A DNA stretch of 64,000 nt from Streptomyces sp. NBC_01465 (GTDB taxonomy: Bacteria > Actinomycetota > Actinomycetes > Streptomycetales > Streptomycetaceae): contig NZ_CP109467.1 of NCBI RefSeq assembly GCF_036227325.1, positions 2,604,001 to 2,668,000 of the forward strand, given 5' to 3'. Below are positions 1 to 64,000 of the stretch, piece after piece (within the stretch, counting starts at the first letter, position 1; every line of letters begins with the position of its first letter). The notes below the pieces were generated by a model. That model did no database searches. It was not told the DNA's origin and was given only the letters and a program-made list of their open reading frames with translations. Both the position numbers and the translations under genes were made by a program.

Positions 1-280
1 CCGCGGTCTGCTCGCTCCAGGCGAGGATCGCCCGTACGCCCTTGACCTTGTTGGCGGCGATCTGCTCACCGTTGCCGGATCCGCCGATCACGATGCCGAG
101 GCTGTCGCTGTCCGCGGCCGTCTTCTCGGCGGCACGCAGGCAGAACGGCGGATAGTCGTCCACGGCGTCGTAGATGTGCGGGCCGCAGTCCACGGGGTCG
201 TGGCCGTGGGCCTTGAGCCACTCGACGAGGTGGTTCTTGAGTTCGAAACCGGCATGATCGGAGCCGAGGTACACGCGCAT
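1..280 (-). CDS. rpiB: Ribose-5-phosphate isomerase B (C-terminal end outside window)
   Basis: The enzyme interconverts ribose 5-phosphate and ribulose 5-phosphate in the cytoplasmic pentose phosphate pathway. About 93 N-terminal residues are present, starting MRVYLGSDHAGFELK; the rest lies beyond the left edge. The RpiB/LacA hallmark GSDHAG is at the start, and GGSGNGEQIAANK follows near residue 70. The Glu in GSGNGE is at the place where mycobacterial-type RpiB proteins use Glu instead of the Cys of the E. coli enzyme. The ATG at 278-280 is the natural family start. The first permease is transcribed divergently from it. Confidence 0.93.
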   Translation of the reverse strand, partial: MRVYLGSDHAGFELKNHLVEWLKAHGHDPVDCGPHIYDAVDDYPPFCLRAAEKTAADSDSLGIVIGGSGNGEQIAANKVKGVRAILAWSEQTA

Positions 281-366
281 GTGTCGAGTGTGGCATGGAG
301 GGTAGGCGGGACGCCTGGTCGGGGCACGTATGGCGTGCCCCGTTGGCGACATTAAGGACAGAGCGC

Positions 367-1797
367 ATGGCGACCACTCCCCCTGTCGAGGTGACGGAAC
401 GACCGCCGGCCGGCGGTTCGCCCGACGGACTGCAGGCCGGGCTGAAGAACCGGCATCTGTCGATGATCGCCATCGGTGGTGTCATCGGCGCGGGCCTCTT
501 CGTCGGCTCGGGCGCCGGGATCGCGGCCGCAGGGCCCGGGATCCTGCTCTCGTACGCGCTCACCGGGCTGCTCGTCGTGCTCGTGATGCGGATGCTGGGC
601 GAGATGGCTGCCGCCGACCCCGTCTCGGGTTCTTTCTCGACCTATGCCGACCGGGCGCTCGGGCGGTGGGCGGGCTTCACGATCGGGTGGCTGTACTGGT
701 TCTTCTGGGCCGTCGTGCTCGCCGTGGAGGCCACCGCGGCCGCGACCATCCTCACCGGGTGGGTGCCGGGCGTGCCGCAGTGGGCCTGGGCGCTGATCGT
801 GATGCTGGTGCTGACCGGGACCAATCTGGTCTCGGTCGGGTCCTTCGGGGAGTTCGAGTTCTGGTTCGCCGGGATCAAGGTCGTCGCGATCGTCGCGTTC
901 ATCGTGATCGGGGCGCTGGCGGTCTTCGGGCTGCCGCCCGGTGACGACGCGGTGGGGATGGCGAATCTGACCGGGCACGGCGGATTCCTGCCTAACGGCC
1001 CGGGGGCGATCCTGTCGGGGATGCTGCTGGTCGTCTTCTCCTTCATGGGCTCGGAGATCGTCACCCTGGCGGCCGCCGAATCACCCAATCCGGTGGAGGC
1101 CGTACGCAAGGCCGTCAACAGCGTGATCTGGCGGATCGCGCTCTTCTACATCGGATCGATCCTCGTGATCGTGACGCTGCTGCCGTGGGACTCGGCGGCC
1201 GTGAAGAAGAGCCCGTACGTCGCCGTACTGGACTCCCTCGACATCCCGGGCGCGGGCACCATCATGGACATCGTTGTCCTGACCGCCGTGCTGTCCTGCC
1301 TCAACTCCGGTCTCTACACGGCCTCCCGGATGGCCTTCTCGCTCGGACAGCGCGGGGACGCCCCGAAGTCCTTCGCCACCGTCAACAGGGGCGGGGTGCC
1401 GGCCGTCGCGATCTGGGCCTCGGTCGCCTTCGGGTTCGTCGCCGTCTTCTTCAACTACGTGTCCCCGGACACCGTGTTCAAGTTCCTGCTGAACTCCTCG
1501 GGCGCGGTCGCCCTCTTCGTCTGGCTCGTCATCTGCTTCTCGCAGCTGCGGATGCGGCGCAAGATCGAGCGGGAGACGCCGGAGCTGCTGACCGTGCGGA
1601 TGTGGCTGTACCCGTATCTGACGTACGCGACGATCGCGCTCATCCTGTTCGTCGTCGGCTACATGCTGTACGACAAGGACGGCCGGCCCCAGATGCTCCT
1701 CTCCGTGCTGGTGGGCGTGCTGGTGCTGGCAGTTGCCCTGGTGCGCAACCGCGGGCGCGCTCAGAGCGGGGTGAAGGACGACGTCACCGCGTCGTAG
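367..1797 (+). CDS. Amino-acid permease, APC superfamily (AAT/GabP-like), paralogue 1
   Basis: A 476-residue inner-membrane permease with about 12 hydrophobic segments. It opens with the AAT-family signature LKNRHLSMIAIGGVIGAG followed by LFVGSG, and has GEFEFWFAGIKV in the middle. Such proteins import amino acids or GABA by proton symport; the substrate cannot be read here. The ATG at 367 lies behind AAGGACAG and is preferred over an in-frame GTG at 295, which would add 24 residues unlike the family. Two close paralogues follow at 5200 and 6689. The last 37 bases overlap the 3' end of the convergent kinase gene. Confidence 0.93.
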   Translation: MATTPPVEVTERPPAGGSPDGLQAGLKNRHLSMIAIGGVIGAGLFVGSGAGIAAAGPGILLSYALTGLLVVLVMRMLGEMAAADPVSGSFSTYADRALGRWAGFTIGWLYWFFWAVVLAVEATAAATILTGWVPGVPQWAWALIVMLVLTGTNLVSVGSFGEFEFWFAGIKVVAIVAFIVIGALAVFGLPPGDDAVGMANLTGHGGFLPNGPGAILSGMLLVVFSFMGSEIVTLAAAESPNPVEAVRKAVNSVIWRIALFYIGSILVIVTLLPWDSAAVKKSPYVAVLDSLDIPGAGTIMDIVVLTAVLSCLNSGLYTASRMAFSLGQRGDAPKSFATVNRGGVPAVAIWASVAFGFVAVFFNYVSPDTVFKFLLNSSGAVALFVWLVICFSQLRMRRKIERETPELLTVRMWLYPYLTYATIALILFVVGYMLYDKDGRPQMLLSVLVGVLVLAVALVRNRGRAQSGVKDDVTAS

Positions 1798-3410
1798 GTG
1801 CGCAGGGCGGAGGTCTCGGTGCTCGCGTCGTACCAGATGTTGACCTGGTACGACTTGCCGCCCGCGTTGAAGCCCATCTGGCGGGCCTTCCACGCGGCGC
1901 CGTTCTGGGTGAAGAAGTAGTCCCAGACGATCGCGGGACGGCCCTTGAAGGTCGTGTTGTCGAGGCGGATCTTCTTGTAGCCGGGGACGTCGTGCGAGCC
2001 TCGTTCGGCCTTGATCCACTGGGTCATGAGGTCGCCGCCGGAGGCGAGCCCGTACGTCCCCGAGGTCTCCTGGAGACCGTCCGGCGAGTGGTAGTGGACG
2101 TTGGACGGGGACTTGGCGTTGCGGGTCCAGCCCTTGGGCGGCGTCCAGGCGAAGCCCGTCTCGCTCTGGGTGCCGGGCGGGATGATCGGCGGGCGCGAGG
2201 TGCCGGCGACCGTGGGGGCGGGCGAACTGCTGTTGCTGCTGGTGGGGTTGGCGGACGGACTGCCCTGGTTGTCGAGGAGCAGGACGGTGGCGACCGTCGC
2301 TGCGGCTACTGCCGCGGCGACGCCCACCAGAATCCGATTGCGCCTGCCGCGCGGGGACTTGGGAGCCTGCGGCTGCGGTACGGGCCTGCGCACCGTCAGC
2401 GTCGGGTCGCCCGAGGGGCCCGGCTGCGACCGAGGCGGGTGCTGGGGCGGGGCGGAGCTCTGCTGGGACGAGGGCGGGTGCGCCGCCTCGGGTTGCGGGG
2501 GTGCGGGCCTGGTGGGTGCCGACTGGGTGGGCAGCGCGTCCTGCGGGACCGGGGGCGGGGCGGGCTTCTGTACGGTGGGCGGCGCCGCGATCGGCTCCAG
2601 GCGCTCGTAGACGGCCTCCAGGCTCGGACGCCGCTCCGGCTCCTTGACCAGCAAGGACGCGAGGACGGGGGCCAACGGGCCCGCCCCGCGCGGGAGTTCG
2701 GGCTCCTCGTACAGCACCGCGTGCAGGGTGGCGAGCGTCGTCGGGCGCGAGAACGGCGACGAGCCGCCGACCGCCGCGCAGAGCGTGGCGCCCAGCGACC
2801 AGAGGTCGGAGGGCGGGCCCTGCGGCCGGCCGCCGACCCGCTCGGGCGCCATGTAGTCGGGCGAGCCGACCAGCATGCCGACGACGGTGAGCGACGTGGT
2901 GTCCTGGATGGCCGCGATGCCGAAGTCGGTGAGGACGACGCGTCCCGTCGGGCCGAGCAGGACGTTGCCGGGCTTGATGTCGCGGTGCAGGACGCCCACC
3001 GCGTGCACCTCACGGAGCGCGGCGACCAGCCCCATGCCGACCCTGGCCGCCTCGCGCGGGGTCAACGGGCCGTCCTCGATGAGGACTTTCTCCAGGGAGC
3101 GGGAGTCGACGAGCTCCATCACGATCCACAGCCGGTCGCCCTCCTCGACCACGTCGTAGACCCTGACCACGTTGGGGTGGTCGATCCTGGCGGTCGCGCG
3201 GGCCTCGCGCAGGGTCCGCTCGCGGCGGATGCGGCTGTCCTCGGCATCGAGATCGTCGATGCGCATTTCCTTTATCGCCACGCGTCGGTCGAGTATCTCG
3301 TCCGCCGCCTGCCACACACGCCCCATCCCTCCCTGGCCGATGATTTCGCCCAGTCGGTAACGTGCCGCGATCAATAACCCCTGCACCCCGCCGCTCACAT
3401 TCCCCGGCAT
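1761..3410 (-). CDS. Membrane-anchored PknB-type serine/threonine protein kinase
   Basis: A 549-residue eukaryotic-like kinase. The N-terminal kinase domain (about 18-272) is complete: glycine loop GQGGMG, Lys47 in VAIKE, catalytic loop HRDIKPGN (Asp144), DFG at 162-164 and APE at 188-190. A Pro-rich linker (about 275-350) leads to one membrane helix (about 360-379) after a basic RGRRNR stop. About 165 residues then lie outside the cell. They contain no PASTA repeats, so the sensed ligand is unknown. It is convergent with the permease (37 bp overlap) and divergent from the LPXTG protein gene. Confidence 0.93.
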   Translation of the reverse strand: MPGNVSGGVQGLLIAARYRLGEIIGQGGMGRVWQAADEILDRRVAIKEMRIDDLDAEDSRIRRERTLREARATARIDHPNVVRVYDVVEEGDRLWIVMELVDSRSLEKVLIEDGPLTPREAARVGMGLVAALREVHAVGVLHRDIKPGNVLLGPTGRVVLTDFGIAAIQDTTSLTVVGMLVGSPDYMAPERVGGRPQGPPSDLWSLGATLCAAVGGSSPFSRPTTLATLHAVLYEEPELPRGAGPLAPVLASLLVKEPERRPSLEAVYERLEPIAAPPTVQKPAPPPVPQDALPTQSAPTRPAPPQPEAAHPPSSQQSSAPPQHPPRSQPGPSGDPTLTVRRPVPQPQAPKSPRGRRNRILVGVAAAVAAATVATVLLLDNQGSPSANPTSSNSSSPAPTVAGTSRPPIIPPGTQSETGFAWTPPKGWTRNAKSPSNVHYHSPDGLQETSGTYGLASGGDLMTQWIKAERGSHDVPGYKKIRLDNTTFKGRPAIVWDYFFTQNGAAWKARQMGFNAGGKSYQVNIWYDASTETSALRTYDAVTSSFTPL

Positions 3411-3545
3411 TCACGCCCACCCCCTCAGTACCAGCTGTGATCAGCACAGAAGCATGAACTTGCCACCATGACAGCATAGTTCTACGAGATCTTGTGGTAC
3501 CCCTTCAATACTGCTGCATCCTGCGCGGTTGAGGGGGATGGGGAA

Positions 3546-4286
3546 ATGCAAGGAAAACGTTTTGGGTCACTAATTGCCGCCACTGCTGCGGCTGTTCTAT
3601 TTCTGCCTTTCGCGGCGGCCGCCGATGATCCCGGAGGGAGCAGCCAGGGCGGCAAGGCCGGGCCGAACACGATCTCCGGGGTCAAGCTGACCACCGAACT
3701 GCCCAAGCAGATCAAGGTGGACAACAAGGCGGGGACGACGACCGGTCTGACCGCCAAGGTCTCCAACACCGGGACGAAGGGCAGCGGTCAGATCACGCTG
3801 TCGGTGCTCGGTCTCGGCGGGATGAAGATCACGGGCGTCGACGGCTGCATCAAGATCCCGCAGGGGCGGCTGCTCAAGGGCGTCAACAGCGGATTCGCCT
3901 GCGTCATCCCCGACTTGGCGGCGGGGAAGAGCAAGTCGTACGCGGTCTCGGCGACGTACGACCTGAAGTCCAAGGGGCAGATCTGTCTGCCGGTGACCAA
4001 GAACACGAGCGACAAGGTCCTGTGGCAGCAGGGCCCGGTGCCCTTCGGGACGTCGAAGCCGACGCCGAACGCTCCGGACACTCCACTGCTGCTCGGCACG
4101 GACAATGTGCCGGCCGGTCCCGCTCAGCCTTCCGAGGCTCCGAGTTCGGGCGGTTCGGGCAGCGGTCTCCCCAAGACGGGGGCCGGGGTGGCTCTGCCCG
4201 CCGGGCTCGTGGGCGGTGCGCTGCTGCTCGCGGGCGGTGCGGGGGTCTGGTGGACCACGCGCGCACGTAGGGCGGGGCGCCACTGA
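3546..4286 (+). CDS. Secreted LPXTG-type cell-wall-anchored protein
   Basis: A 246-residue exported protein of unknown function. It has a signal peptide (basic MQGKRF, then a hydrophobic stretch to about residue 26, ending AAAADD), a beta-rich central region with three Cys, a Pro/Ser-rich linker, LPKTG at 208-212, a membrane helix (about 216-236) and a basic tail RARRAGRH. This is a complete sortase sorting signal, so it should be joined covalently to peptidoglycan. The ATG at 3546 follows GAGGGGGA and is preferred to an in-frame start at 3492. No sortase gene is in the window. The gene ends just before a strong hairpin shared with bioY. Confidence 0.88.
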   Translation: MQGKRFGSLIAATAAAVLFLPFAAAADDPGGSSQGGKAGPNTISGVKLTTELPKQIKVDNKAGTTTGLTAKVSNTGTKGSGQITLSVLGLGGMKITGVDGCIKIPQGRLLKGVNSGFACVIPDLAAGKSKSYAVSATYDLKSKGQICLPVTKNTSDKVLWQQGPVPFGTSKPTPNAPDTPLLLGTDNVPAGPAQPSEAPSSGGSGSGLPKTGAGVALPAGLVGGALLLAGGAGVWWTTRARRAGRH

Positions 4287-4300
4287 TCGGTTCGTACGAG

Positions 4301-4342
4301 AAGAGGGCCCGCATCCCCGGTGACGGGGGTGCGGGCCCTCTT
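4301..4342. terminator. Bidirectional hairpin terminator between LPXTG gene and bioY
   Basis: Arms at 4301-4318 and 4325-4342 pair over 18 positions with one G-T wobble around a six-base loop. The hairpin starts 14 bases after the LPXTG stop and ends 15 bases before the bioY stop, so it fits termination from both sides. Confidence 0.85.
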
Positions 4343-4357
4343 CGGTGTACTGGTCGG

Positions 4358-4948
4358 TCAGCCGCGGCGGCCGGCGAACTTCCAGGCGGCCGGCAGCGCG
4401 CCCATCGCGAGGGCCGCCTTGAGGGCGTCGCCGATCAGGAACGGGGTGAGGCCGGCCGCGACGGCGGCGGTCGTCGACATGCCGGTGGAGAGGGCCAGGT
4501 ACGGGACGCCGACCGCGTAGACGATGGCCGAGCCGAGGACCATCGTGCCCGCGGTGCGCAGCACCGAGCGGTCGCCGCCGCGGCGGGCGAGGGCGCCGAC
4601 CACGGTGGAGGCGAGCAGCATGCCGAGGACGTAGCCGAAGGTGGCGCCGCCCGCACCGGAGGTGCCGTTCTGGAACCACGGCATGCCCGCCATGCCGACG
4701 AGCGCGTACACCGCGAGGGCCAGGAAGCCACGGCGGGCGCCGAGGGCCGCGCCGGTGAGCAGGACGGCGAAGGTCTGGCCGGTGACCGGGACCGGGGAGC
4801 CGGGGACCGGGACCGCTATCTGCGCCGCGATGCCGGTGAGCGCGGCGCCGCCCATGACCAGGGCCGCGTCCACGGCGTATCGGCTCCGCGTGGCGGGCAG
4901 GAGGTCGGCGAGGACCGCTCCGGGGCGGGTGGTGGCAGCAGTGCTCAT
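4358..4948 (-). CDS. bioY: Biotin transporter BioY (ECF substrate-binding component)
   Basis: A 196-residue membrane protein of the BioY family, with about six hydrophobic segments. Family features include PVPGSPVPVTGQTFAVLL, followed by GAALGARRGF and then the G-rich GGATFGYVLGM. BioY binds biotin and either works alone or docks on a shared energy-coupling module. No bioM/bioN genes are next to it, so it is either solitary or uses a module encoded elsewhere. It is divergent from the second permease across 251 bases. No biotin-specific operator was recognised there. Confidence 0.92.
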   Translation of the reverse strand: MSTAATTRPGAVLADLLPATRSRYAVDAALVMGGAALTGIAAQIAVPVPGSPVPVTGQTFAVLLTGAALGARRGFLALAVYALVGMAGMPWFQNGTSGAGGATFGYVLGMLLASTVVGALARRGGDRSVLRTAGTMVLGSAIVYAVGVPYLALSTGMSTTAAVAAGLTPFLIGDALKAALAMGALPAAWKFAGRRG

Positions 4949-5199
4949 CGGGACTCCGCGGTGGCTGGCAGGTGGGGACAGGGTGACGTTAGCCGACGGG
5001 TCCGCGCGTGATCACCATCTGCGGCCCACAAAGCGGAGGTTGGGACCTTGGTGGGGTTCGCACAAAGAACGGGAAGTACACCTCGGCGGGAGTGACGCTG
5101 GTCACTGGAGGTCCGAGGGGATGTATCGGTTTTGCGGAACGGGGCAGTCCGTAGGGAGACTGTAGGTTCCTGATAAATCGTCCGAGAGTTACGAGCACC

Positions 5200-6588
5200 A
5201 TGCCCGAGGCCCCGTCCGACACCCTGCCCGCCGGCCTTCCCGCGGAGCCCCTCTCCCCCGGGCTCAAGCAGCGCCACCTCACGATGCTCGGTCTGGGCGG
5301 GGTGATCGGCGCCGGGCTCTTCGTGGGTTCGGGCGCGGGGATCGCGGTCGCGGGCCCGGGGATCGTCGTCTCGTATCTGATCGCGGGCGCCCTGGCGATG
5401 CTCGTGATGCGGATGCTGGGCGAGATGTCGGCGGCGATGCCCGCCTCCGGGTCCTTCTCCGTGCACGCGGAGCGGGCGATGGGGCGCTGGGCGGGGTTCA
5501 CGGCCGGCTGGCTGTACTGGTTCCTGCTGGTCGTCGTGCTCGCCGTGGAGGCGACGGCTGCGGCGCAGATCGCCAACGGGTGGGTGCCCGGGGTTCCTCA
5601 GTGGACGTGGGTCCTGCTCTTCATGGTGGTCTTCACCGTGGCCAACCTCGCGGCCGTGAAGAACTTCGGGGAGTTCGAGTTCTGGTTCGCGGCGCTGAAG
5701 GTCGGCGCGATCGTCCTCTTCCTGATCCTGGGCACGCTCGCGATCTTCGGCGTACTCCCCGACACCGATCCGGTCGGGCTGACGAACCTCACCGGGCAGG
5801 GCGGTTTCCTCCCCAACGGCTGGCACGGCGTCGTCTCCGGCGTTCTCACCGTCGTCTTCGCCTTCGGCGGCCTGGAGGTCGTCACGATCGCGGCGGCCGA
5901 GACGGACGACCCGGCGCGTGCGGTCAGCCGGGCGGTGCGCAGCGCGGTCTTCCGCATCCTCTTCTTCTACGTCGGATCGATGCTGGTCATCGTGACCGTG
6001 CTGCCGTGGACGGCACAGCACGCGGGGCTCTCCCCGTTCGTCGCCGTGCTCGACGCGATCGGGATCCCCTCGGCCGGGAACATCATGAACATCGTCGTGT
6101 TCGTGGCGCTGCTCTCGGCCCTCAACGCCAACCTCTACGGCTCCTCGCGCATGATCTTCTCGCTGGCCGAGCGCGGCGAGGCGCCGCGCGGGCTGCTGAA
6201 GGTGAGCGGGAATGTGCCGCGCCGCGCGGTCCTCGCCTCGGTCGCCTTCGGCTTCGTCTCCGTACTGCTCAATCTGAAGTGGCCCGACTCGGTCTTCCTC
6301 TACATGCTCAACGCGGTCGGCGCGGTGCTGCTCTTCGTCTGGGGCATGATCGCCGCCTCGCAGCTGCGGCTGCGCCGGAAGATCGAGCGCGAGACCCCGG
6401 AGCTGCTGCAGCTGCGCATGTGGGCGTTCCCCTGGCTGACCTGGGCGACGCTGGTCGGGCTCGCGGCCGTATTCGTCCTGATGCTGACGGACCGTGCGGC
6501 GCGTCCGCAGTTGCTCTGGTCGCTCGGGGCGACGGCCGCGGTGCTCGCGGTTGCGGGCGTACGGGAGCTGCGCGATCACCGTAGGTGA
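5200..6588 (+). CDS. Amino-acid permease, APC superfamily (AAT/GabP-like), paralogue 2
   Basis: A 462-residue permease with the same architecture as the 367-1797 protein: LKQRHLTMLGLGGVIGAG at the first helix, GEFEFWFAALKV, and C-terminal LRLRRKIERETPELL. Long stretches match paralogue 1 residue for residue, such as GWLYWF followed by VLAVEATAA. This points to local duplication with later divergence. The ATG at 5200 is the only start that gives the usual short cytoplasmic N-terminus. It is followed by paralogue 3 after 100 bases, and may share its transcript. Confidence 0.92.
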   Translation: MPEAPSDTLPAGLPAEPLSPGLKQRHLTMLGLGGVIGAGLFVGSGAGIAVAGPGIVVSYLIAGALAMLVMRMLGEMSAAMPASGSFSVHAERAMGRWAGFTAGWLYWFLLVVVLAVEATAAAQIANGWVPGVPQWTWVLLFMVVFTVANLAAVKNFGEFEFWFAALKVGAIVLFLILGTLAIFGVLPDTDPVGLTNLTGQGGFLPNGWHGVVSGVLTVVFAFGGLEVVTIAAAETDDPARAVSRAVRSAVFRILFFYVGSMLVIVTVLPWTAQHAGLSPFVAVLDAIGIPSAGNIMNIVVFVALLSALNANLYGSSRMIFSLAERGEAPRGLLKVSGNVPRRAVLASVAFGFVSVLLNLKWPDSVFLYMLNAVGAVLLFVWGMIAASQLRLRRKIERETPELLQLRMWAFPWLTWATLVGLAAVFVLMLTDRAARPQLLWSLGATAAVLAVAGVRELRDHRR

Positions 6589-6688
6589 GGCAGGTGTCCG
6601 CATAGCGGGCGTTCACTTCCCCTCAGCGGTACGCGACTTCAGACTGTGGGACCGTCCAACCCGTCTCACGTACTGAACAGGCACGACC

Positions 6689-8125
6689 ATGACTCGGACA
6701 ACCGCGCCCGAAAAGGCGAAGACTGATAAGACCCCGGGGGCCTCGGCCGCTCCGGAGGAAGCATCGGGCTCCCAGCTCACGCACGGTCTCAAGCAGCGTC
6801 ACCTCTCGATGATCGCGCTCGGCGGCGTCATCGGCGCCGGCCTCTTCGTCGGCTCCGGCACGGGCATCGCGGCGGCGGGACCGGCCATCGTGCTGCTCTT
6901 CGCGGGTGCCGGTGCGGTCGTCATGCTCATCATGCGGATGCTCGGCGAGATGTCCGCGGCCCGCCCCGCGACGGGCTCCTTCTCGGTGCACGCCGAGAAG
7001 GAGATCGGCGCCTGGGCCGGGGTCACCTCGGGCTGGATGTACTGGGTGATGCTCTGCTGCGGCGTCGCCGCCGAGGCCACCGCGGCCGGCGACATCATGC
7101 ACGGCTGGGCCGGTTTCATCCCGGCGTACGGCTGGGTCGCGATCTTCATGGTCTTCTTCTGTCTGACCAACCTGGCCGCGGTGAAGAACTTCGGTGAGTT
7201 CGAGTTCATCTTCTCGGGCATCAAGGTCCTGGCCATCTCGTCCTTCCTGGTCATCGGCGTTCTCGGCATCTGCGGCGTCTTCGGCGACGCACCGGGCGAC
7301 GCGTACCTCACCGGCGACGGCGGCTTCTTCCCGACCGGTACGGCCGGGCTGATCGCCGGGCTGCTGACCGCGGTCTTCGCGTACGGCGGCCTGGAGACGG
7401 TCACCATCGCGGCGGCCGAGTCCGACCACCCGCGCAAGAACGTGGCGCGCGCGGTGCGCACCGCGGTGTGGCGCATCGCGATCTTCTACATCGGCTCGAT
7501 GGCGCTGATCGTCACGCTGGTCCCGTGGGACGACCCGAACGTGGCCAAGAACGGCCCGTACGTGACCGTGCTGCAGGACCTCGACATCCCCGCGGCCGAC
7601 ACGATCATGAAGGTCGTGATCCTGATCGCGCTGCTCTCCGCGATGAACGCCAACATCTACGGCGCCTCGCGCATGTCGTACTCGCTGGTCTCGCGCGGCC
7701 AGGGTCCGCGCTTCCTGGGCAAGGTGATCAAGGGCGTTCCGATGCCCGCCGTCATCGCCTCCTGCTTCTTCGGCTTCCTGGCCATCGAGGCCGGGGTCCT
7801 GTGGCCGGACACGGTCTTCACCTGGCTGATGAACACGACGGGCTGCGCCGTCCTGGTCGTCTGGGCGTTCATCTGCCTGACGCAGCTGAAGATGCGCCGT
7901 CGGCTGGAGCGCGAGGAGCCGGAGCTGCTGACCGTGAAGATGTGGGGCTTCCCGTATCTGACGTGGGTCGCGCTCGTCGCGATCGTCGGCGTCTTCGTCG
8001 CGATGGGCACGACGTCGGGCGGCCGCGACCAGCTGTACGTCTCGGCGATCCTGGTCGCCGCGCTGGCGGGCGCGGGCTATGCGAAGCAGCGGCGCGACGC
8101 GGCGAAGGCTGCGTACGCCGCCTGA
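6689..8125 (+). CDS. Amino-acid permease, APC superfamily (AAT/GabP-like), paralogue 3
   Basis: A 478-residue permease of the same family (LKQRHLSMIALGGVIGAG, GEFEFIFSGIKV, LKMRRRLEREEPELL). It is the most divergent of the three. It has a longer polar N-terminus of about 30 residues and replaces the FWF of its paralogues with FIF. Its substrate may therefore differ. It ends 16 bases before a strong intrinsic terminator that separates it from sodF. Confidence 0.92.
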   Translation: MTRTTAPEKAKTDKTPGASAAPEEASGSQLTHGLKQRHLSMIALGGVIGAGLFVGSGTGIAAAGPAIVLLFAGAGAVVMLIMRMLGEMSAARPATGSFSVHAEKEIGAWAGVTSGWMYWVMLCCGVAAEATAAGDIMHGWAGFIPAYGWVAIFMVFFCLTNLAAVKNFGEFEFIFSGIKVLAISSFLVIGVLGICGVFGDAPGDAYLTGDGGFFPTGTAGLIAGLLTAVFAYGGLETVTIAAAESDHPRKNVARAVRTAVWRIAIFYIGSMALIVTLVPWDDPNVAKNGPYVTVLQDLDIPAADTIMKVVILIALLSAMNANIYGASRMSYSLVSRGQGPRFLGKVIKGVPMPAVIASCFFGFLAIEAGVLWPDTVFTWLMNTTGCAVLVVWAFICLTQLKMRRRLEREEPELLTVKMWGFPYLTWVALVAIVGVFVAMGTTSGGRDQLYVSAILVAALAGAGYAKQRRDAAKAAYAA

Positions 8126-8140
8126 TCACGCCACTCGACG

Positions 8141-8177
8141 ACACCCCCTGGGCCACCTCGGCCCGGGGGGTGTTTTT
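8141..8177 (+). terminator. Intrinsic terminator after the third permease
   Basis: A 14-bp stem (8141-8154 with 8160-8173, one G-T wobble) with a five-base loop is followed by six consecutive T residues at 8172-8177. It insulates sodF from the permease transcripts. Confidence 0.9.
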
Positions 8178-8196
8178 TAATGCTGATAGCCTGCAC

Positions 8197-8213
8197 TTGC
8201 ACATTAGTTGCAA
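8197..8213. promoter_or_regulatory. Candidate Nur (nickel-responsive Fur-family) box upstream of sodF
   Basis: The sequence is TTGCAC, five bases, then TTGCAA, ending 41 bases before the sodF ATG. As I recall it, the Nur operator of S. coelicolor is TTGCAA-N5-TTGCAA; this site differs from that at one position. Nur is known to repress the Fe-type SOD gene when nickel is plentiful. The assignment rests on the motif and its location; no binding can be shown here. Confidence 0.78.
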
Positions 8214-8254
8214 TAACAAGCAGTTAGCAGCAGTAGCAGTCGGAGGGCTCGGCC

Positions 8255-8896
8255 ATGGCGACGTACACACTTCCTGAACTCCCGTACGACTACGCGGCAC
8301 TCGAACCGGTCATCAACCCGCAGATCATCGAGTTGCACCACGACAAGCACCACGCGGCGTACGTGAAGGGCGCGAACGACACCCTGGAGCAGCTCGCCGA
8401 GGCGCGCGACAAGGACCAGTGGGGTGCGGTCAACGGCCTGGAGAAGAACCTGGCGTTCCATCTCTCCGGCCACATCCTGCACTCGATCTACTGGCACAAC
8501 ATGACGGGCGACGGCGGCGGCGAGCCGCTTGCGGCGGACGGCGTGGGCGAGCTCGCGGAGGCGATCGCCGAATCCTTCGGCTCCTTCGAGAAGTTCAAGG
8601 CCCAGCTGACCAAGGCGTCGGCGACGACGCAGGGTTCGGGCTGGGGCGTCCTCGCGTACGAGCCGCTGAGCGGTCGCCTGATCGTCGAGCAGATCTACGA
8701 CCACCAGGGCAACGTCGGCCAGGGTTCGACCCCGGTCCTCGTCTTCGACGCCTGGGAGCACGCCTTCTATCTCCAGTACAAGAACCAGAAGGTGGACTTC
8801 ATCGAGGCGATGTGGCGGGTCGTCAACTGGCAGGACGTGGCGAAGCGTTACGCCGCGGCCAAGGAGCGGACGAACGTGCTGCTGCTCGCGCCGTGA
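8255..8896 (+). CDS. sodF: Iron/manganese-type superoxide dismutase
   Basis: A 213-residue cytoplasmic enzyme that dismutes superoxide to oxygen and hydrogen peroxide. The Fe/Mn SOD family is clear: LHHDKHH near the N-terminus and the C-terminal DAWEHAFY motif. The predicted metal ligands are His28, His76, Asp165 and His169. In Streptomyces this Fe-type enzyme is the alternative to the nickel enzyme SodN. The Nur-like box at 8197-8213 predicts repression by nickel. The ATG at 8255 has CGGAGGG 7 bases upstream. The 3' UTR may carry a regulatory RNA (separate entry). Confidence 0.95.
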
Positions 8897-8914
8897 GTCA
8901 CTGAAGAACTGAAG

Positions 8915-9010
8915 AAACGTCCTGCTCGTGATCGTCTTCTCAACTGTCGCGTGCAGGCGGATGGAACGGCCGGCCCCCGCGAGGACAGGACTCGCGGGGG
9001 CTGTCTGTTT
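8915..9010 (+). ncRNA. Possible s-SodF-type small RNA from the sodF 3' UTR
   Basis: In S. coelicolor a small RNA of about 90 nt is processed from the sodF 3' UTR and silences sodN by base pairing. Here the 3' UTR is about 100 nt and ends in a stable hairpin, so position and size fit. The 5' boundary is a guess. Pairing to sodN cannot be tested because sodN is not in the window. Confidence 0.45.
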
Positions 9011-9012
9011 TC
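8973..9012 (+). terminator. Intrinsic terminator of sodF
   Basis: An 11-bp perfect stem (8973-8983 with 8991-9001), loop of seven, then a T-rich tail TGTCTGTTTT. It would form the 3' end of both the sodF message and any RNA processed from it. Confidence 0.88.
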
Positions 9013-9075
9013 GCCCTGCCGCGCCCACGCCGCTCCGGCATAGACTCCCGCCTCCGGGGAACCGAGGGAGGCACC

Positions 9076-9291
9076 GTGGCAAGCACCAGGATCCTGTCGT
9101 GCAGCACGTGCAAGAGGCGGGAACCGCACCGCTGGCTGAACACCGGCGAGAAGCAGCAGCTGAAGCAGGCCACCGGCAGAAGGTACGTGGACGACTTCCT
9201 GGTCTGCGTGGCCCCGGGCTGCGGCACGCTGCGCACAGGCCTGAACGAAAACCCCTTCGACAAGCCCCGCAAGCTGCCCGACCCTCAGTGA
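9076..9291 (+). CDS. Small putative zinc-ribbon protein, function unknown
   Basis: A 71-residue basic protein. It has two paired-cysteine motifs, CSTC near residue 9 and CVAPGC near residue 44, spaced like a treble-clef or zinc ribbon. The GTG start at 9076 has a good ribosome site (GAGGGAGG) five bases upstream. I do not recognise a named family. The last seven bases overlap the convergent gene that ends at 9285. The only other upstream signal is a plausible -10 (TAGACT) near 9042. Confidence 0.75.
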   Translation: MASTRILSCSTCKRREPHRWLNTGEKQQLKQATGRRYVDDFLVCVAPGCGTLRTGLNENPFDKPRKLPDPQ

Positions 9292-9899
9292 TCCCCGGCT
9301 TCGACCGAGGCACGTGCGGTGACCGGTGAGGTCTCGCCCGTTACCGTGAACTCCCTTGCCAGGCCTGTTTCGTGGAGGCGGGCGAAGGGGGTGAAGGGGA
9401 TGCCGTACTCGTTCTCGCCGCGGTCGAAGTTCCACGATTTGTGGACGTGGAAGCGGTACGCCGCGACCGTGGGGCCGCGCTCCGTCACGCGGACCGTTCC
9501 TGTCAGGCGGTACTGGATTCCTCGCAGCGCCAGCCACAGGTCCGTATCGGCCGTGCGGTTGATCAGGACGCCTCGCCAGGTGCTGTCCGCCTCGTACGTG
9601 CCGGGGAGCTCCGGGGCCTCCGTCAGCCAGCGGGACAGCTGGGTGTCGACCGCGCGGTGGACCGGGGGCAGGGCGAGGATCCGGTCGGCGTCGATACGGT
9701 ACGGGGCGCCTGTGGCGGAGAGGTAGTGGCGCATCGTGCCCGCCGCCTCGCGCAGGCCGAGGGCCTGCCAGAGGGCGGCGAGGGCGAGGCACCCTGCCCG
9801 TACGACCCGGTCGGTCGGGCGTACGGGCAGGGTGGCAAAGGGGGCGTTGTCGTTCGGAAGGGCGGGGTCTTCGCGGCCGCCGTCGCTGCCGATCTTCAT
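9285..9899 (-). CDS. Hypothetical protein
   Basis: A 204-residue soluble protein with no recognised catalytic motif, signal peptide or membrane helix. It is rich in Arg, Thr and Ala; the middle contains WRGVLINRTADTDLWL. Codon use matches its neighbours, and the reading frame is intact over its length. The ATG at 9897-9899 has only a weak ribosome site. The gene lies 51 bases downstream of the DsbA-like gene on the same strand, so the two may be co-transcribed. Function unknown. Confidence 0.65.
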   Translation of the reverse strand: MKIGSDGGREDPALPNDNAPFATLPVRPTDRVVRAGCLALAALWQALGLREAAGTMRHYLSATGAPYRIDADRILALPPVHRAVDTQLSRWLTEAPELPGTYEADSTWRGVLINRTADTDLWLALRGIQYRLTGTVRVTERGPTVAAYRFHVHKSWNFDRGENEYGIPFTPFARLHETGLAREFTVTGETSPVTARASVEAGDH

Positions 9900-9949
9900 A
9901 GGGCGACCGTAGGTCAGATCGGGCGCCCTCGCCCGGTCAGGGGTGCGGG

Positions 9950-10585
9950 TCAGTCGAAGATCGGGCCCTGGGTGCGGGTCCGCTTGATCTCGTAGAAGCC
10001 CGGGATCGAGGCCACCAGGAGCGTGCCGTCCCAGAGCTTCGCCGCCTCCTCGCCCTTCGGCGCGGGGGTGACGACCGGGCCGAAGAAGGCGATCTGCTCG
10101 CCGTCCGCGCCGGGGACCGCGATGACCGGGGTGCCGACCTCCTGGCCGACCTTTTCGATGCCCTCGTTGTGGGATGCGCGGACCTGGGCGTCGTAGGTGT
10201 CCTTGTCGGCGTACTCGATCAGGTCGGCGGGCAGGCCGACGTCGGCGAGGGCCGCGGCGATCGATTCGAGGGTCGCGCCCTCGTCCTTGTTGTGGAAACG
10301 GGTGCCGAGGGCCGTGTACAGCTTGCCCACGACCTCGTCCCCGTGCAGCTCACGCGCGGCGGTCACCACGCGGACCGGGCGCCAGCCCTTGGGGCCGAGC
10401 AGCTCGCGGTAGCGCTCGGGCAGCTCGTCGAGCTTGTCCTCGTTGAGGACCGCCAGGCTCATCACGTGCCAGCTGACCTCGACCGGGCGGACCTTCTCGA
10501 CTTCGAGCATCCAGCGGGAGGTCATCCAGGCCCAGGGGCAGAGCGGGTCGAACCAGAAGTCGACGGGGGTCTTGCTCTCAGACAT
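9950..10585 (-). CDS. DsbA/FrnE-like thioredoxin-fold oxidoreductase (mycothiol-dependent Rv2466c type)
   Basis: A 211-residue DsbA-fold protein. It starts with a short strand and the active-site segment FWFDPLCPWAW at residues 10-20, then a helical insertion and VGTPVIAVP, the cis-Pro loop. The whole resembles mycobacterial Rv2466c, a mycothiol-dependent reductase with a CPWC motif. Here the second Cys is Ala, leaving Cys16 alone, which suggests a monothiol mechanism. There is no signal peptide, so it is cytoplasmic. The ATG at 10583-10585 follows GGAG. It is divergent from pepN across 132 bases. Confidence 0.85.
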   Translation of the reverse strand: MSESKTPVDFWFDPLCPWAWMTSRWMLEVEKVRPVEVSWHVMSLAVLNEDKLDELPERYRELLGPKGWRPVRVVTAARELHGDEVVGKLYTALGTRFHNKDEGATLESIAAALADVGLPADLIEYADKDTYDAQVRASHNEGIEKVGQEVGTPVIAVPGADGEQIAFFGPVVTPAPKGEEAAKLWDGTLLVASIPGFYEIKRTRTQGPIFD

Positions 10586-10717
10586 GTCTCTCCTCAGGAG
10601 CGCGGATCGGTCTCGACGGACCGAACGCACGCCAGGGGCCAAACCATTCCCGCGTGCTCGCTGTCGGAGGTGCATGGGAGTATTCAGACATCGGAACGAA
10701 TACACAAAGGAGTGCCC

Positions 10718-13294
10718 GTGCCCGGTGAGAATCTGTCCCGTGACGAGGCCCGGGAGCGGGCAGAGCTGCTGTCCGTCGACGGGTACGAGGTCGCGCTCGA
10801 CCTGCGGTCCGCCGTCGGGGACGGCCCGGCTCAGGGGCCCCGGACCTTCCGCTCGGTGACCACGATCCGCTTCCGGTCCGCGCAGGTGGGCGCCTCCTCC
10901 TTCGCCGACCTGGTCGCGCCGTCCGTGAACGCCGTGACGCTGAACGGGCAGGCGCTGGATCCTGCGGCCGTCTTCGACGGGGTGCGGATCGCGCTGGACG
11001 GGCTCGCCGCCGAGAACGTGCTGGTCGTGGACGCGCAGTGTGCGTACAGCCGTACGGGTGAGGGCATGCACCGCTTCGTCGACCCGGAGGACGACGAGGT
11101 CTACCTCTACACGCAGTACGAACCGGCCGACGCGCGGCGGGTGTTCGCCAACTTCGAGCAGCCCGACCTGAAGGCTCCGTACCGGTTCTCGGTCACCGCG
11201 CCCGACGGGTGGACGGTCTGGAGCAACGGGGCCAGCGAGCAGGGGGCCGACGGGGCCTGGGCTTTTGCGGAGACCAAGCCGATCTCCACGTACATCACGT
11301 GCGTCGTCGCCGGTCCGTACCACTACGTGACCGACTCCTACCGGCGGACGTTCGAGGACGGCACCGAGCTGGAGATCCCGCTCGGCGCCATGTGCCGCAA
11401 GGGGCTCGCCAAGCACTTCGACTCCGACGACATCTTCCTGCTGACCAAGCAGGGGCTCGACTTCTTCCACGAGCACTTCGACTACCCGTACCCCTTCGGC
11501 AAGTACGACCAGGCCTTCGTGCCGGAGTACAACCTCGGGGCGATGGAGAACCCGGGCATCGTCACCTTCCGCGAGGAGTACATCTACCGCGGCAAGGTCA
11601 CCTCGGCGTCGTACGAGCGGCGGGCCAACGTCATCCTCCACGAGATGGCGCACATGTGGTTCGGCGACCTCGTCACGATGATCTGGTGGGACGACCTGTG
11701 GCTCAAGGAGTCCTTCGCGGACTTCATGGGGACCTTCTCGATGGTGGGCGCGACCCGCTTCGAGAACGGGTGGATCACCTTCGCCAACAACCGCAAGTCC
11801 TGGGCCTACCGGGCCGACCAGCTGCCGTCCACGCACCCGATCACGGCCGACATCCGTGACCTGGAGGACGCCAAGCTCAACTTCGACGGCATCACGTACG
11901 CCAAGGGCGCGAGCGTGCTGAAGCAGCTCGTCGCGTACGTCGGGCAGGACGCGTTCCTGGAAGGCGCGCGGCGCTACTTCAAGCGGCACGCGTACGGGAA
12001 CACGGGGCTCGGCGATCTGCTGGCCGTGCTTGAGGAGACCAGCGGGCGCGACATGACGTCGTGGTCGCAGTCGTGGCTGCAAACGGCAGGGGTCAACTCC
12101 CTTACGCCGGTGGTCACTTACGACGAGGCCGGGCGCATCACCGAGCTGGCTGTGGTGCAGGAGGCGGCGGAGTCCCACCCGGAGCTGCGGCCGCACCGTG
12201 TCGCGGTGGGCCTGTACCGGCGCGACGCCGGGGAGCTCGTGCGGTACGCGCGGGCCGAGGTGGACGTCGCCGGGACGCGTACGGTCGTGGGCGAGCTGGC
12301 CGGGGCCGAGAAGCCCGATCTGGTGCTGGTGAACGACGACGACCTCACGTACTGCAAGATCCGCTTCGACGAGGGGTCACTGGAGACGCTGCGCGGTCAC
12401 CTCGGCGAGATCACCGACCCGCTGGCGCGGGCGCTGTGCTGGTCGGCGCTGTGGAACCTGACGCGCGACGCGCTGATGCCGGCGCGGGACTTCGTACGGC
12501 TGGTGCTGCGGTTCGCGGGGCGCGAGACGGACATCGGCGTGCTGCAGATGCTGCACGCCTGGGCGCAGTCGGCGCTCACGCACTACGCGGCGCCCGCGTG
12601 GCGCGAGGAGGGCGGGCGCGAGCTGGCCGAGGGCGCGCTGCGGGAGCTGCGGGTCGCCGAGCCGGGTTCGCAGCACCAGCTGACGTGGGCGCGGTTCTTC
12701 GCGGCGGTGGCTTCGTCGGACGCCGACTTCCAGCTGCTGCAGGGGCTGTTGGAGGGGTCGGCGAAGGTCGACGGACTGGACGTGGACCAGGAGCTGCGCT
12801 GGGCGTTCCTGTCGCCGCTCGCCGCGCACGGGCTTGCGGACGAGGGGGTCATCGCGGCCGAACTGGCGCGGGACAACACGGCGTCGGGCAAGCGCCACCA
12901 GGTCCGCTGCCTGGCCTCGCGGCCGACGGCGGAGGTGAAGGCGCAGGCGTGGGCGGCGGTCGTGGAGTCCGACGCGCTCTCCAACACCCTGGTGGAGGCG
13001 ACGATCGCGGGCTTCGAGCAGAGCTCGCAGCGGGAGCTGATCGCGCCGTACGGGGAGAAGTACTTCGCCGCGATCGAGCGGGTGTGGGCGGAGCGGTCGA
13101 TCCAGATCGGGATGATCGTGGTGAAGGGGCTCTTCCCCGGACTGCAGGACGACCGGGCGACGCTGGACGCGACGGACGCGTGGCTGGCGTCGCACGAGGG
13201 CGCGGCTCCGGCGCTGCGGAGGCTGGTCCTCGAGGCACGCGACGACCTGGCGCGGACGCTGCGCGGGCAGGCGTGCGACGAGGCTGCGGCCTGA
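10718..13294 (+). CDS. pepN: Aminopeptidase N, M1 family, copy 1
   Basis: An 858-residue zinc aminopeptidase that removes N-terminal residues from peptides in the cytoplasm. It has the M1 substrate motif GAMENPG and zinc site His308-Glu309-x2-His312 with Glu331 as third ligand (HEMAHMWFGD ... LKESFAD), and ends with the helical ERAP1-like C-terminal domain. The GTG at 10718 behind AAAGGAG gives MPGENLSRDEARERA. This aligns with the start chosen for the second copy at 23800-26364. The two proteins are clear paralogues of nearly equal length. A hairpin follows the stop. Confidence 0.95.
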   Translation: MPGENLSRDEARERAELLSVDGYEVALDLRSAVGDGPAQGPRTFRSVTTIRFRSAQVGASSFADLVAPSVNAVTLNGQALDPAAVFDGVRIALDGLAAENVLVVDAQCAYSRTGEGMHRFVDPEDDEVYLYTQYEPADARRVFANFEQPDLKAPYRFSVTAPDGWTVWSNGASEQGADGAWAFAETKPISTYITCVVAGPYHYVTDSYRRTFEDGTELEIPLGAMCRKGLAKHFDSDDIFLLTKQGLDFFHEHFDYPYPFGKYDQAFVPEYNLGAMENPGIVTFREEYIYRGKVTSASYERRANVILHEMAHMWFGDLVTMIWWDDLWLKESFADFMGTFSMVGATRFENGWITFANNRKSWAYRADQLPSTHPITADIRDLEDAKLNFDGITYAKGASVLKQLVAYVGQDAFLEGARRYFKRHAYGNTGLGDLLAVLEETSGRDMTSWSQSWLQTAGVNSLTPVVTYDEAGRITELAVVQEAAESHPELRPHRVAVGLYRRDAGELVRYARAEVDVAGTRTVVGELAGAEKPDLVLVNDDDLTYCKIRFDEGSLETLRGHLGEITDPLARALCWSALWNLTRDALMPARDFVRLVLRFAGRETDIGVLQMLHAWAQSALTHYAAPAWREEGGRELAEGALRELRVAEPGSQHQLTWARFFAAVASSDADFQLLQGLLEGSAKVDGLDVDQELRWAFLSPLAAHGLADEGVIAAELARDNTASGKRHQVRCLASRPTAEVKAQAWAAVVESDALSNTLVEATIAGFEQSSQRELIAPYGEKYFAAIERVWAERSIQIGMIVVKGLFPGLQDDRATLDATDAWLASHEGAAPALRRLVLEARDDLARTLRGQACDEAAA

Positions 13295-13307
13295 CCTGAG
13301 ATCGAGC

Positions 13308-13336
13308 GGGGGCCCGGGGCTGCGCGCCCCGGGCCC
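13308..13336 (+). terminator. Hairpin after pepN copy 1
   Basis: A perfect 11-bp GC stem (13310-13320 with 13326-13336) and a five-base loop sit 15 bases after the stop codon. There is no T-run, which is common for Streptomyces terminators. Confidence 0.72.
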
Positions 13337-13530
13337 TCGACGGGCTTGATTTCCTCCTCGTTCGGAGTAATCGACGGTGTGTAACCGACCCCTGACACCC
13401 CGACATCACACCAGGTCCCCGCCCCCTATCGGCACTCGAACTCCCGTGCTTTAGGACGGCGTTGTCCGTAATTGTCGACGGCCGTGTAACAGGGGTTAGC
13501 GGGCGGGACCGCCGCGGGAATCCCCACCGC

Positions 13531-14586
13531 ATGAACCACAACACCCCCCTCTCCCCCCGCCCCCTCAGCCACCTCTCCGACGTCCAGCGTCGTGTCCTCT
13601 CCGCCGCCCAGCTCCGCCACCACGGCGTGAGCGCGGCCCGGTCCGCCGCCAAGTGCCGGCCCGGTGGGCCCTGGCAGCAGTTGCTGCCCGGCGTGTTCGT
13701 CCTGCACCCGGGGCCGCCGACCAGCGAGGAGCGGCTGCACGCGGCGCTGCTGTACGCGGGGCGGCCCGCCGAGGGGACCCTCCGGGGCGTGCCGGCGCAG
13801 TCGCAGCCGGGGGCGGCGCCCGCGCCGGACCCCGCCCCGTACGGCGACACCATGGTCACCGGTCTCGCCGCCCTCGCCCTGCACCGCTTCTCCTCCGCTC
13901 CCCCGCTCCTCTCCCTCGACCAGATCGATGTACTCGTGGCCAGGACGCGACGGCTGCGCTCCACCGGCTTCGCCCGTCTCATCCGCGCCCACGCCCTCCC
14001 CCGGGCGCAGGAGATCACCGGCGTGCCCGTCGCCCCTGTCCCCCGCGCCCTCGCCGACGCCGTCGCGCAGCTCACCGACGCCAATGCCGTACGGCGGCTG
14101 CTGACCGAGGCCGTACGGGGCGGGCACTGCGAACCGGCCGCCATCGTCAAGGAGTTGAACCAGGCCCGGCTCCTCACCCGCTCCCACGTCGTCGACGCCG
14201 TCGACTCGCTCCTCGCCGAGGGACGGGCCATCGCCGAGGACCGGCTGTATGCGATGGTGCGCGAGCACGGACTCCCCGATCCGCTGTGGAATGTGGATCT
14301 GCGGCTGCCCGGCGGACCGCACCTGGGCGGCGTCGACGCGTACTGGTCCGACCAGGCCGTGGCCCTGGAGCTCGACACCCGGGCCCCGCGCCACGACGAG
14401 GACGCCATGTGGTCGGAGTACGCCCGTAAGCGCGAGCACCTGGAGCGGCTCGGCATCACGGTCGTGCACATCACGCCGAAGAAGCTGCGCGACGCGGCGG
14501 AGCAGCAGGCCATGGTCGTACGGACAGCGCTGATGGCGTCCGACGACCGCGACCCGGCCGCCTATGTGGTCGTACTCCCGCGGTGA
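13531..14586 (+). CDS. Hypothetical protein with AbiEi-like N-terminal half and PD-(D/E)XK-like C-terminus
   Basis: A 351-residue cytoplasmic protein. The first half reads like a winged-helix AbiEi-type domain (HGVSAARSAAKCRPGGPWQQ, then LLPGVFVLHPG). The last 120 residues resemble DUF559/Vsr-like nuclease folds: Glu in AIAEDRLYAM, then GGVDAYWSDQAVALELD with acidic residues on a strand, and a basic helix YARKREHLERLG. No toxin partner is beside it, so it is unlikely to be a working AbiE antitoxin. Function is unproven. The ATG at 13531 is the likely start, though no strong ribosome site precedes it. Confidence 0.7.
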   Translation: MNHNTPLSPRPLSHLSDVQRRVLSAAQLRHHGVSAARSAAKCRPGGPWQQLLPGVFVLHPGPPTSEERLHAALLYAGRPAEGTLRGVPAQSQPGAAPAPDPAPYGDTMVTGLAALALHRFSSAPPLLSLDQIDVLVARTRRLRSTGFARLIRAHALPRAQEITGVPVAPVPRALADAVAQLTDANAVRRLLTEAVRGGHCEPAAIVKELNQARLLTRSHVVDAVDSLLAEGRAIAEDRLYAMVREHGLPDPLWNVDLRLPGGPHLGGVDAYWSDQAVALELDTRAPRHDEDAMWSEYARKREHLERLGITVVHITPKKLRDAAEQQAMVVRTALMASDDRDPAAYVVVLPR

Positions 14587-14598
14587 GCCGGTGAGCAA

Positions 14599-16335
14599 CT
14601 ACCTCCGCTTCAGCACCAGTTCCGTATTGCGGTCGCCCGCCTTGCCCGTCCGGTCCGCCTGGTGGCCGGGGGCATTGAAGGCCAGTTCGCGGTAGATCGC
14701 GGCGAGGCCGGTCTGCGAGAGGTCGGTGAAGTCGGTGCGGTGGGGGGCGGCGGACTCGGCCAGGGTGGTGAAGACGGAGAGCGTGCCGTCCTTGTTGTCC
14801 ACCAGCTCGACGATCCGGGCCAGTTGGGGGTGGTCGATGTGGGACGCGGTGGTGATCTCCCAGAAGGTGCCGTGCGGCTGGATCTTGTTGCGGTGGCTGT
14901 GCCCGTTGATCCAGGCGACGACCTCGGGGTGGCGCTTGAGCACCGCGACCAGTTCCTCGCCGCTGTGGCGGGTGTCATGGGGGTGGGCGGGGTCGGGGTA
15001 GGTGTTGTCCATCGTCCAGCTGTTGTGGTGGCTGAAGATCACTGCGTACGGCTGACGGTTCTCCTTCAGGGTCCGCTCCAGCCACTTCAGCTGCGTGGTG
15101 CCGATGGTGCCCTCGAAGTGGCCCCCGCGGTCGGTCGTGTCGAGGCTGATGCCGAGTACGTCGTCGGAGATGCGGAAGGCGTAGTGGAGGGTGTCGCTGT
15201 CGAGGTTGGCGGCGGTGTACCCGTGGCCGACCGGACCGGGGCCCGTGCGGGCCGGGTCGAGATGGGCGGCGACGTACTCGCGCGGGGTGAAGGGGGCGCG
15301 GGACGGGTCGGGGGTGATGGTATGCAGGGTCTTGGCGTGACGGCGGACGAGGGCGGCGAAGTGGCTGCCGTCGAAGTCGCCGTTGGCCCGGTCGCGCTTG
15401 AGCTGGGCCCGCACCTCGGCGAGCGGGGCGGCGTACAGCTTGCGGTCGCCGACCGCGTAGTCGGCCAGGAAACCGCTGTGGTCGGCGGAGGCGCCGGTGG
15501 TGAGGGTGTCGTGGTTGCCGACCGTGGAGTACCAGGGGATGCGCAGGCCGGGGCTGTTGACGTCACGGATGGCGGCCGCGAGGAAGCCCTCGATCCGCGG
15601 GAAGCCGTGGTGCAGTTTGTCGTCGTCGCGCAGGGCCGATTCGGGGTGCCAGTAGAGGGCGCGGCCGGAGTTCTGGATGCCTTCGTAGTGGCGCGGGTCG
15701 CCGGTGTTGGGGGTGATCCGGCCGCCGCTCATCACCTTGAGGAACCAGTCGAGTTCGGCCCGGGAGTTGTTGTCGGCGTTGTCCCCGGTGGTCATCACGA
15801 AGTTGAGCGGCGCGCCGGTCGCGGGGGCCGCGCGCAGGGCGTTGACGCGCTCGATCAGCGAGACCGCGCCGGGGACGGTGAGGGCTTCCTGGGGGCGCCA
15901 GGTGGCGGTCTCCGCGGCGCGCAGGAACTCGCCGCGGATGGGGTGCTGGACGTCGGTGAGGTGCAGATCGGTGAGCTGCACGAAGGCGGCCAGCGTGGTG
16001 CGGCGCCCGTCGCGGCCCGCCTTCGCGGAGGCCAGGTCGGTCCGTACCGTACGGGACCAGCCGGGCCCGTCGCCGAGCCGCCGGTAGCCGCCCGAGGTGC
16101 GGGGCGCGGCGACGGTGAGGAGGGTGGTGCCGCTGCGGGAGGGCGCCGCGGCGGGGGCTGCCGCCGGCCGCACGGGGGCGACGGGCTCTGCAGCCGCGGC
16201 GGGCGGCGCGGACGGTGCGCCGCCCAGGTCGAGCAGGGCGCCGGCCCCGGCCGAGACTCCGGCCGCCCCCGTCACAGCGATAAAGGCGCGGCGGCCGAGG
16301 CGGTTCGAGGTACCACCGGTAGGTGTGCGTGACAT
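14599..16335 (-). CDS. Tat-exported calcineurin-like metallophosphoesterase (TIGR03767-like)
   Basis: A 578-residue extracellular phosphoesterase. The N-terminus NRLGRRAFIAVTGAAGVSAG is a twin-arginine signal. The metal-binding motifs appear in order: QLTDLHLTD, TTGDNADNN, GNHDTL, FSHHNSW and NGHSHRN, which supply the Asp, Asn and His ligands of a two-metal centre. The substrate is unknown; phosphate release from organic esters is plausible. The ATG at 16335 is a natural Tat-protein start. It is convergent with the 13531 gene, with only 12 bases between stops. Confidence 0.9.
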   Translation of the reverse strand: MSRTPTGGTSNRLGRRAFIAVTGAAGVSAGAGALLDLGGAPSAPPAAAAEPVAPVRPAAAPAAAPSRSGTTLLTVAAPRTSGGYRRLGDGPGWSRTVRTDLASAKAGRDGRRTTLAAFVQLTDLHLTDVQHPIRGEFLRAAETATWRPQEALTVPGAVSLIERVNALRAAPATGAPLNFVMTTGDNADNNSRAELDWFLKVMSGGRITPNTGDPRHYEGIQNSGRALYWHPESALRDDDKLHHGFPRIEGFLAAAIRDVNSPGLRIPWYSTVGNHDTLTTGASADHSGFLADYAVGDRKLYAAPLAEVRAQLKRDRANGDFDGSHFAALVRRHAKTLHTITPDPSRAPFTPREYVAAHLDPARTGPGPVGHGYTAANLDSDTLHYAFRISDDVLGISLDTTDRGGHFEGTIGTTQLKWLERTLKENRQPYAVIFSHHNSWTMDNTYPDPAHPHDTRHSGEELVAVLKRHPEVVAWINGHSHRNKIQPHGTFWEITTASHIDHPQLARIVELVDNKDGTLSVFTTLAESAAPHRTDFTDLSQTGLAAIYRELAFNAPGHQADRTGKAGDRNTELVLKRR

Positions 16336-16535
16336 GGCGCGGTCTCCCCGGGTGCGAACGCATCTGCAAGGGCCGCGGGGTGAACTCCCCGCTCTCCTTG
16401 GATGGTTGGCACCGGGCGTGACCTGCGCGTGAACGAAGCCGCAACGCGCGACACCGATCTCCGCACAGGGATCAGTCGCGACCGCACATCGTCACGCACC
16501 GCTCGCCGGCAGGCCTGGGCGCGCTCATTCCCCGT

Positions 16536-16994
16536 TCACCGGCCGGGGAAGGCGGCCCGTCCGAGCGGCGGCTGGTCTCGCCACAACTCCAGCCCGACGT
16601 CGACGAGTTCGACCCGCTGGAGGTCGTCGACCGCCGCCAGGGGGTGCCAGGCGGCGAGGTCGGTGGAGCCGCCCTCCTCGGGGCGCAGTTCACCGCCGGT
16701 GATCTTGCCCTCGTAGATGATGCGCAGCCCGTGGAAGTCCGCGAACATGCCGAGCTTGCGCGGATAGCGGCGAGTGATGGAGTCGATGCCGAGGAGCCGC
16801 ACCGGCTCCACGGTGTACCCCGTCTCCTCGTCCAGTTCGCGGACGACCGTCTCGAGGGGGTCCTCCGCGTGGTCCATCCCGCCGCCCGGCAGCGTCCAGC
16901 GCTTCGTGCCGTCCCCGGCCACCCAGCGGGCGAGGAGAACCTGTTCGTCGCGTACGCAGACGGCATACGCCGCCACCCTGAGCTCCTTGTTCAT
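16536..16994 (-). CDS. Nudix hydrolase
   Basis: A 152-residue protein with a full Nudix box: GGGMDHAEDPLETVVRELDE followed by ETGY, fitting G-x5-E-x7-REU-x-EE-x-GU. These enzymes cleave nucleoside diphosphates linked to another group; the substrate here is not predictable. The N-terminal LRVAAYAVCVRDEQVLLARW strand order is typical. It lies 9 bases downstream of the PPOX gene on the same strand, so the two are probably in one operon with the VOC gene. Confidence 0.92.
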   Translation of the reverse strand: MNKELRVAAYAVCVRDEQVLLARWVAGDGTKRWTLPGGGMDHAEDPLETVVRELDEETGYTVEPVRLLGIDSITRRYPRKLGMFADFHGLRIIYEGKITGGELRPEEGGSTDLAAWHPLAAVDDLQRVELVDVGLELWRDQPPLGRAAFPGR

Positions 16995-17003
16995 TGGTTG
17001 AGG

Positions 17004-17882
17004 CTAGTGCCCCGGGGGCGGATTGGCGGGTGAGTAGTCGGGGGCGGACCAGCGGAGAGGGCTGGCGGACCGCGTCTCGGCCGTCTCGTCGATCTCGAAG
17101 CGCGTCCTGCGTTCGCCTGTGCCCACGTCGAAGTCGGTGTGTGCGGTGCCCGTCAGCTGGAGCGTTGCGCCGGTCGTCCAGTCCAGGACGAGGATTCCCG
17201 CGCGGGGGTCGGTCTCCAGGTTGCCGAGGGTCAGGAACATCGTGTTGCCGGGGTAGTCGCGCCAGCTCAGCGCGGTCGGGGACTCCACGGTGACGAATCC
17301 CGGGTTTCCGCCGCGGTGGCTCGCGTCCACGCCGTCGGGGGCGGCGGTCGCGATGAAGAAGGTGTCGGCGGCGCGGAGGAACCTCTCCTGGTCGGGGGTG
17401 AGGTGTCCGCCGCGCCGCACGGCACCGGTCGGGGTGTCCTCGGCGGGCGCGAGGAGGTCGCGGCGCTGGATGTACTTGGGGCAGTTGGCGAACACCTCGT
17501 CGGCCTCGACGGCCAGTCCGCGCGGGGTGGTGCGCGCGGTTCCGTTGAGGCGCATACGGCGGCGGGTGCGCGGGTCGAGGGCGATGGTGCCGACGGGGCC
17601 TTCGAGGGCGCCGTACAGGGGGTCGCCCTCGTGCGGGCCGCCGGTCACGGAGATCGACCGGGGCCCCGTGGCCCGTACGAAACCGGGGCGTCCCGTGAGC
17701 AGCGAGGCCCAGATCCGGCCCGCGCCGTCCGCCGCCCCGATCACCAGCATCGGCTGGAGTCCGAGGAAGGCGGCGGCGACGGGCTTGATGCCCTGCCCTA
17801 TGGAGCGGCCGACGTGCTCGGCCTGCGCGCGGACGCCGACGCGGTCCTGCACGGTGAGCGATCCCTGGTGGTACGTGGCCAC
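17004..17882 (-). CDS. Pyridoxamine 5'-phosphate oxidase-family flavoprotein
   Basis: A 292-residue protein of the PNPOx-like split-barrel family, which bind FMN or F420. It has an N-terminal extension, GRIWASLLTGRPGFV on a strand, then a second barrel part FFIATAAPDGVDASHRGGNPGF and PGNTMFLTLGNLETDPRAG. The last two are typical of FMN/flavin-contacting strands. The exact reaction is unknown. It lies between the VOC gene (13 bases upstream) and the Nudix gene (9 bases downstream), suggesting one three-gene operon. Confidence 0.85.
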   Translation of the reverse strand: MATYHQGSLTVQDRVGVRAQAEHVGRSIGQGIKPVAAAFLGLQPMLVIGAADGAGRIWASLLTGRPGFVRATGPRSISVTGGPHEGDPLYGALEGPVGTIALDPRTRRRMRLNGTARTTPRGLAVEADEVFANCPKYIQRRDLLAPAEDTPTGAVRRGGHLTPDQERFLRAADTFFIATAAPDGVDASHRGGNPGFVTVESPTALSWRDYPGNTMFLTLGNLETDPRAGILVLDWTTGATLQLTGTAHTDFDVGTGERRTRFEIDETAETRSASPLRWSAPDYSPANPPPGH

Positions 17883-17895
17883 GGCGGGCCTCCTT

Positions 17896-18345
17896 CTAGA
17901 AGAAACCGCAGGTGGGCGCGGTGGCGGAGGGGGCGGGGGCCTCCTCGGCGCCGGTCGGGGCGTAGATCTCCAAGCGGGTGCCGTCGGGGTCGTGGAAGAA
18001 GATGCCGCCGGAGGCGCCGCCCTCGCGATGGGCGACCACGCCGTCGTACGCGAACTCGGTCCCGCGCTCGCGGAGTTGCTGCTCGGCGGCCCTGACGTCG
18101 TCGAGGGCGGGGACCTCGAAGGCGAGGTGGTGGAGGCCGGCGCGCGTCCGGTCGTAGGCGGCGTCGGCCTGCTGCCAGAGGGTGAGGACGAGGGTGCCGT
18201 TCTCGCCGAGGAATGCGTAGCGGCTCTCGCCCTCCTTGCCCTCGCCGATCACCTGGAAGCCGAGGACGTCCGCGTAGAAGGCGAGTGAGCGGTCGATGTC
18301 GGTGACGTTCAGGCCGATGTGGCCGGTGCGCAGGGTGCTGGGCAT
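17896..18345 (-). CDS. VOC-family (glyoxalase/dioxygenase-like) protein
   Basis: A 149-residue vicinal oxygen chelate protein with two beta-alpha-beta-beta-beta modules. The first holds HIGLNVTDIDRSLAFYADVL, the second LHHLAFEVPALDDV and FFHDPDGTRLEIYAP. Metal ligands are likely His9, the His of GLHHLAF and the Glu in RLEIYAP. Substrate unknown. It is the first gene of the three-gene VOC-PPOX-Nudix set, with divergent CGNR regulator and a shared palindrome upstream. Confidence 0.88.
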   Translation of the reverse strand: MPSTLRTGHIGLNVTDIDRSLAFYADVLGFQVIGEGKEGESRYAFLGENGTLVLTLWQQADAAYDRTRAGLHHLAFEVPALDDVRAAEQQLRERGTEFAYDGVVAHREGGASGGIFFHDPDGTRLEIYAPTGAEEAPAPSATAPTCGFF

Positions 18346-18391
18346 GGGGTGCCTCCGTCGATGTGCGGTGCGTGCGGTGCGCGATGCATGG

Positions 18392-18421
18392 CTAACCTCT
18401 TAATTCGATTTTAGAGGTTAG
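18392..18421. promoter_or_regulatory. Palindromic operator between VOC operon and CGNR regulator
   Basis: Perfect 9-base arms CTAACCTCT (18392-18400) and AGAGGTTAG (18413-18421) are separated by 12 AT-rich bases. A further half-site-like GGTTAG lies near 18455. The AT-rich core probably overlaps a promoter, and the neighbouring CGNR protein is the obvious candidate binder. Confidence 0.65.
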
Positions 18422-18482
18422 TATCGGAGGGCGTCAACCAGTCACGTACCCTTGAGTGGTTAGCTCGGAAAGGGAGCCAGGA

Positions 18483-19028
18483 ATGCCAGCGACGACCGAC
18501 CCCCGCCCCCTCACCGGCGAGCCGGTCTCCCTCGACCTGCTCAACACCCGGTGGATGCACGAAGACGTACGGCAGGACCTGCTCACCGGCGTCGACGGAC
18601 TGCGCGTCTGGCTCGCGAGCGCGGGTCTCGACGGCCGTTTCGCCGCCGACGAGCCGACCCTGGAGCACCTCCTGAGCGCACGCGAGGCGCTGTCGGGTCT
18701 GGTCGAAAGCCCCGGCGAGGCCCGCGCCGCCGCCCGGCTGAACGCCGTACTCGACCACGGCCGTATCCGCGCCACGCTCACCGCCGAAGGGCCCGGCGAG
18801 CGGCCCGAGTTCGAGGACCCCTCCTGGGGTGCGGCCTGGACGGCCGCCCGCGACTATCTCGACCTCCTGCGCGCCGCCCCCGACCGGATCCGGTCCTGCG
18901 CGCACAAATCGTGCATTCTGTACTTCTACGACACCTCGCGGAACGGAACCCGCCGCTGGTGCTCAATGGCCGCCTGCGGCAACCGCGCCAAGGCCTCACG
19001 CCACTACGCGCGCACCCGAGACAACTGA
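18483..19028 (+). CDS. CGNR zinc-finger transcriptional regulator (ABATE-type)
   Basis: A 181-residue protein with the usual two-part layout. The N-terminal helical ABATE-like domain starts EPVSLDLLNTRW. The C-terminal CGNR zinc finger reads RSCAHKSCILYFYDTSRNG, RRWCSMAACGNRAKASRHY, with four Cys and the name-giving CGNR motif. These proteins are DNA-binding stress regulators in Actinobacteria. The ATG at 18483 has AAAGGGAG upstream. It is divergent from the VOC operon, sharing the 18392-18421 dyad, so it probably controls that operon and itself. Confidence 0.9.
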   Translation: MPATTDPRPLTGEPVSLDLLNTRWMHEDVRQDLLTGVDGLRVWLASAGLDGRFAADEPTLEHLLSAREALSGLVESPGEARAAARLNAVLDHGRIRATLTAEGPGERPEFEDPSWGAAWTAARDYLDLLRAAPDRIRSCAHKSCILYFYDTSRNGTRRWCSMAACGNRAKASRHYARTRDN

Positions 19029-19209
19029 CGTCAACCCGCGCCCCGTACGCACCAATTGCACCGCCATGCCCCCGATGACGCATGGCGGAAATACGCCATG
19101 GCTCCATCCCGCCAGGGTCAAGCCTCCCCAAAATCACGCCATATAAGTAAAGCTGAGCGGTCATCCGGCACCGTATTCCGGACCCTAATCGACACCTTCA
19201 GGGATGCTG

Positions 19210-22200
19210 ATGACCTCCGAATCCCCTCGCTCCATACCCGGGGCGAGACGCGCGGCCCGTATAGCGGCCGCAGCCGGTCTGGTGGCCGCACTGGCCGCCT
19301 CCGGCGCCGCCCCCGTGTTCGCCGCGAACACCGACGACCCGGCGCCCGTCGCGCCGAAGTCCTCGGCCGACAAGCTCGGTTCGTCCGACGCGAAACTGCT
19401 CGACGACGCCCAGGCGAAGGGCGAGAAGACCGTCACGGTCATGGTCGCCACCGCCCCCGGCGCCACCGAGCAGGTGAGCAAGCAGCTCGACGCCGTCGCG
19501 GGCGCGAGCGTCGGCAAGACCGACGACAAGCTCGGCTACGTACGGGCCACGATCCCCACCGCCAAGGCGGACGCGGCGATCAAGGCAGCGGAGAAGCTGT
19601 CGGCCGTCAAGGGCATCGACCTCAAGCACGAGATCGAGCTGGACGACCCGACGCCCGCCGCGGACACCGCCAAGGGCGCGAAGTCACAGGCCAGCTCCGA
19701 TGCGTACGCCGCTCCGGGGAAGGACACCCCCGCGAAGAACCCGTACAACCCGTCCTTCGAGACGGGTGCGGTCGACTTCGTGAAGCAGCACCCCAAGGCC
19801 GACGGCCGCGGAGTGACCATCGGCATCCTCGACTCGGGTGTGGACCTCGGACACCCGGCGCTGCAGAAGACCTCCACCGGCGAGCGCAAGATCGTCGACT
19901 GGGTGACCTCGACGGACCCGATCCTCGACGGTGACGGCAGCTGGCGCGCACAGGTCACCCCTGTGGCGGGCCCCGTCTTCACCGCGTCGAGCGCCACCTG
20001 GAAGGCGCCTGCGGGCTCCTACCAGTTCAGCCGCTTCTCCGAGGCGGTCACCGCGGGCGGCGACGAGGCGGGTGACGTCAACCGGGACGGTGACACCACC
20101 GACGTCTTCGGAATGCTGTACGACCCGGTGGCCGGCACGGTGCGCGTGGACACCGACCAGGACAACGACTTCACCAACAACGAGCCGATGAAGCCGTACA
20201 AGGACGGCTACCAGATCGGCTACTTCGGCAAGGACAACCCGGCGACCCAGGTCGTCGAGCGCATCCCGTTCGTCGTCGAGATCCGCAAGAGCGTCCCGAT
20301 GGACCCGTACGGCGGCGACTGGGTCGGCAAGAAGGCCGACTTCGTCAACATCGGCATCATCGCCTCCGAGCACGGCACGCACGTCGCGGGCATCACCGCC
20401 GCCAACGGCCTGTTCGGCGGCAAGATGAACGGCGCGGCGCCCGGAGCGAAGATCGTCTCCTCGCGCGCCTGCGTCTTCGGCCCGAGCTGCACGAACGTCG
20501 CGCTGACCGAGGGCATGATCGACCTCGTCGTCAACCGCCACGTCGACATCGTCAACATGTCGATCGGCGGCCTGCCGGCGCTCAACGACGGCAACAACGC
20601 GCGCGCCCTGCTCTACAAGCGCCTCATCGACACCTACGGCGTCCAGCTGGTCATCTCGGCCGGCAACGAGGGCCCGGGCGTCAACACCATCGGCGACCCC
20701 GGTCTCGCGGACCACGTCATCTCCGTCGGCGCCACCATCTCCAAGGAGACCTGGGCGTCCAACTACGGCTCGGGTGTCTCCAAGTCGTACGACATGATGC
20801 CGTTCTCCTCCCGCGGCCCGCGCGAGGACGGCGGCTTCACGCCGACGCTCTCCGCTCCGGGTGCGGCGATCAACACGACGCAGACCTGGCTGCCCGGTTC
20901 GCCGGTCAAGGAGTCGGGTTACTCCCTGCCGGCCGGCTACTCGATGCTCCAGGGCACCTCGATGGCCTCCCCGCAGGCGACCGGCGCGACCGCGCTGCTC
21001 ATCTCGGCCGCCAAGCAGGCGCACATCGAGCTGGCGCCCGCCGACCTGCGCACCGCGCTGACGTCGACGGCCAAGCACATCAAGGGTGTTCAGGCGTACG
21101 CCGAGGGCGCGGGCCTGATCAACATCCTCGGCGCCTGGGACGCGATCAAGGACGGCGCGACCGCCCACGAGTACACGGTGCAGGCCCCGGTCTCCTCCGC
21201 GATCTCCTACGCGCTCGCGACCCCGAACGTCGGCACCGGCATCTACGACCGCGAGAGCGGTCTGAAGGCCGGCCAGAAGAAGACGTACGACGTCACGATC
21301 ACCCGCACCACCGGTCCCGACCGCGCGGTGAAGCACAAGCTGTCGCTGAAGAACAACGACGGCACCTGGCGCATCCTGGGTGACGACGAGGTCGCGCTGC
21401 CGCTCGGCACGCCGGTCACCGTCAAGGTCCAGGCGCGTCCGGACTCCGCCGGTGTGCACAGCGCCATCCTCGAGGTGAACGACAAGCGCACCGAGGGCGT
21501 GGACCAGCAGATCATGGTCACCGCCATCGTCTCGACGCCGCTCGCCTCGCCGTCGTACACCTTCAAGAACTCGAGCTCGGTGCAGCGCAACAGCACCAAG
21601 TCGTACTTCGTCACCGTCCCGGCGGGCGCGAAGACCCTTGAGGTCGGCATGAGCGCGCTGCGCTCGGGCAGCCAGACCCGCTTCATCTCGATCCACCCGT
21701 ACGGTGTGGCCGTCGACGACAGCGGCACGCCGAACTGCTACCCGAACTACGACAACCCGGCCAACACCTGCCGTCCGGACCTGCGTTCCTACGCGGACCC
21801 GACGCCGGGCGTCTGGGAGATCGAGGTCGAGGCGCGCCGCACCTCGCCGTACCTCGACAACCCGTACAAGCTGGATGTCGCGCTCCTGGGCGCCACCTTC
21901 GACCCGGCGGTCAAGGTGATCCCCGAGGCGAAGATCGGCACCCCGGCAGCGGTGGACTGGAAGGTCACCAACGGCTTCGCCGCGATCACCGGCGGCAAGC
22001 TGAAGGGCGGCTCGCTCGGCTCCGCGAAGGTCGCCAAGCCGACCATCGCCAACGGTGAGACCCAGACCACCACGGTCACCATCGGTGAGGGCGTCGAGCG
22101 TCTGGACGTCGCCATCGGCGGTGTCTCGGACAACGCGGCCGACCTGGACCTCACGGTCTACAAGGGCGCCACGCAGGTCGCGCAGTCCGCGGACGGCGAC

Positions 22201-22518
22201 TCGGAGGAGGCGGTCAGCATCCTCAAGCCCGCCGCCGGTACGTACACCATCGAGGTCGCGGGTTACTCGGTCCCGTCCGGGTCGACGACCTACAACTACC
22301 GCGATGTGTACTACGCCCCGGCGCTCGGCACGGTCTCGGTCGACGAGTCGAAGGCCATCTCCCTGGCCAACGGCGCATCGGCCCAGGTCAGCGCCACTGT
22401 CACGGCAGCCGCTGCGGCCCCCGAGGGCCGTGAGTTCTTCGGCGAGGTACAGCTGCTGAACGGCCGCGGCACCGTCGCGGGCAGCGGCAGCGTCCAGATC
22501 GAGAAGGTCACGCCGTAA
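19210..22518 (+). CDS. Large secreted subtilisin-family (S8) serine protease
   Basis: A 1102-residue exported protease. A signal peptide (basic GARRAARIAA, hydrophobic to about residue 38) is followed by a pro-region similar to an I9 inhibitor. The S8 domain has Asp208 (GILDSGVDLGHP), His388 (SEHGTHVAGI), Asn486 (SAGNEG) and Ser584 (GTSMASPQ). An insertion of some 150 residues separates Asp and His, rich in acidic residues such as DVNRDGDTTDV that could bind calcium. About 450 residues of beta-sandwich-like sequence follow. ATG 19210 has AGGG six bases upstream, better spaced than the ATG at 19204. A strong terminator follows. Confidence 0.93.
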   Translation: MTSESPRSIPGARRAARIAAAAGLVAALAASGAAPVFAANTDDPAPVAPKSSADKLGSSDAKLLDDAQAKGEKTVTVMVATAPGATEQVSKQLDAVAGASVGKTDDKLGYVRATIPTAKADAAIKAAEKLSAVKGIDLKHEIELDDPTPAADTAKGAKSQASSDAYAAPGKDTPAKNPYNPSFETGAVDFVKQHPKADGRGVTIGILDSGVDLGHPALQKTSTGERKIVDWVTSTDPILDGDGSWRAQVTPVAGPVFTASSATWKAPAGSYQFSRFSEAVTAGGDEAGDVNRDGDTTDVFGMLYDPVAGTVRVDTDQDNDFTNNEPMKPYKDGYQIGYFGKDNPATQVVERIPFVVEIRKSVPMDPYGGDWVGKKADFVNIGIIASEHGTHVAGITAANGLFGGKMNGAAPGAKIVSSRACVFGPSCTNVALTEGMIDLVVNRHVDIVNMSIGGLPALNDGNNARALLYKRLIDTYGVQLVISAGNEGPGVNTIGDPGLADHVISVGATISKETWASNYGSGVSKSYDMMPFSSRGPREDGGFTPTLSAPGAAINTTQTWLPGSPVKESGYSLPAGYSMLQGTSMASPQATGATALLISAAKQAHIELAPADLRTALTSTAKHIKGVQAYAEGAGLINILGAWDAIKDGATAHEYTVQAPVSSAISYALATPNVGTGIYDRESGLKAGQKKTYDVTITRTTGPDRAVKHKLSLKNNDGTWRILGDDEVALPLGTPVTVKVQARPDSAGVHSAILEVNDKRTEGVDQQIMVTAIVSTPLASPSYTFKNSSSVQRNSTKSYFVTVPAGAKTLEVGMSALRSGSQTRFISIHPYGVAVDDSGTPNCYPNYDNPANTCRPDLRSYADPTPGVWEIEVEARRTSPYLDNPYKLDVALLGATFDPAVKVIPEAKIGTPAAVDWKVTNGFAAITGGKLKGGSLGSAKVAKPTIANGETQTTTVTIGEGVERLDVAIGGVSDNAADLDLTVYKGATQVAQSADGDSEEAVSILKPAAGTYTIEVAGYSVPSGSTTYNYRDVYYAPALGTVSVDESKAISLANGASAQVSATVTAAAAAPEGREFFGEVQLLNGRGTVAGSGSVQIEKVTP

Positions 22519-22534
22519 CGGCAGGACTCTCTGA

Positions 22535-23719
<1,185 letters not shown>

Positions 23720-23732
23720 CCTTTCCTGGCTC

Positions 23733-23788
23733 GTACGCACTGGGCCCCGCCCGACCCTCTCCGGGGTCGGGCGGGGCCCAGTGCGTAC
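23733..23788. terminator. Very long perfect hairpin between asd and pepN copy 2
   Basis: 25-base arms (23733-23757 and 23764-23788) pair without a mismatch around the six-base loop 23758-23763. It sits between the stop codons of two convergent genes and should stop transcription from both sides. Confidence 0.9.
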
Positions 23789-23799
23789 TGCTGTCCCCG

Positions 23800-26364
23800 C
23801 TACGCGGCCGCGTCGGCCGCCTGCGCCTTCAGGGCCCGCTCGACGCCCGAGCGCGACTCCGAGATCAGGCGGCGCAGCGCGGCGTTCGGCTCCGCCGAAG
23901 CCAGCCAGGCGTCCGTCGCGTCCAGCGTCGCCTGCGAGACCTGCAGCGACGGGTAGAGCCCGATGGCCACCTGCTGCGCCATCTCGTGGCTGCGCGAGTC
24001 CCACACACCCTTGACCGCGGCGAAGTACTTCTCCGTGTACGGGGCGAGCAGCTCGCGCTGGTCGGTCTGTACGAAGCCGCCGATCACGGCCTCCTGCAGC
24101 GAGTTGGGCAGGGTGTCCGACTCCACGACCGAGGCCCAGGCCTCCGCCTTCGCCGCCTCGACGGGCCGCGCGGCACGCGCGGAGGCGGCGTGGCGCTCGC
24201 CCGCGGACGTCTTGTCCAGTGCGAGCTCGGCCTCGATCTCCTCCACGTCGAACCGGCCTACGGCGGCGAGCCGCTGCACGAACGCCCAGCGGAGCTCGGT
24301 GTCGACGGCGAGACCCTCGATGGAGTCCGTGCCCTCCAACAGGCCCTGCAGCAGGTCCAGTTGGATGGGCGTGCGGGCCGTGGCCGCGAAGGCCCTGGCC
24401 CAGGCCAGCTGGTGGTCACTGGCCGGCTCGGCGCCCCGCAGGTGCGCCAGCGTGGCGTCCGTCCACTGCGTCAGACCGGCCTCGCGCCACTCCGGGGCGG
24501 CGTACAGGTCGAGGGCCAGCTTCACCTGGCGGTGCAGCGACTGCACCACACCGATGTCCGTCTCCTTGCCGATGCCCGAGAGCACCAGGGCCAGGTAGTC
24601 ACGGGTGGCGAGCTCGCCGTCGCGCGTCATGTCCCAGGCGGACGCCCAGCTCAGTGCGCGCGGCAGCGACTCCGTGAAGTCGCCGAGGTGCGCGGTGACG
24701 ACCCGCAGGGACTCCTCGTCGAGGCGGACCTTGGCGTAGCTGAGGTCGTCGTCGTTGAGCAGGACGACGTCGGGGCGGACCGTCCCGGCGGGGAAGGGCA
24801 CCTCGGTGCGCTCGCCGTCGACGTCCAGCTCGATGCGGCTGGTCCGGACGAGCTTGCCGTCCTGGAGGTCGTAGCAGCCGATGGCGATGCGGTGCGGGCG
24901 CAGCGTGGGCTCGCCCTTCGCTCCGGCGGGCAGCGCGGGCGCCTCCTGCTTGACGAAGAAGGAGGTGACGACGCCGTCCGCGTCGACCTCGATCTCGGGC
25001 CGCAGGATGTTGATGCCCGCGGTCTCGAGCCATGCCTTCGACCAGGTCTTCAGGTCACGGCCGGAGGTCTTCTCCAGGGCGCCGAGCAGATCGCTGAGCC
25101 GTGTGTTCCCGAAGGCGTGGGCCTTGAAGTAGGCCTGGACGCCCGCGAAGAACTCGTCCATTCCGACGTACGCGACGAGCTGCTTGAGGACGCTCGCGCC
25201 CTTGGCGTAGGTGATGCCGTCGAAGTTGACGAGGACGTCGTCCAGGTCACGGATGTCGGCCATGATCGGGTGCGTGGACGGCAGCTGGTCCTGCCGGTAG
25301 GCCCAGGTCTTCATGGAGTTGGCGAACGTCGTCCACGAGTGCGGCCACTTGGAGCCCTCGGCGTACGCCTGGCAGGCGATGGAGGTGTACGTGGCGAACG
25401 ACTCGTTCAGCCACAGGTCGTTCCACCACTCCATGGTGACGAGGTCGCCGAACCACATGTGCGCGAGCTCGTGCAGGATCGTCTCGGCCCGCGTCTCGTA
25501 CGCCGCGTCCGTCACCTTCGAGCGGAAGACGTACTGGTCGCGGATGGTCACCGCGCCCGCGTTCTCCATGGCGCCGGCGTTGAACTCCGGCACGAAGAGC
25601 TGGTCGTACTTGGCGAAGGGGTAGGCGTAGTCGAACTTCTCCTGGAACCAGTCGAAGCCCTGCCGGGTGACGTCGAAGATCGCGTCCGAGTCGAGGAACT
25701 CGGCCAGCGAGGGACGGCAGTAGATGCCGAGGGGAACGGACTGGCCGTCCTTCTCGTAGCTGCTGTGCACCGAGTGGTACGGGCCGACGATCAGGGCCGT
25801 GATGTACGAGGAGATCCGCGGCGTCGGCTCGAAGGCCCACACGTGGTCCTTGGGCTCGGGCGTCGGCGAGTTGGAGATCACGGTCCAGCCCTCGGGGGCC
25901 TTGACCGTGAACTGGAAGGTCGCCTTCAGGTCCGGCTGCTCGAAGGAGGCGAAGACGCGGCGCGCGTCCGGGACCTCGAACTGCGTGTAGAGGTAGGCCT
26001 GTTCGTCGACGGGGTCGACGAAGCGGTGCAGACCCTCGCCCGTGTTGGTGTACGCGCAGTCCGCGACGACCCGGAGCTCGTTGGGACCGGAGATCAGTCC
26101 GGCCAGCGCGATGCGCGAGTCCTGGAAGACGGCCGCGGCGTCCAGCGCGTCACCGTTCAGCACGACCTCGTGCACGGTGGGCGCGACGAGGTCGATGAAG
26201 GTCTCGGCCCCGGCCTCCGCGCTCTGGAAGCGCACGGTGGTCACGGACCGGTAGGTGCCGCCCTCCTGTGCGCCGCTCAGATCGAGGTCGATCTCGTACG
26301 AGTCGACGGTGAGCAGGCGCGCCCGCTGCTGCGCCTCGTCGCGGGTCAGATTCGTGCCAGGCAC
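23800..26364 (-). CDS. pepN: Aminopeptidase N, M1 family, copy 2
   Basis: An 854-residue zinc aminopeptidase, paralogous to the gene at 10718. It has GAMENAG for substrate N-terminus recognition, and zinc ligands His298, His302 and Glu321 (HELAHMWFGD, then LNESFAT). The C-terminal helical domain is complete. I choose the GTG at 26362-26364, giving MPGTNLTRDEAQQRA. It has GGAGAT eight bases upstream and aligns with copy 1, while the ATG at 26400 adds 12 unmatched residues and lacks a ribosome site. Two cytoplasmic PepN enzymes within 13 kb may differ in specificity. Confidence 0.95.
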   Translation of the reverse strand: MPGTNLTRDEAQQRARLLTVDSYEIDLDLSGAQEGGTYRSVTTVRFQSAEAGAETFIDLVAPTVHEVVLNGDALDAAAVFQDSRIALAGLISGPNELRVVADCAYTNTGEGLHRFVDPVDEQAYLYTQFEVPDARRVFASFEQPDLKATFQFTVKAPEGWTVISNSPTPEPKDHVWAFEPTPRISSYITALIVGPYHSVHSSYEKDGQSVPLGIYCRPSLAEFLDSDAIFDVTRQGFDWFQEKFDYAYPFAKYDQLFVPEFNAGAMENAGAVTIRDQYVFRSKVTDAAYETRAETILHELAHMWFGDLVTMEWWNDLWLNESFATYTSIACQAYAEGSKWPHSWTTFANSMKTWAYRQDQLPSTHPIMADIRDLDDVLVNFDGITYAKGASVLKQLVAYVGMDEFFAGVQAYFKAHAFGNTRLSDLLGALEKTSGRDLKTWSKAWLETAGINILRPEIEVDADGVVTSFFVKQEAPALPAGAKGEPTLRPHRIAIGCYDLQDGKLVRTSRIELDVDGERTEVPFPAGTVRPDVVLLNDDDLSYAKVRLDEESLRVVTAHLGDFTESLPRALSWASAWDMTRDGELATRDYLALVLSGIGKETDIGVVQSLHRQVKLALDLYAAPEWREAGLTQWTDATLAHLRGAEPASDHQLAWARAFAATARTPIQLDLLQGLLEGTDSIEGLAVDTELRWAFVQRLAAVGRFDVEEIEAELALDKTSAGERHAASARAARPVEAAKAEAWASVVESDTLPNSLQEAVIGGFVQTDQRELLAPYTEKYFAAVKGVWDSRSHEMAQQVAIGLYPSLQVSQATLDATDAWLASAEPNAALRRLISESRSGVERALKAQAADAAA

Positions 26365-26450
26365 CTGGGCATCTCCTCGGTATGTGACGTTTCCGGCCAT
26401 CCTTCCACGCCCCGAGGGTGTGGGTCAGTCCGTATTTCCCAGGGCTGAAC

Positions 26451-26969
26451 TCAAGGGGATCCGAGCTGTTCGGCAGCCCACCGGGCCCACTCCTCCTGGG
26501 CGGCGCTGATCCGCAGCCCGTACTCCAGCGCGAGGCGCCCGTGGACCGAGATCGGGTCGTCGCCCCAGTCGATCGACGCCTCCAGCTCCTTCAGCCCGTT
26601 GCGCTGCCGCTCGGCGCGGGCGGCCTCGGTGGCGAGGTAGGTCCTGGCCTCCAGCGGCGTGAGGACGCCGAGGAAGAAGACCCGCAGCAGCAGGTCGCTC
26701 CGTCTGACCCGGGTGGGCTCGACCTCGGTGAGCCAGTGGCGCAGCTCGGTGAGGCCCGGCTCGGTCAAGGCGTACTCCTTGCGCCCGCGAGGGCCTTCCG
26801 AGGCGACCTCGATGAGACCGGCGTCGGTGAGCTTCCCCAGCTCCCCGTACACCTGGCTCTGGGTCGCGGGCCAGGCGTTGGCCAGCGAGGACTCGAACAG
26901 CTTCATCAAGTCGTAGCCGCTGGCCGGCTTTTCGGCGAGCAGCCCGAGAACAGCGTGGCGAAGACTCAT
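26451..26969 (-). CDS. PadR-family transcriptional regulator
   Basis: A 172-residue repressor-like protein. The N-terminal winged helix is typical PadR: MSLRHAVLGLLAEKPASGYD, then PATQSQVYGELGKLTDAGLI and GRKEYALTEPGL. The C-terminal helical part (PF10400-like) starts near LLLRVFFLGVL and mediates dimers. The start ATG 26967-26969 is the family start. It is divergent from the membrane protein gene at 27072. Two TTGACA-type dyads lie in between, so it probably represses both genes until an inducer binds. Confidence 0.92.
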   Translation of the reverse strand: MSLRHAVLGLLAEKPASGYDLMKLFESSLANAWPATQSQVYGELGKLTDAGLIEVASEGPRGRKEYALTEPGLTELRHWLTEVEPTRVRRSDLLLRVFFLGVLTPLEARTYLATEAARAERQRNGLKELEASIDWGDDPISVHGRLALEYGLRISAAQEEWARWAAEQLGSP

Positions 26970-26992
26970 GGACTCCACTTTACCTTCCACTC

Positions 26993-27033
26993 TTGACACG
27001 TCAATGCAGGACCTTCTACTTTTGACATGTCGA
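26993..27033. promoter_or_regulatory. Two tandem PadR-type operator dyads
   Basis: TTGACACGTCAA (26993-27004) and TTGACATGTCGA (27022-27033) are imperfect copies of TTGAC-N2-GTCAA. Their centres are 29 bases apart, close to three helical turns, so dimers would bind the same face. They lie upstream of both divergent genes. Confidence 0.7.
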
Positions 27034-27071
27034 AGTTGGAACGCAAGGCCGGACCGAACTAGGAGCTCCTC

Positions 27072-27623
27072 ATGAACTACCTGCGCGGCTTTCTCCCGTG
27101 GATCGCGTTCGCCGTCGTTTCCTCCGCGGGCTGGCAGTGGGGAGCAGTGACGGGTCTGGCGCTGGGCGCCTGGCTGCTGGTCAAGGACCGCCAGGCCGGC
27201 GAGGCCGCCGGAGCGAAGATCCTGGAGATCAGCACCGTCGCCTACTTCGCGGTCCTCACCGTCTTCGCCTTCGCCCGCCCCGACAGCGGTCTGCAGGACT
27301 ACAGCGGCACGCTCTCCTTCGGCTGGCTGGCCGTGACCGCCTGGGCCACGCTGGCCGTGGGCCGCCCCTTCACCACCGGCATAGCCCGCAAGCAGGCGCC
27401 GGAGGCGGTCTGGCACACGCCGCTCTTCCGCCGCATCAATGTGGTGATCACCGCCTTCTGGGCGGCCTCCTTCACCGTGACCGCCGCCGTACTGGTCGCC
27501 GTGTACGCCAATGACCTCGGCAGCGGAGTCTCCACCGCCGTCCAGGTCGCCGGCTTCGCGGTCGCCGCGGTCTTCACCGCCCGCTACCCGGAGCGCGCCC
27601 GGGCCCGCGTCACCCAGGCCTGA
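27072..27623 (+). CDS. Small polytopic membrane protein, probable PadR target
   Basis: A 183-residue inner-membrane protein with five or six hydrophobic segments (for example WIAFAVVSSAGWQWGAVTGL and VNVVITAFWAASFTVTAAV-like regions). I do not recognise the family with certainty; it is not an MFS or ABC protein. The ATG at 27072 follows AGGAGCTCCTC. It sits divergently next to the PadR gene with tandem operators between them, so it may be a PadR-controlled membrane stress protein. No substrate can be inferred. Confidence 0.75.
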   Translation: MNYLRGFLPWIAFAVVSSAGWQWGAVTGLALGAWLLVKDRQAGEAAGAKILEISTVAYFAVLTVFAFARPDSGLQDYSGTLSFGWLAVTAWATLAVGRPFTTGIARKQAPEAVWHTPLFRRINVVITAFWAASFTVTAAVLVAVYANDLGSGVSTAVQVAGFAVAAVFTARYPERARARVTQA

Positions 27624-27702
27624 GCACCAGTCCGGAGAGTCCGCCCAGCGCAACGTCCGAATACCGCCGGAAACGGCCCGCGGCCGGAAGGAGTCTGGAG
27701 TC

Positions 27703-28203
27703 ATGACGAACTACACCGCACTCGCGATCCCCCCGGCAGCCCTCAAGGAGCTCCGCTCCACCGACGACGCGGGCCGCGCCTGCGCCCCGTACACCGCCAC
27801 CGAAGCCGGCTCCCCGCTCCGCTGCTGCCTGCGCCCCGTCCACGAGGGCGAGGAGATCGCCCTCGTCTCGTACGCACCGCTGCGCCGCTGGGCAGCAGAG
27901 ACCTGGGCCAAGCCGGGCGCGTACGACGAGCAGGGCCCGGTCTTCATCCACGCCGAGGAGTGCGAGGGCCCGGCCGAGGCCCCCGAGGAGTACCCCTTCA
28001 GCCGCCCCGGCGCCCTGCGCACGCTCCGCCGCTACAACGCCGAGGGCCACATAGTCGGCGGCCGCCTCCTGGAGATACCGGAGACAGCCGCCGAGGGGTT
28101 CGACACGGCCCTCGCGGAAGCGTTCGCCGAGCCGGAGGTCGCGCTGGTGCACATCAGGGCCGTGGAGTACGGCTGCTTCCAGTTCGAGGTCCGCAGGCCG
28201 TAA
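27703..28203 (+). CDS. DUF1203 domain protein
   Basis: A 166-residue cytoplasmic protein matching the DUF1203 family: CRPCLRPV-type segment (LRCCLRPVHEGEEIALVSYA), GPVFIHAEECEG and ALVHIRAVEYGCFQFEVRRP at the end. The function is unknown. The ATG at 27703 follows GGAAGGAGTCTGGAG. The last 50 bases overlap the 3' end of the convergent M14 peptidase gene, but codon use supports both frames. It is not obviously part of the peptide cassette. Confidence 0.85.
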   Translation: MTNYTALAIPPAALKELRSTDDAGRACAPYTATEAGSPLRCCLRPVHEGEEIALVSYAPLRRWAAETWAKPGAYDEQGPVFIHAEECEGPAEAPEEYPFSRPGALRTLRRYNAEGHIVGGRLLEIPETAAEGFDTALAEAFAEPEVALVHIRAVEYGCFQFEVRRP

Positions 28204-29491
28204 CGGGGGCCTGGTCGCCGTCGTCGACGAGCAGCTTCCCGGCCAGGTCCAGCATGGTTCGCACATGGAGCTCCGTCTGCGCGGCGACCGGGACCCAGCG
28301 GGGGTCGTACGTCTCCTCGAGCTCCCGGCACCATGCGCGCACCAGGCCGGTGAGTGCGTCGGCGGTGGCGGGTTCGGTGACTTCCAGAGCCCTGCGCATC
28401 ATGGCTGCCGCGCGCAGAGGGATACGGCGGGCTGCGAGAGCAAGTGAAGCGAAATGGCCCTCGACGGTGCGCAACCCGCCCTGTGCGTACGGATCCTCCG
28501 CGTACGAATCCCAGGTGCCGACGATCGAGGGAGCGACGTCGATGAGCTCCTGAGCCGCGGTACGGATCGGAATCAGCCCCTCGGGCACAGCGGTGTCACC
28601 CGCGCCGAGTGCGTCCGTCAACTGCCCTGTCCTGCGCAGCAACAGCTCACGCGCCCTTGCCAGCTCTTTGCCCGGGTCGGCTGCGGGACGCCCGTCACTC
28701 ACCGAGGTCAGGCCCCAGGAGGGTGTCTCGACGATGGCGGTGACCGTGCCGTGCCTCAGTGGGTACGTCCAGGTCATCTCGGAGACGAACCCGCTGGCAT
28801 CGCGTTCACCACGTGTGCGCGCACCGGGCAGCACCAGCACACCCGGCCCGTCCTCGTCCCAGTCGACGGAGTCGTAGGGCCGGTGCTCCAGCGGGACGCC
28901 CAAGCGCCCCGCCGTCTCCCTGAAGTCATGAGCAGCACCGGGCACCGGCCGCGTCAACTGCAGGAAAGCGCCGCCGAACTCGATGCCGTGCAACGAGAAC
29001 TGCACCGTCGGCCGCAGTTCGTCGAGGAGCCGTACGAGCGCCGACGACTCGGGGAGCGGGTCCCGGCCGTCGCCCTGCGCGGGCAACGACTCCGGCTGAC
29101 AGACGAACGCGGGCCGGTAGAAGTGCCGGTGGTAGCCCTCCAAAGAAGGATCCGCCTCCCCCGGCGCCCACCCCTGCGCCAGACGCGCGCCGTCCGGGTC
29201 GAGGCAGAGCAGCATGTGCCATGTGCAGTCGAGCAGTTCGAGAAGCTCGGGCGCGCGGGCCAACTCACCGGCGAGCCGCAGCGCGGAGGCCCCGCCCACC
29301 GGTTCGTTCGCGTGCGCGCCGGACACGGTGAGCACATGGCGCTCCCCCCGCCCGGCCGACAGCAGCCAGAGCGGAGACCCCGCCCTGCTCTCGCCCACGG
29401 TGCGCAGTCCCAGGGTTTCCGGGTGCGCGGCGACCAGCGCGCGGGCCTGCAGTTCCAGCTCGTCGATCGTCGGATACCACGGTGTCCGCAC
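28154..29491 (-). CDS. M14-family zinc metallocarboxypeptidase of the peptide cassette
   Basis: A 445-residue metallopeptidase without a signal peptide, so it is cytoplasmic. The M14 zinc site is present as His60-x2-Glu63 (SGAHANEP) and a downstream His in FSLHGIEFGG; the general base Glu is likely in IVETPSWG. These enzymes trim C-terminal residues or hydrolyse amide side products. The GTG start at 29489-29491 follows GGAGG and lies 13 bases after the stop of the 24-codon peptide gene, so the two are translationally linked. This strongly suggests the peptide, or its modified form, is the substrate. Confidence 0.88.
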   Translation of the reverse strand: MRTPWYPTIDELELQARALVAAHPETLGLRTVGESRAGSPLWLLSAGRGERHVLTVSGAHANEPVGGASALRLAGELARAPELLELLDCTWHMLLCLDPDGARLAQGWAPGEADPSLEGYHRHFYRPAFVCQPESLPAQGDGRDPLPESSALVRLLDELRPTVQFSLHGIEFGGAFLQLTRPVPGAAHDFRETAGRLGVPLEHRPYDSVDWDEDGPGVLVLPGARTRGERDASGFVSEMTWTYPLRHGTVTAIVETPSWGLTSVSDGRPAADPGKELARARELLLRRTGQLTDALGAGDTAVPEGLIPIRTAAQELIDVAPSIVGTWDSYAEDPYAQGGLRTVEGHFASLALAARRIPLRAAAMMRRALEVTEPATADALTGLVRAWCRELEETYDPRWVPVAAQTELHVRTMLDLAGKLLVDDGDQAPVTACGPRTGSSRTPRP

Positions 29492-29504
29492 GCCGGCCCT
29501 CCAC

Positions 29505-29579
29505 TCAGCTGCCGTTGGAGTTGCTGTCCCCGGTCGTCTCTTTCTTGTCCAGCGGGCGTATCACGATCTTCGTGGCCAT
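29505..29579 (-). CDS. 24-residue peptide gene, candidate RiPP precursor
   Basis: The ORF encodes 24 residues, beginning MATKIVIRPLDKKE and ending DSNSNGS. The N-terminal part can form a beta strand, as needed for capture by RRE/PqqD-type domains. The C-terminal part is small, polar and flexible, and contains acidic and hydroxyl residues but no Cys. An ATG at 29577-29579 has CGGAG five bases upstream, and TTGACA lies about 70 bases upstream. It is followed at once by the M14 peptidase gene and faces the ThiF and M50 genes. It is too short for gene finders. No family is recognised. Confidence 0.72.
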   Translation of the reverse strand: MATKIVIRPLDKKETTGDSNSNGS

Positions 29580-29617
29580 GTTCACTCCGTTTCGTCAACT
29601 CGCCTGTCACACACGGT

Positions 29618-29654
29618 TGTTGCCAACATTCATCCGCATGAACAAGAGTGTCAA
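29618..29654. promoter_or_regulatory. Promoter with palindrome between the peptide gene and the ThiF gene
   Basis: On the minus strand a consensus TTGACA (29654-29649) is followed, 18 bases on, by AATGTT (29630-29625) as a weak -10. The palindrome TGTTGCCAACA (29618-29628) covers the -10 and likely start site, as a repressor operator would. No regulator gene is in the cassette. Confidence 0.5.
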
Positions 29655-29684
29655 GGGCACGCATCCGTGACGGGAGGTGGCTCT

Positions 29685-30824
29685 GTGGCCAAAAACGTGG
29701 GGTCCCTGCGGCGACCCCGCATCAAGCCGGAGCACCGGGCCTACCGGACCGTCGACGGCCATGTCCGCATCGGGAGCGTGATCCACGGCATCGGCTCGGA
29801 GATCCTGGACGAGCAGGGCTGGGTCTGGTCCCTGGTGCAGAACCTGGACGGATCCCGCACCCCGCAGGCAGTCGCGTCAGAGGTGCTGCGCTGTCATCCC
29901 GCACTGGAGAACGAGGACGTCCTGCAGGCCATGGCCGACCTGTGGGAAGCCGGCTTCCTGGACGACGCCGCGCCTCCCCCGCCCGACCTGTCCACGCGCG
30001 AACAGACCCGCTACAGCCGCGGCGTACCTCTGCTGCGGTGGATGGATCTCAGCCCGCGGGAGAGCCCCTGGGATGCCCAACTCGCCCTGCGTCAAGCGAA
30101 GGTCCTGCTCATCGGCACCGGCGGCACGGGCGGTTCCGCCGCCCAGGCGCTCGTCGCGTCCGGGGTGGGCCTGATGCACTGCGTGGACCCCGACACGGTC
30201 GAGCTGTCCAACCTCAATCGCCAGCTCCTCTACCGGGAGCGCCACATCGGCGAACCCAAGGTCCGGATCGCGGTGGAGGACCTACGGGCGCTCAACTCGG
30301 ACGTGGTCGTCACCGGCGAGCAGTGCACTGTGGGAAGCCCCGCCGATTTCTCCGCTCTGCTCCCCGGTTACGACGTGATGTTGCTCGCCGCCGACCGGCC
30401 GACGGACATCCGGCGCTGGGCCAACCGCGCCTGCCTGGACGCCGGAGTCCCCTGGGCCGTCGCCGGATACCGCGGCCCCCTGGTCACGGTGGGCGTCCAC
30501 GTACCCGGCCGGGGCGGCTGCTGGGAGTGCCTGCGCACCGGGGAGGTGGAGCGGCGCGATCTGCGGCTCGGGCCGGATCAGGACGAGTCCGCCGCCTCGC
30601 CCCGTATGCCTTGGAATCCTGCGAACGCCGTGACGGCCGGACTTTCGGGAAGCCTCCTCGCCCATGCCGCCGTCGCCCTGCTCACCGGCATCCCGCGCAT
30701 GGAGCCCGGGGTGCGGTACGGAATCAATCTCATGACCCCCGGCGAACCGGTCCTGGACCGTTTCCCGCGTAGGCCCGACTGCCCCGCGTGCGGCGACGAC
30801 CGGCGCGGAGGCGACCGCCCGTGA
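29685..30824 (+). CDS. ThiF/HesA/E1-like adenylating enzyme with N-terminal RRE-like domain
   Basis: A 379-residue cytoplasmic enzyme. Residues about 15-95 form a PqqD/RRE-like winged helix (IKPEHRAYRTVDGHVRIG, ending ADLWEAGFLDD). The E1 adenylation domain has nucleotide loop LLIGTGGTGGSAAQAL (142-156), VDPDTVELSNLNRQLLYRE and two CxxC pairs (GGCWECL, DCPACGD) for structural zinc. Related enzymes activate carboxyl groups as acyl-adenylates (MccB, PaaA, ThiF). There is no YcaO partner. The GTG at 29685 follows GGGAGG with seven bases. It overlaps the M50 gene by four bases (GTGA). Confidence 0.87.
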   Translation: MAKNVGSLRRPRIKPEHRAYRTVDGHVRIGSVIHGIGSEILDEQGWVWSLVQNLDGSRTPQAVASEVLRCHPALENEDVLQAMADLWEAGFLDDAAPPPPDLSTREQTRYSRGVPLLRWMDLSPRESPWDAQLALRQAKVLLIGTGGTGGSAAQALVASGVGLMHCVDPDTVELSNLNRQLLYRERHIGEPKVRIAVEDLRALNSDVVVTGEQCTVGSPADFSALLPGYDVMLLAADRPTDIRRWANRACLDAGVPWAVAGYRGPLVTVGVHVPGRGGCWECLRTGEVERRDLRLGPDQDESAASPRMPWNPANAVTAGLSGSLLAHAAVALLTGIPRMEPGVRYGINLMTPGEPVLDRFPRRPDCPACGDDRRGGDRP

Positions 30825-32023
30825 CGGTGACACCCACCCGGATCCGCCTCCACTGCCTGGCCGCACGTCGGGACGGTACGGAGTGGATCGTCGGCCGGAT
30901 GGCCACCGGCCGCTTCGTGGCGCTCCCCGACACCGGCAAACGCTGCCTGGACCTCCTCGGGGAGGGCCTCGGCGTCGCCGAGGTCGCCGACCGGATACAG
31001 CGGGAGAGCGGGGAGGACATCGACGTACCCGACTTCGTCGCAGCCCTCGTCGACCTGGGATTCGTAGCCGCTGCGGACGGCCTGCCCCTGCCGTCGGAGA
31101 AGGTGCCCGCACCCGCCCTGCCTCGGATCCGACCCCGGCACGTCCGGTGGACCCTGCATCCGGCCGTGCCTGCAGCGATCGGCCTGCTGATCGGCGCGGC
31201 GGTCGTCGCTCAGGTGCTGCACGCCCCCATGTCCTTCAACTACCGCTCGCTCCTGTGGAGTTCCCACGGAAGCCTGGTGATCGCCACCGGCGCGGCAGCG
31301 GGCTGGGCCCTGCTCCTGCTGCACGAGTGCGCACATCTGCTGACGGCGCGGGCCACAGGGGTGCCCGGCCGTATGCGCCTCGGCACCCGTCTGCAGTTCC
31401 TGGTGGTGCAGACGGACATCAGCGGCATCGAACTCGCCCCGCGGCGACACCGGTTGACGGCGTATCTGGCCGGTATCGCCACCAATCTGACCGTCGCCGC
31501 GACGGGGATCCTGCTCATTCCCCTCACCGCACCGGCCACCACGTCGCATCGGCTGCTGTCGGCGCTGACGCTGCTGGCGCTGGTGCCGCTCCCGTTCCAG
31601 CTCCTGGTCTTCATGCGTACCGATCTCTACTTCGTGGTGCAGGACCTCACGCGGTGCCGGGATCTGTACGGCGACGGGACCGCCTACGCGCGGTACACGG
31701 CCCGCCGGCTGGTACGGGCCGCCCTCCGCCGTACGGCGGCCGAGGACGACCCCAGCCGCGAACTGCCCGCCCACGAGCGGCGGGCCGTGCGCACGTACAG
31801 CATGGTGCTGGTCGTGGGCACGGCCCTGTGTCTGTTGTTCCTCGCCACGGTCACGCTCCCCGCCGACGCCACACTCCTCGCCCGCGCTGTCACCGCCCTG
31901 GGCCCGTCCCACTCCTGGCCGCGGAACCTCGACGCGGCGACGGTGGTCGTCGCACTCGGCGGGGTGCATCTGCTGTGGGTACGGACCTGGTGGCGCAACC
32001 GCCGTACCAGGAAGCAGATGTGA
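30821..32023 (+). CDS. Polytopic M50-like zinc metalloprotease with N-terminal PqqD-like domain
   Basis: A 400-residue membrane protein. The first 85 residues form a PqqD-like winged helix (FVALPDTGKRCLDLLGEG, then VPDFVAALVDLGFVAAAD). About six membrane helices follow. The zinc motif is HECAH (168-172) inside a helix, with Asp268 or Asp275 in MRTDLYFVVQD as probable third ligand. It resembles putative peptide zinc metalloproteases of RiPP loci. It may cleave a leader within the membrane or export the product. Its GTG start overlaps the ThiF stop, so the two are co-translated. It is convergent with allantoicase. Confidence 0.87.
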   Translation: MTVTPTRIRLHCLAARRDGTEWIVGRMATGRFVALPDTGKRCLDLLGEGLGVAEVADRIQRESGEDIDVPDFVAALVDLGFVAAADGLPLPSEKVPAPALPRIRPRHVRWTLHPAVPAAIGLLIGAAVVAQVLHAPMSFNYRSLLWSSHGSLVIATGAAAGWALLLLHECAHLLTARATGVPGRMRLGTRLQFLVVQTDISGIELAPRRHRLTAYLAGIATNLTVAATGILLIPLTAPATTSHRLLSALTLLALVPLPFQLLVFMRTDLYFVVQDLTRCRDLYGDGTAYARYTARRLVRAALRRTAAEDDPSRELPAHERRAVRTYSMVLVVGTALCLLFLATVTLPADATLLARAVTALGPSHSWPRNLDAATVVVALGGVHLLWVRTWWRNRRTRKQM

Positions 32024-32036
32024 CGGCTGCCGCCTG

Positions 32037-33164
32037 TCAGCCCTGGCGGTGCCTGGCCCGCAGGTCCTCGCGGCCCGCCTCCGTCAGCTCGCCGTGCAGG
32101 CGCATCCGGGCCACTCCCCCGTCGGGGAACGTGTCGAGGCGTACGTGGGTGGCGACGGCCAGGGCTGCGAGGGGGAAGCGGTGCAGGGTGTCGGGCTGGA
32201 GCTTGGTGCGGGGGATGATCTCGAACCATTCGCCCGTCTCGCCGTTGCGGCCGCTCAGTGCGATCCAGCCCGCCGAGTTGCCCTTGAGGTAGGCCGTGTC
32301 GATCTCCACCGCGCGGATCGCGCCCTGGGCCGCCAGGCGGAAGCGGACCCAGTCGTTCGTGCCGCGGACCCGGCGCCTGCGATTCTCCCAGCCGTCGTCC
32401 ATCTTGCGCGAGGTGCCGGGCAGGATGATCTGCGTCGGGGAGGAGTAGAAGCGGTCCGAGGCGTCCTCGTACGCGCCTCCGTTGAGGACCGAGACCAGGT
32501 CGATCGTGCCCAGCAGGTCCAGCCACTCCGGGTCCGGGACGACCTCGCCGTGGACGCGGAGGCGGGCTATGCCGCCGTCGGGGTGCTGGTTGAGGCGCAG
32601 GTGGGTCCAGCGGCGGGTGGAGGTGATCTCGAAGCCGTTGGCGGCGTGGCCGCGTACGGGCGTCGGCGGGATCAGCTCCTCCCACTTCACGTCGTCGGCG
32701 AGCAGCTGCTCCGGGCTCGGGGTGCCCTCGACCGACGCCGCCTGGATCGACACCCGCTGCGGGTAGTTGCCGCGGAAGTGGGCCGTGTCGACGACGATTC
32801 CCTTGATCACGCCGGGGGCGCCGAGACGGATCAGCGCCCAGTCGTGGTCCTCCGGGGCCGGGAACGGGTCGGTCTCCGTGCCCCGGCGGCGGCGGGTCTC
32901 CCAGCCGTCCATGATCTTGCCCTTGTGGCCGAAGTGCTCGGGGTCGAAGACCGCCGGCTCGCGGACCAGCAGGTTCTCGCGCTCGGCGAAGAACTCGTCG
33001 TTCGCGGCGACCACACCCGCACCCAGGCGCCGGTCGGCCAGGTCGACCAGCTCCGTGAAGGGGTGCTCGAAGGGGCGGTAGTCGGCGTACGGGTCGCCTC
33101 CGCCGTAGGGGGCTGCGTCGTTGGCGTGCGGGTTCTCGGGCTGGTTCTCCTGCTGCGTCGTCAT
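32037..33164 (-). CDS. alc: Allantoicase
   Basis: A 375-residue enzyme that hydrolyses allantoate to ureidoglycolate and urea in purine catabolism. It shows two homologous allantoicase modules: FGHKGKIMDGWETRRRR in the first half and TSRKMDDGWENRRRR in the second, each followed by a VxIDTAxxxGN segment. The ATG at 33162-33164 gives a short polar N-terminus. It is unaccompanied by allantoinase or uricase genes, which is unusual. The LysR gene ends 65 bases upstream on the same strand, and a LysR-type dyad overlaps that gene's 3' end. Confidence 0.94.
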   Translation of the reverse strand: MTTQQENQPENPHANDAAPYGGGDPYADYRPFEHPFTELVDLADRRLGAGVVAANDEFFAERENLLVREPAVFDPEHFGHKGKIMDGWETRRRRGTETDPFPAPEDHDWALIRLGAPGVIKGIVVDTAHFRGNYPQRVSIQAASVEGTPSPEQLLADDVKWEELIPPTPVRGHAANGFEITSTRRWTHLRLNQHPDGGIARLRVHGEVVPDPEWLDLLGTIDLVSVLNGGAYEDASDRFYSSPTQIILPGTSRKMDDGWENRRRRVRGTNDWVRFRLAAQGAIRAVEIDTAYLKGNSAGWIALSGRNGETGEWFEIIPRTKLQPDTLHRFPLAALAVATHVRLDTFPDGGVARMRLHGELTEAGREDLRARHRQG

Positions 33165-33190
33165 GCTTCGACTTTCGCAGCACATGACAC

Positions 33191-33240
33191 GGCAGGTCCA
33201 TCGAAAGTTTTCGTACGGTTCTTTCAGTTCTACTGAACGT
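33191..33240. promoter_or_regulatory. LysR-type operator/promoter element, copy 1 (allantoicase)
   Basis: TTCAGT-TCT-ACTGAA (33223-33237) is a perfect dyad containing a classic T-N11-A LysR box. A second dyad of the CGAAA-N2-TTTCG form lies nearby (around 33202-33213). The same arrangement recurs at 35098-35140. It overlaps the last codons of the LysR gene. Confidence 0.65.
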
Positions 33241-34135
33241 TCTGGAGCGCGGTCAGCACCCGCGCCACCGCCGTTCCCTCCTCCGACCCCCGCCGCACCG
33301 CGGCGATCACATGCCGGCGCGGCTGGTCTGCGCTGAGGACCCGGGTGACCACTCCGGCCCGGCGTTCCGCCGCCGCCATACGCGGGACGAGCGCGACCCC
33401 CATCCCCGCCTCCACCATGGCCAGGATCGCCGTCCACCCCGCCGCCGAATGCGCCTGCTCGGGCACAAATCCCGCCGCCTCGCAGGCCGTTCTGGTGATC
33501 TCCGACCAGGGGCCGCTGCCCCCGAAGATCCAGGGCTCGTCGGCGAGATCGGCGAGGCGCAGACCGGGGGTCGCCGCCAGTGGATGGGCCGCCGGAAGCG
33601 CCACGTCCAGGGGGTCGGCGAGCAGGGTGACGCGGGTGAAGCGGGCGTCCCTGGCCGTCGGGGCGTGCGCCGCGAGGGAGATCGCCAGGTCCACGTCACC
33701 GGCCGAGAGCAGCGCGTACGACTCCGCCGCCTCCGCCTCCCGGACCCGTACCTCCAGCGCGGGATGCGACGCGCGCAGCGCCCGTACCGCCGGAACGACC
33801 AGCGCGGGCACGGCCGTCGAGAACGCGCCGACCCGCACCTCCCCTGCCTCGCCCTGCAGATAGCCGGACAGCTCCGCGTCCGCACGCTCCAGCTGGGCGA
33901 AGACGGCCTCGGCGTGGCGCAGCACGAGATGTGCCGCGTCCGTGAGGCGGACGCGGCGGCCGTGCGCTTCGAGGAGCGGGACTCCGAGCTGTTTTGCCAG
34001 GTTGGAGAGCTGCTGCGAGACGGCCGAGGGCGTCATGAGCAGCGCCTCGGCCGTCGCGGTCACGGTGCCCCGTTCGTTCAGGGTCCGCAGGATGTGCAGC
34101 TTCTTGATGTCCCAGTCGGTCATGGGGCGCAACAT
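33230..34135 (-). CDS. LysR-family transcriptional regulator
   Basis: A 301-residue regulator. The N-terminal helix-turn-helix is typical (WDIKKLHILRTLNERGTVTA, then ALLMTPSAVSQQLSNLAKQL), followed by a periplasmic-binding-like effector domain with DLAISLAAH and the C-terminal LVPRMA. The ATG at 34135 lies two bases after the DMT stop; a second ATG at 34123 is also possible. It lies between its likely targets, the DMT gene upstream and allantoicase downstream, both on the same strand. The dyads at 33223 and 35124 are candidate binding sites. Effector unknown. Confidence 0.92.
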   Translation of the reverse strand: MLRPMTDWDIKKLHILRTLNERGTVTATAEALLMTPSAVSQQLSNLAKQLGVPLLEAHGRRVRLTDAAHLVLRHAEAVFAQLERADAELSGYLQGEAGEVRVGAFSTAVPALVVPAVRALRASHPALEVRVREAEAAESYALLSAGDVDLAISLAAHAPTARDARFTRVTLLADPLDVALPAAHPLAATPGLRLADLADEPWIFGGSGPWSEITRTACEAAGFVPEQAHSAAGWTAILAMVEAGMGVALVPRMAAAERRAGVVTRVLSADQPRRHVIAAVRRGSEEGTAVARVLTALQNVQ

Positions 34136-34137
34136 AT

Positions 34138-35040
34138 CTACCTGCGCGCGCCGAGGGTGACTCCGCCGAGGATCAGCGCCATGCAGAGCAGCTGCAGCGG
34201 TCCCGTGGTCTCGCCCAGCAGGGGGTAGGACAGGAGCGCGACGCAGACCGGCTGGAGGTAGTAGACGACTCCGGCGCGGGCGGCGCCGATCGTCGCGATC
34301 GCTTTGTTCCAGGCGAAGAAGGCGAGGGCGGAGGAGAAGACGCCGACGTACAGGAGCGGGCCCACCGTCCCGGTGCCGACCGTGAAGCCGCCCTGGGTGG
34401 TGAGGCTGACGACGTACGCGGGGAGCAGCATCAGCGCGCCGAGGACGAACGTGGTGAACAGGAAGGCGGGGCCGGTCAGTTCGGCCGGCTTGCGGCGCAG
34501 GAGCGCGCTGTACGAGGCGAAGCAGCAGGCCGCGGCGAGCATCCAGAGGTCGCCGGTGGAGAAGTCCGGGGCGAGGGATCCCTTGCCGACCAGGAGGATC
34601 ACTCCGGCGCAGGCGATCAGCATCCCGGTGGTGCGACGGGCACCCAGGCGCTGTCCGCCCACGCGCTCGATGGCGGCCATCAGGACCGGTGACGCGGCCA
34701 TGATCATGCCCATGTTGCCGGCGGAGGTGGAGAGTCCGGCCTGGTTGACCAGCGTGTTGTAGACGGTCACGCCGAGGAGTGAGGCGAGGGCGACGAAGCC
34801 GAAGTGGCGGCGGATCAGGGCCCGTTGGCGCCAGGCGGCCCGGGCCGCGAAGGGGGCGACCGCCAGGAGGGCGACGATCCAGCGCCAGAAGGCGGCCTGC
34901 ACGGGAGGCACGGAGTCGTGGAGTGCGCGCGAGGCGACGAAGCTGCCGGACCAGACGACCGTGGCGAGGGCGGCGAGTGCCAGGCCGGCGCCTGCGGCGG
35001 TGCTTCCCGTACGGGGGCGGGAAAGGGTCAGGACAGCCAC
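34138..35040 (-). CDS. EamA-type DMT exporter 1
   Basis: A 300-residue inner-membrane protein of the drug/metabolite transporter superfamily. It has ten hydrophobic segments in two EamA repeats, the second repeat starting near DLWMLAAACCFASYSALLRRK. It probably exports a small metabolite. The ATG at 35040 follows GGAGGAACC. It is directly followed by the LysR gene (two-base gap), so the pair forms an operon. Its promoter lies within the 3' end of the second DMT gene, where the copy 2 dyad is found. Confidence 0.9.
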   Translation of the reverse strand: MAVLTLSRPRTGSTAAGAGLALAALATVVWSGSFVASRALHDSVPPVQAAFWRWIVALLAVAPFAARAAWRQRALIRRHFGFVALASLLGVTVYNTLVNQAGLSTSAGNMGMIMAASPVLMAAIERVGGQRLGARRTTGMLIACAGVILLVGKGSLAPDFSTGDLWMLAAACCFASYSALLRRKPAELTGPAFLFTTFVLGALMLLPAYVVSLTTQGGFTVGTGTVGPLLYVGVFSSALAFFAWNKAIATIGAARAGVVYYLQPVCVALLSYPLLGETTGPLQLLCMALILGGVTLGARR

Positions 35041-35069
35041 GGAAGGTTCCTCCTTGATCGGGTGTGTCC

Positions 35070-35993
35070 CTACCGTCGCAGCCCCGAAAGCATCACGTCC
35101 ATCGAAACTTTTCGCTGATTCTTTTCAGTAGAACTGAACGATGCGCGTGGCGCCAGCTGCCCCGAGAGCGTCGCCCCGAAGGCGATCGCCATCCCGGCGA
35201 GCTGCAGCGGAGTGAGCGTCTGGCCGAGCGCGGCCCACCCGATGACGGCGGCCGTCAGCGGGGAGAGCGGCCCGAGGAAGGTGACGGAGGTGGCGGTGAG
35301 CTTGCCGATCCCCCGGAACCAGAGCCAGTACGCGACCGCCGTGTTGACCAGCGCCAGATACGCGTACCCGGCGAGATTGCGCCCGTCGAGCGCGGGCGGC
35401 GCACCCTCGGCGAGGAACGCGACGGGGGCGATCAGCAGCCCGCCCGCGGTGAGCTGCCAGCCGGTGAGGGCGAGGGCTCCGACGCCCTCGGGGCGGCCCC
35501 ACCACTTGGTGAGGACGGTGCCCGCGGACATCGCGGCGGACGAGGCGAGGGCGGCCCCGACGCCGACGAGGTCGAAGGCGCCCGCCGCCTTCAGCACCAC
35601 CAGGCTCACCCCGAGCGCGGCCGCGATGCCGGTCAACAGGGTGCGGACGGTGGGGCGTTCGGAGAGGAGGAGGGCGGCGAGCGCGGCGACGAAGAGCGGC
35701 CCCACGGAACCGACGACGGCGGCCATCCCGCCGGGGAGGCGGTAGGCGGAGAGGAAGAGGAGCGGGAAGAAGGCGCCGATGTTCAGGGCTCCGAGCGCCG
35801 CCGACTTCCACCACCAGGCGCCGCGCGGAAGGACTCGCGTGACGGCGAGGAGGGCGAGCCCGGCGGGCAGGGCCCGTACGAGAGCGGTGAACAACGGGCG
35901 GTCGGGCGGCAGGAGTTGGGTCGTCACGGCATAGGTGGAGCCCCAGGAGACGGGGGCGAGGGCGGTGAGGGCGACGGTCGCTGCGCGGTTCAT
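35070..35993 (-). CDS. EamA-type DMT exporter 2
   Basis: A 307-residue protein of the same superfamily as the 34138 gene, with ten hydrophobic segments and the EamA pattern (APVSWGSTYAVTTQLLPPD at the N-terminus, NTAVAYWLWFRGIGKL in repeat 2). The C-terminal tail of about 30 residues is hydrophilic and is encoded across the copy 2 dyad, so coding and control overlap there. Shorter ends in other frames are not supported. It lies 34 bases downstream of the MFS gene and may be in its operon. Confidence 0.88.
   Translation of the reverse strand: MNRAATVALTALAPVSWGSTYAVTTQLLPPDRPLFTALVRALPAGLALLAVTRVLPRGAWWWKSAALGALNIGAFFPLLFLSAYRLPGGMAAVVGSVGPLFVAALAALLLSERPTVRTLLTGIAAALGVSLVVLKAAGAFDLVGVGAALASSAAMSAGTVLTKWWGRPEGVGALALTGWQLTAGGLLIAPVAFLAEGAPPALDGRNLAGYAYLALVNTAVAYWLWFRGIGKLTATSVTFLGPLSPLTAAVIGWAALGQTLTPLQLAGMAIAFGATLSGQLAPRASFSSTEKNQRKVSMDVMLSGLRR
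35098..35140. promoter_or_regulatory. LysR-type operator/promoter element, copy 2 (DMT exporter 1)
   Basis: TTCAGT-AGA-ACTGAA (35124-35138) repeats the allantoicase dyad, followed on the minus strand by an AGAAT spacer and CGAAA-N2-TTTCG, then GATGGAC. On the same strand it is 84-98 bases upstream of the DMT start at 35040. The two copies match at most positions over about 45 bases. Confidence 0.65.
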
Positions 35994-36027
35994 GAGCGGT
36001 CCTCCTGGGGTGTGGCGCGACGAGGGG

Positions 36028-37305
36028 TTACGCGGCTGCCGTGACCTGCGCCGGGCGGGCAGAGCCGGCCACGGCGGCCGGAACCAGCGCGTGGACCGCG
36101 GACTTCGGCAGGACCCGCTCCAGGCGGAGGAGCAGCGCGGCCGCGGCGAGCGAGGTCACGGCCAGCAGCAGCCAGGGCAGTCGGCCGTCGACGTCGAGCA
36201 GCGCGGTGAAGAGCGAGGGGGCGACGGCCGCCGACAGGGACCAGGAGAGCTGGTACGCGGCCATGTAGCGGCCCCGGAGTTCGGCGGGAGCGGCGGCCAC
36301 GGACAGGGCGCCGGCCGCAGGGCTGTGGACGAGTTCGCCCAGCGTGTAGAGCACCGTGATGGCGAGCAGGGCCGCGCCGATCAGCCACGCCGAGCCGGGT
36401 CGGAGCGTGCCGAGCACCACCAGGGCCACGAAGGAGCCGGCGAAGAGGACCGAGCCCAGCGCCGCGGAGCGGGTGCGGCGCGCGCCCCGGGACCGTACGC
36501 GGGCGGCCACCAGCACTCCGCCCGCCGCGCACAGGATCGTGTTCAGGGTGAAGGCGGCGCCGGACATCGCGGCGGGGCCGCGCAGCCAGGTGGTGATGTA
36601 GAGCGGGAAGAGGATGGCGAGGGCCGCGTAGCCCAGTGCGTTCAGGAAGTTGGCGAAGGTCAGGGCGAGGAAGGGGCGGTCGCGCAGGACCAGGCCGTAG
36701 CCCGCCTGGGGGCGTTCGGCGGGGACGCACCGGACCACCCGTACGCCGTTCATGAGCAGGGCCGCCAGTGCGAAGCTCGCCGCATTCAGCCAGGCGGCCG
36801 CCGTGAAGCCGGTGTCGCCGGCGAGGGCCACGATCAGCGAGGCGAGCAGGGCGCCCGCGCCGAGGCCGCCGTTGCGCAGGGCGCGGGAGGAGGCCTGGAG
36901 GCGGTCGCGGTCGGCGCCCCGGGCGATCTCGCCGATCAGCGACTGCTGGACGGCGGGGAAGGCGCGGTCGCCGAAGGCGGTCATCAGGGCGACGGCGGCG
37001 AAGGCGGGGAGCGAGTGGGCGAAGGGGTAGAGGAGGAAGCCCGCGCCCCGGATCCCGTACAGGACGAGCTGGACGCGGTGGGCGCCGAAGCGGTCGACCG
37101 CCGAGCCGGCGAGCGGCAGTGCACCGAGTCCGACGAGGCCGACGACGGTGAGGACCAGGCCGACCGCGGCGAAGGAGAGGCCGGTGATGTGGTGGAAGAA
37201 GACCAGGCTGAAGGGGACGTACATGCCGGAGCCGGTCGCGTCGACGGCCATGGCGACGAGCATCCGGCGTTCGCCGGGTATGCGGGTGCGGGTGGTGCGA
37301 GACAT
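36028..37305 (-). CDS. MFS transporter, probable drug exporter
   Basis: A 425-residue major-facilitator protein with about 12 membrane helices. Near the second loop it has AGSAVDRFGAHRV, the loop motif of the superfamily. A long C-terminal stretch is Ala-rich. It is probably an efflux pump because it is divergently paired with a MarR regulator over a strongly symmetrical intergenic region. The substrate is unknown. DMT exporter 2 follows 34 bases downstream. Confidence 0.88.
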   Translation of the reverse strand: MSRTTRTRIPGERRMLVAMAVDATGSGMYVPFSLVFFHHITGLSFAAVGLVLTVVGLVGLGALPLAGSAVDRFGAHRVQLVLYGIRGAGFLLYPFAHSLPAFAAVALMTAFGDRAFPAVQQSLIGEIARGADRDRLQASSRALRNGGLGAGALLASLIVALAGDTGFTAAAWLNAASFALAALLMNGVRVVRCVPAERPQAGYGLVLRDRPFLALTFANFLNALGYAALAILFPLYITTWLRGPAAMSGAAFTLNTILCAAGGVLVAARVRSRGARRTRSAALGSVLFAGSFVALVVLGTLRPGSAWLIGAALLAITVLYTLGELVHSPAAGALSVAAAPAELRGRYMAAYQLSWSLSAAVAPSLFTALLDVDGRLPWLLLAVTSLAAAALLLRLERVLPKSAVHALVPAAVAGSARPAQVTAAA

Positions 37306-37335
37306 CGGATGCTCCCCCGGTGGAAGTTGCTTGGT

Positions 37336-37380
37336 AGAAAGTAGCTTATCGCTAAGCGACTTACCGTCAAGCTACTTTCT
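37336..37380. promoter_or_regulatory. MarR-type operator between MFS and MarR genes
   Basis: Perfect 12-base arms AGAAAGTAGCTT (37336-37347) and AAGCTACTTTCT (37369-37380) enclose a 21-base AT-moderate spacer with a small inner dyad CGCTAAGCG. Related AAG-N2-CTT half-sites continue on both sides. The arrangement fits a MarR dimer-pair site repressing both divergent promoters. Confidence 0.78.
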
Positions 37381-37415
37381 TGCAAGCGACCGATGCTTCG
37401 GCAACACTGGACCCC

Positions 37416-37922
37416 ATGAGCAAGGACCCCCAGGACGCCGTGGACGCGATCACCGCGCAGTGGGCCGCCGTGCGGCCCGAACTCGAGACCGTCCCGATGG
37501 CCGTCTACGGCCGCATCTACCGGATCGCGCGCACCATGGGCGACCGGATGGAGAGGGAGTACGGACGGTTCGGCATCTCCCGCGGCGAGTTCGACGTCCT
37601 GTCCACGCTGCGCCGGTCCGGGGAGCCGTACACGCTCTCGCCGCGCCAGCTCTCCGCGACGCTGATGCTCACCACCGGCGGGATGACGGGCCGGCTCGAC
37701 AAGCTGGAGAAGGCCGGGCTGCTGCGCCGCGAACCCGATCCGCACGACCGGCGCGGACTGCGCGTGGTCCTCGGCGACAAGGGTCTGAAGGTGATCGACG
37801 AGGCGGTCGCGGCCGGCCTCGAAGTGCAGCGCGAGGTGCTCGGCGCGGGGCTGGACGAGGCGCAGGCCGAGCAGCTCTCGGGGCTGCTGAAGCTGCTGCT
37901 CGCAGCGGAGGAGAAACACTGA
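37416..37922 (+). CDS. MarR-family transcriptional regulator
   Basis: A 168-residue MarR protein. It has an N-terminal dimerisation helix, the winged helix-turn-helix LSPRQLSATLMLTTGGMTGR and the wing PHDRRGLRVVLGDKG. The ATG at 37416 gives the normal family length; a TTG at 37380 would put the start in the operator and lacks support. No strong ribosome site is present, so it may be leaderless or start weakly. It lies divergently beside the MFS gene. It is expected to repress that exporter until a phenolic or drug ligand binds. Confidence 0.9.
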   Translation: MSKDPQDAVDAITAQWAAVRPELETVPMAVYGRIYRIARTMGDRMEREYGRFGISRGEFDVLSTLRRSGEPYTLSPRQLSATLMLTTGGMTGRLDKLEKAGLLRREPDPHDRRGLRVVLGDKGLKVIDEAVAAGLEVQREVLGAGLDEAQAEQLSGLLKLLLAAEEKH

Positions 37923-37972
37923 AGGCGCGGGCGGGTCGCGTACGCCTACGTACGCGACCCGCCCGCGCCTTC
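37921..37972. terminator. Perfect long hairpin between marR and a convergent small gene
   Basis: 24-base arms (37921-37944 and 37949-37972) pair perfectly with a four-base loop. It starts inside the marR stop codon. On the minus strand a T-run corresponds to the A-run at 37976-37980. It should act on both strands. Confidence 0.9.
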
Positions 37973-37990
37973 AGGAAAAACTGGAGTGCG

Positions 37991-38218
37991 TCAGGCCTTC
38001 TTGGACTTGTCCAGCACCATCACCAGTCCGGCGATGATCGCGAAAAGAGCCAGTGGCGCGACCACGAAGAGACCGATCGTGTCGAACACACTCAGGCCGG
38101 AACCCGGGTCGTCGCCGTCGTCGCGCGTGAGCGCGAGCGCGTTGGTCGACATCAGCAGCATCATCAGCGTCGTACCGGCTGCTACGGCGCCGGCGCGCAG
38201 GGCGTTCTTCTTGTCCAC
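37991..38218 (-). CDS. Small membrane protein, function unknown
   Basis: A 75-residue protein. It has an N-terminal hydrophobic segment (AGAVAAGTTLMMLLMSTNALAL, possibly a signal peptide), an acidic loop RDDGDDPGSG, and a second helix IGLFVVAPLALFAIIAGLVMVL before a basic tail DKSKKA. It is probably a two-pass or cleaved single-pass membrane protein. The GTG start at 38218 has no strong ribosome site. It lies 20 bases downstream of the malQ stop on the same strand. Function not recognised. Confidence 0.75.
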   Translation of the reverse strand: MDKKNALRAGAVAAGTTLMMLLMSTNALALTRDDGDDPGSGLSVFDTIGLFVVAPLALFAIIAGLVMVLDKSKKA

Positions 38219-38238
38219 GGACCAAACGTAGCGAACGC

Positions 38239-40290
38239 CTAGGACGGGCGCGCGCCCGGGGGTGCCGTACGGGGTGCGAACTCGCTCAGGAGGCTGTGCA
38301 GCCGGGGTGATGCGGTCAGGTCCTCGAGGGTGACGGGGCGGCCCTGCGCATCGGCGACGGGCAGACGCCAGTTGGGGTACTGGTCCCAGGTCCCGGGGAG
38401 GTTCTGCGGGCGCCTGTCGCCCACCGCGTCCGGCAGCCAGATGCCGATCATCAGGGCCGGGGTGCTCAGCAGGAAGCGGTAGACCGCGCGGATCTCGCCC
38501 TCCTCGTCGCCCGCGCCCTCCGGGAGCAGTCGCAGCCGGGAGAGATACGCCAGCCAGTCGGCGACCTCCGCCTTGTCCTCGGCCTGTTCGTCGGCGAGCG
38601 GGCGGGTGAGGAGGCCCAGGCGGTGGCGGAGCGCGACGTGTTCGCCGGTGAGGCGGGCGGCGGTGGAGGGCAGGTCGTGGGTGGTGGCGGTGGCGACGCA
38701 GCCCCTACGCCACTGCGCCGGGGGCAGCGGCCGGCCCGTACCGGTCCAGTCGCGCTCGAACCAGAGGACCGAGGTGCCGAGGACGCCGCGTTCGGACAGC
38801 GTTTCGCGTACGCCGGGCTCGACCGTGCCCAGGTCCTCGCCGATGACGGCGGCGTCCGCGCGGTGGGCCTCCAGGGCGAGGACGGCGAGCATCGCCTCGG
38901 CGTCGTAGCGGACGTAGGTGCCGGTGGTCGGGGCCTCGCCCTGCGGGATCCACCAGAGGCGGAACAGGCCCATGACGTGGTCGATGCGCAGGGCGCCCGC
39001 ATGGCGCAGGAGTCCGCGCAGCAGCTCGCGGAACGGGGCGTAGCCGGAGGCGGCGAGGGCGTCGGGGCGCCAGGGCGGCAGGCCCCAGTCCTGGCCCCGG
39101 GCGTTGAAGGCGTCGGGCGGGGCGCCGACCGACATCCCGGCGGCGAAGGCGTCCTGCTGGGCCCAGGCGTCGGCGCCGTCCGGGTGGACGCCGACGGCCA
39201 GGTCGTGGACGAGGCCGATCGCCATCCCCGCGTCGCGGGCGGTCTGCTGGGCGGCGGCGAGCTGGGTGTCGGTGAGCCAGGCGAGCCAAGAGTGGAAGTC
39301 GATGCGGTCGGCGAGCTCACTGCGGGCGCGGGCGGTCTGCGCGGAGCGCGGGTCGCGCAGGCCGGCGGGCCAGGTGTGCCAGTTCGGCCCGTGGACCTCG
39401 GCCAGTGCGCACCAGGTGGCGTGGTCGTCGAGGGCCCGGCCGCGGTCGGCGAGGAAGTCGGCGTAGGCGGCGCGGCGGCCGGGGCCGAGGGGGATGTCGC
39501 GGATCAGCTCCAGGGCCTCGCGCTTGAGGGCCCAGACCGCGTCGCGGTCGATGAGCGCGTCCTCGTCCAGTACGGATGTGCGCAGGGCGGCGGCCCGTTG
39601 GAGCAGCGGGGCGCGGTCCGAGGTCAGGTGCGCGTACTCGGGGATCGACTCGATGCGCAGATGGACGGGATCGGGGAAGCGGCGCGAGGAGGGGCGGTAG
39701 GGCGACGGGTCGGTGGGCGTGCCGGGCACAGCGGCGTGCAGCGGATTGACCTGTACGAATCCGGTGGCGTGCACCCGCCCGGACCAGGCGGCGAGTTCGG
39801 CGAGGTCGCCCAGGTCGCCCATGCCCCAGGAGCGGGTGGAGAGCAGCGAGTACAGCTGGACCAGGAAGCCGTGCGTGCGGGCGGGCGGCTGCGGTACGCG
39901 CTCGGGGGCGACGACGAGCGTGGCCTCGGCGGTGCGCCCGTCGGCGGCGCGGGCCGCCAACCGGTGGACACCGAGCGGGAGTTCATCGGCGGCGGTGAGC
40001 GTCCGGCCCTGTTCCGTGGTGATGCGCAGCGTCGTCCCCGCGGGCAGCGCGCGCAGCGCCTCGGGCCGCCGGGGGCCCCACGCCACCACGGTGGGCGGTA
40101 ACAGGCGTAACGACACGTCCCGTTCGCCCGCGGCCAGCGCACCGCGGACCGCCGCCGGGGTCGAGGCGTCGACGCCCAGCGCTGCGAGCACGGCGACGAC
40201 CGTGGTGTCGGGGACCTGGACGGTGAGGTCGTCGGACGGGGAGTAGGAGGTGGCGACACCGTGCAGCGCGGCAAGGCGGGCCAGGGCCAT
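38239..40290 (-). CDS. malQ: 4-alpha-glucanotransferase (amylomaltase, GH77)
   Basis: A 683-residue cytoplasmic enzyme that transfers alpha-1,4-glucan chains to build or trim maltodextrins. GH77 landmarks are LRIDHVMGLFRLWWIPQG (nucleophile Asp), VIGEDLGTV (acid-base Glu), THDLPS (stabilising Asp) and the C-terminal WDQYPNWRLPV. An N-terminal beta domain of about 150 residues precedes the barrel, as in other actinobacterial MalQ. The ATG at 40290 directly follows the TGA of a small upstream gene, so the two are translationally coupled. Confidence 0.95.
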   Translation of the reverse strand: MALARLAALHGVATSYSPSDDLTVQVPDTTVVAVLAALGVDASTPAAVRGALAAGERDVSLRLLPPTVVAWGPRRPEALRALPAGTTLRITTEQGRTLTAADELPLGVHRLAARAADGRTAEATLVVAPERVPQPPARTHGFLVQLYSLLSTRSWGMGDLGDLAELAAWSGRVHATGFVQVNPLHAAVPGTPTDPSPYRPSSRRFPDPVHLRIESIPEYAHLTSDRAPLLQRAAALRTSVLDEDALIDRDAVWALKREALELIRDIPLGPGRRAAYADFLADRGRALDDHATWCALAEVHGPNWHTWPAGLRDPRSAQTARARSELADRIDFHSWLAWLTDTQLAAAQQTARDAGMAIGLVHDLAVGVHPDGADAWAQQDAFAAGMSVGAPPDAFNARGQDWGLPPWRPDALAASGYAPFRELLRGLLRHAGALRIDHVMGLFRLWWIPQGEAPTTGTYVRYDAEAMLAVLALEAHRADAAVIGEDLGTVEPGVRETLSERGVLGTSVLWFERDWTGTGRPLPPAQWRRGCVATATTHDLPSTAARLTGEHVALRHRLGLLTRPLADEQAEDKAEVADWLAYLSRLRLLPEGAGDEEGEIRAVYRFLLSTPALMIGIWLPDAVGDRRPQNLPGTWDQYPNWRLPVADAQGRPVTLEDLTASPRLHSLLSEFAPRTAPPGARPS

Positions 40291-40515
40291 TCAGAGCCCC
40301 GCGGCTGTTCCGTACGCGGTGGGCTCGCTGGTGAGCGGGGTGACGTCGGCGAGCGGCGGTTCGCTGGTCAGGGGGGCCGCGTCGGAGAACGAGGGCTCGC
40401 TGGTGAGGGGCAGCTCCATGGCGCTGGTGGTGGAGATGTCCGCGTACTCCTCGATCACCGGCTCCGGGGCCTGTTTGGAGAGGGCGGAGAGGAGGAGCTG
40501 AGCTGATGCGGCCAC
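40291..40515 (-). CDS. 74-residue protein with tandem LTSEP repeats, coupled to malQ
   Basis: A small acidic protein. After a helical start (MAASAQLLLSALSKQAPEP) it holds three near-tandem repeats of about 13 residues, each with PLTSEP: PLTSEPSFSDAA, PLTSEPPLADVT, PLTSEPTAYGTA. There is no Cys, signal peptide or membrane helix. The GTG at 40513-40515 has AGGAGG six bases upstream, and its TGA touches the malQ ATG, so expression is linked. No family is recognised. It may be a low-complexity accessory or scaffold for MalQ. Its role is unknown. Confidence 0.72.
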   Translation of the reverse strand: MAASAQLLLSALSKQAPEPVIEEYADISTTSAMELPLTSEPSFSDAAPLTSEPPLADVTPLTSEPTAYGTAAGL

Positions 40516-40732
40516 GGCGGGCCTCCTGAGGTGTCGACGTCGGGACGCATCCAGCCCTACCCACCGGGCGCAGCCGCATCCATGTACACCCTGCCAACGT
40601 GTGCCGGGTCACATTCCGTTCCCCGCGGCCCGACTTCCCGACGGGCAATTCCGGCACACCGGCCACTTGCGTTGACACCCCCTGCCCCGTGGTGGTGGGC
40701 TCGACACCCACGAAGCGCGGGAGGCGAGAGCA

Positions 40733-43654
40733 GTGCAGCTCGGTCGCAGGAGAAGGGCGACGGCCGTCGCGGTCGCCGTGATCGGCGGTCTGCTCGGCAC
40801 CGCGCCCGGTGCCTTCGCCGCCCCGAACGACCCGAACACCCCCGGCACGACCACCACCAAGGACCGCAGCGACAGCACGCTGCCGTCCGTATGGCCGCGG
40901 CCGCAGTCCCTGCGGGCCGCCGGACAGTCCGTGGCGCTGGGCCGTGAAGTGACCCTGGACGCCGCACCCGACGCCGATCCGTACGCCGTCGACGCCCTGA
41001 AGGACGTCCTCGCGCAGACAGGCGTACGGACCGTGTCGACGCAGCTCCCGGGCAGCGGCCCCGTCGTACGCCTCGGCGGCTCCGGCGCCCAGGACGCCCT
41101 GCGCGCGCTCCGCGCCCCCGACAGCACCGATCTCCCCTCCGGCGGTTACCGCATCGCCACCGGACAGGTCGAAGGACGCGACACCGTCGCGCTCGACGGC
41201 ATCGGCGAGGACGGCCTCTTCCACGCCGTGCAGACCCTCCGCCAGCTCATCCGCCGCGGCGAGGTCCCGGGCGTGGTCGTGCGCGACTGGCCGGGGACGG
41301 CTGTGCGCGGCATGACCGAGGGCTTCTACGGACAGCCCTGGACCCGTGAACAGCGCCTGGCCCAGATCGACTTCATGGGCCGTACGAAACAGAACCGCTA
41401 CCTCTACGCGGCGGGCGACGACCCCTACCGCCAGGCCGGCTGGCGCGACCCGTACCCCGCCGCCCAGCGCGCCGACTTCCGCGCCCTGGCGGAGCGCGCC
41501 GCCCGCAACCATGTGACGCTCGGCTGGGCCGTGGCCCCCGCGCAGGCCATGTGCATGTCCTCGGACGACGACGTGAAGGCGCTCAACCGCAAGATCGACG
41601 CGATGTGGGCGCTGGGCGTGCGCTCCTTCCAACTGCAGTTCCAGGACGTCAGTTACAGCGAGTGGCACTGCTCGGCGGACTCCGACACCTTCGGCTCGGG
41701 CCCCGAGGCCGCCGCGAAGGCGCAGGCGCGCGTCGCGGGCGCGGTCGCCCAGCACCTCGCCGCCCACCACCCGGGCGCGGGCCCGCTGTCGCTGATGCCG
41801 ACCGAGTACTTCCAGGACGGGGCCACCGCCTACCGGAGCGCGCTCGCCGCGCAGCTGGACCCCGCCGTGCAGGTGGCGTGGACGGGCGTCGGCGTCGTAC
41901 CGAAGACGATCACCGGGTCCGAACTGGCCGGTGCGCGCGCCGCGTTCAAGCACCCGCTGGTCACCATGGACAACTACCCGGTCAACGACTACGCGCCCGG
42001 CCGGATCTTCCTCGGTCCCTACACCGGCCGCGACTCCGCCGTCGCGGGCGGCTCTTCCGCCCTCCTCTCCAACGCCATGCAGCAGCCGTCGGCCTCCCGC
42101 ATCCCGCTCTTCACGGCCGCCGACTACGCCTGGAACCCCAAGGCGTACAACCCCCAGGAGTCCTGGAAGGCGGCCGTCGACGACCTCGCGGGCGGCAGCA
42201 CGAAGACCCGCGAAGCGCTCACGGCCCTCTCCGCGAACGACGCGTCCTCCGTCCTGGGCGGCGACGAATCCGCCTATCTCAAGCCGCTGATCGCCGCTTT
42301 CTGGGCCGCGCGCACGACGACCGACCGGACGGCGCAGGACAAGGCCGCCAAGGACCTGCGCGCCGCCTTCGCCGTGATGGCCGAGGCCCCGCACCGGCTC
42401 AAGGACACGGCGGGCGGGGCCCTGGACGACGAAGTGGGGCCCTGGATCGACCAGTTGGCGCGGTTCGGGCGCGCGGGCGAGCTCGCCGTCGACGTCCTGC
42501 AGGCGCAGGCGCGCGGAGACGGAGCCGCGGCCTGGCAGGCGCAGCTCGCGCTGGAGCCGGTGCGCAAGGCCGCCGCGGCCGGCCGGGTCACCGTCGGCAA
42601 GGGCGTGCTCGCCCCGTTCCTCGACCGGGCCGCCAAGGCGTCGGACGCCTGGACGGGCGCGGACCGCACGGCGGCCGCGGGCACCGTCGCGCAGGACGCG
42701 AGCTCCTACACGGTCGCCTTCGACCGCGTGCGCCCCGTCGACGCGGTCACTGCGGCGGTCGTCCCCCGTACCCATGAGAACGCGTCGGTCGAGGCACACG
42801 TTCCCGGTCAGGGCTGGCGCAGGATCGGCGTCCTCTCCCCCACCGGCTGGACGCAGACCGCGGCCAAGGGCGTGCGCGCTGACGCGGTCCGCCTCAGCTG
42901 GACCGGAGCGGCTCCTTCCGTACGCCGTCTCACCCCGTGGTTCGCGGACGGCCCGCAGGCCGCGTTCGCGTTCGTACGGGACGAGGCCGATGCCGAGATC
43001 GGCGGCCGGCCGCAGCGGGTGCAGGCCCGGCTGACCGCCGAACGCCCCGCCGATGTGCGCGGCGCCCTGAGCGCGAAGGCGCCCCGGGGCATCCATGTCG
43101 AGGTCCCGCGGCAGGCGACGGCCCAGCGCGGCGCCGGTACGACCGTCCCCTTCGACGTCACGGTCGACCCGTCGACCCCGGCCGGCGAGTACCGCGTCCC
43201 CGTCACCTTCCACGGCGAGGAGCGGACGCTCACCGTCCGGGCCTATCCGCGCACCGCGGGCCCCGATCTCGCCCGTACGGCGACCCCTTCCTCGTCCGGC
43301 GACGAGACCCCGGACTTCCCGGCCACGGCGGCCTCCGACGGCGACCCGAAGACCCGCTGGTCCTCACCGGCGGAGGACGGGGCGTGGTGGCAGACCGATC
43401 TGGGGAAGAAGGTGCGGCTGGGGCAGGTGGTGCTGCACTGGCAGGACGCGTACGCGAGCGGCTACCGCATCCAGACCTCGGCGGACGGCCGCACCTGGCG
43501 TACGGCGGCCACGGTCCGTGATGGCAGGGGCGGTACGGAATCGGTCCGAATGGACGCGAAGGACACCCGCTTCGTCCGTGTCCAGGGCGACCGGCGGGCC
43601 ACCCGCTTCGGCTACTCGCTCTGGTCGGTCGAGGCGTACGCGGTGGCCGGCTGA
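40733..43654 (+). CDS. Secreted GH84-like beta-N-acetylglucosaminidase with F5/8-type carbohydrate-binding domain
   Basis: A 973-residue exported protein. Signal peptide (RRRRATAVAVAVIGGLLG, ending AFAA), an N-terminal GH20b-like domain (about 45-190), a GH84-like barrel beginning VRGMTEGFYGQPWTREQRL, then helical parts and a C-terminal F5/8 C (CBM32-like) domain with SDGDPKTRW and a closing WSVEAYAV. In most GH84 enzymes two adjacent Asp are catalytic; here the site is Gln304-Asp305 (QFQDVSYSEW). It probably acts on N-acetylglucosamine glycans outside the cell, unless the change disables it. The GTG has GGGAGG upstream. Confidence 0.87.
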   Translation: MQLGRRRRATAVAVAVIGGLLGTAPGAFAAPNDPNTPGTTTTKDRSDSTLPSVWPRPQSLRAAGQSVALGREVTLDAAPDADPYAVDALKDVLAQTGVRTVSTQLPGSGPVVRLGGSGAQDALRALRAPDSTDLPSGGYRIATGQVEGRDTVALDGIGEDGLFHAVQTLRQLIRRGEVPGVVVRDWPGTAVRGMTEGFYGQPWTREQRLAQIDFMGRTKQNRYLYAAGDDPYRQAGWRDPYPAAQRADFRALAERAARNHVTLGWAVAPAQAMCMSSDDDVKALNRKIDAMWALGVRSFQLQFQDVSYSEWHCSADSDTFGSGPEAAAKAQARVAGAVAQHLAAHHPGAGPLSLMPTEYFQDGATAYRSALAAQLDPAVQVAWTGVGVVPKTITGSELAGARAAFKHPLVTMDNYPVNDYAPGRIFLGPYTGRDSAVAGGSSALLSNAMQQPSASRIPLFTAADYAWNPKAYNPQESWKAAVDDLAGGSTKTREALTALSANDASSVLGGDESAYLKPLIAAFWAARTTTDRTAQDKAAKDLRAAFAVMAEAPHRLKDTAGGALDDEVGPWIDQLARFGRAGELAVDVLQAQARGDGAAAWQAQLALEPVRKAAAAGRVTVGKGVLAPFLDRAAKASDAWTGADRTAAAGTVAQDASSYTVAFDRVRPVDAVTAAVVPRTHENASVEAHVPGQGWRRIGVLSPTGWTQTAAKGVRADAVRLSWTGAAPSVRRLTPWFADGPQAAFAFVRDEADAEIGGRPQRVQARLTAERPADVRGALSAKAPRGIHVEVPRQATAQRGAGTTVPFDVTVDPSTPAGEYRVPVTFHGEERTLTVRAYPRTAGPDLARTATPSSSGDETPDFPATAASDGDPKTRWSSPAEDGAWWQTDLGKKVRLGQVVLHWQDAYASGYRIQTSADGRTWRTAATVRDGRGGTESVRMDAKDTRFVRVQGDRRATRFGYSLWSVEAYAVAG

Positions 43655-43684
43655 CCCTCACCGGGCCAGTCGGCGCCACCACAG

Positions 43685-43726
43685 CAAAAGCCCGGATCCT
43701 CAGGCTGAGATGCCGTCGATCCGGGC
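43685..43726 (-). terminator. Terminator overlapping the 3' end of the HNH gene
   Basis: Arms GATCCGGGC (43718-43726) and GCCCGGATC (43690-43698) flank a smaller inner hairpin (CTCAG/CTGAG). On the minus strand TTTT follows at 43689-43686. The upstream arm lies within the last codons of the HNH gene. Confidence 0.65.
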
Positions 43727-44236
43727 CAGGGCGTCGTCCGCGCCGAATGGTTGCAGGTAGGGCAACCAGCGCGGATCCCGATGCCCGGTCCCGATGATGC
43801 GCCACGCGAGCCCGCTCGGCGGTTCGGGCTGATGACGCAGTCGCCACCCCAGCTCCAGAAGGTGCCGGTCGGCCTTGACGTGGTTGCAGCGGCGGCAGGC
43901 CGCCACCACGTTGTCCCAGCGGTGCTGTCCGCCGCGGCTGCGCGGAATGACATGGTCGACGCTGGTTGCGACGCCACCGCAGTAGGCGCAGCGTCCGCCG
44001 TCACGGGCGAACAGCGCACGCCGGGTGAGAGGAACGGGCCCCCGGTAGGGGACCCGCACGAACCGCTTGAGTCGTACGACGCTGGGAGCGGGGACGATGC
44101 GGGTGGCACTGTGCATGAAGGCGCCGGATTCCTCGAGGCAGATGGCCTTGTTCTCGAGGACGAGGACGAGCGCGCGGCGGAGCGGTACGACGCCGAGGGG
44201 CTCGTACGACGCGTTGAGGACCAGGACGTGCGGCAC
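43700..44236 (-). CDS. HNH endonuclease (McrA-like)
   Basis: A 178-residue protein with an HNH domain: CAYCGGVATSVDHVIPRSRG, then WDNVVAACRRCNHVKADR, giving the Cys pairs for structural zinc and the H-N-H catalytic residues. The N-terminal part (VLVLNASYEPLGVVPLRRAL) is typical of a conserved actinobacterial family. The GTG at 44234-44236 follows AAGGAGG eight bases upstream. There is no methylase next to it, so it is not an obvious restriction enzyme. It is convergent with the GH84 gene. Confidence 0.9.
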   Translation of the reverse strand: MPHVLVLNASYEPLGVVPLRRALVLVLENKAICLEESGAFMHSATRIVPAPSVVRLKRFVRVPYRGPVPLTRRALFARDGGRCAYCGGVATSVDHVIPRSRGGQHRWDNVVAACRRCNHVKADRHLLELGWRLRHQPEPPSGLAWRIIGTGHRDPRWLPYLQPFGADDALARIDGISA

Positions 44237-44472
44237 GGTGGATGCCTCCTTGTACGCCGGCGGCGCGTGGCTCGCGCCGGGACGATCTGCCTTCAGTCTC
44301 TCCTCATGCCTGGTCGAAGCGCCACCATCACCAGGTAACGGGCCCGAGGTGTTTTGGACCACACCCTGTACATCCCCAGGTGAGGAGTGTCTCTCCCCCG
44401 GGCACGACAACAACCCTTTGTCTGTCCCCCGTTAGGGTGGAGGGTCTGCCCGCACATACGGAGGTTTCAGCC

Positions 44473-45510
44473 GTGAGTGAGCCCCAGACGGCCGCCACCC
44501 TCGATCAGGCCCAGCAGTCGGCGAACAACGCCGCAGGCTGGGTCGAGCAGAACTGGTCCACCTGGCTCTCGGTCGGTCTGCGCATCATCCTGATCCTGGT
44601 CATCGCCATGGTCCTGCGCACGGTCATCCGCCGCTCCCTGACCAAGCTCATAGACCGGATGAACCGCAGCGCGACGGCGGTGGAGGGCACGGCTCTCGGC
44701 GGTCTGCTGGTCAACGCGGAGCGCCGCCGCCAGCGCTCGGAGGCGATCGGTTCGGTCCTCCGCTCGGTCGCGACCTTTGTGATCATGGGCACAGCCGCCC
44801 TGATGATCCTCTCCACCCTGCAGATCAATCTGGCCCCGCTGCTCGCCTCGGCGGGTGTCGCGGGTGTCGCGATCGGCTTCGGCGCCCGCAACCTGGTCAC
44901 CGACTTCCTCTCCGGCGTCTTCATGATCATGGAGGACCAGTACGGGGTCGGGGACTCGATCGACGCCGGGGTCGCCTCCGGCGAGGTGATCGAGGTGGGC
45001 CTGCGCGTGACGAAGCTGCGCGGGGACAACGGCGAGATCTGGTACGTACGGAACGGCGAGATCAAGCGCATCGGCAACCTCAGCCAGGGCTGGGCCACGG
45101 CCGCGGTCGACGTCATGGTCAAGCCGACGGAGGACCTGGACCGGTTGCGCGAGGTCATCGGCGAGGTGGCCGAGGAGCTCGCGAAGTCGGAGCCCTGGAA
45201 CGAGCGCCTCTGGGGCCCGGTGGAGGTCCTGGGCCTCGACTCGGTCCTCCTGGACTCCATGATCATCAGGGTCTCGGCCAAGACGATGCCCGGCAAGGCG
45301 CTGGGCGTGGAGCGCGAGCTGCGCTGGCGCCTGAAGCGCGCGCTGGACGAGGCGGGCATCCGTATCGTCGGCGGCCCGGCCGCGGTGGACACGGAGGAGC
45401 CCCCGGCGGACTCGTCGGCCGCGATGGCGGCCCCCTCGGCGCTCGCCAACCCGACGTCCCCGCAGTCGCTCGCGGCGGCTCCGATCACCCCGCCGAACAT
45501 CACCAAGTAG
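44473..45510 (+). CDS. mscS: Small-conductance mechanosensitive channel, MscS family
   Basis: A 345-residue membrane channel that opens under membrane tension during osmotic downshock. It has an N-terminal helix, two further helices, the pore helix TM3 (LASAGVAGVAIGFGARNLVTDF with its Gly/Ala pattern), and a cytoplasmic vestibule starting MEDQYGVGDSID. The C-terminal tail is Pro/Ala-rich and disordered. The GTG at 44473 has GGAGG nine bases upstream. It stands alone between the divergent HNH gene and the csn operon. Confidence 0.93.
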   Translation: MSEPQTAATLDQAQQSANNAAGWVEQNWSTWLSVGLRIILILVIAMVLRTVIRRSLTKLIDRMNRSATAVEGTALGGLLVNAERRRQRSEAIGSVLRSVATFVIMGTAALMILSTLQINLAPLLASAGVAGVAIGFGARNLVTDFLSGVFMIMEDQYGVGDSIDAGVASGEVIEVGLRVTKLRGDNGEIWYVRNGEIKRIGNLSQGWATAAVDVMVKPTEDLDRLREVIGEVAEELAKSEPWNERLWGPVEVLGLDSVLLDSMIIRVSAKTMPGKALGVERELRWRLKRALDEAGIRIVGGPAAVDTEEPPADSSAAMAAPSALANPTSPQSLAAAPITPPNITK

Positions 45511-45557
45511 CCCGCGCGCACGGCCGTACACACCGCCGTACACACCGCCGCGCACCC

Positions 45558-45608
45558 TGCCCCGCATCTCCGTAGGTAACGCTTTGGTTGCCTGTGGGGT
45601 GCGGGGCA
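45558..45608 (+). terminator. Possible terminator downstream of mscS
   Basis: TGCCCCGCA (45558-45566) and TGCGGGGCA (45600-45608) pair perfectly, with a partial inner stem GGTAAC/GTTGCC. It is 48 bases after the mscS stop, just before the csn promoter, but the loop is large and no T-run follows. Confidence 0.4.
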
Positions 45609-45665
45609 TTGACGTGCCGCTGACGTGCGGCCTACGTTCCTCTCACTGAATAGGAAAGTTTCCTA
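45609..45665 (+). promoter_or_regulatory. csn operon promoter and CsnR-type operator
   Basis: TTGACG (45609-45614) and TACGTT (45633-45638), spaced 18 bases, form a good sigma-70-type promoter. Just downstream is the perfect 15-base palindrome TAGGAAA-G-TTTCCTA (45651-45665), placed where a repressor would block initiation. As I recall, CsnR of S. lividans/coelicolor binds an AGGAAANTTTCCT-type site; this one matches. It implies autoregulation of csnR and control of the whole operon. Confidence 0.8.
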
Positions 45666-45692
45666 ACAGTGCCCGAGGGGTGGGTGGGGCAG

Positions 45693-46901
45693 GTGGCCGG
45701 AGGAACGATCCCGGGTACACCGCGTGTACTGCGGGCCATGAACGACCGCGCCGCGCTGGACCTGCTCCTTGAGCACGGGCCTTTGTCGCGGACCCGGATC
45801 GGCAAGCTCACCGGACTGTCGAAGCCGACCGCGTCGCAGCTGCTCGCGCGGCTCGAAGCCGCCGGGCTCGTCGTCGCCACCGGGACCAGCGAAGGCCGTC
45901 CCGGGCCCAACGCCCAGTTGTACGCGGTCAATTCGCGTGCAGCTTACGCCGCCGGGCTCGATGTGAACCCCCAGCGGATCAGGGCCGCCGTAGCCGATGT
46001 CACCGGCCGCACGGTCGGCACGTTCAAGCTGGAGACCCCGGGCCGGCGCAACGTCAGCGCCGTACGCCAGGTCGTCGACGCGCTCGACGGGGCCGTGAAG
46101 GCCGCCGGGCTCGCCCGCGACGACCTGCGGCGCGTCGTCATCGGCACCCCCGGCGCCTTCGACCCCAGCACCGGGCGCCTCCGTTACGCCTCCCACCTGC
46201 CCGGATGGCACTCCCCCACCCTCCTCGACGAGCTGGCCGCGGCCCTGCCCATGCCGGTCGAGTACGAGAACGACGTCAACCTCGTCGCCATCGCCGAGCA
46301 GCGCCTCGGCGCGGCCCGCGGTCACGAGGACTTCGTCCTCCTCTGGAACGAGGAGGGCGTCGGCGCCGCCGTCGTCCTGGGCGGCCGGCTGCACCGCGGT
46401 TTCACCGGGGGCGCCGGCGAGGTCGGGTTCATGCCCGTCCCCGGTGTGCCCCTGATGCGGCAGGTCACCAAGGCCAACGCCGGCGGGTACCAGGAGCTGG
46501 CCGGAGCCCACGTACTGGTGCGCCTGGCAAGGGAGTTGGGGATCGACGACGCCGGGCACGGCGCGTATCCCGACATCGCCGCCTCGCTCGTGGAGCGCGG
46601 TGCGGCCGCCGGCAGCGGTCCCCTGCGACAGCTCCTGGAGACGTACGCGACGGGGCTCGCCACCGGACTCGCCTCGGTCGTCGCCGTACTCGACCCCCAA
46701 CTCGTCGTGCTCTCCGGTGAAGTGATCACCGCCGGAGGCGAACCCCTGCGCGAGCTGGTGGAGAGCGAGCTCGCCGAGCTCGCCGCCTCCAGGCCCCGGC
46801 TCGTGCTCGGCGACGTACAGCAGCATCCCGTTCTGCAAGGCGCGCTGGAGAGCGCGCTCGCCACCACCCGCGACGAGGTCTTCGACACCTCCGCCCGCTG
46901 A
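45693..46901 (+). CDS. csnR: ROK-family repressor of the chitosan-utilisation operon
   Basis: A ROK-type regulator of about 402 residues. It has an N-terminal winged helix (LSRTRIGKLTGLSKPTASQL) and an actin-like ATPase fold with VVIGTPGAFDP and VLLWNEEGVGAAVV. The CxCGxxGCxE zinc motif of many ROK proteins is missing. It is followed by an ABC transporter, a GH4 enzyme and a kinase, the order of S. coelicolor csnR-K, where CsnR represses chitosanase genes and is released by glucosamine oligomers. GTG 45693 gives the usual family start; GTG 45669 is an alternative. Confidence 0.88.
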   Translation: MAGGTIPGTPRVLRAMNDRAALDLLLEHGPLSRTRIGKLTGLSKPTASQLLARLEAAGLVVATGTSEGRPGPNAQLYAVNSRAAYAAGLDVNPQRIRAAVADVTGRTVGTFKLETPGRRNVSAVRQVVDALDGAVKAAGLARDDLRRVVIGTPGAFDPSTGRLRYASHLPGWHSPTLLDELAAALPMPVEYENDVNLVAIAEQRLGAARGHEDFVLLWNEEGVGAAVVLGGRLHRGFTGGAGEVGFMPVPGVPLMRQVTKANAGGYQELAGAHVLVRLARELGIDDAGHGAYPDIAASLVERGAAAGSGPLRQLLETYATGLATGLASVVAVLDPQLVVLSGEVITAGGEPLRELVESELAELAASRPRLVLGDVQQHPVLQGALESALATTRDEVFDTSAR

Positions 46902-46959
46902 CCCACAGACCCCCGCACCGCCCCCGTACCCCCAAGATCCGCCAGAGGGAGATCGAGTC

Positions 46960-48294
46960 ATGCCCAGAAACCGCCGCCTGGCCGCCGCCGGAGTCACGGC
47001 CGCCGCCATATCCCTGCTCGCCTCCGCGTGTACGGGGCAGAGCAAGTCCGGTGCCACCGACGACGCGTCGAAGGACACCACCATCACCTTCTGGCACGGG
47101 TGGAACTCCCCCAACGAGGTCAAGGCGATCCAGGACGATGTGAAGGCCTTCGAGAAGGCGCACCCCAACATCCACGTCAAGGTCGTCGGCGACATCAACG
47201 ACGACAAGATCAACCAGGCGGTGCGCGCGGGCGGTTCGAAGGCCCCCGACGTGGTGTCTTCCTTCACCACGAACAACGTCGGCCAGTTCTGCTCCTCCAA
47301 GTCCTTCGTCGATCTGGACCCCTTCCTGAAGAAGGACAAGATCGACCCGGCGGCCACCTTCCCCAAGACGATGAACGAGTACACGCAGTACAAGGGCAAC
47401 CGCTGCACGCTGCCGCTGCTCGGTGACGCGTACGGCCTCTACTACAACAAGACGGCCTTCGCGAAGGCCGGCATCAAGGCCCCGCCGAAGACCTGGTCGG
47501 AGTTCCTCACCGACGCCAAGCTGCTGACGAAGACCAAGGGCGACAGCTACGAGCAGCTCGGCTTCATGCCGACCTACCACGGCTACGAGTCCACGACCGA
47601 GCACTACTTCGGCCAGTGGTCCCCGACGTACTTCGACGCGAACGGCAAGTCCAACATCGCCAAGGACCCGGCCTTCGCCAAGGCCTTCACCGAGCAGAAG
47701 AAGCTCGTGGACGGGCTCGGCGGCTTCACCAAACTGGAGAAGTTCCGGTCGAGCTTCGGCGACGAGTGGGGCGCCAAGCACCCCTTCCACACCGGCCAGG
47801 TCGCCATGCAGCTCGACGGCGAGTGGCGGCTCGGCATGACGCAGGACGCCAAGGTGAAGTTCGAGGTCGGTGTGGCACCGCTGCCCGTCCCCGACGACGA
47901 GGCCGCTTCGTACGGCAAGGGCTACGTCACCGGCACCATCGTGGGCATCCCCGCCACCTCGACCAAGCAGAACGCCGCCTGGGAGCTGGTCAAGTACCTG
48001 ACCACCGACACCGAAGCGGTCGTCAACTTCGCCAACGCGATCCACAACGTGCCGTCCACCCTCGCGGCCCTCAAGTCCCCGGACCTGAAGTACGACCCGC
48101 GCTTCAAGACCTTCCTGGACATCGCGGAGAACCCCGCGAGCACCACCACGCCCGCATCGCCCAACGGCGGCGCGTACCTCGTCTCGATCCAGAACCTCGG
48201 CTTCGACTTCGAGAAGGGCAAGCGGACGGATCTGCAGGCCGGTCTGACGAAGACCGCGACGGAGATCGACAAGGCCATCGAGCAGGCGAAGTAG
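46960..48294 (+). CDS. csnE: ABC sugar-binding lipoprotein, glucosamine oligosaccharide type
   Basis: A 444-residue extracellular lipoprotein of the SBP family 1. A signal peptide ends in the lipobox LLASAC with Cys24 for lipidation. The mature part has TITFWHGWNSPNEVKAIQDD and the typical sugar-SBP segment TDTEAVVNFANAIHNVPST. It delivers oligosaccharides to the CsnF/CsnG permease. It lies 58 bases after csnR with GAGGGAGA upstream of its ATG. The substrate, chitosan-derived glucosamine oligomers, is inferred from the conserved operon. Confidence 0.9.
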   Translation: MPRNRRLAAAGVTAAAISLLASACTGQSKSGATDDASKDTTITFWHGWNSPNEVKAIQDDVKAFEKAHPNIHVKVVGDINDDKINQAVRAGGSKAPDVVSSFTTNNVGQFCSSKSFVDLDPFLKKDKIDPAATFPKTMNEYTQYKGNRCTLPLLGDAYGLYYNKTAFAKAGIKAPPKTWSEFLTDAKLLTKTKGDSYEQLGFMPTYHGYESTTEHYFGQWSPTYFDANGKSNIAKDPAFAKAFTEQKKLVDGLGGFTKLEKFRSSFGDEWGAKHPFHTGQVAMQLDGEWRLGMTQDAKVKFEVGVAPLPVPDDEAASYGKGYVTGTIVGIPATSTKQNAAWELVKYLTTDTEAVVNFANAIHNVPSTLAALKSPDLKYDPRFKTFLDIAENPASTTTPASPNGGAYLVSIQNLGFDFEKGKRTDLQAGLTKTATEIDKAIEQAK

Positions 48295-48300
48295 CCTGAC

Positions 48301-49245
48301 ATGAGCGCCACTTACACGCTCCGTTCGAAGCGCCGCCGCGCGGCGCTTCGAGCGCTGGCCTTCATGTCGCCCTGGCTGATCGGCTTCGGCGTCTTCTTCG
48401 CCTACCCGCTGATCTCCACGGTCTACTTCTCCTTCACGCACTACAACGGCATCGACCCCCCGACCTTCACCGGCTTCAAGAACTGGTCGTACGTCTTCAA
48501 CGACTACCCGCTCTTCTGGCCCGCCCTGCGCAACACCCTGTGGCTGGTCCTGGTGATGGTGACCTGCCGGGTCGCCTTCGGGCTCGGCATCGGACTGCTG
48601 ATCACGAAGATCAAGACGGGTACGGGCCTCTTCCGCACCTTCTTCTACCTGCCCTACCTCGCACCGCCGGTCGCAGCGACGATGGCCTTCGCCTTCCTCC
48701 TCAACCCCGGTACGGGACCGGTCAATTCGATCCTCGAAAAGATCGGGATCTCGGGTCCCGGCTGGTTCACCGACCCCTCCTGGTCGAAGCCGGCCCTGAC
48801 GCTGCTCGCGGTGTGGGGCATCGGCGACCTGATGGTGATCTTCATGGCGGCGCTCCTCGACGTACCGCGCGAGCAGTACGAGGCCGCCGAGCTCGACGGC
48901 GCCTCGTCGCTGCAGCGGTTCCGCTTCGTCACGCTGCCGAACATCTCGCCGATCGTGATGTTCGCGGTGGTCACCGGGATCATCCAGACGATGCAGTACT
49001 ACACCCAGCCACTGGTGGCGGGGAAAGTGGCGTCCGGGGTCATCGGCGGCTCCGGTCAGCAGTTCGAGCCCGGCTTCCCGGACAAGTCGACGCTGACGCT
49101 TCCGCAGCTCGTCTACACCCTGGGCTTCCAGACCTTCAACTACGGCGCATCCTGTGTGGTCGCCCTCGTGCTGTTCGTCCTCGCCATGGCCTTCACCGCA
49201 CTGCTGATGCGGCGTCGCGGCGGACTGATCCAGGCTGGTGAGTGA
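48301..49245 (+). CDS. csnF: ABC sugar permease, MalF type
   Basis: A 314-residue membrane protein with six helices and the binding-protein-dependent transport motif in the cytoplasmic loop: EAAELDGASSLQRFRFVTLP, the EAA loop that contacts the ATPase. It forms the channel with CsnG. No ATPase gene is in the operon, so a shared multiple-sugar ATPase (MsiK in Streptomyces) is probably used. It starts six bases after csnE and its stop overlaps the csnG start region. Confidence 0.92.
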   Translation: MSATYTLRSKRRRAALRALAFMSPWLIGFGVFFAYPLISTVYFSFTHYNGIDPPTFTGFKNWSYVFNDYPLFWPALRNTLWLVLVMVTCRVAFGLGIGLLITKIKTGTGLFRTFFYLPYLAPPVAATMAFAFLLNPGTGPVNSILEKIGISGPGWFTDPSWSKPALTLLAVWGIGDLMVIFMAALLDVPREQYEAAELDGASSLQRFRFVTLPNISPIVMFAVVTGIIQTMQYYTQPLVAGKVASGVIGGSGQQFEPGFPDKSTLTLPQLVYTLGFQTFNYGASCVVALVLFVLAMAFTALLMRRRGGLIQAGE

Positions 49246-49246
49246 G

Positions 49247-50143
49247 ATGGCACAACAGGTAATCGACACCCCGCGTGTCACCGAGCAGACGGACACCCCT
49301 GCCGCCCGTGTGGCCCGCAGGAAGGCCGCACTGCAGTGGGTCGCCGTGCATGCCCTCGGCATCGCGGCTGCGCTCTTCTTCGTGCTGCCCTTCGTGTTCG
49401 TGGTGCTGACGTCGCTGATGAGCGACCAGCAGACCCTCACCCGCGACCTGATCCCCAGCCACTGGGAGTGGTCCAACTACCGCCAGGTGTGGAACACCCC
49501 GGGCTTCCTCGGCTGGTGGCGCAACACCCTCGTCTACGCGGGCCTCGGCACAGTACTTACTGTCGTGTCGTCGCTCCCCGTGGCGTACGCGCTCGCCAAG
49601 TTCCGCTTCCGCGGCCGCAATCTGTCGATGATGCTCGTCATCTCGATGATGATGCTGCCGCCGCAGGTCATCATCATCCCGATGTACCTGTTCTGGGCGA
49701 AGCAGCTAGATCTGAGCGGGACGCTCTGGCCGCTGATCATCCCGATGGCCTTCGGCGACGCCTTCTCCATCTTCCTGCTGCGGCAGTTCCTGCTGACGAT
49801 CCCGAACGAGTACCTGGACGCGGCCAAGGTGGACGGGTGCAGCGAGCTCCGTACGCTGCTCAAGGTCATCGTGCCGATGGCCAAGCCGGGCATCGCCGCC
49901 GTCGCGCTCTTCCAGTTCTTCTACGCCTGGAACGACTACTTCGGCCCGCAGATCTACACCTCGGAGAACCCGGGGGCCTGGACGCTCAGTTACGGCCTCG
50001 ACTCCTTCAAGGGCGCACACCACACCGACTGGAATCTGACCATGGCCATGACCGTACTGGTCATGGCCCCCGTGATCCTCGTCTTCTTCTTCGCACAGAA
50101 GGCTTTCGTCGAGGGCGTCACACTGACCGGAGTAAAGGGCTGA
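49247..50143 (+). CDS. csnG: ABC sugar permease, MalG type
   Basis: A 298-residue membrane protein with six helices and EAA loop LDAAKVDGCSELRTLLKVIVP. It pairs with CsnF. A GTG at 49238 overlapping the csnF stop is an alternative start; ATG 49247 is preferred because GGTGAG lies just upstream. Translation is coupled to csnF in either case. csnH follows seven bases after its stop. Confidence 0.92.
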   Translation: MAQQVIDTPRVTEQTDTPAARVARRKAALQWVAVHALGIAAALFFVLPFVFVVLTSLMSDQQTLTRDLIPSHWEWSNYRQVWNTPGFLGWWRNTLVYAGLGTVLTVVSSLPVAYALAKFRFRGRNLSMMLVISMMMLPPQVIIIPMYLFWAKQLDLSGTLWPLIIPMAFGDAFSIFLLRQFLLTIPNEYLDAAKVDGCSELRTLLKVIVPMAKPGIAAVALFQFFYAWNDYFGPQIYTSENPGAWTLSYGLDSFKGAHHTDWNLTMAMTVLVMAPVILVFFFAQKAFVEGVTLTGVKG

Positions 50144-50150
50144 TCTCGAT

Positions 50151-51416
50151 ATGAAGCTCGCAGTAGTGGGGGGCGGGTCCACCTATACCCCCGAACTCAT
50201 CGACGGCTTCGCCCGGTTGCGGGACACGCTGCCGATCAGTGAGCTGGTCCTCGTCGACCCGGCCGCCGACCGCCTGGAGCTCGTCGGCGGCCTCGCCCGC
50301 CGCATCTTCGCCAAGCAGGGCCACCCGGGCACCATCACGACCACCTCCGACCTGGATGCGGGCGTCGCCGACGCGGACGCGGTGCTGCTGCAGCTCCGCG
50401 TCGGCGGTCAGGCGGCACGCCTCCAGGACGAGACGTGGCCGCTGGAGTGCGGCTGCATCGGCCAGGAGACGACGGGAGCGGGCGGCCTCGCGAAGGCCCT
50501 CCGTACGGTCCCGGTCGTGCTCGACATCGCCGAGCGGGTCCGCCGTACGAACCCCAACGCCTGGATCATCGACTTCACCAACCCGGTGGGGATCGTGACG
50601 CGAGCGCTGCTGCAGGCCGGCCACAAGGCGGTCGGGCTGTGCAACGTCGCGATCGGCTTCCAGCGGAAGTTCGCGGCGCAGCTCGATGTCGCGCCGTCCG
50701 ACGTCTTCCTCAACCACGTGGGCCTCAACCACCTCACGTGGGAGCTGGGCGCAAGGCTCGGCGGCCCCGAGGGCGAGGACGTGCTGCCGAAGCTGCTGGC
50801 CGAGCACGGTGACGCGATCTCCGACGACCTGCATCTGCCGCGGTCGGTCGTGGACCGCCTCGGCGTCGTCCCCTCGTACTACCTGCGCTACTTCTACGCG
50901 CACGACGAGGTCGTACGGGAGCTGGCGACGAAGCCGTCGCGTGCCGCCGAAGTGGCGGAGATGGAACGGCAGTTGCTGAAGATGTACGGCGACCCGGCCC
51001 TCGACGAGAAGCCGGAGCTGCTGGCCAAGCGGGGCGGCGCCTTCTACTCGGAGGCGGCGGTCGACCTGGCGTCGTCGCTGCTGGGAGCGGGCGGTTCGCG
51101 CTACCAGGTGGTCAACACGTACAACAACGGGACGCTGCCGTTCCTGCCGGACGACGCGGTGATCGAGGTCCAGGCGACGGTCGACGGGACGGGTGCGACT
51201 CCGCTCTCGGTCCCGGCGCTCGACCCTCTCTACTCGGGCCTCATCGCGAACGTCACCGCCTACGAGGACCTGGCGCTGGAGGCCGCACTGCGCGGCGGCC
51301 GCGACCGCGTCTTCAAGGCGCTGCTCGCGCACCCGCTGATCGGCCAGTACGCGCTGGCGGACGACCTCACCGACCGCCTGGTCGCGCACAACCGGGAGCA
51401 CCTCGCGTGGGCGTGA
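50151..51416 (+). CDS. csnH: GH4-family glycosidase (6-phospho-beta-glucosidase-like)
   Basis: A 421-residue NAD- and Mn-dependent glycosidase. The Rossmann loop is VGGGSTYTPELIDGF; GLCNVAIG supplies the metal-binding Cys and HVGLNHLTW the His. GH4 enzymes work by an oxidation-elimination mechanism, mostly on phosphorylated sugars. Here the operon has a kinase (csnK) and no PTS, so the kinase could phosphorylate imported glucosamine oligomers before or after cleavage. It is located between the transporter and kinase genes, overlapping csnK by ten bases. Confidence 0.92.
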   Translation: MKLAVVGGGSTYTPELIDGFARLRDTLPISELVLVDPAADRLELVGGLARRIFAKQGHPGTITTTSDLDAGVADADAVLLQLRVGGQAARLQDETWPLECGCIGQETTGAGGLAKALRTVPVVLDIAERVRRTNPNAWIIDFTNPVGIVTRALLQAGHKAVGLCNVAIGFQRKFAAQLDVAPSDVFLNHVGLNHLTWELGARLGGPEGEDVLPKLLAEHGDAISDDLHLPRSVVDRLGVVPSYYLRYFYAHDEVVRELATKPSRAAEVAEMERQLLKMYGDPALDEKPELLAKRGGAFYSEAAVDLASSLLGAGGSRYQVVNTYNNGTLPFLPDDAVIEVQATVDGTGATPLSVPALDPLYSGLIANVTAYEDLALEAALRGGRDRVFKALLAHPLIGQYALADDLTDRLVAHNREHLAWA

Positions 51417-52375
51417 CAGCAAGTGTGCTGGCGATCGATGCCGGCAACAGCAAGACGGACGTGGCGCTGATCGCCGCGGACGGATCCGTCCTGGGGACGG
51501 GGCGCGGGGGCGGCTTCCAGCCTGCTTCCGTGGGCGTCGAGGCGGCGGTGGACGTGCTGGCGGAGGCGGTCGCGAAGGCGGTCGGCGCTGTGTCGCTCCC
51601 GTACGCCGCCCATGTCTCGGCCTGTCTCGCCAATGCCGATCTCCCGGTCGAGGAACGGCAGTTGGCGGCAGCGCTCGAGTCGCGCGGCTGGGGTTCGACG
51701 GTGGAGGTCCGCAACGACACCTTCGCGATCCTGCGCGCGGGCGTCGAGGAGCCGCGGGGCGTCGCGGTGGTCTGCGGCGCGGGCATCAACTGCGTCGGCA
51801 TGACCCCGGACGGCCGCACGGCCCGCTTCCCCGCGATCGGCCGGATCTCGGGCGACTGGGGCGGTGGCGGAGGCCTGGCGGAGGAGGCGCTGTGGTGCGC
51901 GGCGCGGGCGGAGGACGGGCGGGGCGAGCAGACGGCTCTCGTACGTTCCCTACCCGGCCACTTCGGGCTGCCGACGATGTACGCACTGATCGAGGCCCTG
52001 CACCTGGGCCACATCGCGCCCGAACGCCAGCACGAGCTGACACCGGTGCTGTTCGCGACGGCGGCGGAGGGCGACGCGATAGCGCGCTCCCTGGTGGACC
52101 GCCTGGCGGACGAGGTGGTGGCGCTGGCAACGGTCGCGCTGACCCGCCTGGACCTCCTCACGGAGGAGGCGCCGGTGCTGCTCGGCGGGAGCGTACTGGC
52201 TGCGCGTCACCCGCAACTCGACGACCGGATAGCGGAGTTGATGTCGGCCAGGGCTCCGAAGGCGGAGATCCGGGTGGTGACGGAGGCTCCGGTGCTCGGG
52301 GCGGCCCAGCTGGGGCTCGACCACGTGGGGGCTTCGGCGGAGGCGCATGCGCGGCTTCGGGAGGCGTACGCGTAA
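51407..52375 (+). CDS. csnK: Sugar kinase, BadF/BadG/N-acetylglucosamine-kinase type
   Basis: A 322-residue ATP-dependent kinase of the ASKHA fold. It has the phosphate-1 motif AIDAGNSKTDVALI, VVCGAGINCVGM and RISGDWGGGGG, as in GlcNAc/glucosamine kinases. It should phosphorylate glucosamine or its oligomers imported by CsnEFG. It overlaps csnH by ten bases and ends the operon. Cytoplasmic. Confidence 0.92.
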   Translation: MGVTASVLAIDAGNSKTDVALIAADGSVLGTGRGGGFQPASVGVEAAVDVLAEAVAKAVGAVSLPYAAHVSACLANADLPVEERQLAAALESRGWGSTVEVRNDTFAILRAGVEEPRGVAVVCGAGINCVGMTPDGRTARFPAIGRISGDWGGGGGLAEEALWCAARAEDGRGEQTALVRSLPGHFGLPTMYALIEALHLGHIAPERQHELTPVLFATAAEGDAIARSLVDRLADEVVALATVALTRLDLLTEEAPVLLGGSVLAARHPQLDDRIAELMSARAPKAEIRVVTEAPVLGAAQLGLDHVGASAEAHARLREAYA

Positions 52376-52419
52376 CCGCTGGTGGCGGGGCGGATGGGTC
52401 GCCCCGCCGTCAGGCCGCC

Positions 52420-52835
52420 TCACTCCTCCGCGAAGAGTTCCTCGGCCGACTCTGCAGTCACGGCGCGGTCGAACCAGCGGTCGAGCTGGTCGATGTCGGT
52501 GCAGGCACGGATACGCTCCTGAGCCTCCTCGGGAACGTTGACCGCCCGCCGCTCCAGGAGACGCAGCAGAGCCTTTGCCTCACCTTGAGCACGACCCTCG
52601 TCGCGGATCTCCTCAGAGAGGTACGAGGTGAAGAAGGAGGTGTCCACGGCCATCATTGTCCTCCAGAGTTCCTTGGTGCGCTTGGTGGGCAAGCCTTGTG
52701 CGGCAAGTTCGTGCGCTCGGGTCACGGTCATGGTGCGCTCTTCGGTACGGGGATTCCTGAGGGCCCGGATCCAGGCCCATCAGTACGTACCGGCGAGACC
52801 CCCGGAACTCATCGCGGCCGGCCCAGGTGTTCGTC
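52420..52835 (-). pseudogene. Truncated, frameshifted remnant of a larger hypothetical protein gene
   Basis: An intact 103-codon ORF (52420-52731) begins MTVTRAHELAAQGLPTKRTK and ends LFAEE. Its coding similarity continues upstream: one frame gives DEFRGSRRYVLM, the next gives WIRALRNPRTEERTM. They join if one G is removed from the G-triplet at 52776-52778. Upstream of about 52835 the family's N-terminal part is gone. The sequence resembles a Streptomyces-wide family with an N-terminal PD-(D/E)XK/Rpn-like domain, by recollection. The short ORF could still be translated. Confidence 0.6.
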
Positions 52836-52842
52836 GGAGAAG

Positions 52843-53427
52843 CTAAGCCCTGGTGGGTGCGGCCGACTTGGCGGCCTGCTCGATCTTCGCGCGGTAGGCC
52901 GCGCGGGCTTCCTCGTCGATCGGCTGCTCGTGTTCGGGGCGCATCCCGGTGCGGCCGTCGAGGCCCTCGCGGAGGATGTCGGCGTGCCCGGCATGCCGGT
53001 TGGTCTCGGCGAGGACATGGACCAGGACGGCGAACAGATTCGTGTTGGGGGAAGGCTCCGGCCACCACGGCACGTGGCCGGGGGCGTCGAGGGGAAGTGC
53101 GTCGATCGTCGCGTCCGCGTGTTCCCACGTGCGCCGGTAGAACCCGACGATCTGCTCGCGGGTCTCGTCCTCGGCCGCCCACAGATCGCTTCCGTCGGAG
53201 TCCTGCCACCGGCACAGCGGTTCCGGGGACGGGCGGTCGAAGACCTCACCGAAGTACCTGGCCTCGACGCTGGCCATGTGCTTGACCAGGCCGAGGAGGT
53301 TGGTCCCGGTCGCTGTCAAAGGTCGGCGGGCGTCGTACTCGGACAAGCCGTCGAGTTTCCAGAGGAGCGCCTGGCGGTCCCGCCGCAGTCTCGTGTGCAG
53401 GTTGTCCTTCGCGAATTCATCGATCAT
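52843..53427 (-). CDS. DinB/DUF664-like four-helix protein
   Basis: A 194-residue protein of the DinB/DUF664 superfamily, which in Actinobacteria includes mycothiol-dependent enzymes. It has LRRDRQALLWKLDGLSEYDA, NLLGLVKHMASVEARYF (first metal His), and ETNRHAGHADILREGLDG, which supplies two further His for a metal site. The exact reaction is unknown. Of two starts, ATG 53427 is favoured over 53445 because AGG lies ten bases before it. The gene is next to the pseudogene on the same strand. Confidence 0.85.
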   Translation of the reverse strand: MIDEFAKDNLHTRLRRDRQALLWKLDGLSEYDARRPLTATGTNLLGLVKHMASVEARYFGEVFDRPSPEPLCRWQDSDGSDLWAAEDETREQIVGFYRRTWEHADATIDALPLDAPGHVPWWPEPSPNTNLFAVLVHVLAETNRHAGHADILREGLDGRTGMRPEHEQPIDEEARAAYRAKIEQAAKSAAPTRA

Positions 53428-53479
53428 GCGGCTTGAGCCTGCCATGGGCCGCCCATGGTCTCAAGATCCGTTGCGTGGT

Positions 53480-54913
53480 CTAAGCCACCCAGTGCGGCCG
53501 CCGGTCCACGGACCCGGGCGACACCCCGTGCGCAAGGGCGGCGGCCATGCGCTGCACGGCCTCGCGCAGGGTGTCGGGGGACACGGTGTACGGGATGCGG
53601 AGCCGCTGCTCGAAGAGGCCGGGGTCGGTGGAGAAGTAAGCGCCGCCTTCGATCCGTACGCCGTGCTCCAGGGCCGTCTCCGCAAAAGCCGACCCCACGG
53701 GCTCGCCCAGATCGACCCACAGCGAGAGCCCACCAGGCGGCGTGTGCCAGGTCCACTGCGGGATGTGCGAGGCGAGGGCGTCGGCGAGCGCGGCGCGCTG
53801 CACCCGGGCCTGTTCGAGGCGGGCGGGCAACAGATCGTCGGCGCGTTCCAACAACGCCAGTGCCAGAAGCTGATCGATGACGGATCCACCCATGTCGGTG
53901 GCGACGCGCTGCCCGGCGAGCTCGGTGACGAGCTTGGCGGGGGCACGGAGCCAGCCGATGCGGAGGCCGCCCCAGTGGGTCTTGCTCATGGAGCCGATGG
54001 TGATGACCTGCGCAGACGGACCGTGCGAGGCGAAGGGCAGCGGCGCGGGGACATCAAGCGCGAGCTCGGCGAGAGTCTCGTCGACAACGAGCCAGGTACC
54101 GGAGCGCTGAGCGGCACGCAGGATGCGAGCACGCTCCTCGTCCGGCATCAGACACCCGGTCGGATTGTGGAAGTCCGGAATGAGATACCCGAGTTGTGGC
54201 ACCACCTGCCGCAGGGTCGACTCGACGATCTCGACGTCCCAGCCGTGGTCGGTGACGGGGACGGAGACGGTACGCAGCCGGGCGCGACGCATGGCGTCCA
54301 GGGCATTGGCGTACGACGGGTTCTCGACCATGACGCGGTCGCCGGGCCGCCCGAGCACCCCAAGGACAAGCGAAAGAGCGTGCTGAGCGCCGGAGGTGAC
54401 GAGAACCTGCTCGGGAAGGGTGGCAAGCCCGCGCCGGGTGAACCGCTCGGCGACGACGGCCCTCAACTCCGGGAGCCCATAAGGGTGGTACCCAGGTGTC
54501 TGCACCTGCTCGGCAAGCTGCGGCCCGACCTGGGCGAGGGCGTCGGCGAGAGCCTCTTCGGGAAGACCGGGAGCGGCGCGGGCGAGGTCGATGGCGGTGT
54601 CGACGGATCCGAGCAGCCGGGCGATCCCGCGATGGGTGCGCCCCTCGGGAAGGGCGGTCCAGGTCCCGGCCCCCTGCCGACTCTGCGCATACCCGCCGTC
54701 CCGCAGCAGGTCGTACACGGCAGTAATCGTGGTCCGACTCGCCCCCACAGCAACAGCGAGCTCACGCTCGGCGGGAAGCCGGACGTGCAGCGCGATGCGC
54801 CCGTCGAGGATGAGCGCGCTGATGGCCTGGGCGAGGTGGCGGTAGGCAGGCCGGGCGCCGGCGGGGTCGGGGAGCATCGCGGCGAGCTGACGGCTGCCAA
54901 TCGACCGTTCCAT
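53480..54913 (-). CDS. MocR-type regulator: GntR DNA-binding domain fused to aminotransferase-like domain
   Basis: A 477-residue MocR protein. The N-terminal winged helix is GntR type (YRHLAQAISALILDGRIAL, then LAVAVGASRTTITAVYDLL). The C-terminal fold-I aminotransferase-like domain has ITIGSMSKTHWGGLRIGW, with the PLP-binding Lys in SMSK. Such proteins use PLP as a ligand rather than a cofactor. The ATG at 54911-54913 follows GGAGAG. It is divergent from a YczE-type membrane gene with TTGGCC repeats between them, the conserved YczR/YczE layout. Confidence 0.92.
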   Translation of the reverse strand: MERSIGSRQLAAMLPDPAGARPAYRHLAQAISALILDGRIALHVRLPAERELAVAVGASRTTITAVYDLLRDGGYAQSRQGAGTWTALPEGRTHRGIARLLGSVDTAIDLARAAPGLPEEALADALAQVGPQLAEQVQTPGYHPYGLPELRAVVAERFTRRGLATLPEQVLVTSGAQHALSLVLGVLGRPGDRVMVENPSYANALDAMRRARLRTVSVPVTDHGWDVEIVESTLRQVVPQLGYLIPDFHNPTGCLMPDEERARILRAAQRSGTWLVVDETLAELALDVPAPLPFASHGPSAQVITIGSMSKTHWGGLRIGWLRAPAKLVTELAGQRVATDMGGSVIDQLLALALLERADDLLPARLEQARVQRAALADALASHIPQWTWHTPPGGLSLWVDLGEPVGSAFAETALEHGVRIEGGAYFSTDPGLFEQRLRIPYTVSPDTLREAVQRMAAALAHGVSPGSVDRRPHWVA

Positions 54914-54927
54914 ACCACTCTCCAAAA

Positions 54928-54978
54928 ATTGGCCCTGCAGACGAGGCCAATAACTTTACAGACTGCCGCTCATTGGCC
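54928..54978. promoter_or_regulatory. MocR operator: repeated ATTGGCC sites
   Basis: ATTGGCC (54928-54934) and GGCCAAT (54945-54951) form an inverted pair ten bases apart, and a direct ATTGGCC recurs at 54972-54978. MocR proteins typically bind a direct plus inverted repeat set. The sites span the divergent promoters of the MocR and YczE genes. Confidence 0.75.
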
Positions 54979-55004
54979 TGAAGGCAAGCGAAAGACGGCA
55001 CTCC

Positions 55005-55646
55005 ATGAACGGCACGCTCCCCCCACTGACGTACGTCACCCTCACCGCACACCCCCTGAGACGCCTGCCCCAGCTCTTCGCGGGCCTGGCGCTGTACGGA
55101 TTCAGCCTGGCGCTGATGATCAGGTCCGAGCTGGGCCTGAGCCCCTGGACGGTCCTGAACGAGGGCCTGATGCACCACACGTCCCTGAGCTTCGGCACGA
55201 TCACGGCGCTGGTGGGCGTGGCCGTCCTCCTGCTCTGGATCCCCCTGAAACAGCGCCCGAAGTTCGGCACGGTGGCGAACATCGTGGTCCTGGCGATCAC
55301 CTCGGACCTGGGCCTGTCCCTGATCCCGAACGACCAGCCCCTACCGACCCGTTGGGCCCTCCTCACGACCGGCATCCTCCTGAACGGCCTGTCGATCGCC
55401 ATCTACGTAGGAGCCCGCTTCGGCCCGGGCCCGAGGGACGGCCTGATGACGGGCGCCTCCGCCGCATCGGGCCGCTCCATCCGCCTGATCCGCACCCTGA
55501 TCGAGCTCACGGTGCTGGCGGCAGGCTGGCTGCTGGGCGGAAGCGTGGGAGCGGGCACGGTGCTCTACGCGCTCGCGATAGGCCCGATCACCCAACTCTT
55601 CCTGCCGCGGTTCGCGTACAGGCGCACCCGAGAGGATCACAGGTAG
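55005..55646 (+). CDS. YczE/YyaS/YitT-family membrane protein
   Basis: A 213-residue inner-membrane protein with about five helices. Family features include RLPQLFAGLALYGFSLALMI, GLSPWTVLNEGL, and GARFGPGPRDGLMTG, the conserved PGPRDG loop. Its function is unknown, possibly transport. It is the genetic partner of the divergent MocR gene, which probably controls it. The ATG at 55005 is well placed at the end of the TTGGCC region. Confidence 0.9.
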   Translation: MNGTLPPLTYVTLTAHPLRRLPQLFAGLALYGFSLALMIRSELGLSPWTVLNEGLMHHTSLSFGTITALVGVAVLLLWIPLKQRPKFGTVANIVVLAITSDLGLSLIPNDQPLPTRWALLTTGILLNGLSIAIYVGARFGPGPRDGLMTGASAASGRSIRLIRTLIELTVLAAGWLLGGSVGAGTVLYALAIGPITQLFLPRFAYRRTREDHR

Positions 55647-55656
55647 GATAAAGGGC

Positions 55657-55920
55657 ATGGATGACCCTACCGGCAAGTACTCGATCACGATGCCCCGGAA
55701 CATTGCCGAAGCCGCCCGCGCACGCAGCGGCCCGTCCGGACTGTCTGCGTATGTCGCCGCAGCCGTCGCCCGCCAAATCGAGCGGGACAATCTCAACGAG
55801 CTGATCTCGGTCGCAGAGGCCGAACACGGGGCCATCACCGAGGAAGAGATCCAGTCCAAGCGAGACCAGCTTCACCGCGCCCGCGAGACGCAGCGGCAGG
55901 GCGGAGCGGACGCCGCATGA
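55657..55920 (+). CDS. Antitoxin of a type II toxin-antitoxin pair
   Basis: An 87-residue protein. A short N-terminal strand and helix (KYSITMPRNIAEAARARSG) fit a ribbon-helix-helix-like DNA-binding part, and an acidic C-terminal helix is expected to wrap the toxin. It overlaps the PIN toxin gene by four bases (ATGA), typical of such operons. A TAGGAT -10-like element and AAAGGG ribosome site lie just upstream of the ATG at 55657. It probably autoregulates the operon. Confidence 0.82.
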   Translation: MDDPTGKYSITMPRNIAEAARARSGPSGLSAYVAAAVARQIERDNLNELISVAEAEHGAITEEEIQSKRDQLHRARETQRQGGADAA

Positions 55921-56330
55921 CACGCTCCCCTGCCGTACCGGGTGGCACCCTGGTCCTCGACAGCGAAGGACTCGCCAAGGCGGTACTGCGCGAGCGGGAA
56001 GTGACCAGCTGGCTTGCCCTGGCCCGCGCCGACGACATGCGCGTGATCACCAGCGCGGCAACCCTCGTCGAGGTGGTGCACCCCCACATCAATCGCCCCG
56101 CCCTCGAATGGACCCTCTCCCGGATCATCGTCGAGCCCATCAGCGAGGACATCGCCCGGCACGCCGCCACCCTCCTCTCCAACGCCAGACTGCACGGGCA
56201 CAAGTACGCGATCGACGCCATGCTCTGCGCCACCGCCCTCGTGTCCCCAGGCCCCGTGACCGTGCTGACGTCGGACCCGGAGGACATCACGGCCCTGTGC
56301 AGCACCAAGGTCACCGTCATCAAGGTGTAG
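55917..56330 (+). CDS. VapC-like PIN-domain ribonuclease toxin
   Basis: A 137-residue PIN nuclease. Conserved acidic residues appear in order: LVLDSEG, the Glu of TLVEVVHPH, Asp in YAIDAMLCATAL and Asp in LTSDPEDI, forming the metal site. It is paired with the upstream antitoxin (four-base overlap). It likely cleaves RNA and arrests growth when the antitoxin is degraded. The window gives no hint of its specific RNA target. Confidence 0.88.
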   Translation: MTRSPAVPGGTLVLDSEGLAKAVLREREVTSWLALARADDMRVITSAATLVEVVHPHINRPALEWTLSRIIVEPISEDIARHAATLLSNARLHGHKYAIDAMLCATALVSPGPVTVLTSDPEDITALCSTKVTVIKV

Positions 56331-56352
56331 ACGGGCTCTCGCTCACCGCGGG

Positions 56353-57078
56353 TCATTCCAGAACGGGGAGGTTCGCCGCCGCATACTCCTCCGCGATCCG
56401 GAACACACTGGCGCAGCGCGGGCATTCAGCCCCGCCGAAGAGATGGAGGATTCCCGTGGCGAGCGCCGACTGTCCGTCGCGGACGGCAGTCTCGTGCATC
56501 CAACGGCCTGTGCCGTGGAGCTCCGAGGGAGATGCCGGCAGGAGGTGACGGCGATCAATGTCACCCAAGTTCCAGTCCCTGACTGCCGAGTAGCGCCCAT
56601 GGTCCCCGATCGCGATCGACACCTCCGTAACGCAGTGTGGGCAGGTCAGGTGGTAGAAGTCGTCCGTGAAATCGCCCAGTTGCGCACTCAAGTGGTACTG
56701 GCCCCCGGTCGCGAGCAGATCCATGAAGGCGGGGAGGTAGTCGACGGGCCTCGATCGCAGGTGGCGGTCCACCAGGCCCCGGAGCTCCGCAATCGCGTCA
56801 GCGCAGCCCGCCAAGAGGTCGTCACAGCCGTGGTGCCCCGCCGCGTTCCGCACGACAGTCCCGGCCAGTTCACGGGCGCGCTGGTTGCCTGCCGCGAGGC
56901 TGACCAGGTGGGGCAGTGCGGCGAAGCCGGCGGGGAACACGAGGTCGTCCTCAAGGCACAGCCGGTGTCCCAGCTCATCCCAGACCAGGGCATCGTCTTC
57001 ACGTTCCGCCCGCCTCAAGAGCTCGGGTACACGATCGACGTCCCCGAAACAGTCGTACATCCCCACCCAGTCGCTCAT
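56353..57078 (-). CDS. Hypothetical protein with two CxxC pairs
   Basis: A 241-residue cytoplasmic protein of unknown function. The first half is mostly helical (VPELLRRAEREDDALVWDEL, then VFPAGFAALPHLVSLAAGNQ, HEAT-like in pattern). CPHC near residue 150 and CPRC near residue 220 may bind zinc. The ATG at 57076-57078 is chosen because further upstream starts add unrelated residues; no strong ribosome site is visible. It lies next to the TA pair and convergent to it. No family recognised. Confidence 0.65.
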   Translation of the reverse strand: MSDWVGMYDCFGDVDRVPELLRRAEREDDALVWDELGHRLCLEDDLVFPAGFAALPHLVSLAAGNQRARELAGTVVRNAAGHHGCDDLLAGCADAIAELRGLVDRHLRSRPVDYLPAFMDLLATGGQYHLSAQLGDFTDDFYHLTCPHCVTEVSIAIGDHGRYSAVRDWNLGDIDRRHLLPASPSELHGTGRWMHETAVRDGQSALATGILHLFGGAECPRCASVFRIAEEYAAANLPVLE

Positions 57079-57327
57079 CTGGGCATTCAACCGCCTCGTG
57101 TCGTTCGCACGCGCCCCGCTGTCGTGGCCCACCCGACAGGTAGCCGGCCTCCCATCAGGTGACCTCGAACGGGAACCGAATTGATCCCCGCGGCGTATTC
57201 ATGATGGGGAGGCAGCGGGGGCGCAGGCACCGGGTTGATCAAGATCCAGTCAATCCTGGTGTGCATGTCAGTACTTGCGGCCATACTGCTCGCCGTAGCA
57301 ACCGTCCACGACCCAGGGGGAGGTCAA

Positions 57328-58719
57328 GTGGCACACCCGCCGACAACGGGCGCAGAAGCACCCGCACCGGTGCAGACCGGCGCGCCCGCACCCGCTCCGG
57401 TCCGGCGCAGCGCCTGGTCCGAGTCGAAGGATCGGCTGCGTGCTGCCGCCACCACCGAGCCCGGGCGGTTGCGCATCATCGGGGCTGTGATCGCCGTGCT
57501 GGTCGTGGCTTTTGGGGCCGTGGCCGCCTTTGAGATCACCGATCGGTCCGCCGCCGCCGACGACGTGGTCAACCGCAGTCAGCCGTTGAGCGCCGACGCC
57601 GCCAATATCTACCGGTCGTTGGCCGATGCCGACACCGCTGCCGCCAGTGGGTTCCTCGCCGGGGCCATCGAGCCCGCCGATGTGCACGCTCGGTACGACA
57701 AGGACATCGCGACCGCCTCGCGACTGCTCGTGAAGGCCGCCTCCAACACCGACAGCTCCAGTGAATCCGGGCAGCAGATCGCCCAGTTGAACGAGTGGCT
57801 GCCCCGTTACACCGGGCTCATCGAGCGCGCCCGCGCCAACAACCGGCAGGGGCTTCCCCTCGGTGGCGCCTATCTGCGGTACGCCAACCAGCAGATGACC
57901 ACCCAGCTGCTGCCCGCCGCCGAGAAGCTGTACGACGCCGAGACCGGGCGGCTGTACGAGGACTACGACTCCGCCGAGGTCTGGCCCTACTTCGCGACCG
58001 CCGTCGGACTCGTCGCGCTGGGCGGGCTCTTCTACGCTCAGCGGCGTCACTACCGCCGTACCAACCGGGTGTTCAACCACGGTCTTGTCGCCGCTTCCGC
58101 CGCCTCCGTTGTCGTGTTGTTGTGGCTCGTCGTCGGTCATGCCGTCGCTCGCGCCGATCTCTCCACCTCCCGGACCCACGGGCAGGAGTCGTTGAAGGTG
58201 CTCAACGATGCCCGCATCAACTCGCTCAAGGCTCGGGCCAATGAGAATCTGACGCTTGTGGCCCGGGGGGCCGTTCTGACCAAGGACGGCACACAGGATC
58301 AGTACGAGGCCGACTACAGCGGGGAGATGAAGTCCCTCCTCGCCGGGCTCACCCAGGCCAAGAAGCTCGCCAACGACAAGGCGGGGCTCGACCCGGTGAC
58401 GCTCGCCGCCACCAGCGCCGACATCTGGCAGGGGCGGCACAGCAACGCCCGCAAGACCGATGACAACGGTGACTACGAAGGCGCGCTGGAAGCCGTCATC
58501 GGGACCAAGGATCCGAAGAAGTCGACCGGCGCCTGCTTCGACCAGGTGGACGCCGCGATTCAACAGGCCATCGACCATGAGCAGCAGCAGTTCACCACCG
58601 CCGCCCAGGACGGGCGCGATGCGTTGAACGGGCTGCCCATCGGCGCTGCCGTGCTGGCTGTGCTCGGGGCCGCGGGTGCGGCCATCGGCATCAGCCGCAG
58701 GCTTTCGGAGTACAGGTGA
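57328..58719 (+). CDS. glnX: GlnX-like membrane sensor protein
   Basis: A 463-residue membrane protein with four helices (about 49-69, 217-235, 252-271 and near the C-terminus) and two large extracellular loops with helical, coiled-coil-like sequence. Gene order (this gene, a periplasmic-type binding protein, a coiled-coil protein, a PknG kinase) matches the mycobacterial glnX-glnH-pknG signalling system, in which GlnX relays amino-acid binding from GlnH to PknG. The GTG at 57328 follows GGGGGAGG. The GlnH gene follows after 14 bases. Confidence 0.8.
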   Translation: MAHPPTTGAEAPAPVQTGAPAPAPVRRSAWSESKDRLRAAATTEPGRLRIIGAVIAVLVVAFGAVAAFEITDRSAAADDVVNRSQPLSADAANIYRSLADADTAAASGFLAGAIEPADVHARYDKDIATASRLLVKAASNTDSSSESGQQIAQLNEWLPRYTGLIERARANNRQGLPLGGAYLRYANQQMTTQLLPAAEKLYDAETGRLYEDYDSAEVWPYFATAVGLVALGGLFYAQRRHYRRTNRVFNHGLVAASAASVVVLLWLVVGHAVARADLSTSRTHGQESLKVLNDARINSLKARANENLTLVARGAVLTKDGTQDQYEADYSGEMKSLLAGLTQAKKLANDKAGLDPVTLAATSADIWQGRHSNARKTDDNGDYEGALEAVIGTKDPKKSTGACFDQVDAAIQQAIDHEQQQFTTAAQDGRDALNGLPIGAAVLAVLGAAGAAIGISRRLSEYR

Positions 58720-58733
58720 GGAGGGACACGGCG

Positions 58734-59717
58734 ATGGCGAGGAAACCGAGACTGCGCGGCTGGGGCGGCGTCACGGGCATGGCCGCGGCGTGTGCACTGA
58801 CCGCCTCCGTGACCCTGGGACCGATCCTCTACGCGAGCGGCAACGGAGATACCGACGGCTCGCGGCCCGGCGGGCAGGGCATCGGGCAGGGTGTCGCCGT
58901 CCAGGCCGACGAGTGCTCCAACCCCGAAGCCAGCCTGACGCCCTCCGGCGCCGACGGGCCCACCATCGACAAGATCAAGCAGGCCGGGAAGCTCGTCGTC
59001 GGCGTTGACCAGAACAGCTACCGGTGGGGATATCGCGATCCCGCCACCGGGAACCTCGAAGGCTTCGACATCGATCTTGTGCGGGCCATCGCCCAGAACA
59101 TCCTCGGTGATCCGGATGCCGTGATCTACCGCGCCATCCCCACCAACCAGCGCATCGACGCCATCCAGAAGGACAAGGTCGACATCGTCGTGCGCACGAT
59201 GACGATCAACTGCTCCCGCATCAAGCAAGTCGCCTTCTCCACCGCCTACTTCCAGGCCGGCCAGCAGGTGCTGGCCCCCAAGGGATCGCCCATCACCGGG
59301 TACAACGACACCCTCAAGGGCAAGAGGGTCTGCACGGCGAGCGGATCGACCGCGTACGACGCCCTGAAGGCGAAGTCCTTCGGCGCCGACTTCACAGACA
59401 TCACCGTGCCCAACCAACTGGACTGTCTCGTACGGCTCCAGGTGGGCGAGGCCGACGCCGTCGTGACCGACAACGCGCTCGCCGCAGGGCAGGCGGCGCA
59501 GGACCCGGCCGTCGAGCTCAAGGGCGAACCCTTCACCACGGAGTACTACGGAGTCGCCACCAAGATCGGGAAAGACGATCTGGTGCGGCGCATCAACGAC
59601 GTCCTCGTCGACTACCGCGAGGGCGGCAAGAACAGCCCGTGGATGAAGGCCTACGACAAGTGGCTCGCGAGCGATCTCAAGGGGATAACGGGGCCACCCG
59701 CCCCGAAGTACCGCTGA
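58734..59717 (+). CDS. glnH: GlnH-like extracellular amino-acid-binding protein
   Basis: A 327-residue exported protein. A hydrophobic N-terminal segment (GVTGMAAACALTASVTLGPIL) acts as signal or anchor. The solute-binding family 3 domain starts TIDKIKQAGKLVVGVDQNSY and has the conserved DIDLVRAIA and YFQAGQQVL. In Mycobacterium GlnH binds aspartate and glutamate and signals through GlnX to PknG. The Cys pattern (about residues 61, 162, 202 and 233) suggests disulfides rather than a lipobox. ATG 58734 follows GGAGGGA. It overlaps no other gene. Confidence 0.87.
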   Translation: MARKPRLRGWGGVTGMAAACALTASVTLGPILYASGNGDTDGSRPGGQGIGQGVAVQADECSNPEASLTPSGADGPTIDKIKQAGKLVVGVDQNSYRWGYRDPATGNLEGFDIDLVRAIAQNILGDPDAVIYRAIPTNQRIDAIQKDKVDIVVRTMTINCSRIKQVAFSTAYFQAGQQVLAPKGSPITGYNDTLKGKRVCTASGSTAYDALKAKSFGADFTDITVPNQLDCLVRLQVGEADAVVTDNALAAGQAAQDPAVELKGEPFTTEYYGVATKIGKDDLVRRINDVLVDYREGGKNSPWMKAYDKWLASDLKGITGPPAPKYR

Positions 59718-59788
59718 GCTTAAGCTGAGTTGAGGGTACGGACACACGCATGGTGAGAGCTGGCAGCAGCAGAGCGGAGAGGTGATCG

Positions 59789-61111
59789 ATGGGCGTCGCG
59801 GGATCCACCGGGCCGGTGATGGACCGGGACGAGGTGGACCGTGCGCTGGCGCGGCTCGGGGCGGAGCACGAGGCGATCGAGAGTTCGCTGCTCGCGCTCC
59901 AGGACCACGCGGGCCGAAGACTCCTCGAAGGAGCCGCGCTGACCGGGGTCACCAAGGACCGCTGGGCCTCCACCGAGCAGTCCATCACCCTGCTGTGGGC
60001 CTACTTCGACGCCTACGCCGGTGCGCTCGACGACGCCCGTGGCGTGCGTGAGCGCAAGCGCTGGCCCGGGCGCGAGGAGCTCGTCGAGCTCACCGATCTG
60101 CTGCGCGGCGAGGGCGTCACGCTCTCCGGCGCCGCCGCCCACTCCGCTCCCACCATCGGCGCGGGCATCGCCGGACCCGCCAAGCTCACCGAGCGGTTCA
60201 CGCTCGTGGAACTCGTCTCGCGTATGAACGAGCTGTACGCGAAGGCCCTGGACATGGTCGTCGCCTCGGACTCCGTATGGTCGGCTCTTCCCGCTCGCAT
60301 CGATCTGCTCTCCGCCGAGCTGGGGCGCACGCGCTCGCTCGCCCACTCGGTGGGCGTACGGCCCGGGGAGCATCCGGCCGGGGACGACCTCGAATCGATC
60401 ACCGCCGAGCTCACCGCGCTGCGCGCCCAGGTGATATCCGATCCGCTGGCCTTCTGGCAGGCGGCGCCCGGGAGTTCCGCCCCCGGCGGCGGCCGGCCCG
60501 ACACCGCCCGCTACGACCGTGCGGCCCAGGCGCTGGAGGAGATCCGGCGCGAGATCGAAGCCGTACTGACCGTGCGCCAGGACGCCGAACAACGGCTGCT
60601 GCAGCTCAGAGACGTCCTCTCCCGGGCCGACCGGACCCTGACCGAGGCACGGTCGGCGCGCGGCGAAGTGCTGGCGAAGATCGCCGCCTCCGAGGTGCCC
60701 GCCGTGAGCGGGCCGCCCACCGTGCTGCAGGAGCGCCTCGCCACCGCGGCCGAGTACCGGCGTCACGCCCAATGGCACCGCCTCTCCCCGCTCCTGGAAA
60801 CCCTGGAGCGCGAGGCCGAGGACGAACTGCTGCGCGCCCGCGAGTCGTTGACCGCCGTCACCGCGCCGCTGGCCGTACGGGCCGAACTGCGCGGGCGGCT
60901 CGATGCGTACAAGGCGAAGGTCGCCCGGCACGGGATGGCCGAGGACCCGCTGCTCATCGAGCGGTACGACATGGCGCGCCGGATGCTCTGGAGCGCGCCC
61001 TGCGACCTGCGCGCGGCCGAACAGGCCGTGCTGCGCTATCAGCAGGCAACCGCCGAAGTACTGGTGCCACGGCAGTCCGGGCCCACTGACCGCAGGGGGG
61101 ATCACGCATGA
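59789..61111 (+). CDS. Coiled-coil protein of the PknG operon, function unknown
   Basis: A 440-residue soluble protein, mostly charged helical sequence. Coiled-coil segments are likely at RYDRAAQALEEIRREIEAV and in the final third. There is no signal peptide, membrane helix or catalytic motif. It lies between glnH and pknG and overlaps pknG by four bases (ATGA), so it is produced with the kinase. This extra gene is not part of the mycobacterial trio. It may be a scaffold or kinase substrate. Confidence 0.75.
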   Translation: MGVAGSTGPVMDRDEVDRALARLGAEHEAIESSLLALQDHAGRRLLEGAALTGVTKDRWASTEQSITLLWAYFDAYAGALDDARGVRERKRWPGREELVELTDLLRGEGVTLSGAAAHSAPTIGAGIAGPAKLTERFTLVELVSRMNELYAKALDMVVASDSVWSALPARIDLLSAELGRTRSLAHSVGVRPGEHPAGDDLESITAELTALRAQVISDPLAFWQAAPGSSAPGGGRPDTARYDRAAQALEEIRREIEAVLTVRQDAEQRLLQLRDVLSRADRTLTEARSARGEVLAKIAASEVPAVSGPPTVLQERLATAAEYRRHAQWHRLSPLLETLEREAEDELLRARESLTAVTAPLAVRAELRGRLDAYKAKVARHGMAEDPLLIERYDMARRMLWSAPCDLRAAEQAVLRYQQATAEVLVPRQSGPTDRRGDHA

Positions 61112-63924
61112 GTGAAGAGCAGCAGAAGTGCACGCGGCCCGGCTGTGAGGGCGCGTACGAGGACATGGGCGGCGGCGAGCTGTACTGCGACGCCTGCGGT
61201 CTGGCCCCCGAAGGACAGTCCACCGGGACAAGCGGGAAGAGCGGGACCGCCGGCTCAAGCAGTACCGGCGAGGCGCATTCCTCGAAGTGCCAGCGGCGCG
61301 GCTGCGAGGGCAGTTACGAGGACATGGGCGGCGGGGAGCTCTACTGCGACACCTGCGGCCTCGCCCCCGTCGTGTCCCCCACCGGCATGGTCAGCTCACC
61401 CGCGACCGGGATCACGGGCGGCGGCCGGAGCGGCAAGGGAAGCAGCCGGGGCAGCAGTTCCAGTTCGCGGGCCTCCTCGCGCGCCTCGTCCCGGTCCTCC
61501 TCCCGCTCCTCGACCTCCCGCCGCTCCGTCTCCGGGCGGCTGTCGCGCGCGCTCTCCGGGACGACCGCATCGCGCTCGGTCTCGGTCCGCGCCTCGGGCG
61601 CCTCCGCCAGCGCCTCGGGCCGCAACCGGCTCGGCGCGGGCCTGGTCTCCATCCCCGAAGTCCCGCGCCCCGACCCGCAGTCCGCCGTCATGGAGAACCC
61701 CGAGGTCCCCGAGCGCAAGCGGTTCTGCTCGCGCTCCGACTGCGGGGCGCCGGTGGGGCGTTCGCGCGGCGAGCGGACCGGCCGCACCGAAGGGTTCTGC
61801 ACCAAGTGCGGCCACCCGTACTCCTTCGTGCCGAAGCTGACCACGGGCGACGTCGTCCACGGCCAGTACGAGGTGATGGGCTGCCTGGCCCACGGCGGTC
61901 TCGGCTGGGTCTATCTCGCCGTCGACCGCGCCGTCTCCGACCGCTGGGTCGTCCTCAAGGGCCTCCTCGACACCGGCGACCAGGACGCCATGGCCGCCGC
62001 GATCTCCGAGCGCCGCTTCCTCGCCGAGATCGAGCACTCCAACATCGTCCGCATCTACAACTTCGTCGAGCACCTCGACCAGCGCACCGGCTCCATGGAC
62101 GGCTACATCGTCATGGAGTACGTCGGCGGGAAGTCACTCAAGGAGATCGCCAACGACCGCCGTCAGGTGGGCGGGAAGCGCGATCCGCTCCCGGTCGAGC
62201 AGGCCTGTGCGTACGGCATCGAGGCGCTCGAAGCCCTCGGCCACCTGCACAGCCGCAACCTTCTCTACTGCGACTTCAAGGTCGACAACGCGATCCAGCA
62301 GGCCGACCAGCTGAAGCTGATCGACATGGGCGCGGTCCGCAGGATGGACGACGACGAGTCCGCGATCTACGGCACCGTCGGCTATCAGGCCCCCGAGGTC
62401 GCCGAGGTCGGCCCCTCCGTCGCCTCCGACCTCTACACCGTCGCCCGCACGCTCGCCGTGCTGACCTTCGACTTCCAGGGCTATACGAACGTCTTCGTGG
62501 ACTCCCTCCCCGACCCCGACAACATCGAGGTCTTCCGGACGTACGAGTCCTTCTACCGTCTGCTCGTACGGGCCACCGACCCGGACCCCGCCCGCCGTTT
62601 CTCCTCCGCGGCCGAGATGGCGGAGCAGCTGACCGGCGTCCTGCGCGAGGTCGTCGCCCTCCAGACCGGCCGACCGCGTCCCGCGCTCTCCACGCTCTTC
62701 GGCCTGGAGCTCAGGGTCACCGACGCGACGCTCTTCGCCGAACTGACCGGCGACGTCTCGACGTTGGGCTCCCGCGTGCTCCCGCCGTCACGGCGCGGGC
62801 TCAAGCGGAGGACGGCAACGTACGCGAACGGAAACGGCGCACCCCGCGTCCTGGCCGCCGCCTCCGTCACCGCCGGGCCGCCGCCGCCCCAGCTCCCGCC
62901 CGCCGCCTACGCCCCCACCCAGGCCGTGATCCCCGCCCCCCGCCACCCGGCGAACGGCGTCGACCTCACCGGCGGCCGGAACTCCGACACCCCCATCACC
63001 GCGACCCTGGACGCACGCGCCACCTCGCTTGCGCTCCCGGTGCCGCGCGTCGACCCGAACGACCCCAATGCCGGTTTCCTCGCGGGCCTCCTGGCCTCCG
63101 CGCCCTCCGAGGTGACGGCCGCCCTCCAGGCCGCGCCCAGCAGTTCGCTGGAGCTCAGGCTCCGGCAGGTGCGCGCCTGGCTGGAGAACCTCGACCTGTT
63201 CACCGCCGTCGAGGACATCCAGCAGCTGGAGGTCCAGCACCCCGACGACTGGCGCGTCGTCTGGTACCGCGGCCTCGCGTCGCTGGTCACCGGCGACCAC
63301 GAGACGGCGGCCCTCGCCTTCGACGCGATCTACGACGCGTTCCCCGGCGAGCCCGCCCCCAAGCTGGCCCTCGGCGTCTGCGCGGAGGTCCTCGGCCAGC
63401 TCGACAACGCCGCCGAGTACTACCGCCTCGTCTGGGCGACCGACCCCAGCTATGTGAGCTCCGCCTTCGGTCTGGCCCGCGTACAGCTCGCGGCCGGTGA
63501 CCGTACGGGCGCCGTGAAGACCCTCGAATCCGTCCCCGAGGCCTCGATCCACTACACGGCCGCCCGCGTGGCAGCCGTACGGGCGAGGCTCCGCAGGCGT
63601 GATCCGGGCGAGCCGCTCCTTGACGACCTTCGGGCCGCAGCCGCGCAGGTGGAGGCGTTGCAGGGCTTCGGCCTCGATGCCGTACGCCGCGAGCTGCTGT
63701 CCACGGAGGTACTGGGCACGGCGCTCGACTGGGTACTCTCCGGAGGCAGCGAGGGGCAGTTGGTCGCATCCATGACCCTGCTTGGCAACCCACTCGACGA
63801 GCGGGGCCTGCGCCTCGGTCTGGAACGCTCGTACCGGGTACTCGCCCGGCTCGCCCAGCGCGGCGAGGAGAGGATCGACCTGGTGGAGCGGGCCAACCGT
63901 TTCCGCCCCCGGACGTGGGTGTGA
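61108..63924 (+). CDS. pknG: PknG-type serine/threonine kinase with N-terminal zinc ribbons and C-terminal TPR region
   Basis: A 938-residue soluble kinase. Two near-identical zinc ribbons lie at residues 8-30 and 61-83 (each GCEGxYEDMGGGELYC), then a Ser/Arg-rich linker and a rubredoxin-like four-Cys module (about 207-235). The kinase domain (about 254-520) has LKG (Lys near 282), catalytic loop YCDFKVDN (Asp389) and DMG at 406. TPR-like helices fill the C-terminal third. PknG controls central nitrogen and carbon metabolism in related bacteria. The final gene of the window starts five bases after its stop. Confidence 0.9.
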   Translation: MSEEQQKCTRPGCEGAYEDMGGGELYCDACGLAPEGQSTGTSGKSGTAGSSSTGEAHSSKCQRRGCEGSYEDMGGGELYCDTCGLAPVVSPTGMVSSPATGITGGGRSGKGSSRGSSSSSRASSRASSRSSSRSSTSRRSVSGRLSRALSGTTASRSVSVRASGASASASGRNRLGAGLVSIPEVPRPDPQSAVMENPEVPERKRFCSRSDCGAPVGRSRGERTGRTEGFCTKCGHPYSFVPKLTTGDVVHGQYEVMGCLAHGGLGWVYLAVDRAVSDRWVVLKGLLDTGDQDAMAAAISERRFLAEIEHSNIVRIYNFVEHLDQRTGSMDGYIVMEYVGGKSLKEIANDRRQVGGKRDPLPVEQACAYGIEALEALGHLHSRNLLYCDFKVDNAIQQADQLKLIDMGAVRRMDDDESAIYGTVGYQAPEVAEVGPSVASDLYTVARTLAVLTFDFQGYTNVFVDSLPDPDNIEVFRTYESFYRLLVRATDPDPARRFSSAAEMAEQLTGVLREVVALQTGRPRPALSTLFGLELRVTDATLFAELTGDVSTLGSRVLPPSRRGLKRRTATYANGNGAPRVLAAASVTAGPPPPQLPPAAYAPTQAVIPAPRHPANGVDLTGGRNSDTPITATLDARATSLALPVPRVDPNDPNAGFLAGLLASAPSEVTAALQAAPSSSLELRLRQVRAWLENLDLFTAVEDIQQLEVQHPDDWRVVWYRGLASLVTGDHETAALAFDAIYDAFPGEPAPKLALGVCAEVLGQLDNAAEYYRLVWATDPSYVSSAFGLARVQLAAGDRTGAVKTLESVPEASIHYTAARVAAVRARLRRRDPGEPLLDDLRAAAAQVEALQGFGLDAVRRELLSTEVLGTALDWVLSGGSEGQLVASMTLLGNPLDERGLRLGLERSYRVLARLAQRGEERIDLVERANRFRPRTWV

Positions 63925-63928
63925 AGTG

Positions 63929-64000
63929 ATGTCGCAGACGAACCAGCCGGTCGCCACCGGGCGTTGCCCCGGCTGCGAGGAACCCGTGGAGGCGGGCGAC
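63929..64000 (+). CDS. Start of a zinc-ribbon protein, cut by the window edge
   Basis: 24 codons are visible. The protein starts MSQTNQPVATGRCPGCEE and continues to VEAGD, so a CPGC pair begins a zinc ribbon like those of the kinase before it. It starts five bases after pknG and belongs to its operon. In other Streptomyces I recall PP2C phosphatase genes at this place, but the rest is not seen, so the product is left unnamed. Confidence 0.55.
   Translation, partial: MSQTNQPVATGRCPGCEEPVEAGD

Follow-up and report, generated by a model that had tools for sequence, protein, structure and literature searches.

The window, a stretch of 64,000 nucleotides from the 9.14-Mb, single-contig genome of Streptomyces sp. 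NBC_01465, harbors two divergent gene pairs at positions 28154–32023. A peptide gene and an M14 peptidase gene are located on the minus strand, a ThiF and an M50 protease gene on the plus strand. The features are:

28154–29491, minus strand: M14-family zinc peptidase, 445 aa, GTG start at 29491
29505–29579, minus strand: putative precursor peptide, 24 aa, MATKIVIRPLDKKETTGDSNSNGS, with leader motif IVIRPLDKKETT and putative core GDSNSNGS; homologues conserved
29580–29684, no strand: divergent promoter region, 105 bp, the gap between the ThiF and peptide starts
29620–29653, plus strand: near match to a two-box element, TTGCCA-N22-GTGTCA, boxes 28 nt apart
29685–30824, plus strand: ThiF/E1-like adenylyltransferase, 379 aa, with a predicted N-terminal RRE (PaaA-like_N) and two CxxC pairs
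30821–32023, plus strand: M50 site-2-type membrane protease, 400 aa, with an N-terminal PqqD-like domain
30842–31075, plus strand: RRE-like N-terminal domain of the M50 protein (about residues 8–85), predicted from a structure model and Foldseek

The initial annotation described two coupled pairs diverging over 105 bases, which is exactly the length of the gap. The peptide stop and the GTG start of the M14 gene are 13 nt apart, and the M50 start overlaps the ThiF stop as GTGA. A colinear protein of locus L050 supports the ThiF start. The 3′ end of the M14 gene lies, with 50 bases, within a convergent DUF1203 gene (27511–28203). The two-box pattern, picked from the alignment itself, was found in 23 of 31 divergent intergenic regions.

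Pfam models identified M14 (41.6 bits) and ThiF (136.1 bits) above the cut-off. M50 (19.7 bits, cut-off 27.2), PqqD (15.5, cut-off 23.4) and PaaA-like_N (14.2, cut-off 27) scored below it in the window proteins. The Pfam scan covered eight flank and cassette proteins and then seven further window proteins. The absence of YcaO, radical SAM and LanM genes noted earlier holds for these scanned proteins rather than for the whole 64 kb, and none of the scanned neighbours is an oxygenase. A transporter gene is likewise missing within the four-gene cassette, but EamA and MFS transporter genes are located at 34.1–37.3 kb of the window. The two EamA genes (34138–35993) follow an allantoicase and a LysR gene; they were taken as part of the site because the same EamA families also flank M14 genes without ThiF (solo M14s) in relatives. 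No Rfam match at gathering scores was obtained within 26.0–34.5 kb, and no tRNA was found in the window.

The distribution of the cassette was followed in three sets. A first scan yielded ten loci with a ThiF relative. Seven of them, all in Streptomyces, comprise peptide, M14, ThiF and M50 in the same layout. A MAG contig (L009) carries peptide, M14 and ThiF before it ends, a Saccharothrix locus (L010) has ThiF and a possible divergent peptide with no M14 or M50 match, and L011 has ThiF only. In the genus, a close ThiF (E<=1e-50) occurs in at least 37 of 392 sampled genomes, the window's genome included. The two sets overlap in identical or near-identical strains (L006/L057, L008/L056, L002/L055), and L002 and L055 are near-identical on the M14 tree. 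M50 accompanies ThiF in 32 of the 37 loci, M14 in 26 (in L067 as the gene start only, at a contig end) and both in 21. The four genes thus co-occur as initially proposed. In four genomes, one of them 82% complete, peptide, M14 and ThiF were present and M50 was not found. Of 28 assessable genomes with a close ThiF, two lack M14.

A class-wide sample revealed an RRE-ThiF (E<=1e-65) in at least 16 of 394 genomes, three of them from the window's genus. Since few candidates were scored per genome (five in the ThiF searches of genus and class, four in the M14 search), positive counts are lower bounds. A motif peptide was present in 14 of the 23 class-sample loci (L116–L138), three of these 14 belonging to the genus and one of them already counted. 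Twenty wider class loci (L139–L158) gave 11 M50 matches and two M14 matches, both in the window's genus (L139, L140). All 18 ThiF-peptide loci outside the genus were without M14. Peptide and ThiF are the constant part of the cassette. M50 is the usual partner, given its presence in 32 of 37 genus and 11 of 20 wider class loci, and M14 is accessory, being restricted to 26 of 37 genus loci and to L139 and L140 in the class set. Flanking genes vary between strain groups, consistent with movement or loss of the cassette in one piece. The distant cluster L074 contains, according to Pfam, an ABC exporter, an S26 signal peptidase, a redoxin and a BTAD regulator; L064 contains a MauE protein, and relatives group with L074 and L064 by sequence. 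In other loci, a DUF6879 protein is encoded between peptide and M50.

The peptide is conserved together with its enzymes. A short peptide with the leader IxIRxLDKKETT or a variant of it was found in 35 of the 37 genus loci; the peptide was not found in L068, and L082 is interrupted by the contig end. Of the 26 loci with M14, 25 contain the strict motif, which also occurs in two loci lacking M14 (L063, L064). L066 has a near match, and seven more genus loci have variant peptides. A strict copy with a start codon accompanies M14 and ThiF in 25 of 26 genus loci, which argues against a chance open reading frame, and the annotated pair of 24-codon peptide and M14 stands. Among 26 distinct strict peptides both Ile residues of IxI are invariant, and Pro (23/26), Asp (25/26) and Glu (25/26) are nearly so; the strict search pattern itself dictates R, L, K, T and T of the leader. 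The tails comprise 6–9 residues in 17 forms, mostly rich in Gly, Ser and Asn. The window peptide ends in NGS and contains no Cys. Four of the 17 cores have other ends (SGE, SSN, NGG, GGG). One strict core ends in Asn (L063), as do some relatives outside the genus (SNSVGN). Cores without Asp or Glu exist, e.g. GPSNSQGA, QKCGGA and GLSNSGGT. Two to three tandem precursors occur in six of the 37 loci (L049, L069–L072, L076). Outside the clade the leader is variable yet recognisable: IEIRLLDKIETIQNKQIDS, ITIRLLDKIETTNASNSVGN, EITIRRLDKIETTAFSQGNST, KIRKLEKIETTINRGGQSG. The variant peptides of distant loci were chosen by eye from ORF lists and are thus softer evidence than the strict set. A conserved leader, a variable tail and paralogous precursors point to a RiPP, and a short precursor gene of this kind beside a tailoring enzyme is the general arrangement of RiPP loci. 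From sequence, we are highly confident that the cassette encodes a RiPP pathway.

The closest PDB relatives of the ThiF protein are MccB (E 2.5e-25) and PaaA (5ff5, E 2.4e-24). The RRE-like domain ascribed to ThiF scored below the Pfam cut-off in the window and was recovered as PaaA-like_N in 14 of 20 aligned ThiF proteins (loose E <= 0.1, best 3.5e-6). Similarly, the M50 and PqqD-like domains, also below the cut-off in the window, were detected in 18 and eight of 19 aligned M50 proteins, respectively (loose E <= 0.1). Thus, RRE-type domains are present at the family level, the window proteins themselves remaining below the Pfam cut-off. Searches with the model of the M50 N-terminal domain in Foldseek gave ten best matches at E 0.13–0.61, none at E <= 0.001. 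These ten are proteins that we take to be RRE-bearing RiPP proteins. The consistency of the top matches, none of them significant, suggests an RRE-like fold for this domain.

Catalytic-type residues are invariant in all three alignments (M14 18, M50 19, ThiF 20 rows), in which some gene starts derive from a crude gene finder that overlooked the window's own M14. In M14 the residues H60, E63, H168 and E255 are invariant across 18 rows. The M50 protein has HExxH at residues 168–172, and D268 is invariant across 19 rows. The NCBIfam model of the daptide HExxH protease (NF041824) did not match the window M50 at E <= 1.

The ThiF protein also matched the PADLOC E1-E2 models (best 60.3 bits), through its adenylation domain only, which speaks for an E1 system of anti-phage defence or protein conjugation. 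The three cassette proteins matched neither E2 nor JAMM, 24 residues are too short for a beta-grasp modifier, and the RRE-type domains with tandem variable precursors fit RiPPs. Such a system is thus highly improbable here. A ubiquitin-like reading, with a beta-grasp modifier and an E1, was dropped on the same ground of peptide length.

ThiF-type RiPPs as a kind are known. Microcin C, pantocin A, GRC and enterofaecin each have a section in a 2025 review, whose main text, searched by word, does not mention M50, M14, carboxypeptidase, PqqD or Streptomyces (PMC12250964). A literature search on RiPP, M50 and ThiF together turned up one paper on microcin C (PMC7157772) besides papers that appear unrelated. 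In microcin C (MccA/MccB; immunity by MccF, MccG and MccH), a short precursor is likewise combined with an E1-like enzyme, MccB, to which the cassette ThiF is related. The cassette precursor comprises 24 aa, MccA seven, and the window peptide does not end in an Asn that could receive the nucleotide. The enzyme proposed for immunity belongs to the M14 metallopeptidases, the cassette has an M50 protease in addition, and the four genes include no exporter. Pantocin A (PaaP/PaaA) shares the N-terminal RRE fused to ThiF; the cassette lacks the Glu-Glu core and the oxygenase and has M50 and M14 instead. In enterofaecin (EnfA/EnfB) and GRC (GrcA/GrcB), too, an RRE-bearing ThiF-like enzyme acts close to the C-terminal end of a short precursor (PMC12250964). 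The cassette peptides have neither a WWIVI-like core as in enterofaecin nor a Glu...Cys thiolactone pair as in GRC, both features as given in the review, and no radical SAM gene is among the scanned neighbours (PMC12250964). The hosts differ as well, being Streptomyces rather than enterococci or streptococci. Epipeptide (YydH) and daptide RiPPs have a membrane M50 protease beside the precursor. In contrast to these, the cassette has no radical SAM or daptide enzymes, and its M50 protein bears an RRE-like domain. The initial annotation could not place the cassette in a RiPP class, and neither a matching class nor a description of the cassette or its peptides was found in the openly licensed literature. 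The precursor family, the RRE-bearing M50 partner and M14 appear to be new.

The proposed pathway starts when the RRE of ThiF binds the leader, I-x-[IV]-R-x-L-[DE]-K-x-E-T-T. ThiF would adenylate one of the peptide's carboxyl groups. The C-terminal carboxylate is the most likely site, because no tail acid is common to every member. The core Asp was rejected as a general activation site on account of the acid-free cores; the Asp and Glu of the leader motif are possible alternatives. Adenylation may be followed by cyclisation, amidation or conjugation. Removal of the leader at the membrane would fall to the M50 membrane protease, which has an RRE-like domain as well. No signal peptide is evident by eye on M14. 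The apparently cytosolic enzyme would hydrolyse the finished or re-imported product and thereby protect the producer. For this explanation as a whole, a ThiF RiPP with leader removal by M50 and self-immunity by M14, we see an even chance.

The proposed role of M14 derives from its occurrence without the cassette. The best M14 match was below 1e-150 in 38 genomes, of which 24 have a close ThiF and 14 do not. No ThiF-like or M50-like gene stands beside M14 in these 14 solo genomes. An RRE-ThiF was found nowhere in them; the ThiF-domain matches started at model position 91 or later, in a recheck that scored 85–105 candidates and, in some larger genomes, not all of them. M50 was absent from 13 of the 14 and located elsewhere in one (G076). 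Two solo loci (L099, L108) retain the strict peptide; where ThiF and M14 are both present, 25 of 26 loci have it (Fisher p 2e-7, related genomes being counted as independent). In the other 12 it is decayed or was not found: point-mutated in L095 and L101, reduced to its ends in L097 and L098, without start in L102, out of frame in L104, and not found in L096, L100, L103 and L105–L107. All 14 solo M14 frames are intact, the first stop being reached 406–436 codons after the aligned start. One TGA lies inside the M14 match of G041, at the match end. A rough test of the M14/ThiF asymmetry gave p 0.009, counts 26 genomes twice and was not relied on.

Pairwise dN/dS values of the solo M14s are low: they were 0.17–0.44 within three solo M14 groups and 0.41–0.56 between two window-type solo groups, values that include the time preceding the losses. 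Values of 0.60–0.96 between two deep M14 types were not used in view of the high dS. Fifteen cassette M14 pairs gave 0.33–0.45 in 14 cases and 0.71 in one. Solo M14s nest among the cassette M14s. In a quick tree of 55 rows, with four long branches flagged, the solo label changes nine times, seven of these changes being forced by strong branches. For 13 of the 14 solo genes, the flanks match a locus that carries the cassette (60% identity and coverage), and by reading both flanks are common in eight (L095, L097, L099, L102, L104, L105, L106, L108). L101 has one distant flank gene in common with cassette loci, and L096 has none. Nested solo M14s, common flanks and peptide remnants together indicate that ThiF and M50 most likely disappeared in place on several occasions, after which the peptide decayed while M14 was retained.

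An enzyme that serves biosynthesis only should decay with its pathway, while an immunity enzyme need not; the persistence of M14 in 14 genomes without ThiF speaks for protection and against a function in biosynthesis only. MccF is the immunity peptidase of microcin C, MccG homologues are mostly standalone, and five of seven standalone ones tested gave resistance (PMC9239234). The cassette is proposed to resemble microcin C in this hydrolase immunity with standalone homologues (PMC9239234). Standalone M14s do occur in genomes without the biosynthetic genes, a comparison of function, not of homology. On these grounds a self-immunity hydrolase is the preferred reading of M14, at about an even chance. 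Several results count against it: M14 relatives (E<=1e-20) are widespread outside any cassette, in at least 222 of 392 genus genomes, so a solo M14 might do another job; two solo loci keep the strict peptide and G076 an M50 elsewhere; and ThiF-peptide loci outside the genus are without M14.

The main rival places M14 in the same RiPP pathway as a maturation carboxypeptidase, which trims the C-terminal residue and exposes a Gly before or after ThiF acts. This would be a miniature of the ubiquitin-like sequence 'trim, then activate with E1', the solo M14s being leftovers with other work. The intact M14 of the 14 genomes without ThiF, 12 of which have a peptide decayed or not found, speaks against it, as do the many relatives that lack M14 despite precursors with a similar leader and the four of 17 cores with other ends. 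We consider this role of M14 rather unlikely. Alternatively, the product would be a signalling peptide, a pheromone and not an antibiotic, which M50 and M14 mature and ThiF alters at its C-terminus. The very short precursors, the membrane protease, the highly conserved leader and the conserved two-box element in the shared promoter would suit a pheromone. Crude gene families revealed neither a regulator nor a receptor gene that stays next to the cassette across site groups, and some distant clusters have an exporter and a BTAD regulator like biosynthetic clusters. A pheromone is accordingly improbable, less likely still than a maturation role of M14.

With M14 read as a self-immunity hydrolase, the cassette may represent a new ThiF-RiPP class across Actinobacteria, with the leader [IV]x[IV]RxL[DE]KxETT and usually an RRE-bearing M50. 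M14 would be a new kind of self-immunity enzyme, which Streptomyces keep as a resistance gene after production is lost. For this full proposal we see a chance somewhat short of even. ThiF-type RiPPs are few, and the cassette would add an actinobacterial kind. One peptide and one ThiF are simple enough for reconstitution in vitro. That ThiF and M50 disappeared repeatedly while M14 persisted amounts to a natural experiment; it suggests an enzyme of self-protection and, by extension, a product with bioactivity. The same pattern of loss and retention predicts which strains would be sensitive, which immune and which producers.

The score tiers of the M14 search show no clean divide, the cassette M14 of G036 falling in the weaker tier. 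Matches of this tier include a separate chromosomal M14 type, seen at six loci (L109–L114). At three of the six (L109, L111, L113) it occurs as a tail-to-tail pair.

The divergent promoter between the precursor and ThiF genes contains two boxes, which were located by alignment of 31 homologous intergenic regions.

Window 29620-29625 and 29648-29653: two boxes of the divergent promoter

In the aligned regions, the boxes read TTG[T/C]CA and [G/T]TGTCA with a spacing of 28 nt, and the window's own promoter is a near match. The pattern was picked after the alignment had been seen and was then counted in the same 31 regions, which are related by descent; it is present in 23 of them and occurred in 1 of 9300 simple shuffles.

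An M1-family aminopeptidase is encoded near the cassette.

Window 23800-26400, minus strand: M1-family aminopeptidase gene

In window-type relatives, this family is also located close to the cassette or to a solo M14, a cassette-type M14 gene lacking an adjacent ThiF gene. The aminopeptidase gene is taken as part of the chromosomal site, not of the cassette.

One clade (L062, L065, L066, L067) carries peptide, M14 and ThiF; an M50 gene was found neither adjoining ThiF at these loci nor anywhere in the respective genomes (G113, G055, G192, G058). A DUF6879-type gene is situated between precursor and M50 at L142, L145 and L149 and adjoins ThiF/M50 at L154 and L063, the assignment being based on Pfam for L145 and L063 and made by eye for L142, L149 and L154.

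Locus L076 carries three precursors in tandem. One of their cores, the variable tail following the conserved leader, is GPSNSQGA, in which the usual Asp is absent. The Saccharothrix ThiF gene (L010) is flanked on either side by large genes that group with BTAD regulators. A possible divergent precursor, MIEFHEVDDEEMTFSGTDSEA, is located upstream of it.

L010 5899-5970, plus strand: possible divergent precursor

A chromosomal locus of Streptomyces (L109, L110, L111, L112, L113, L114) encodes either a single M14 homologue or two, with ~43-46% identity to the cassette M14. A tail-to-tail M14 pair, with ~550-750 bp between the genes, occurred in three of the six loci inspected (L109, L111, L113).
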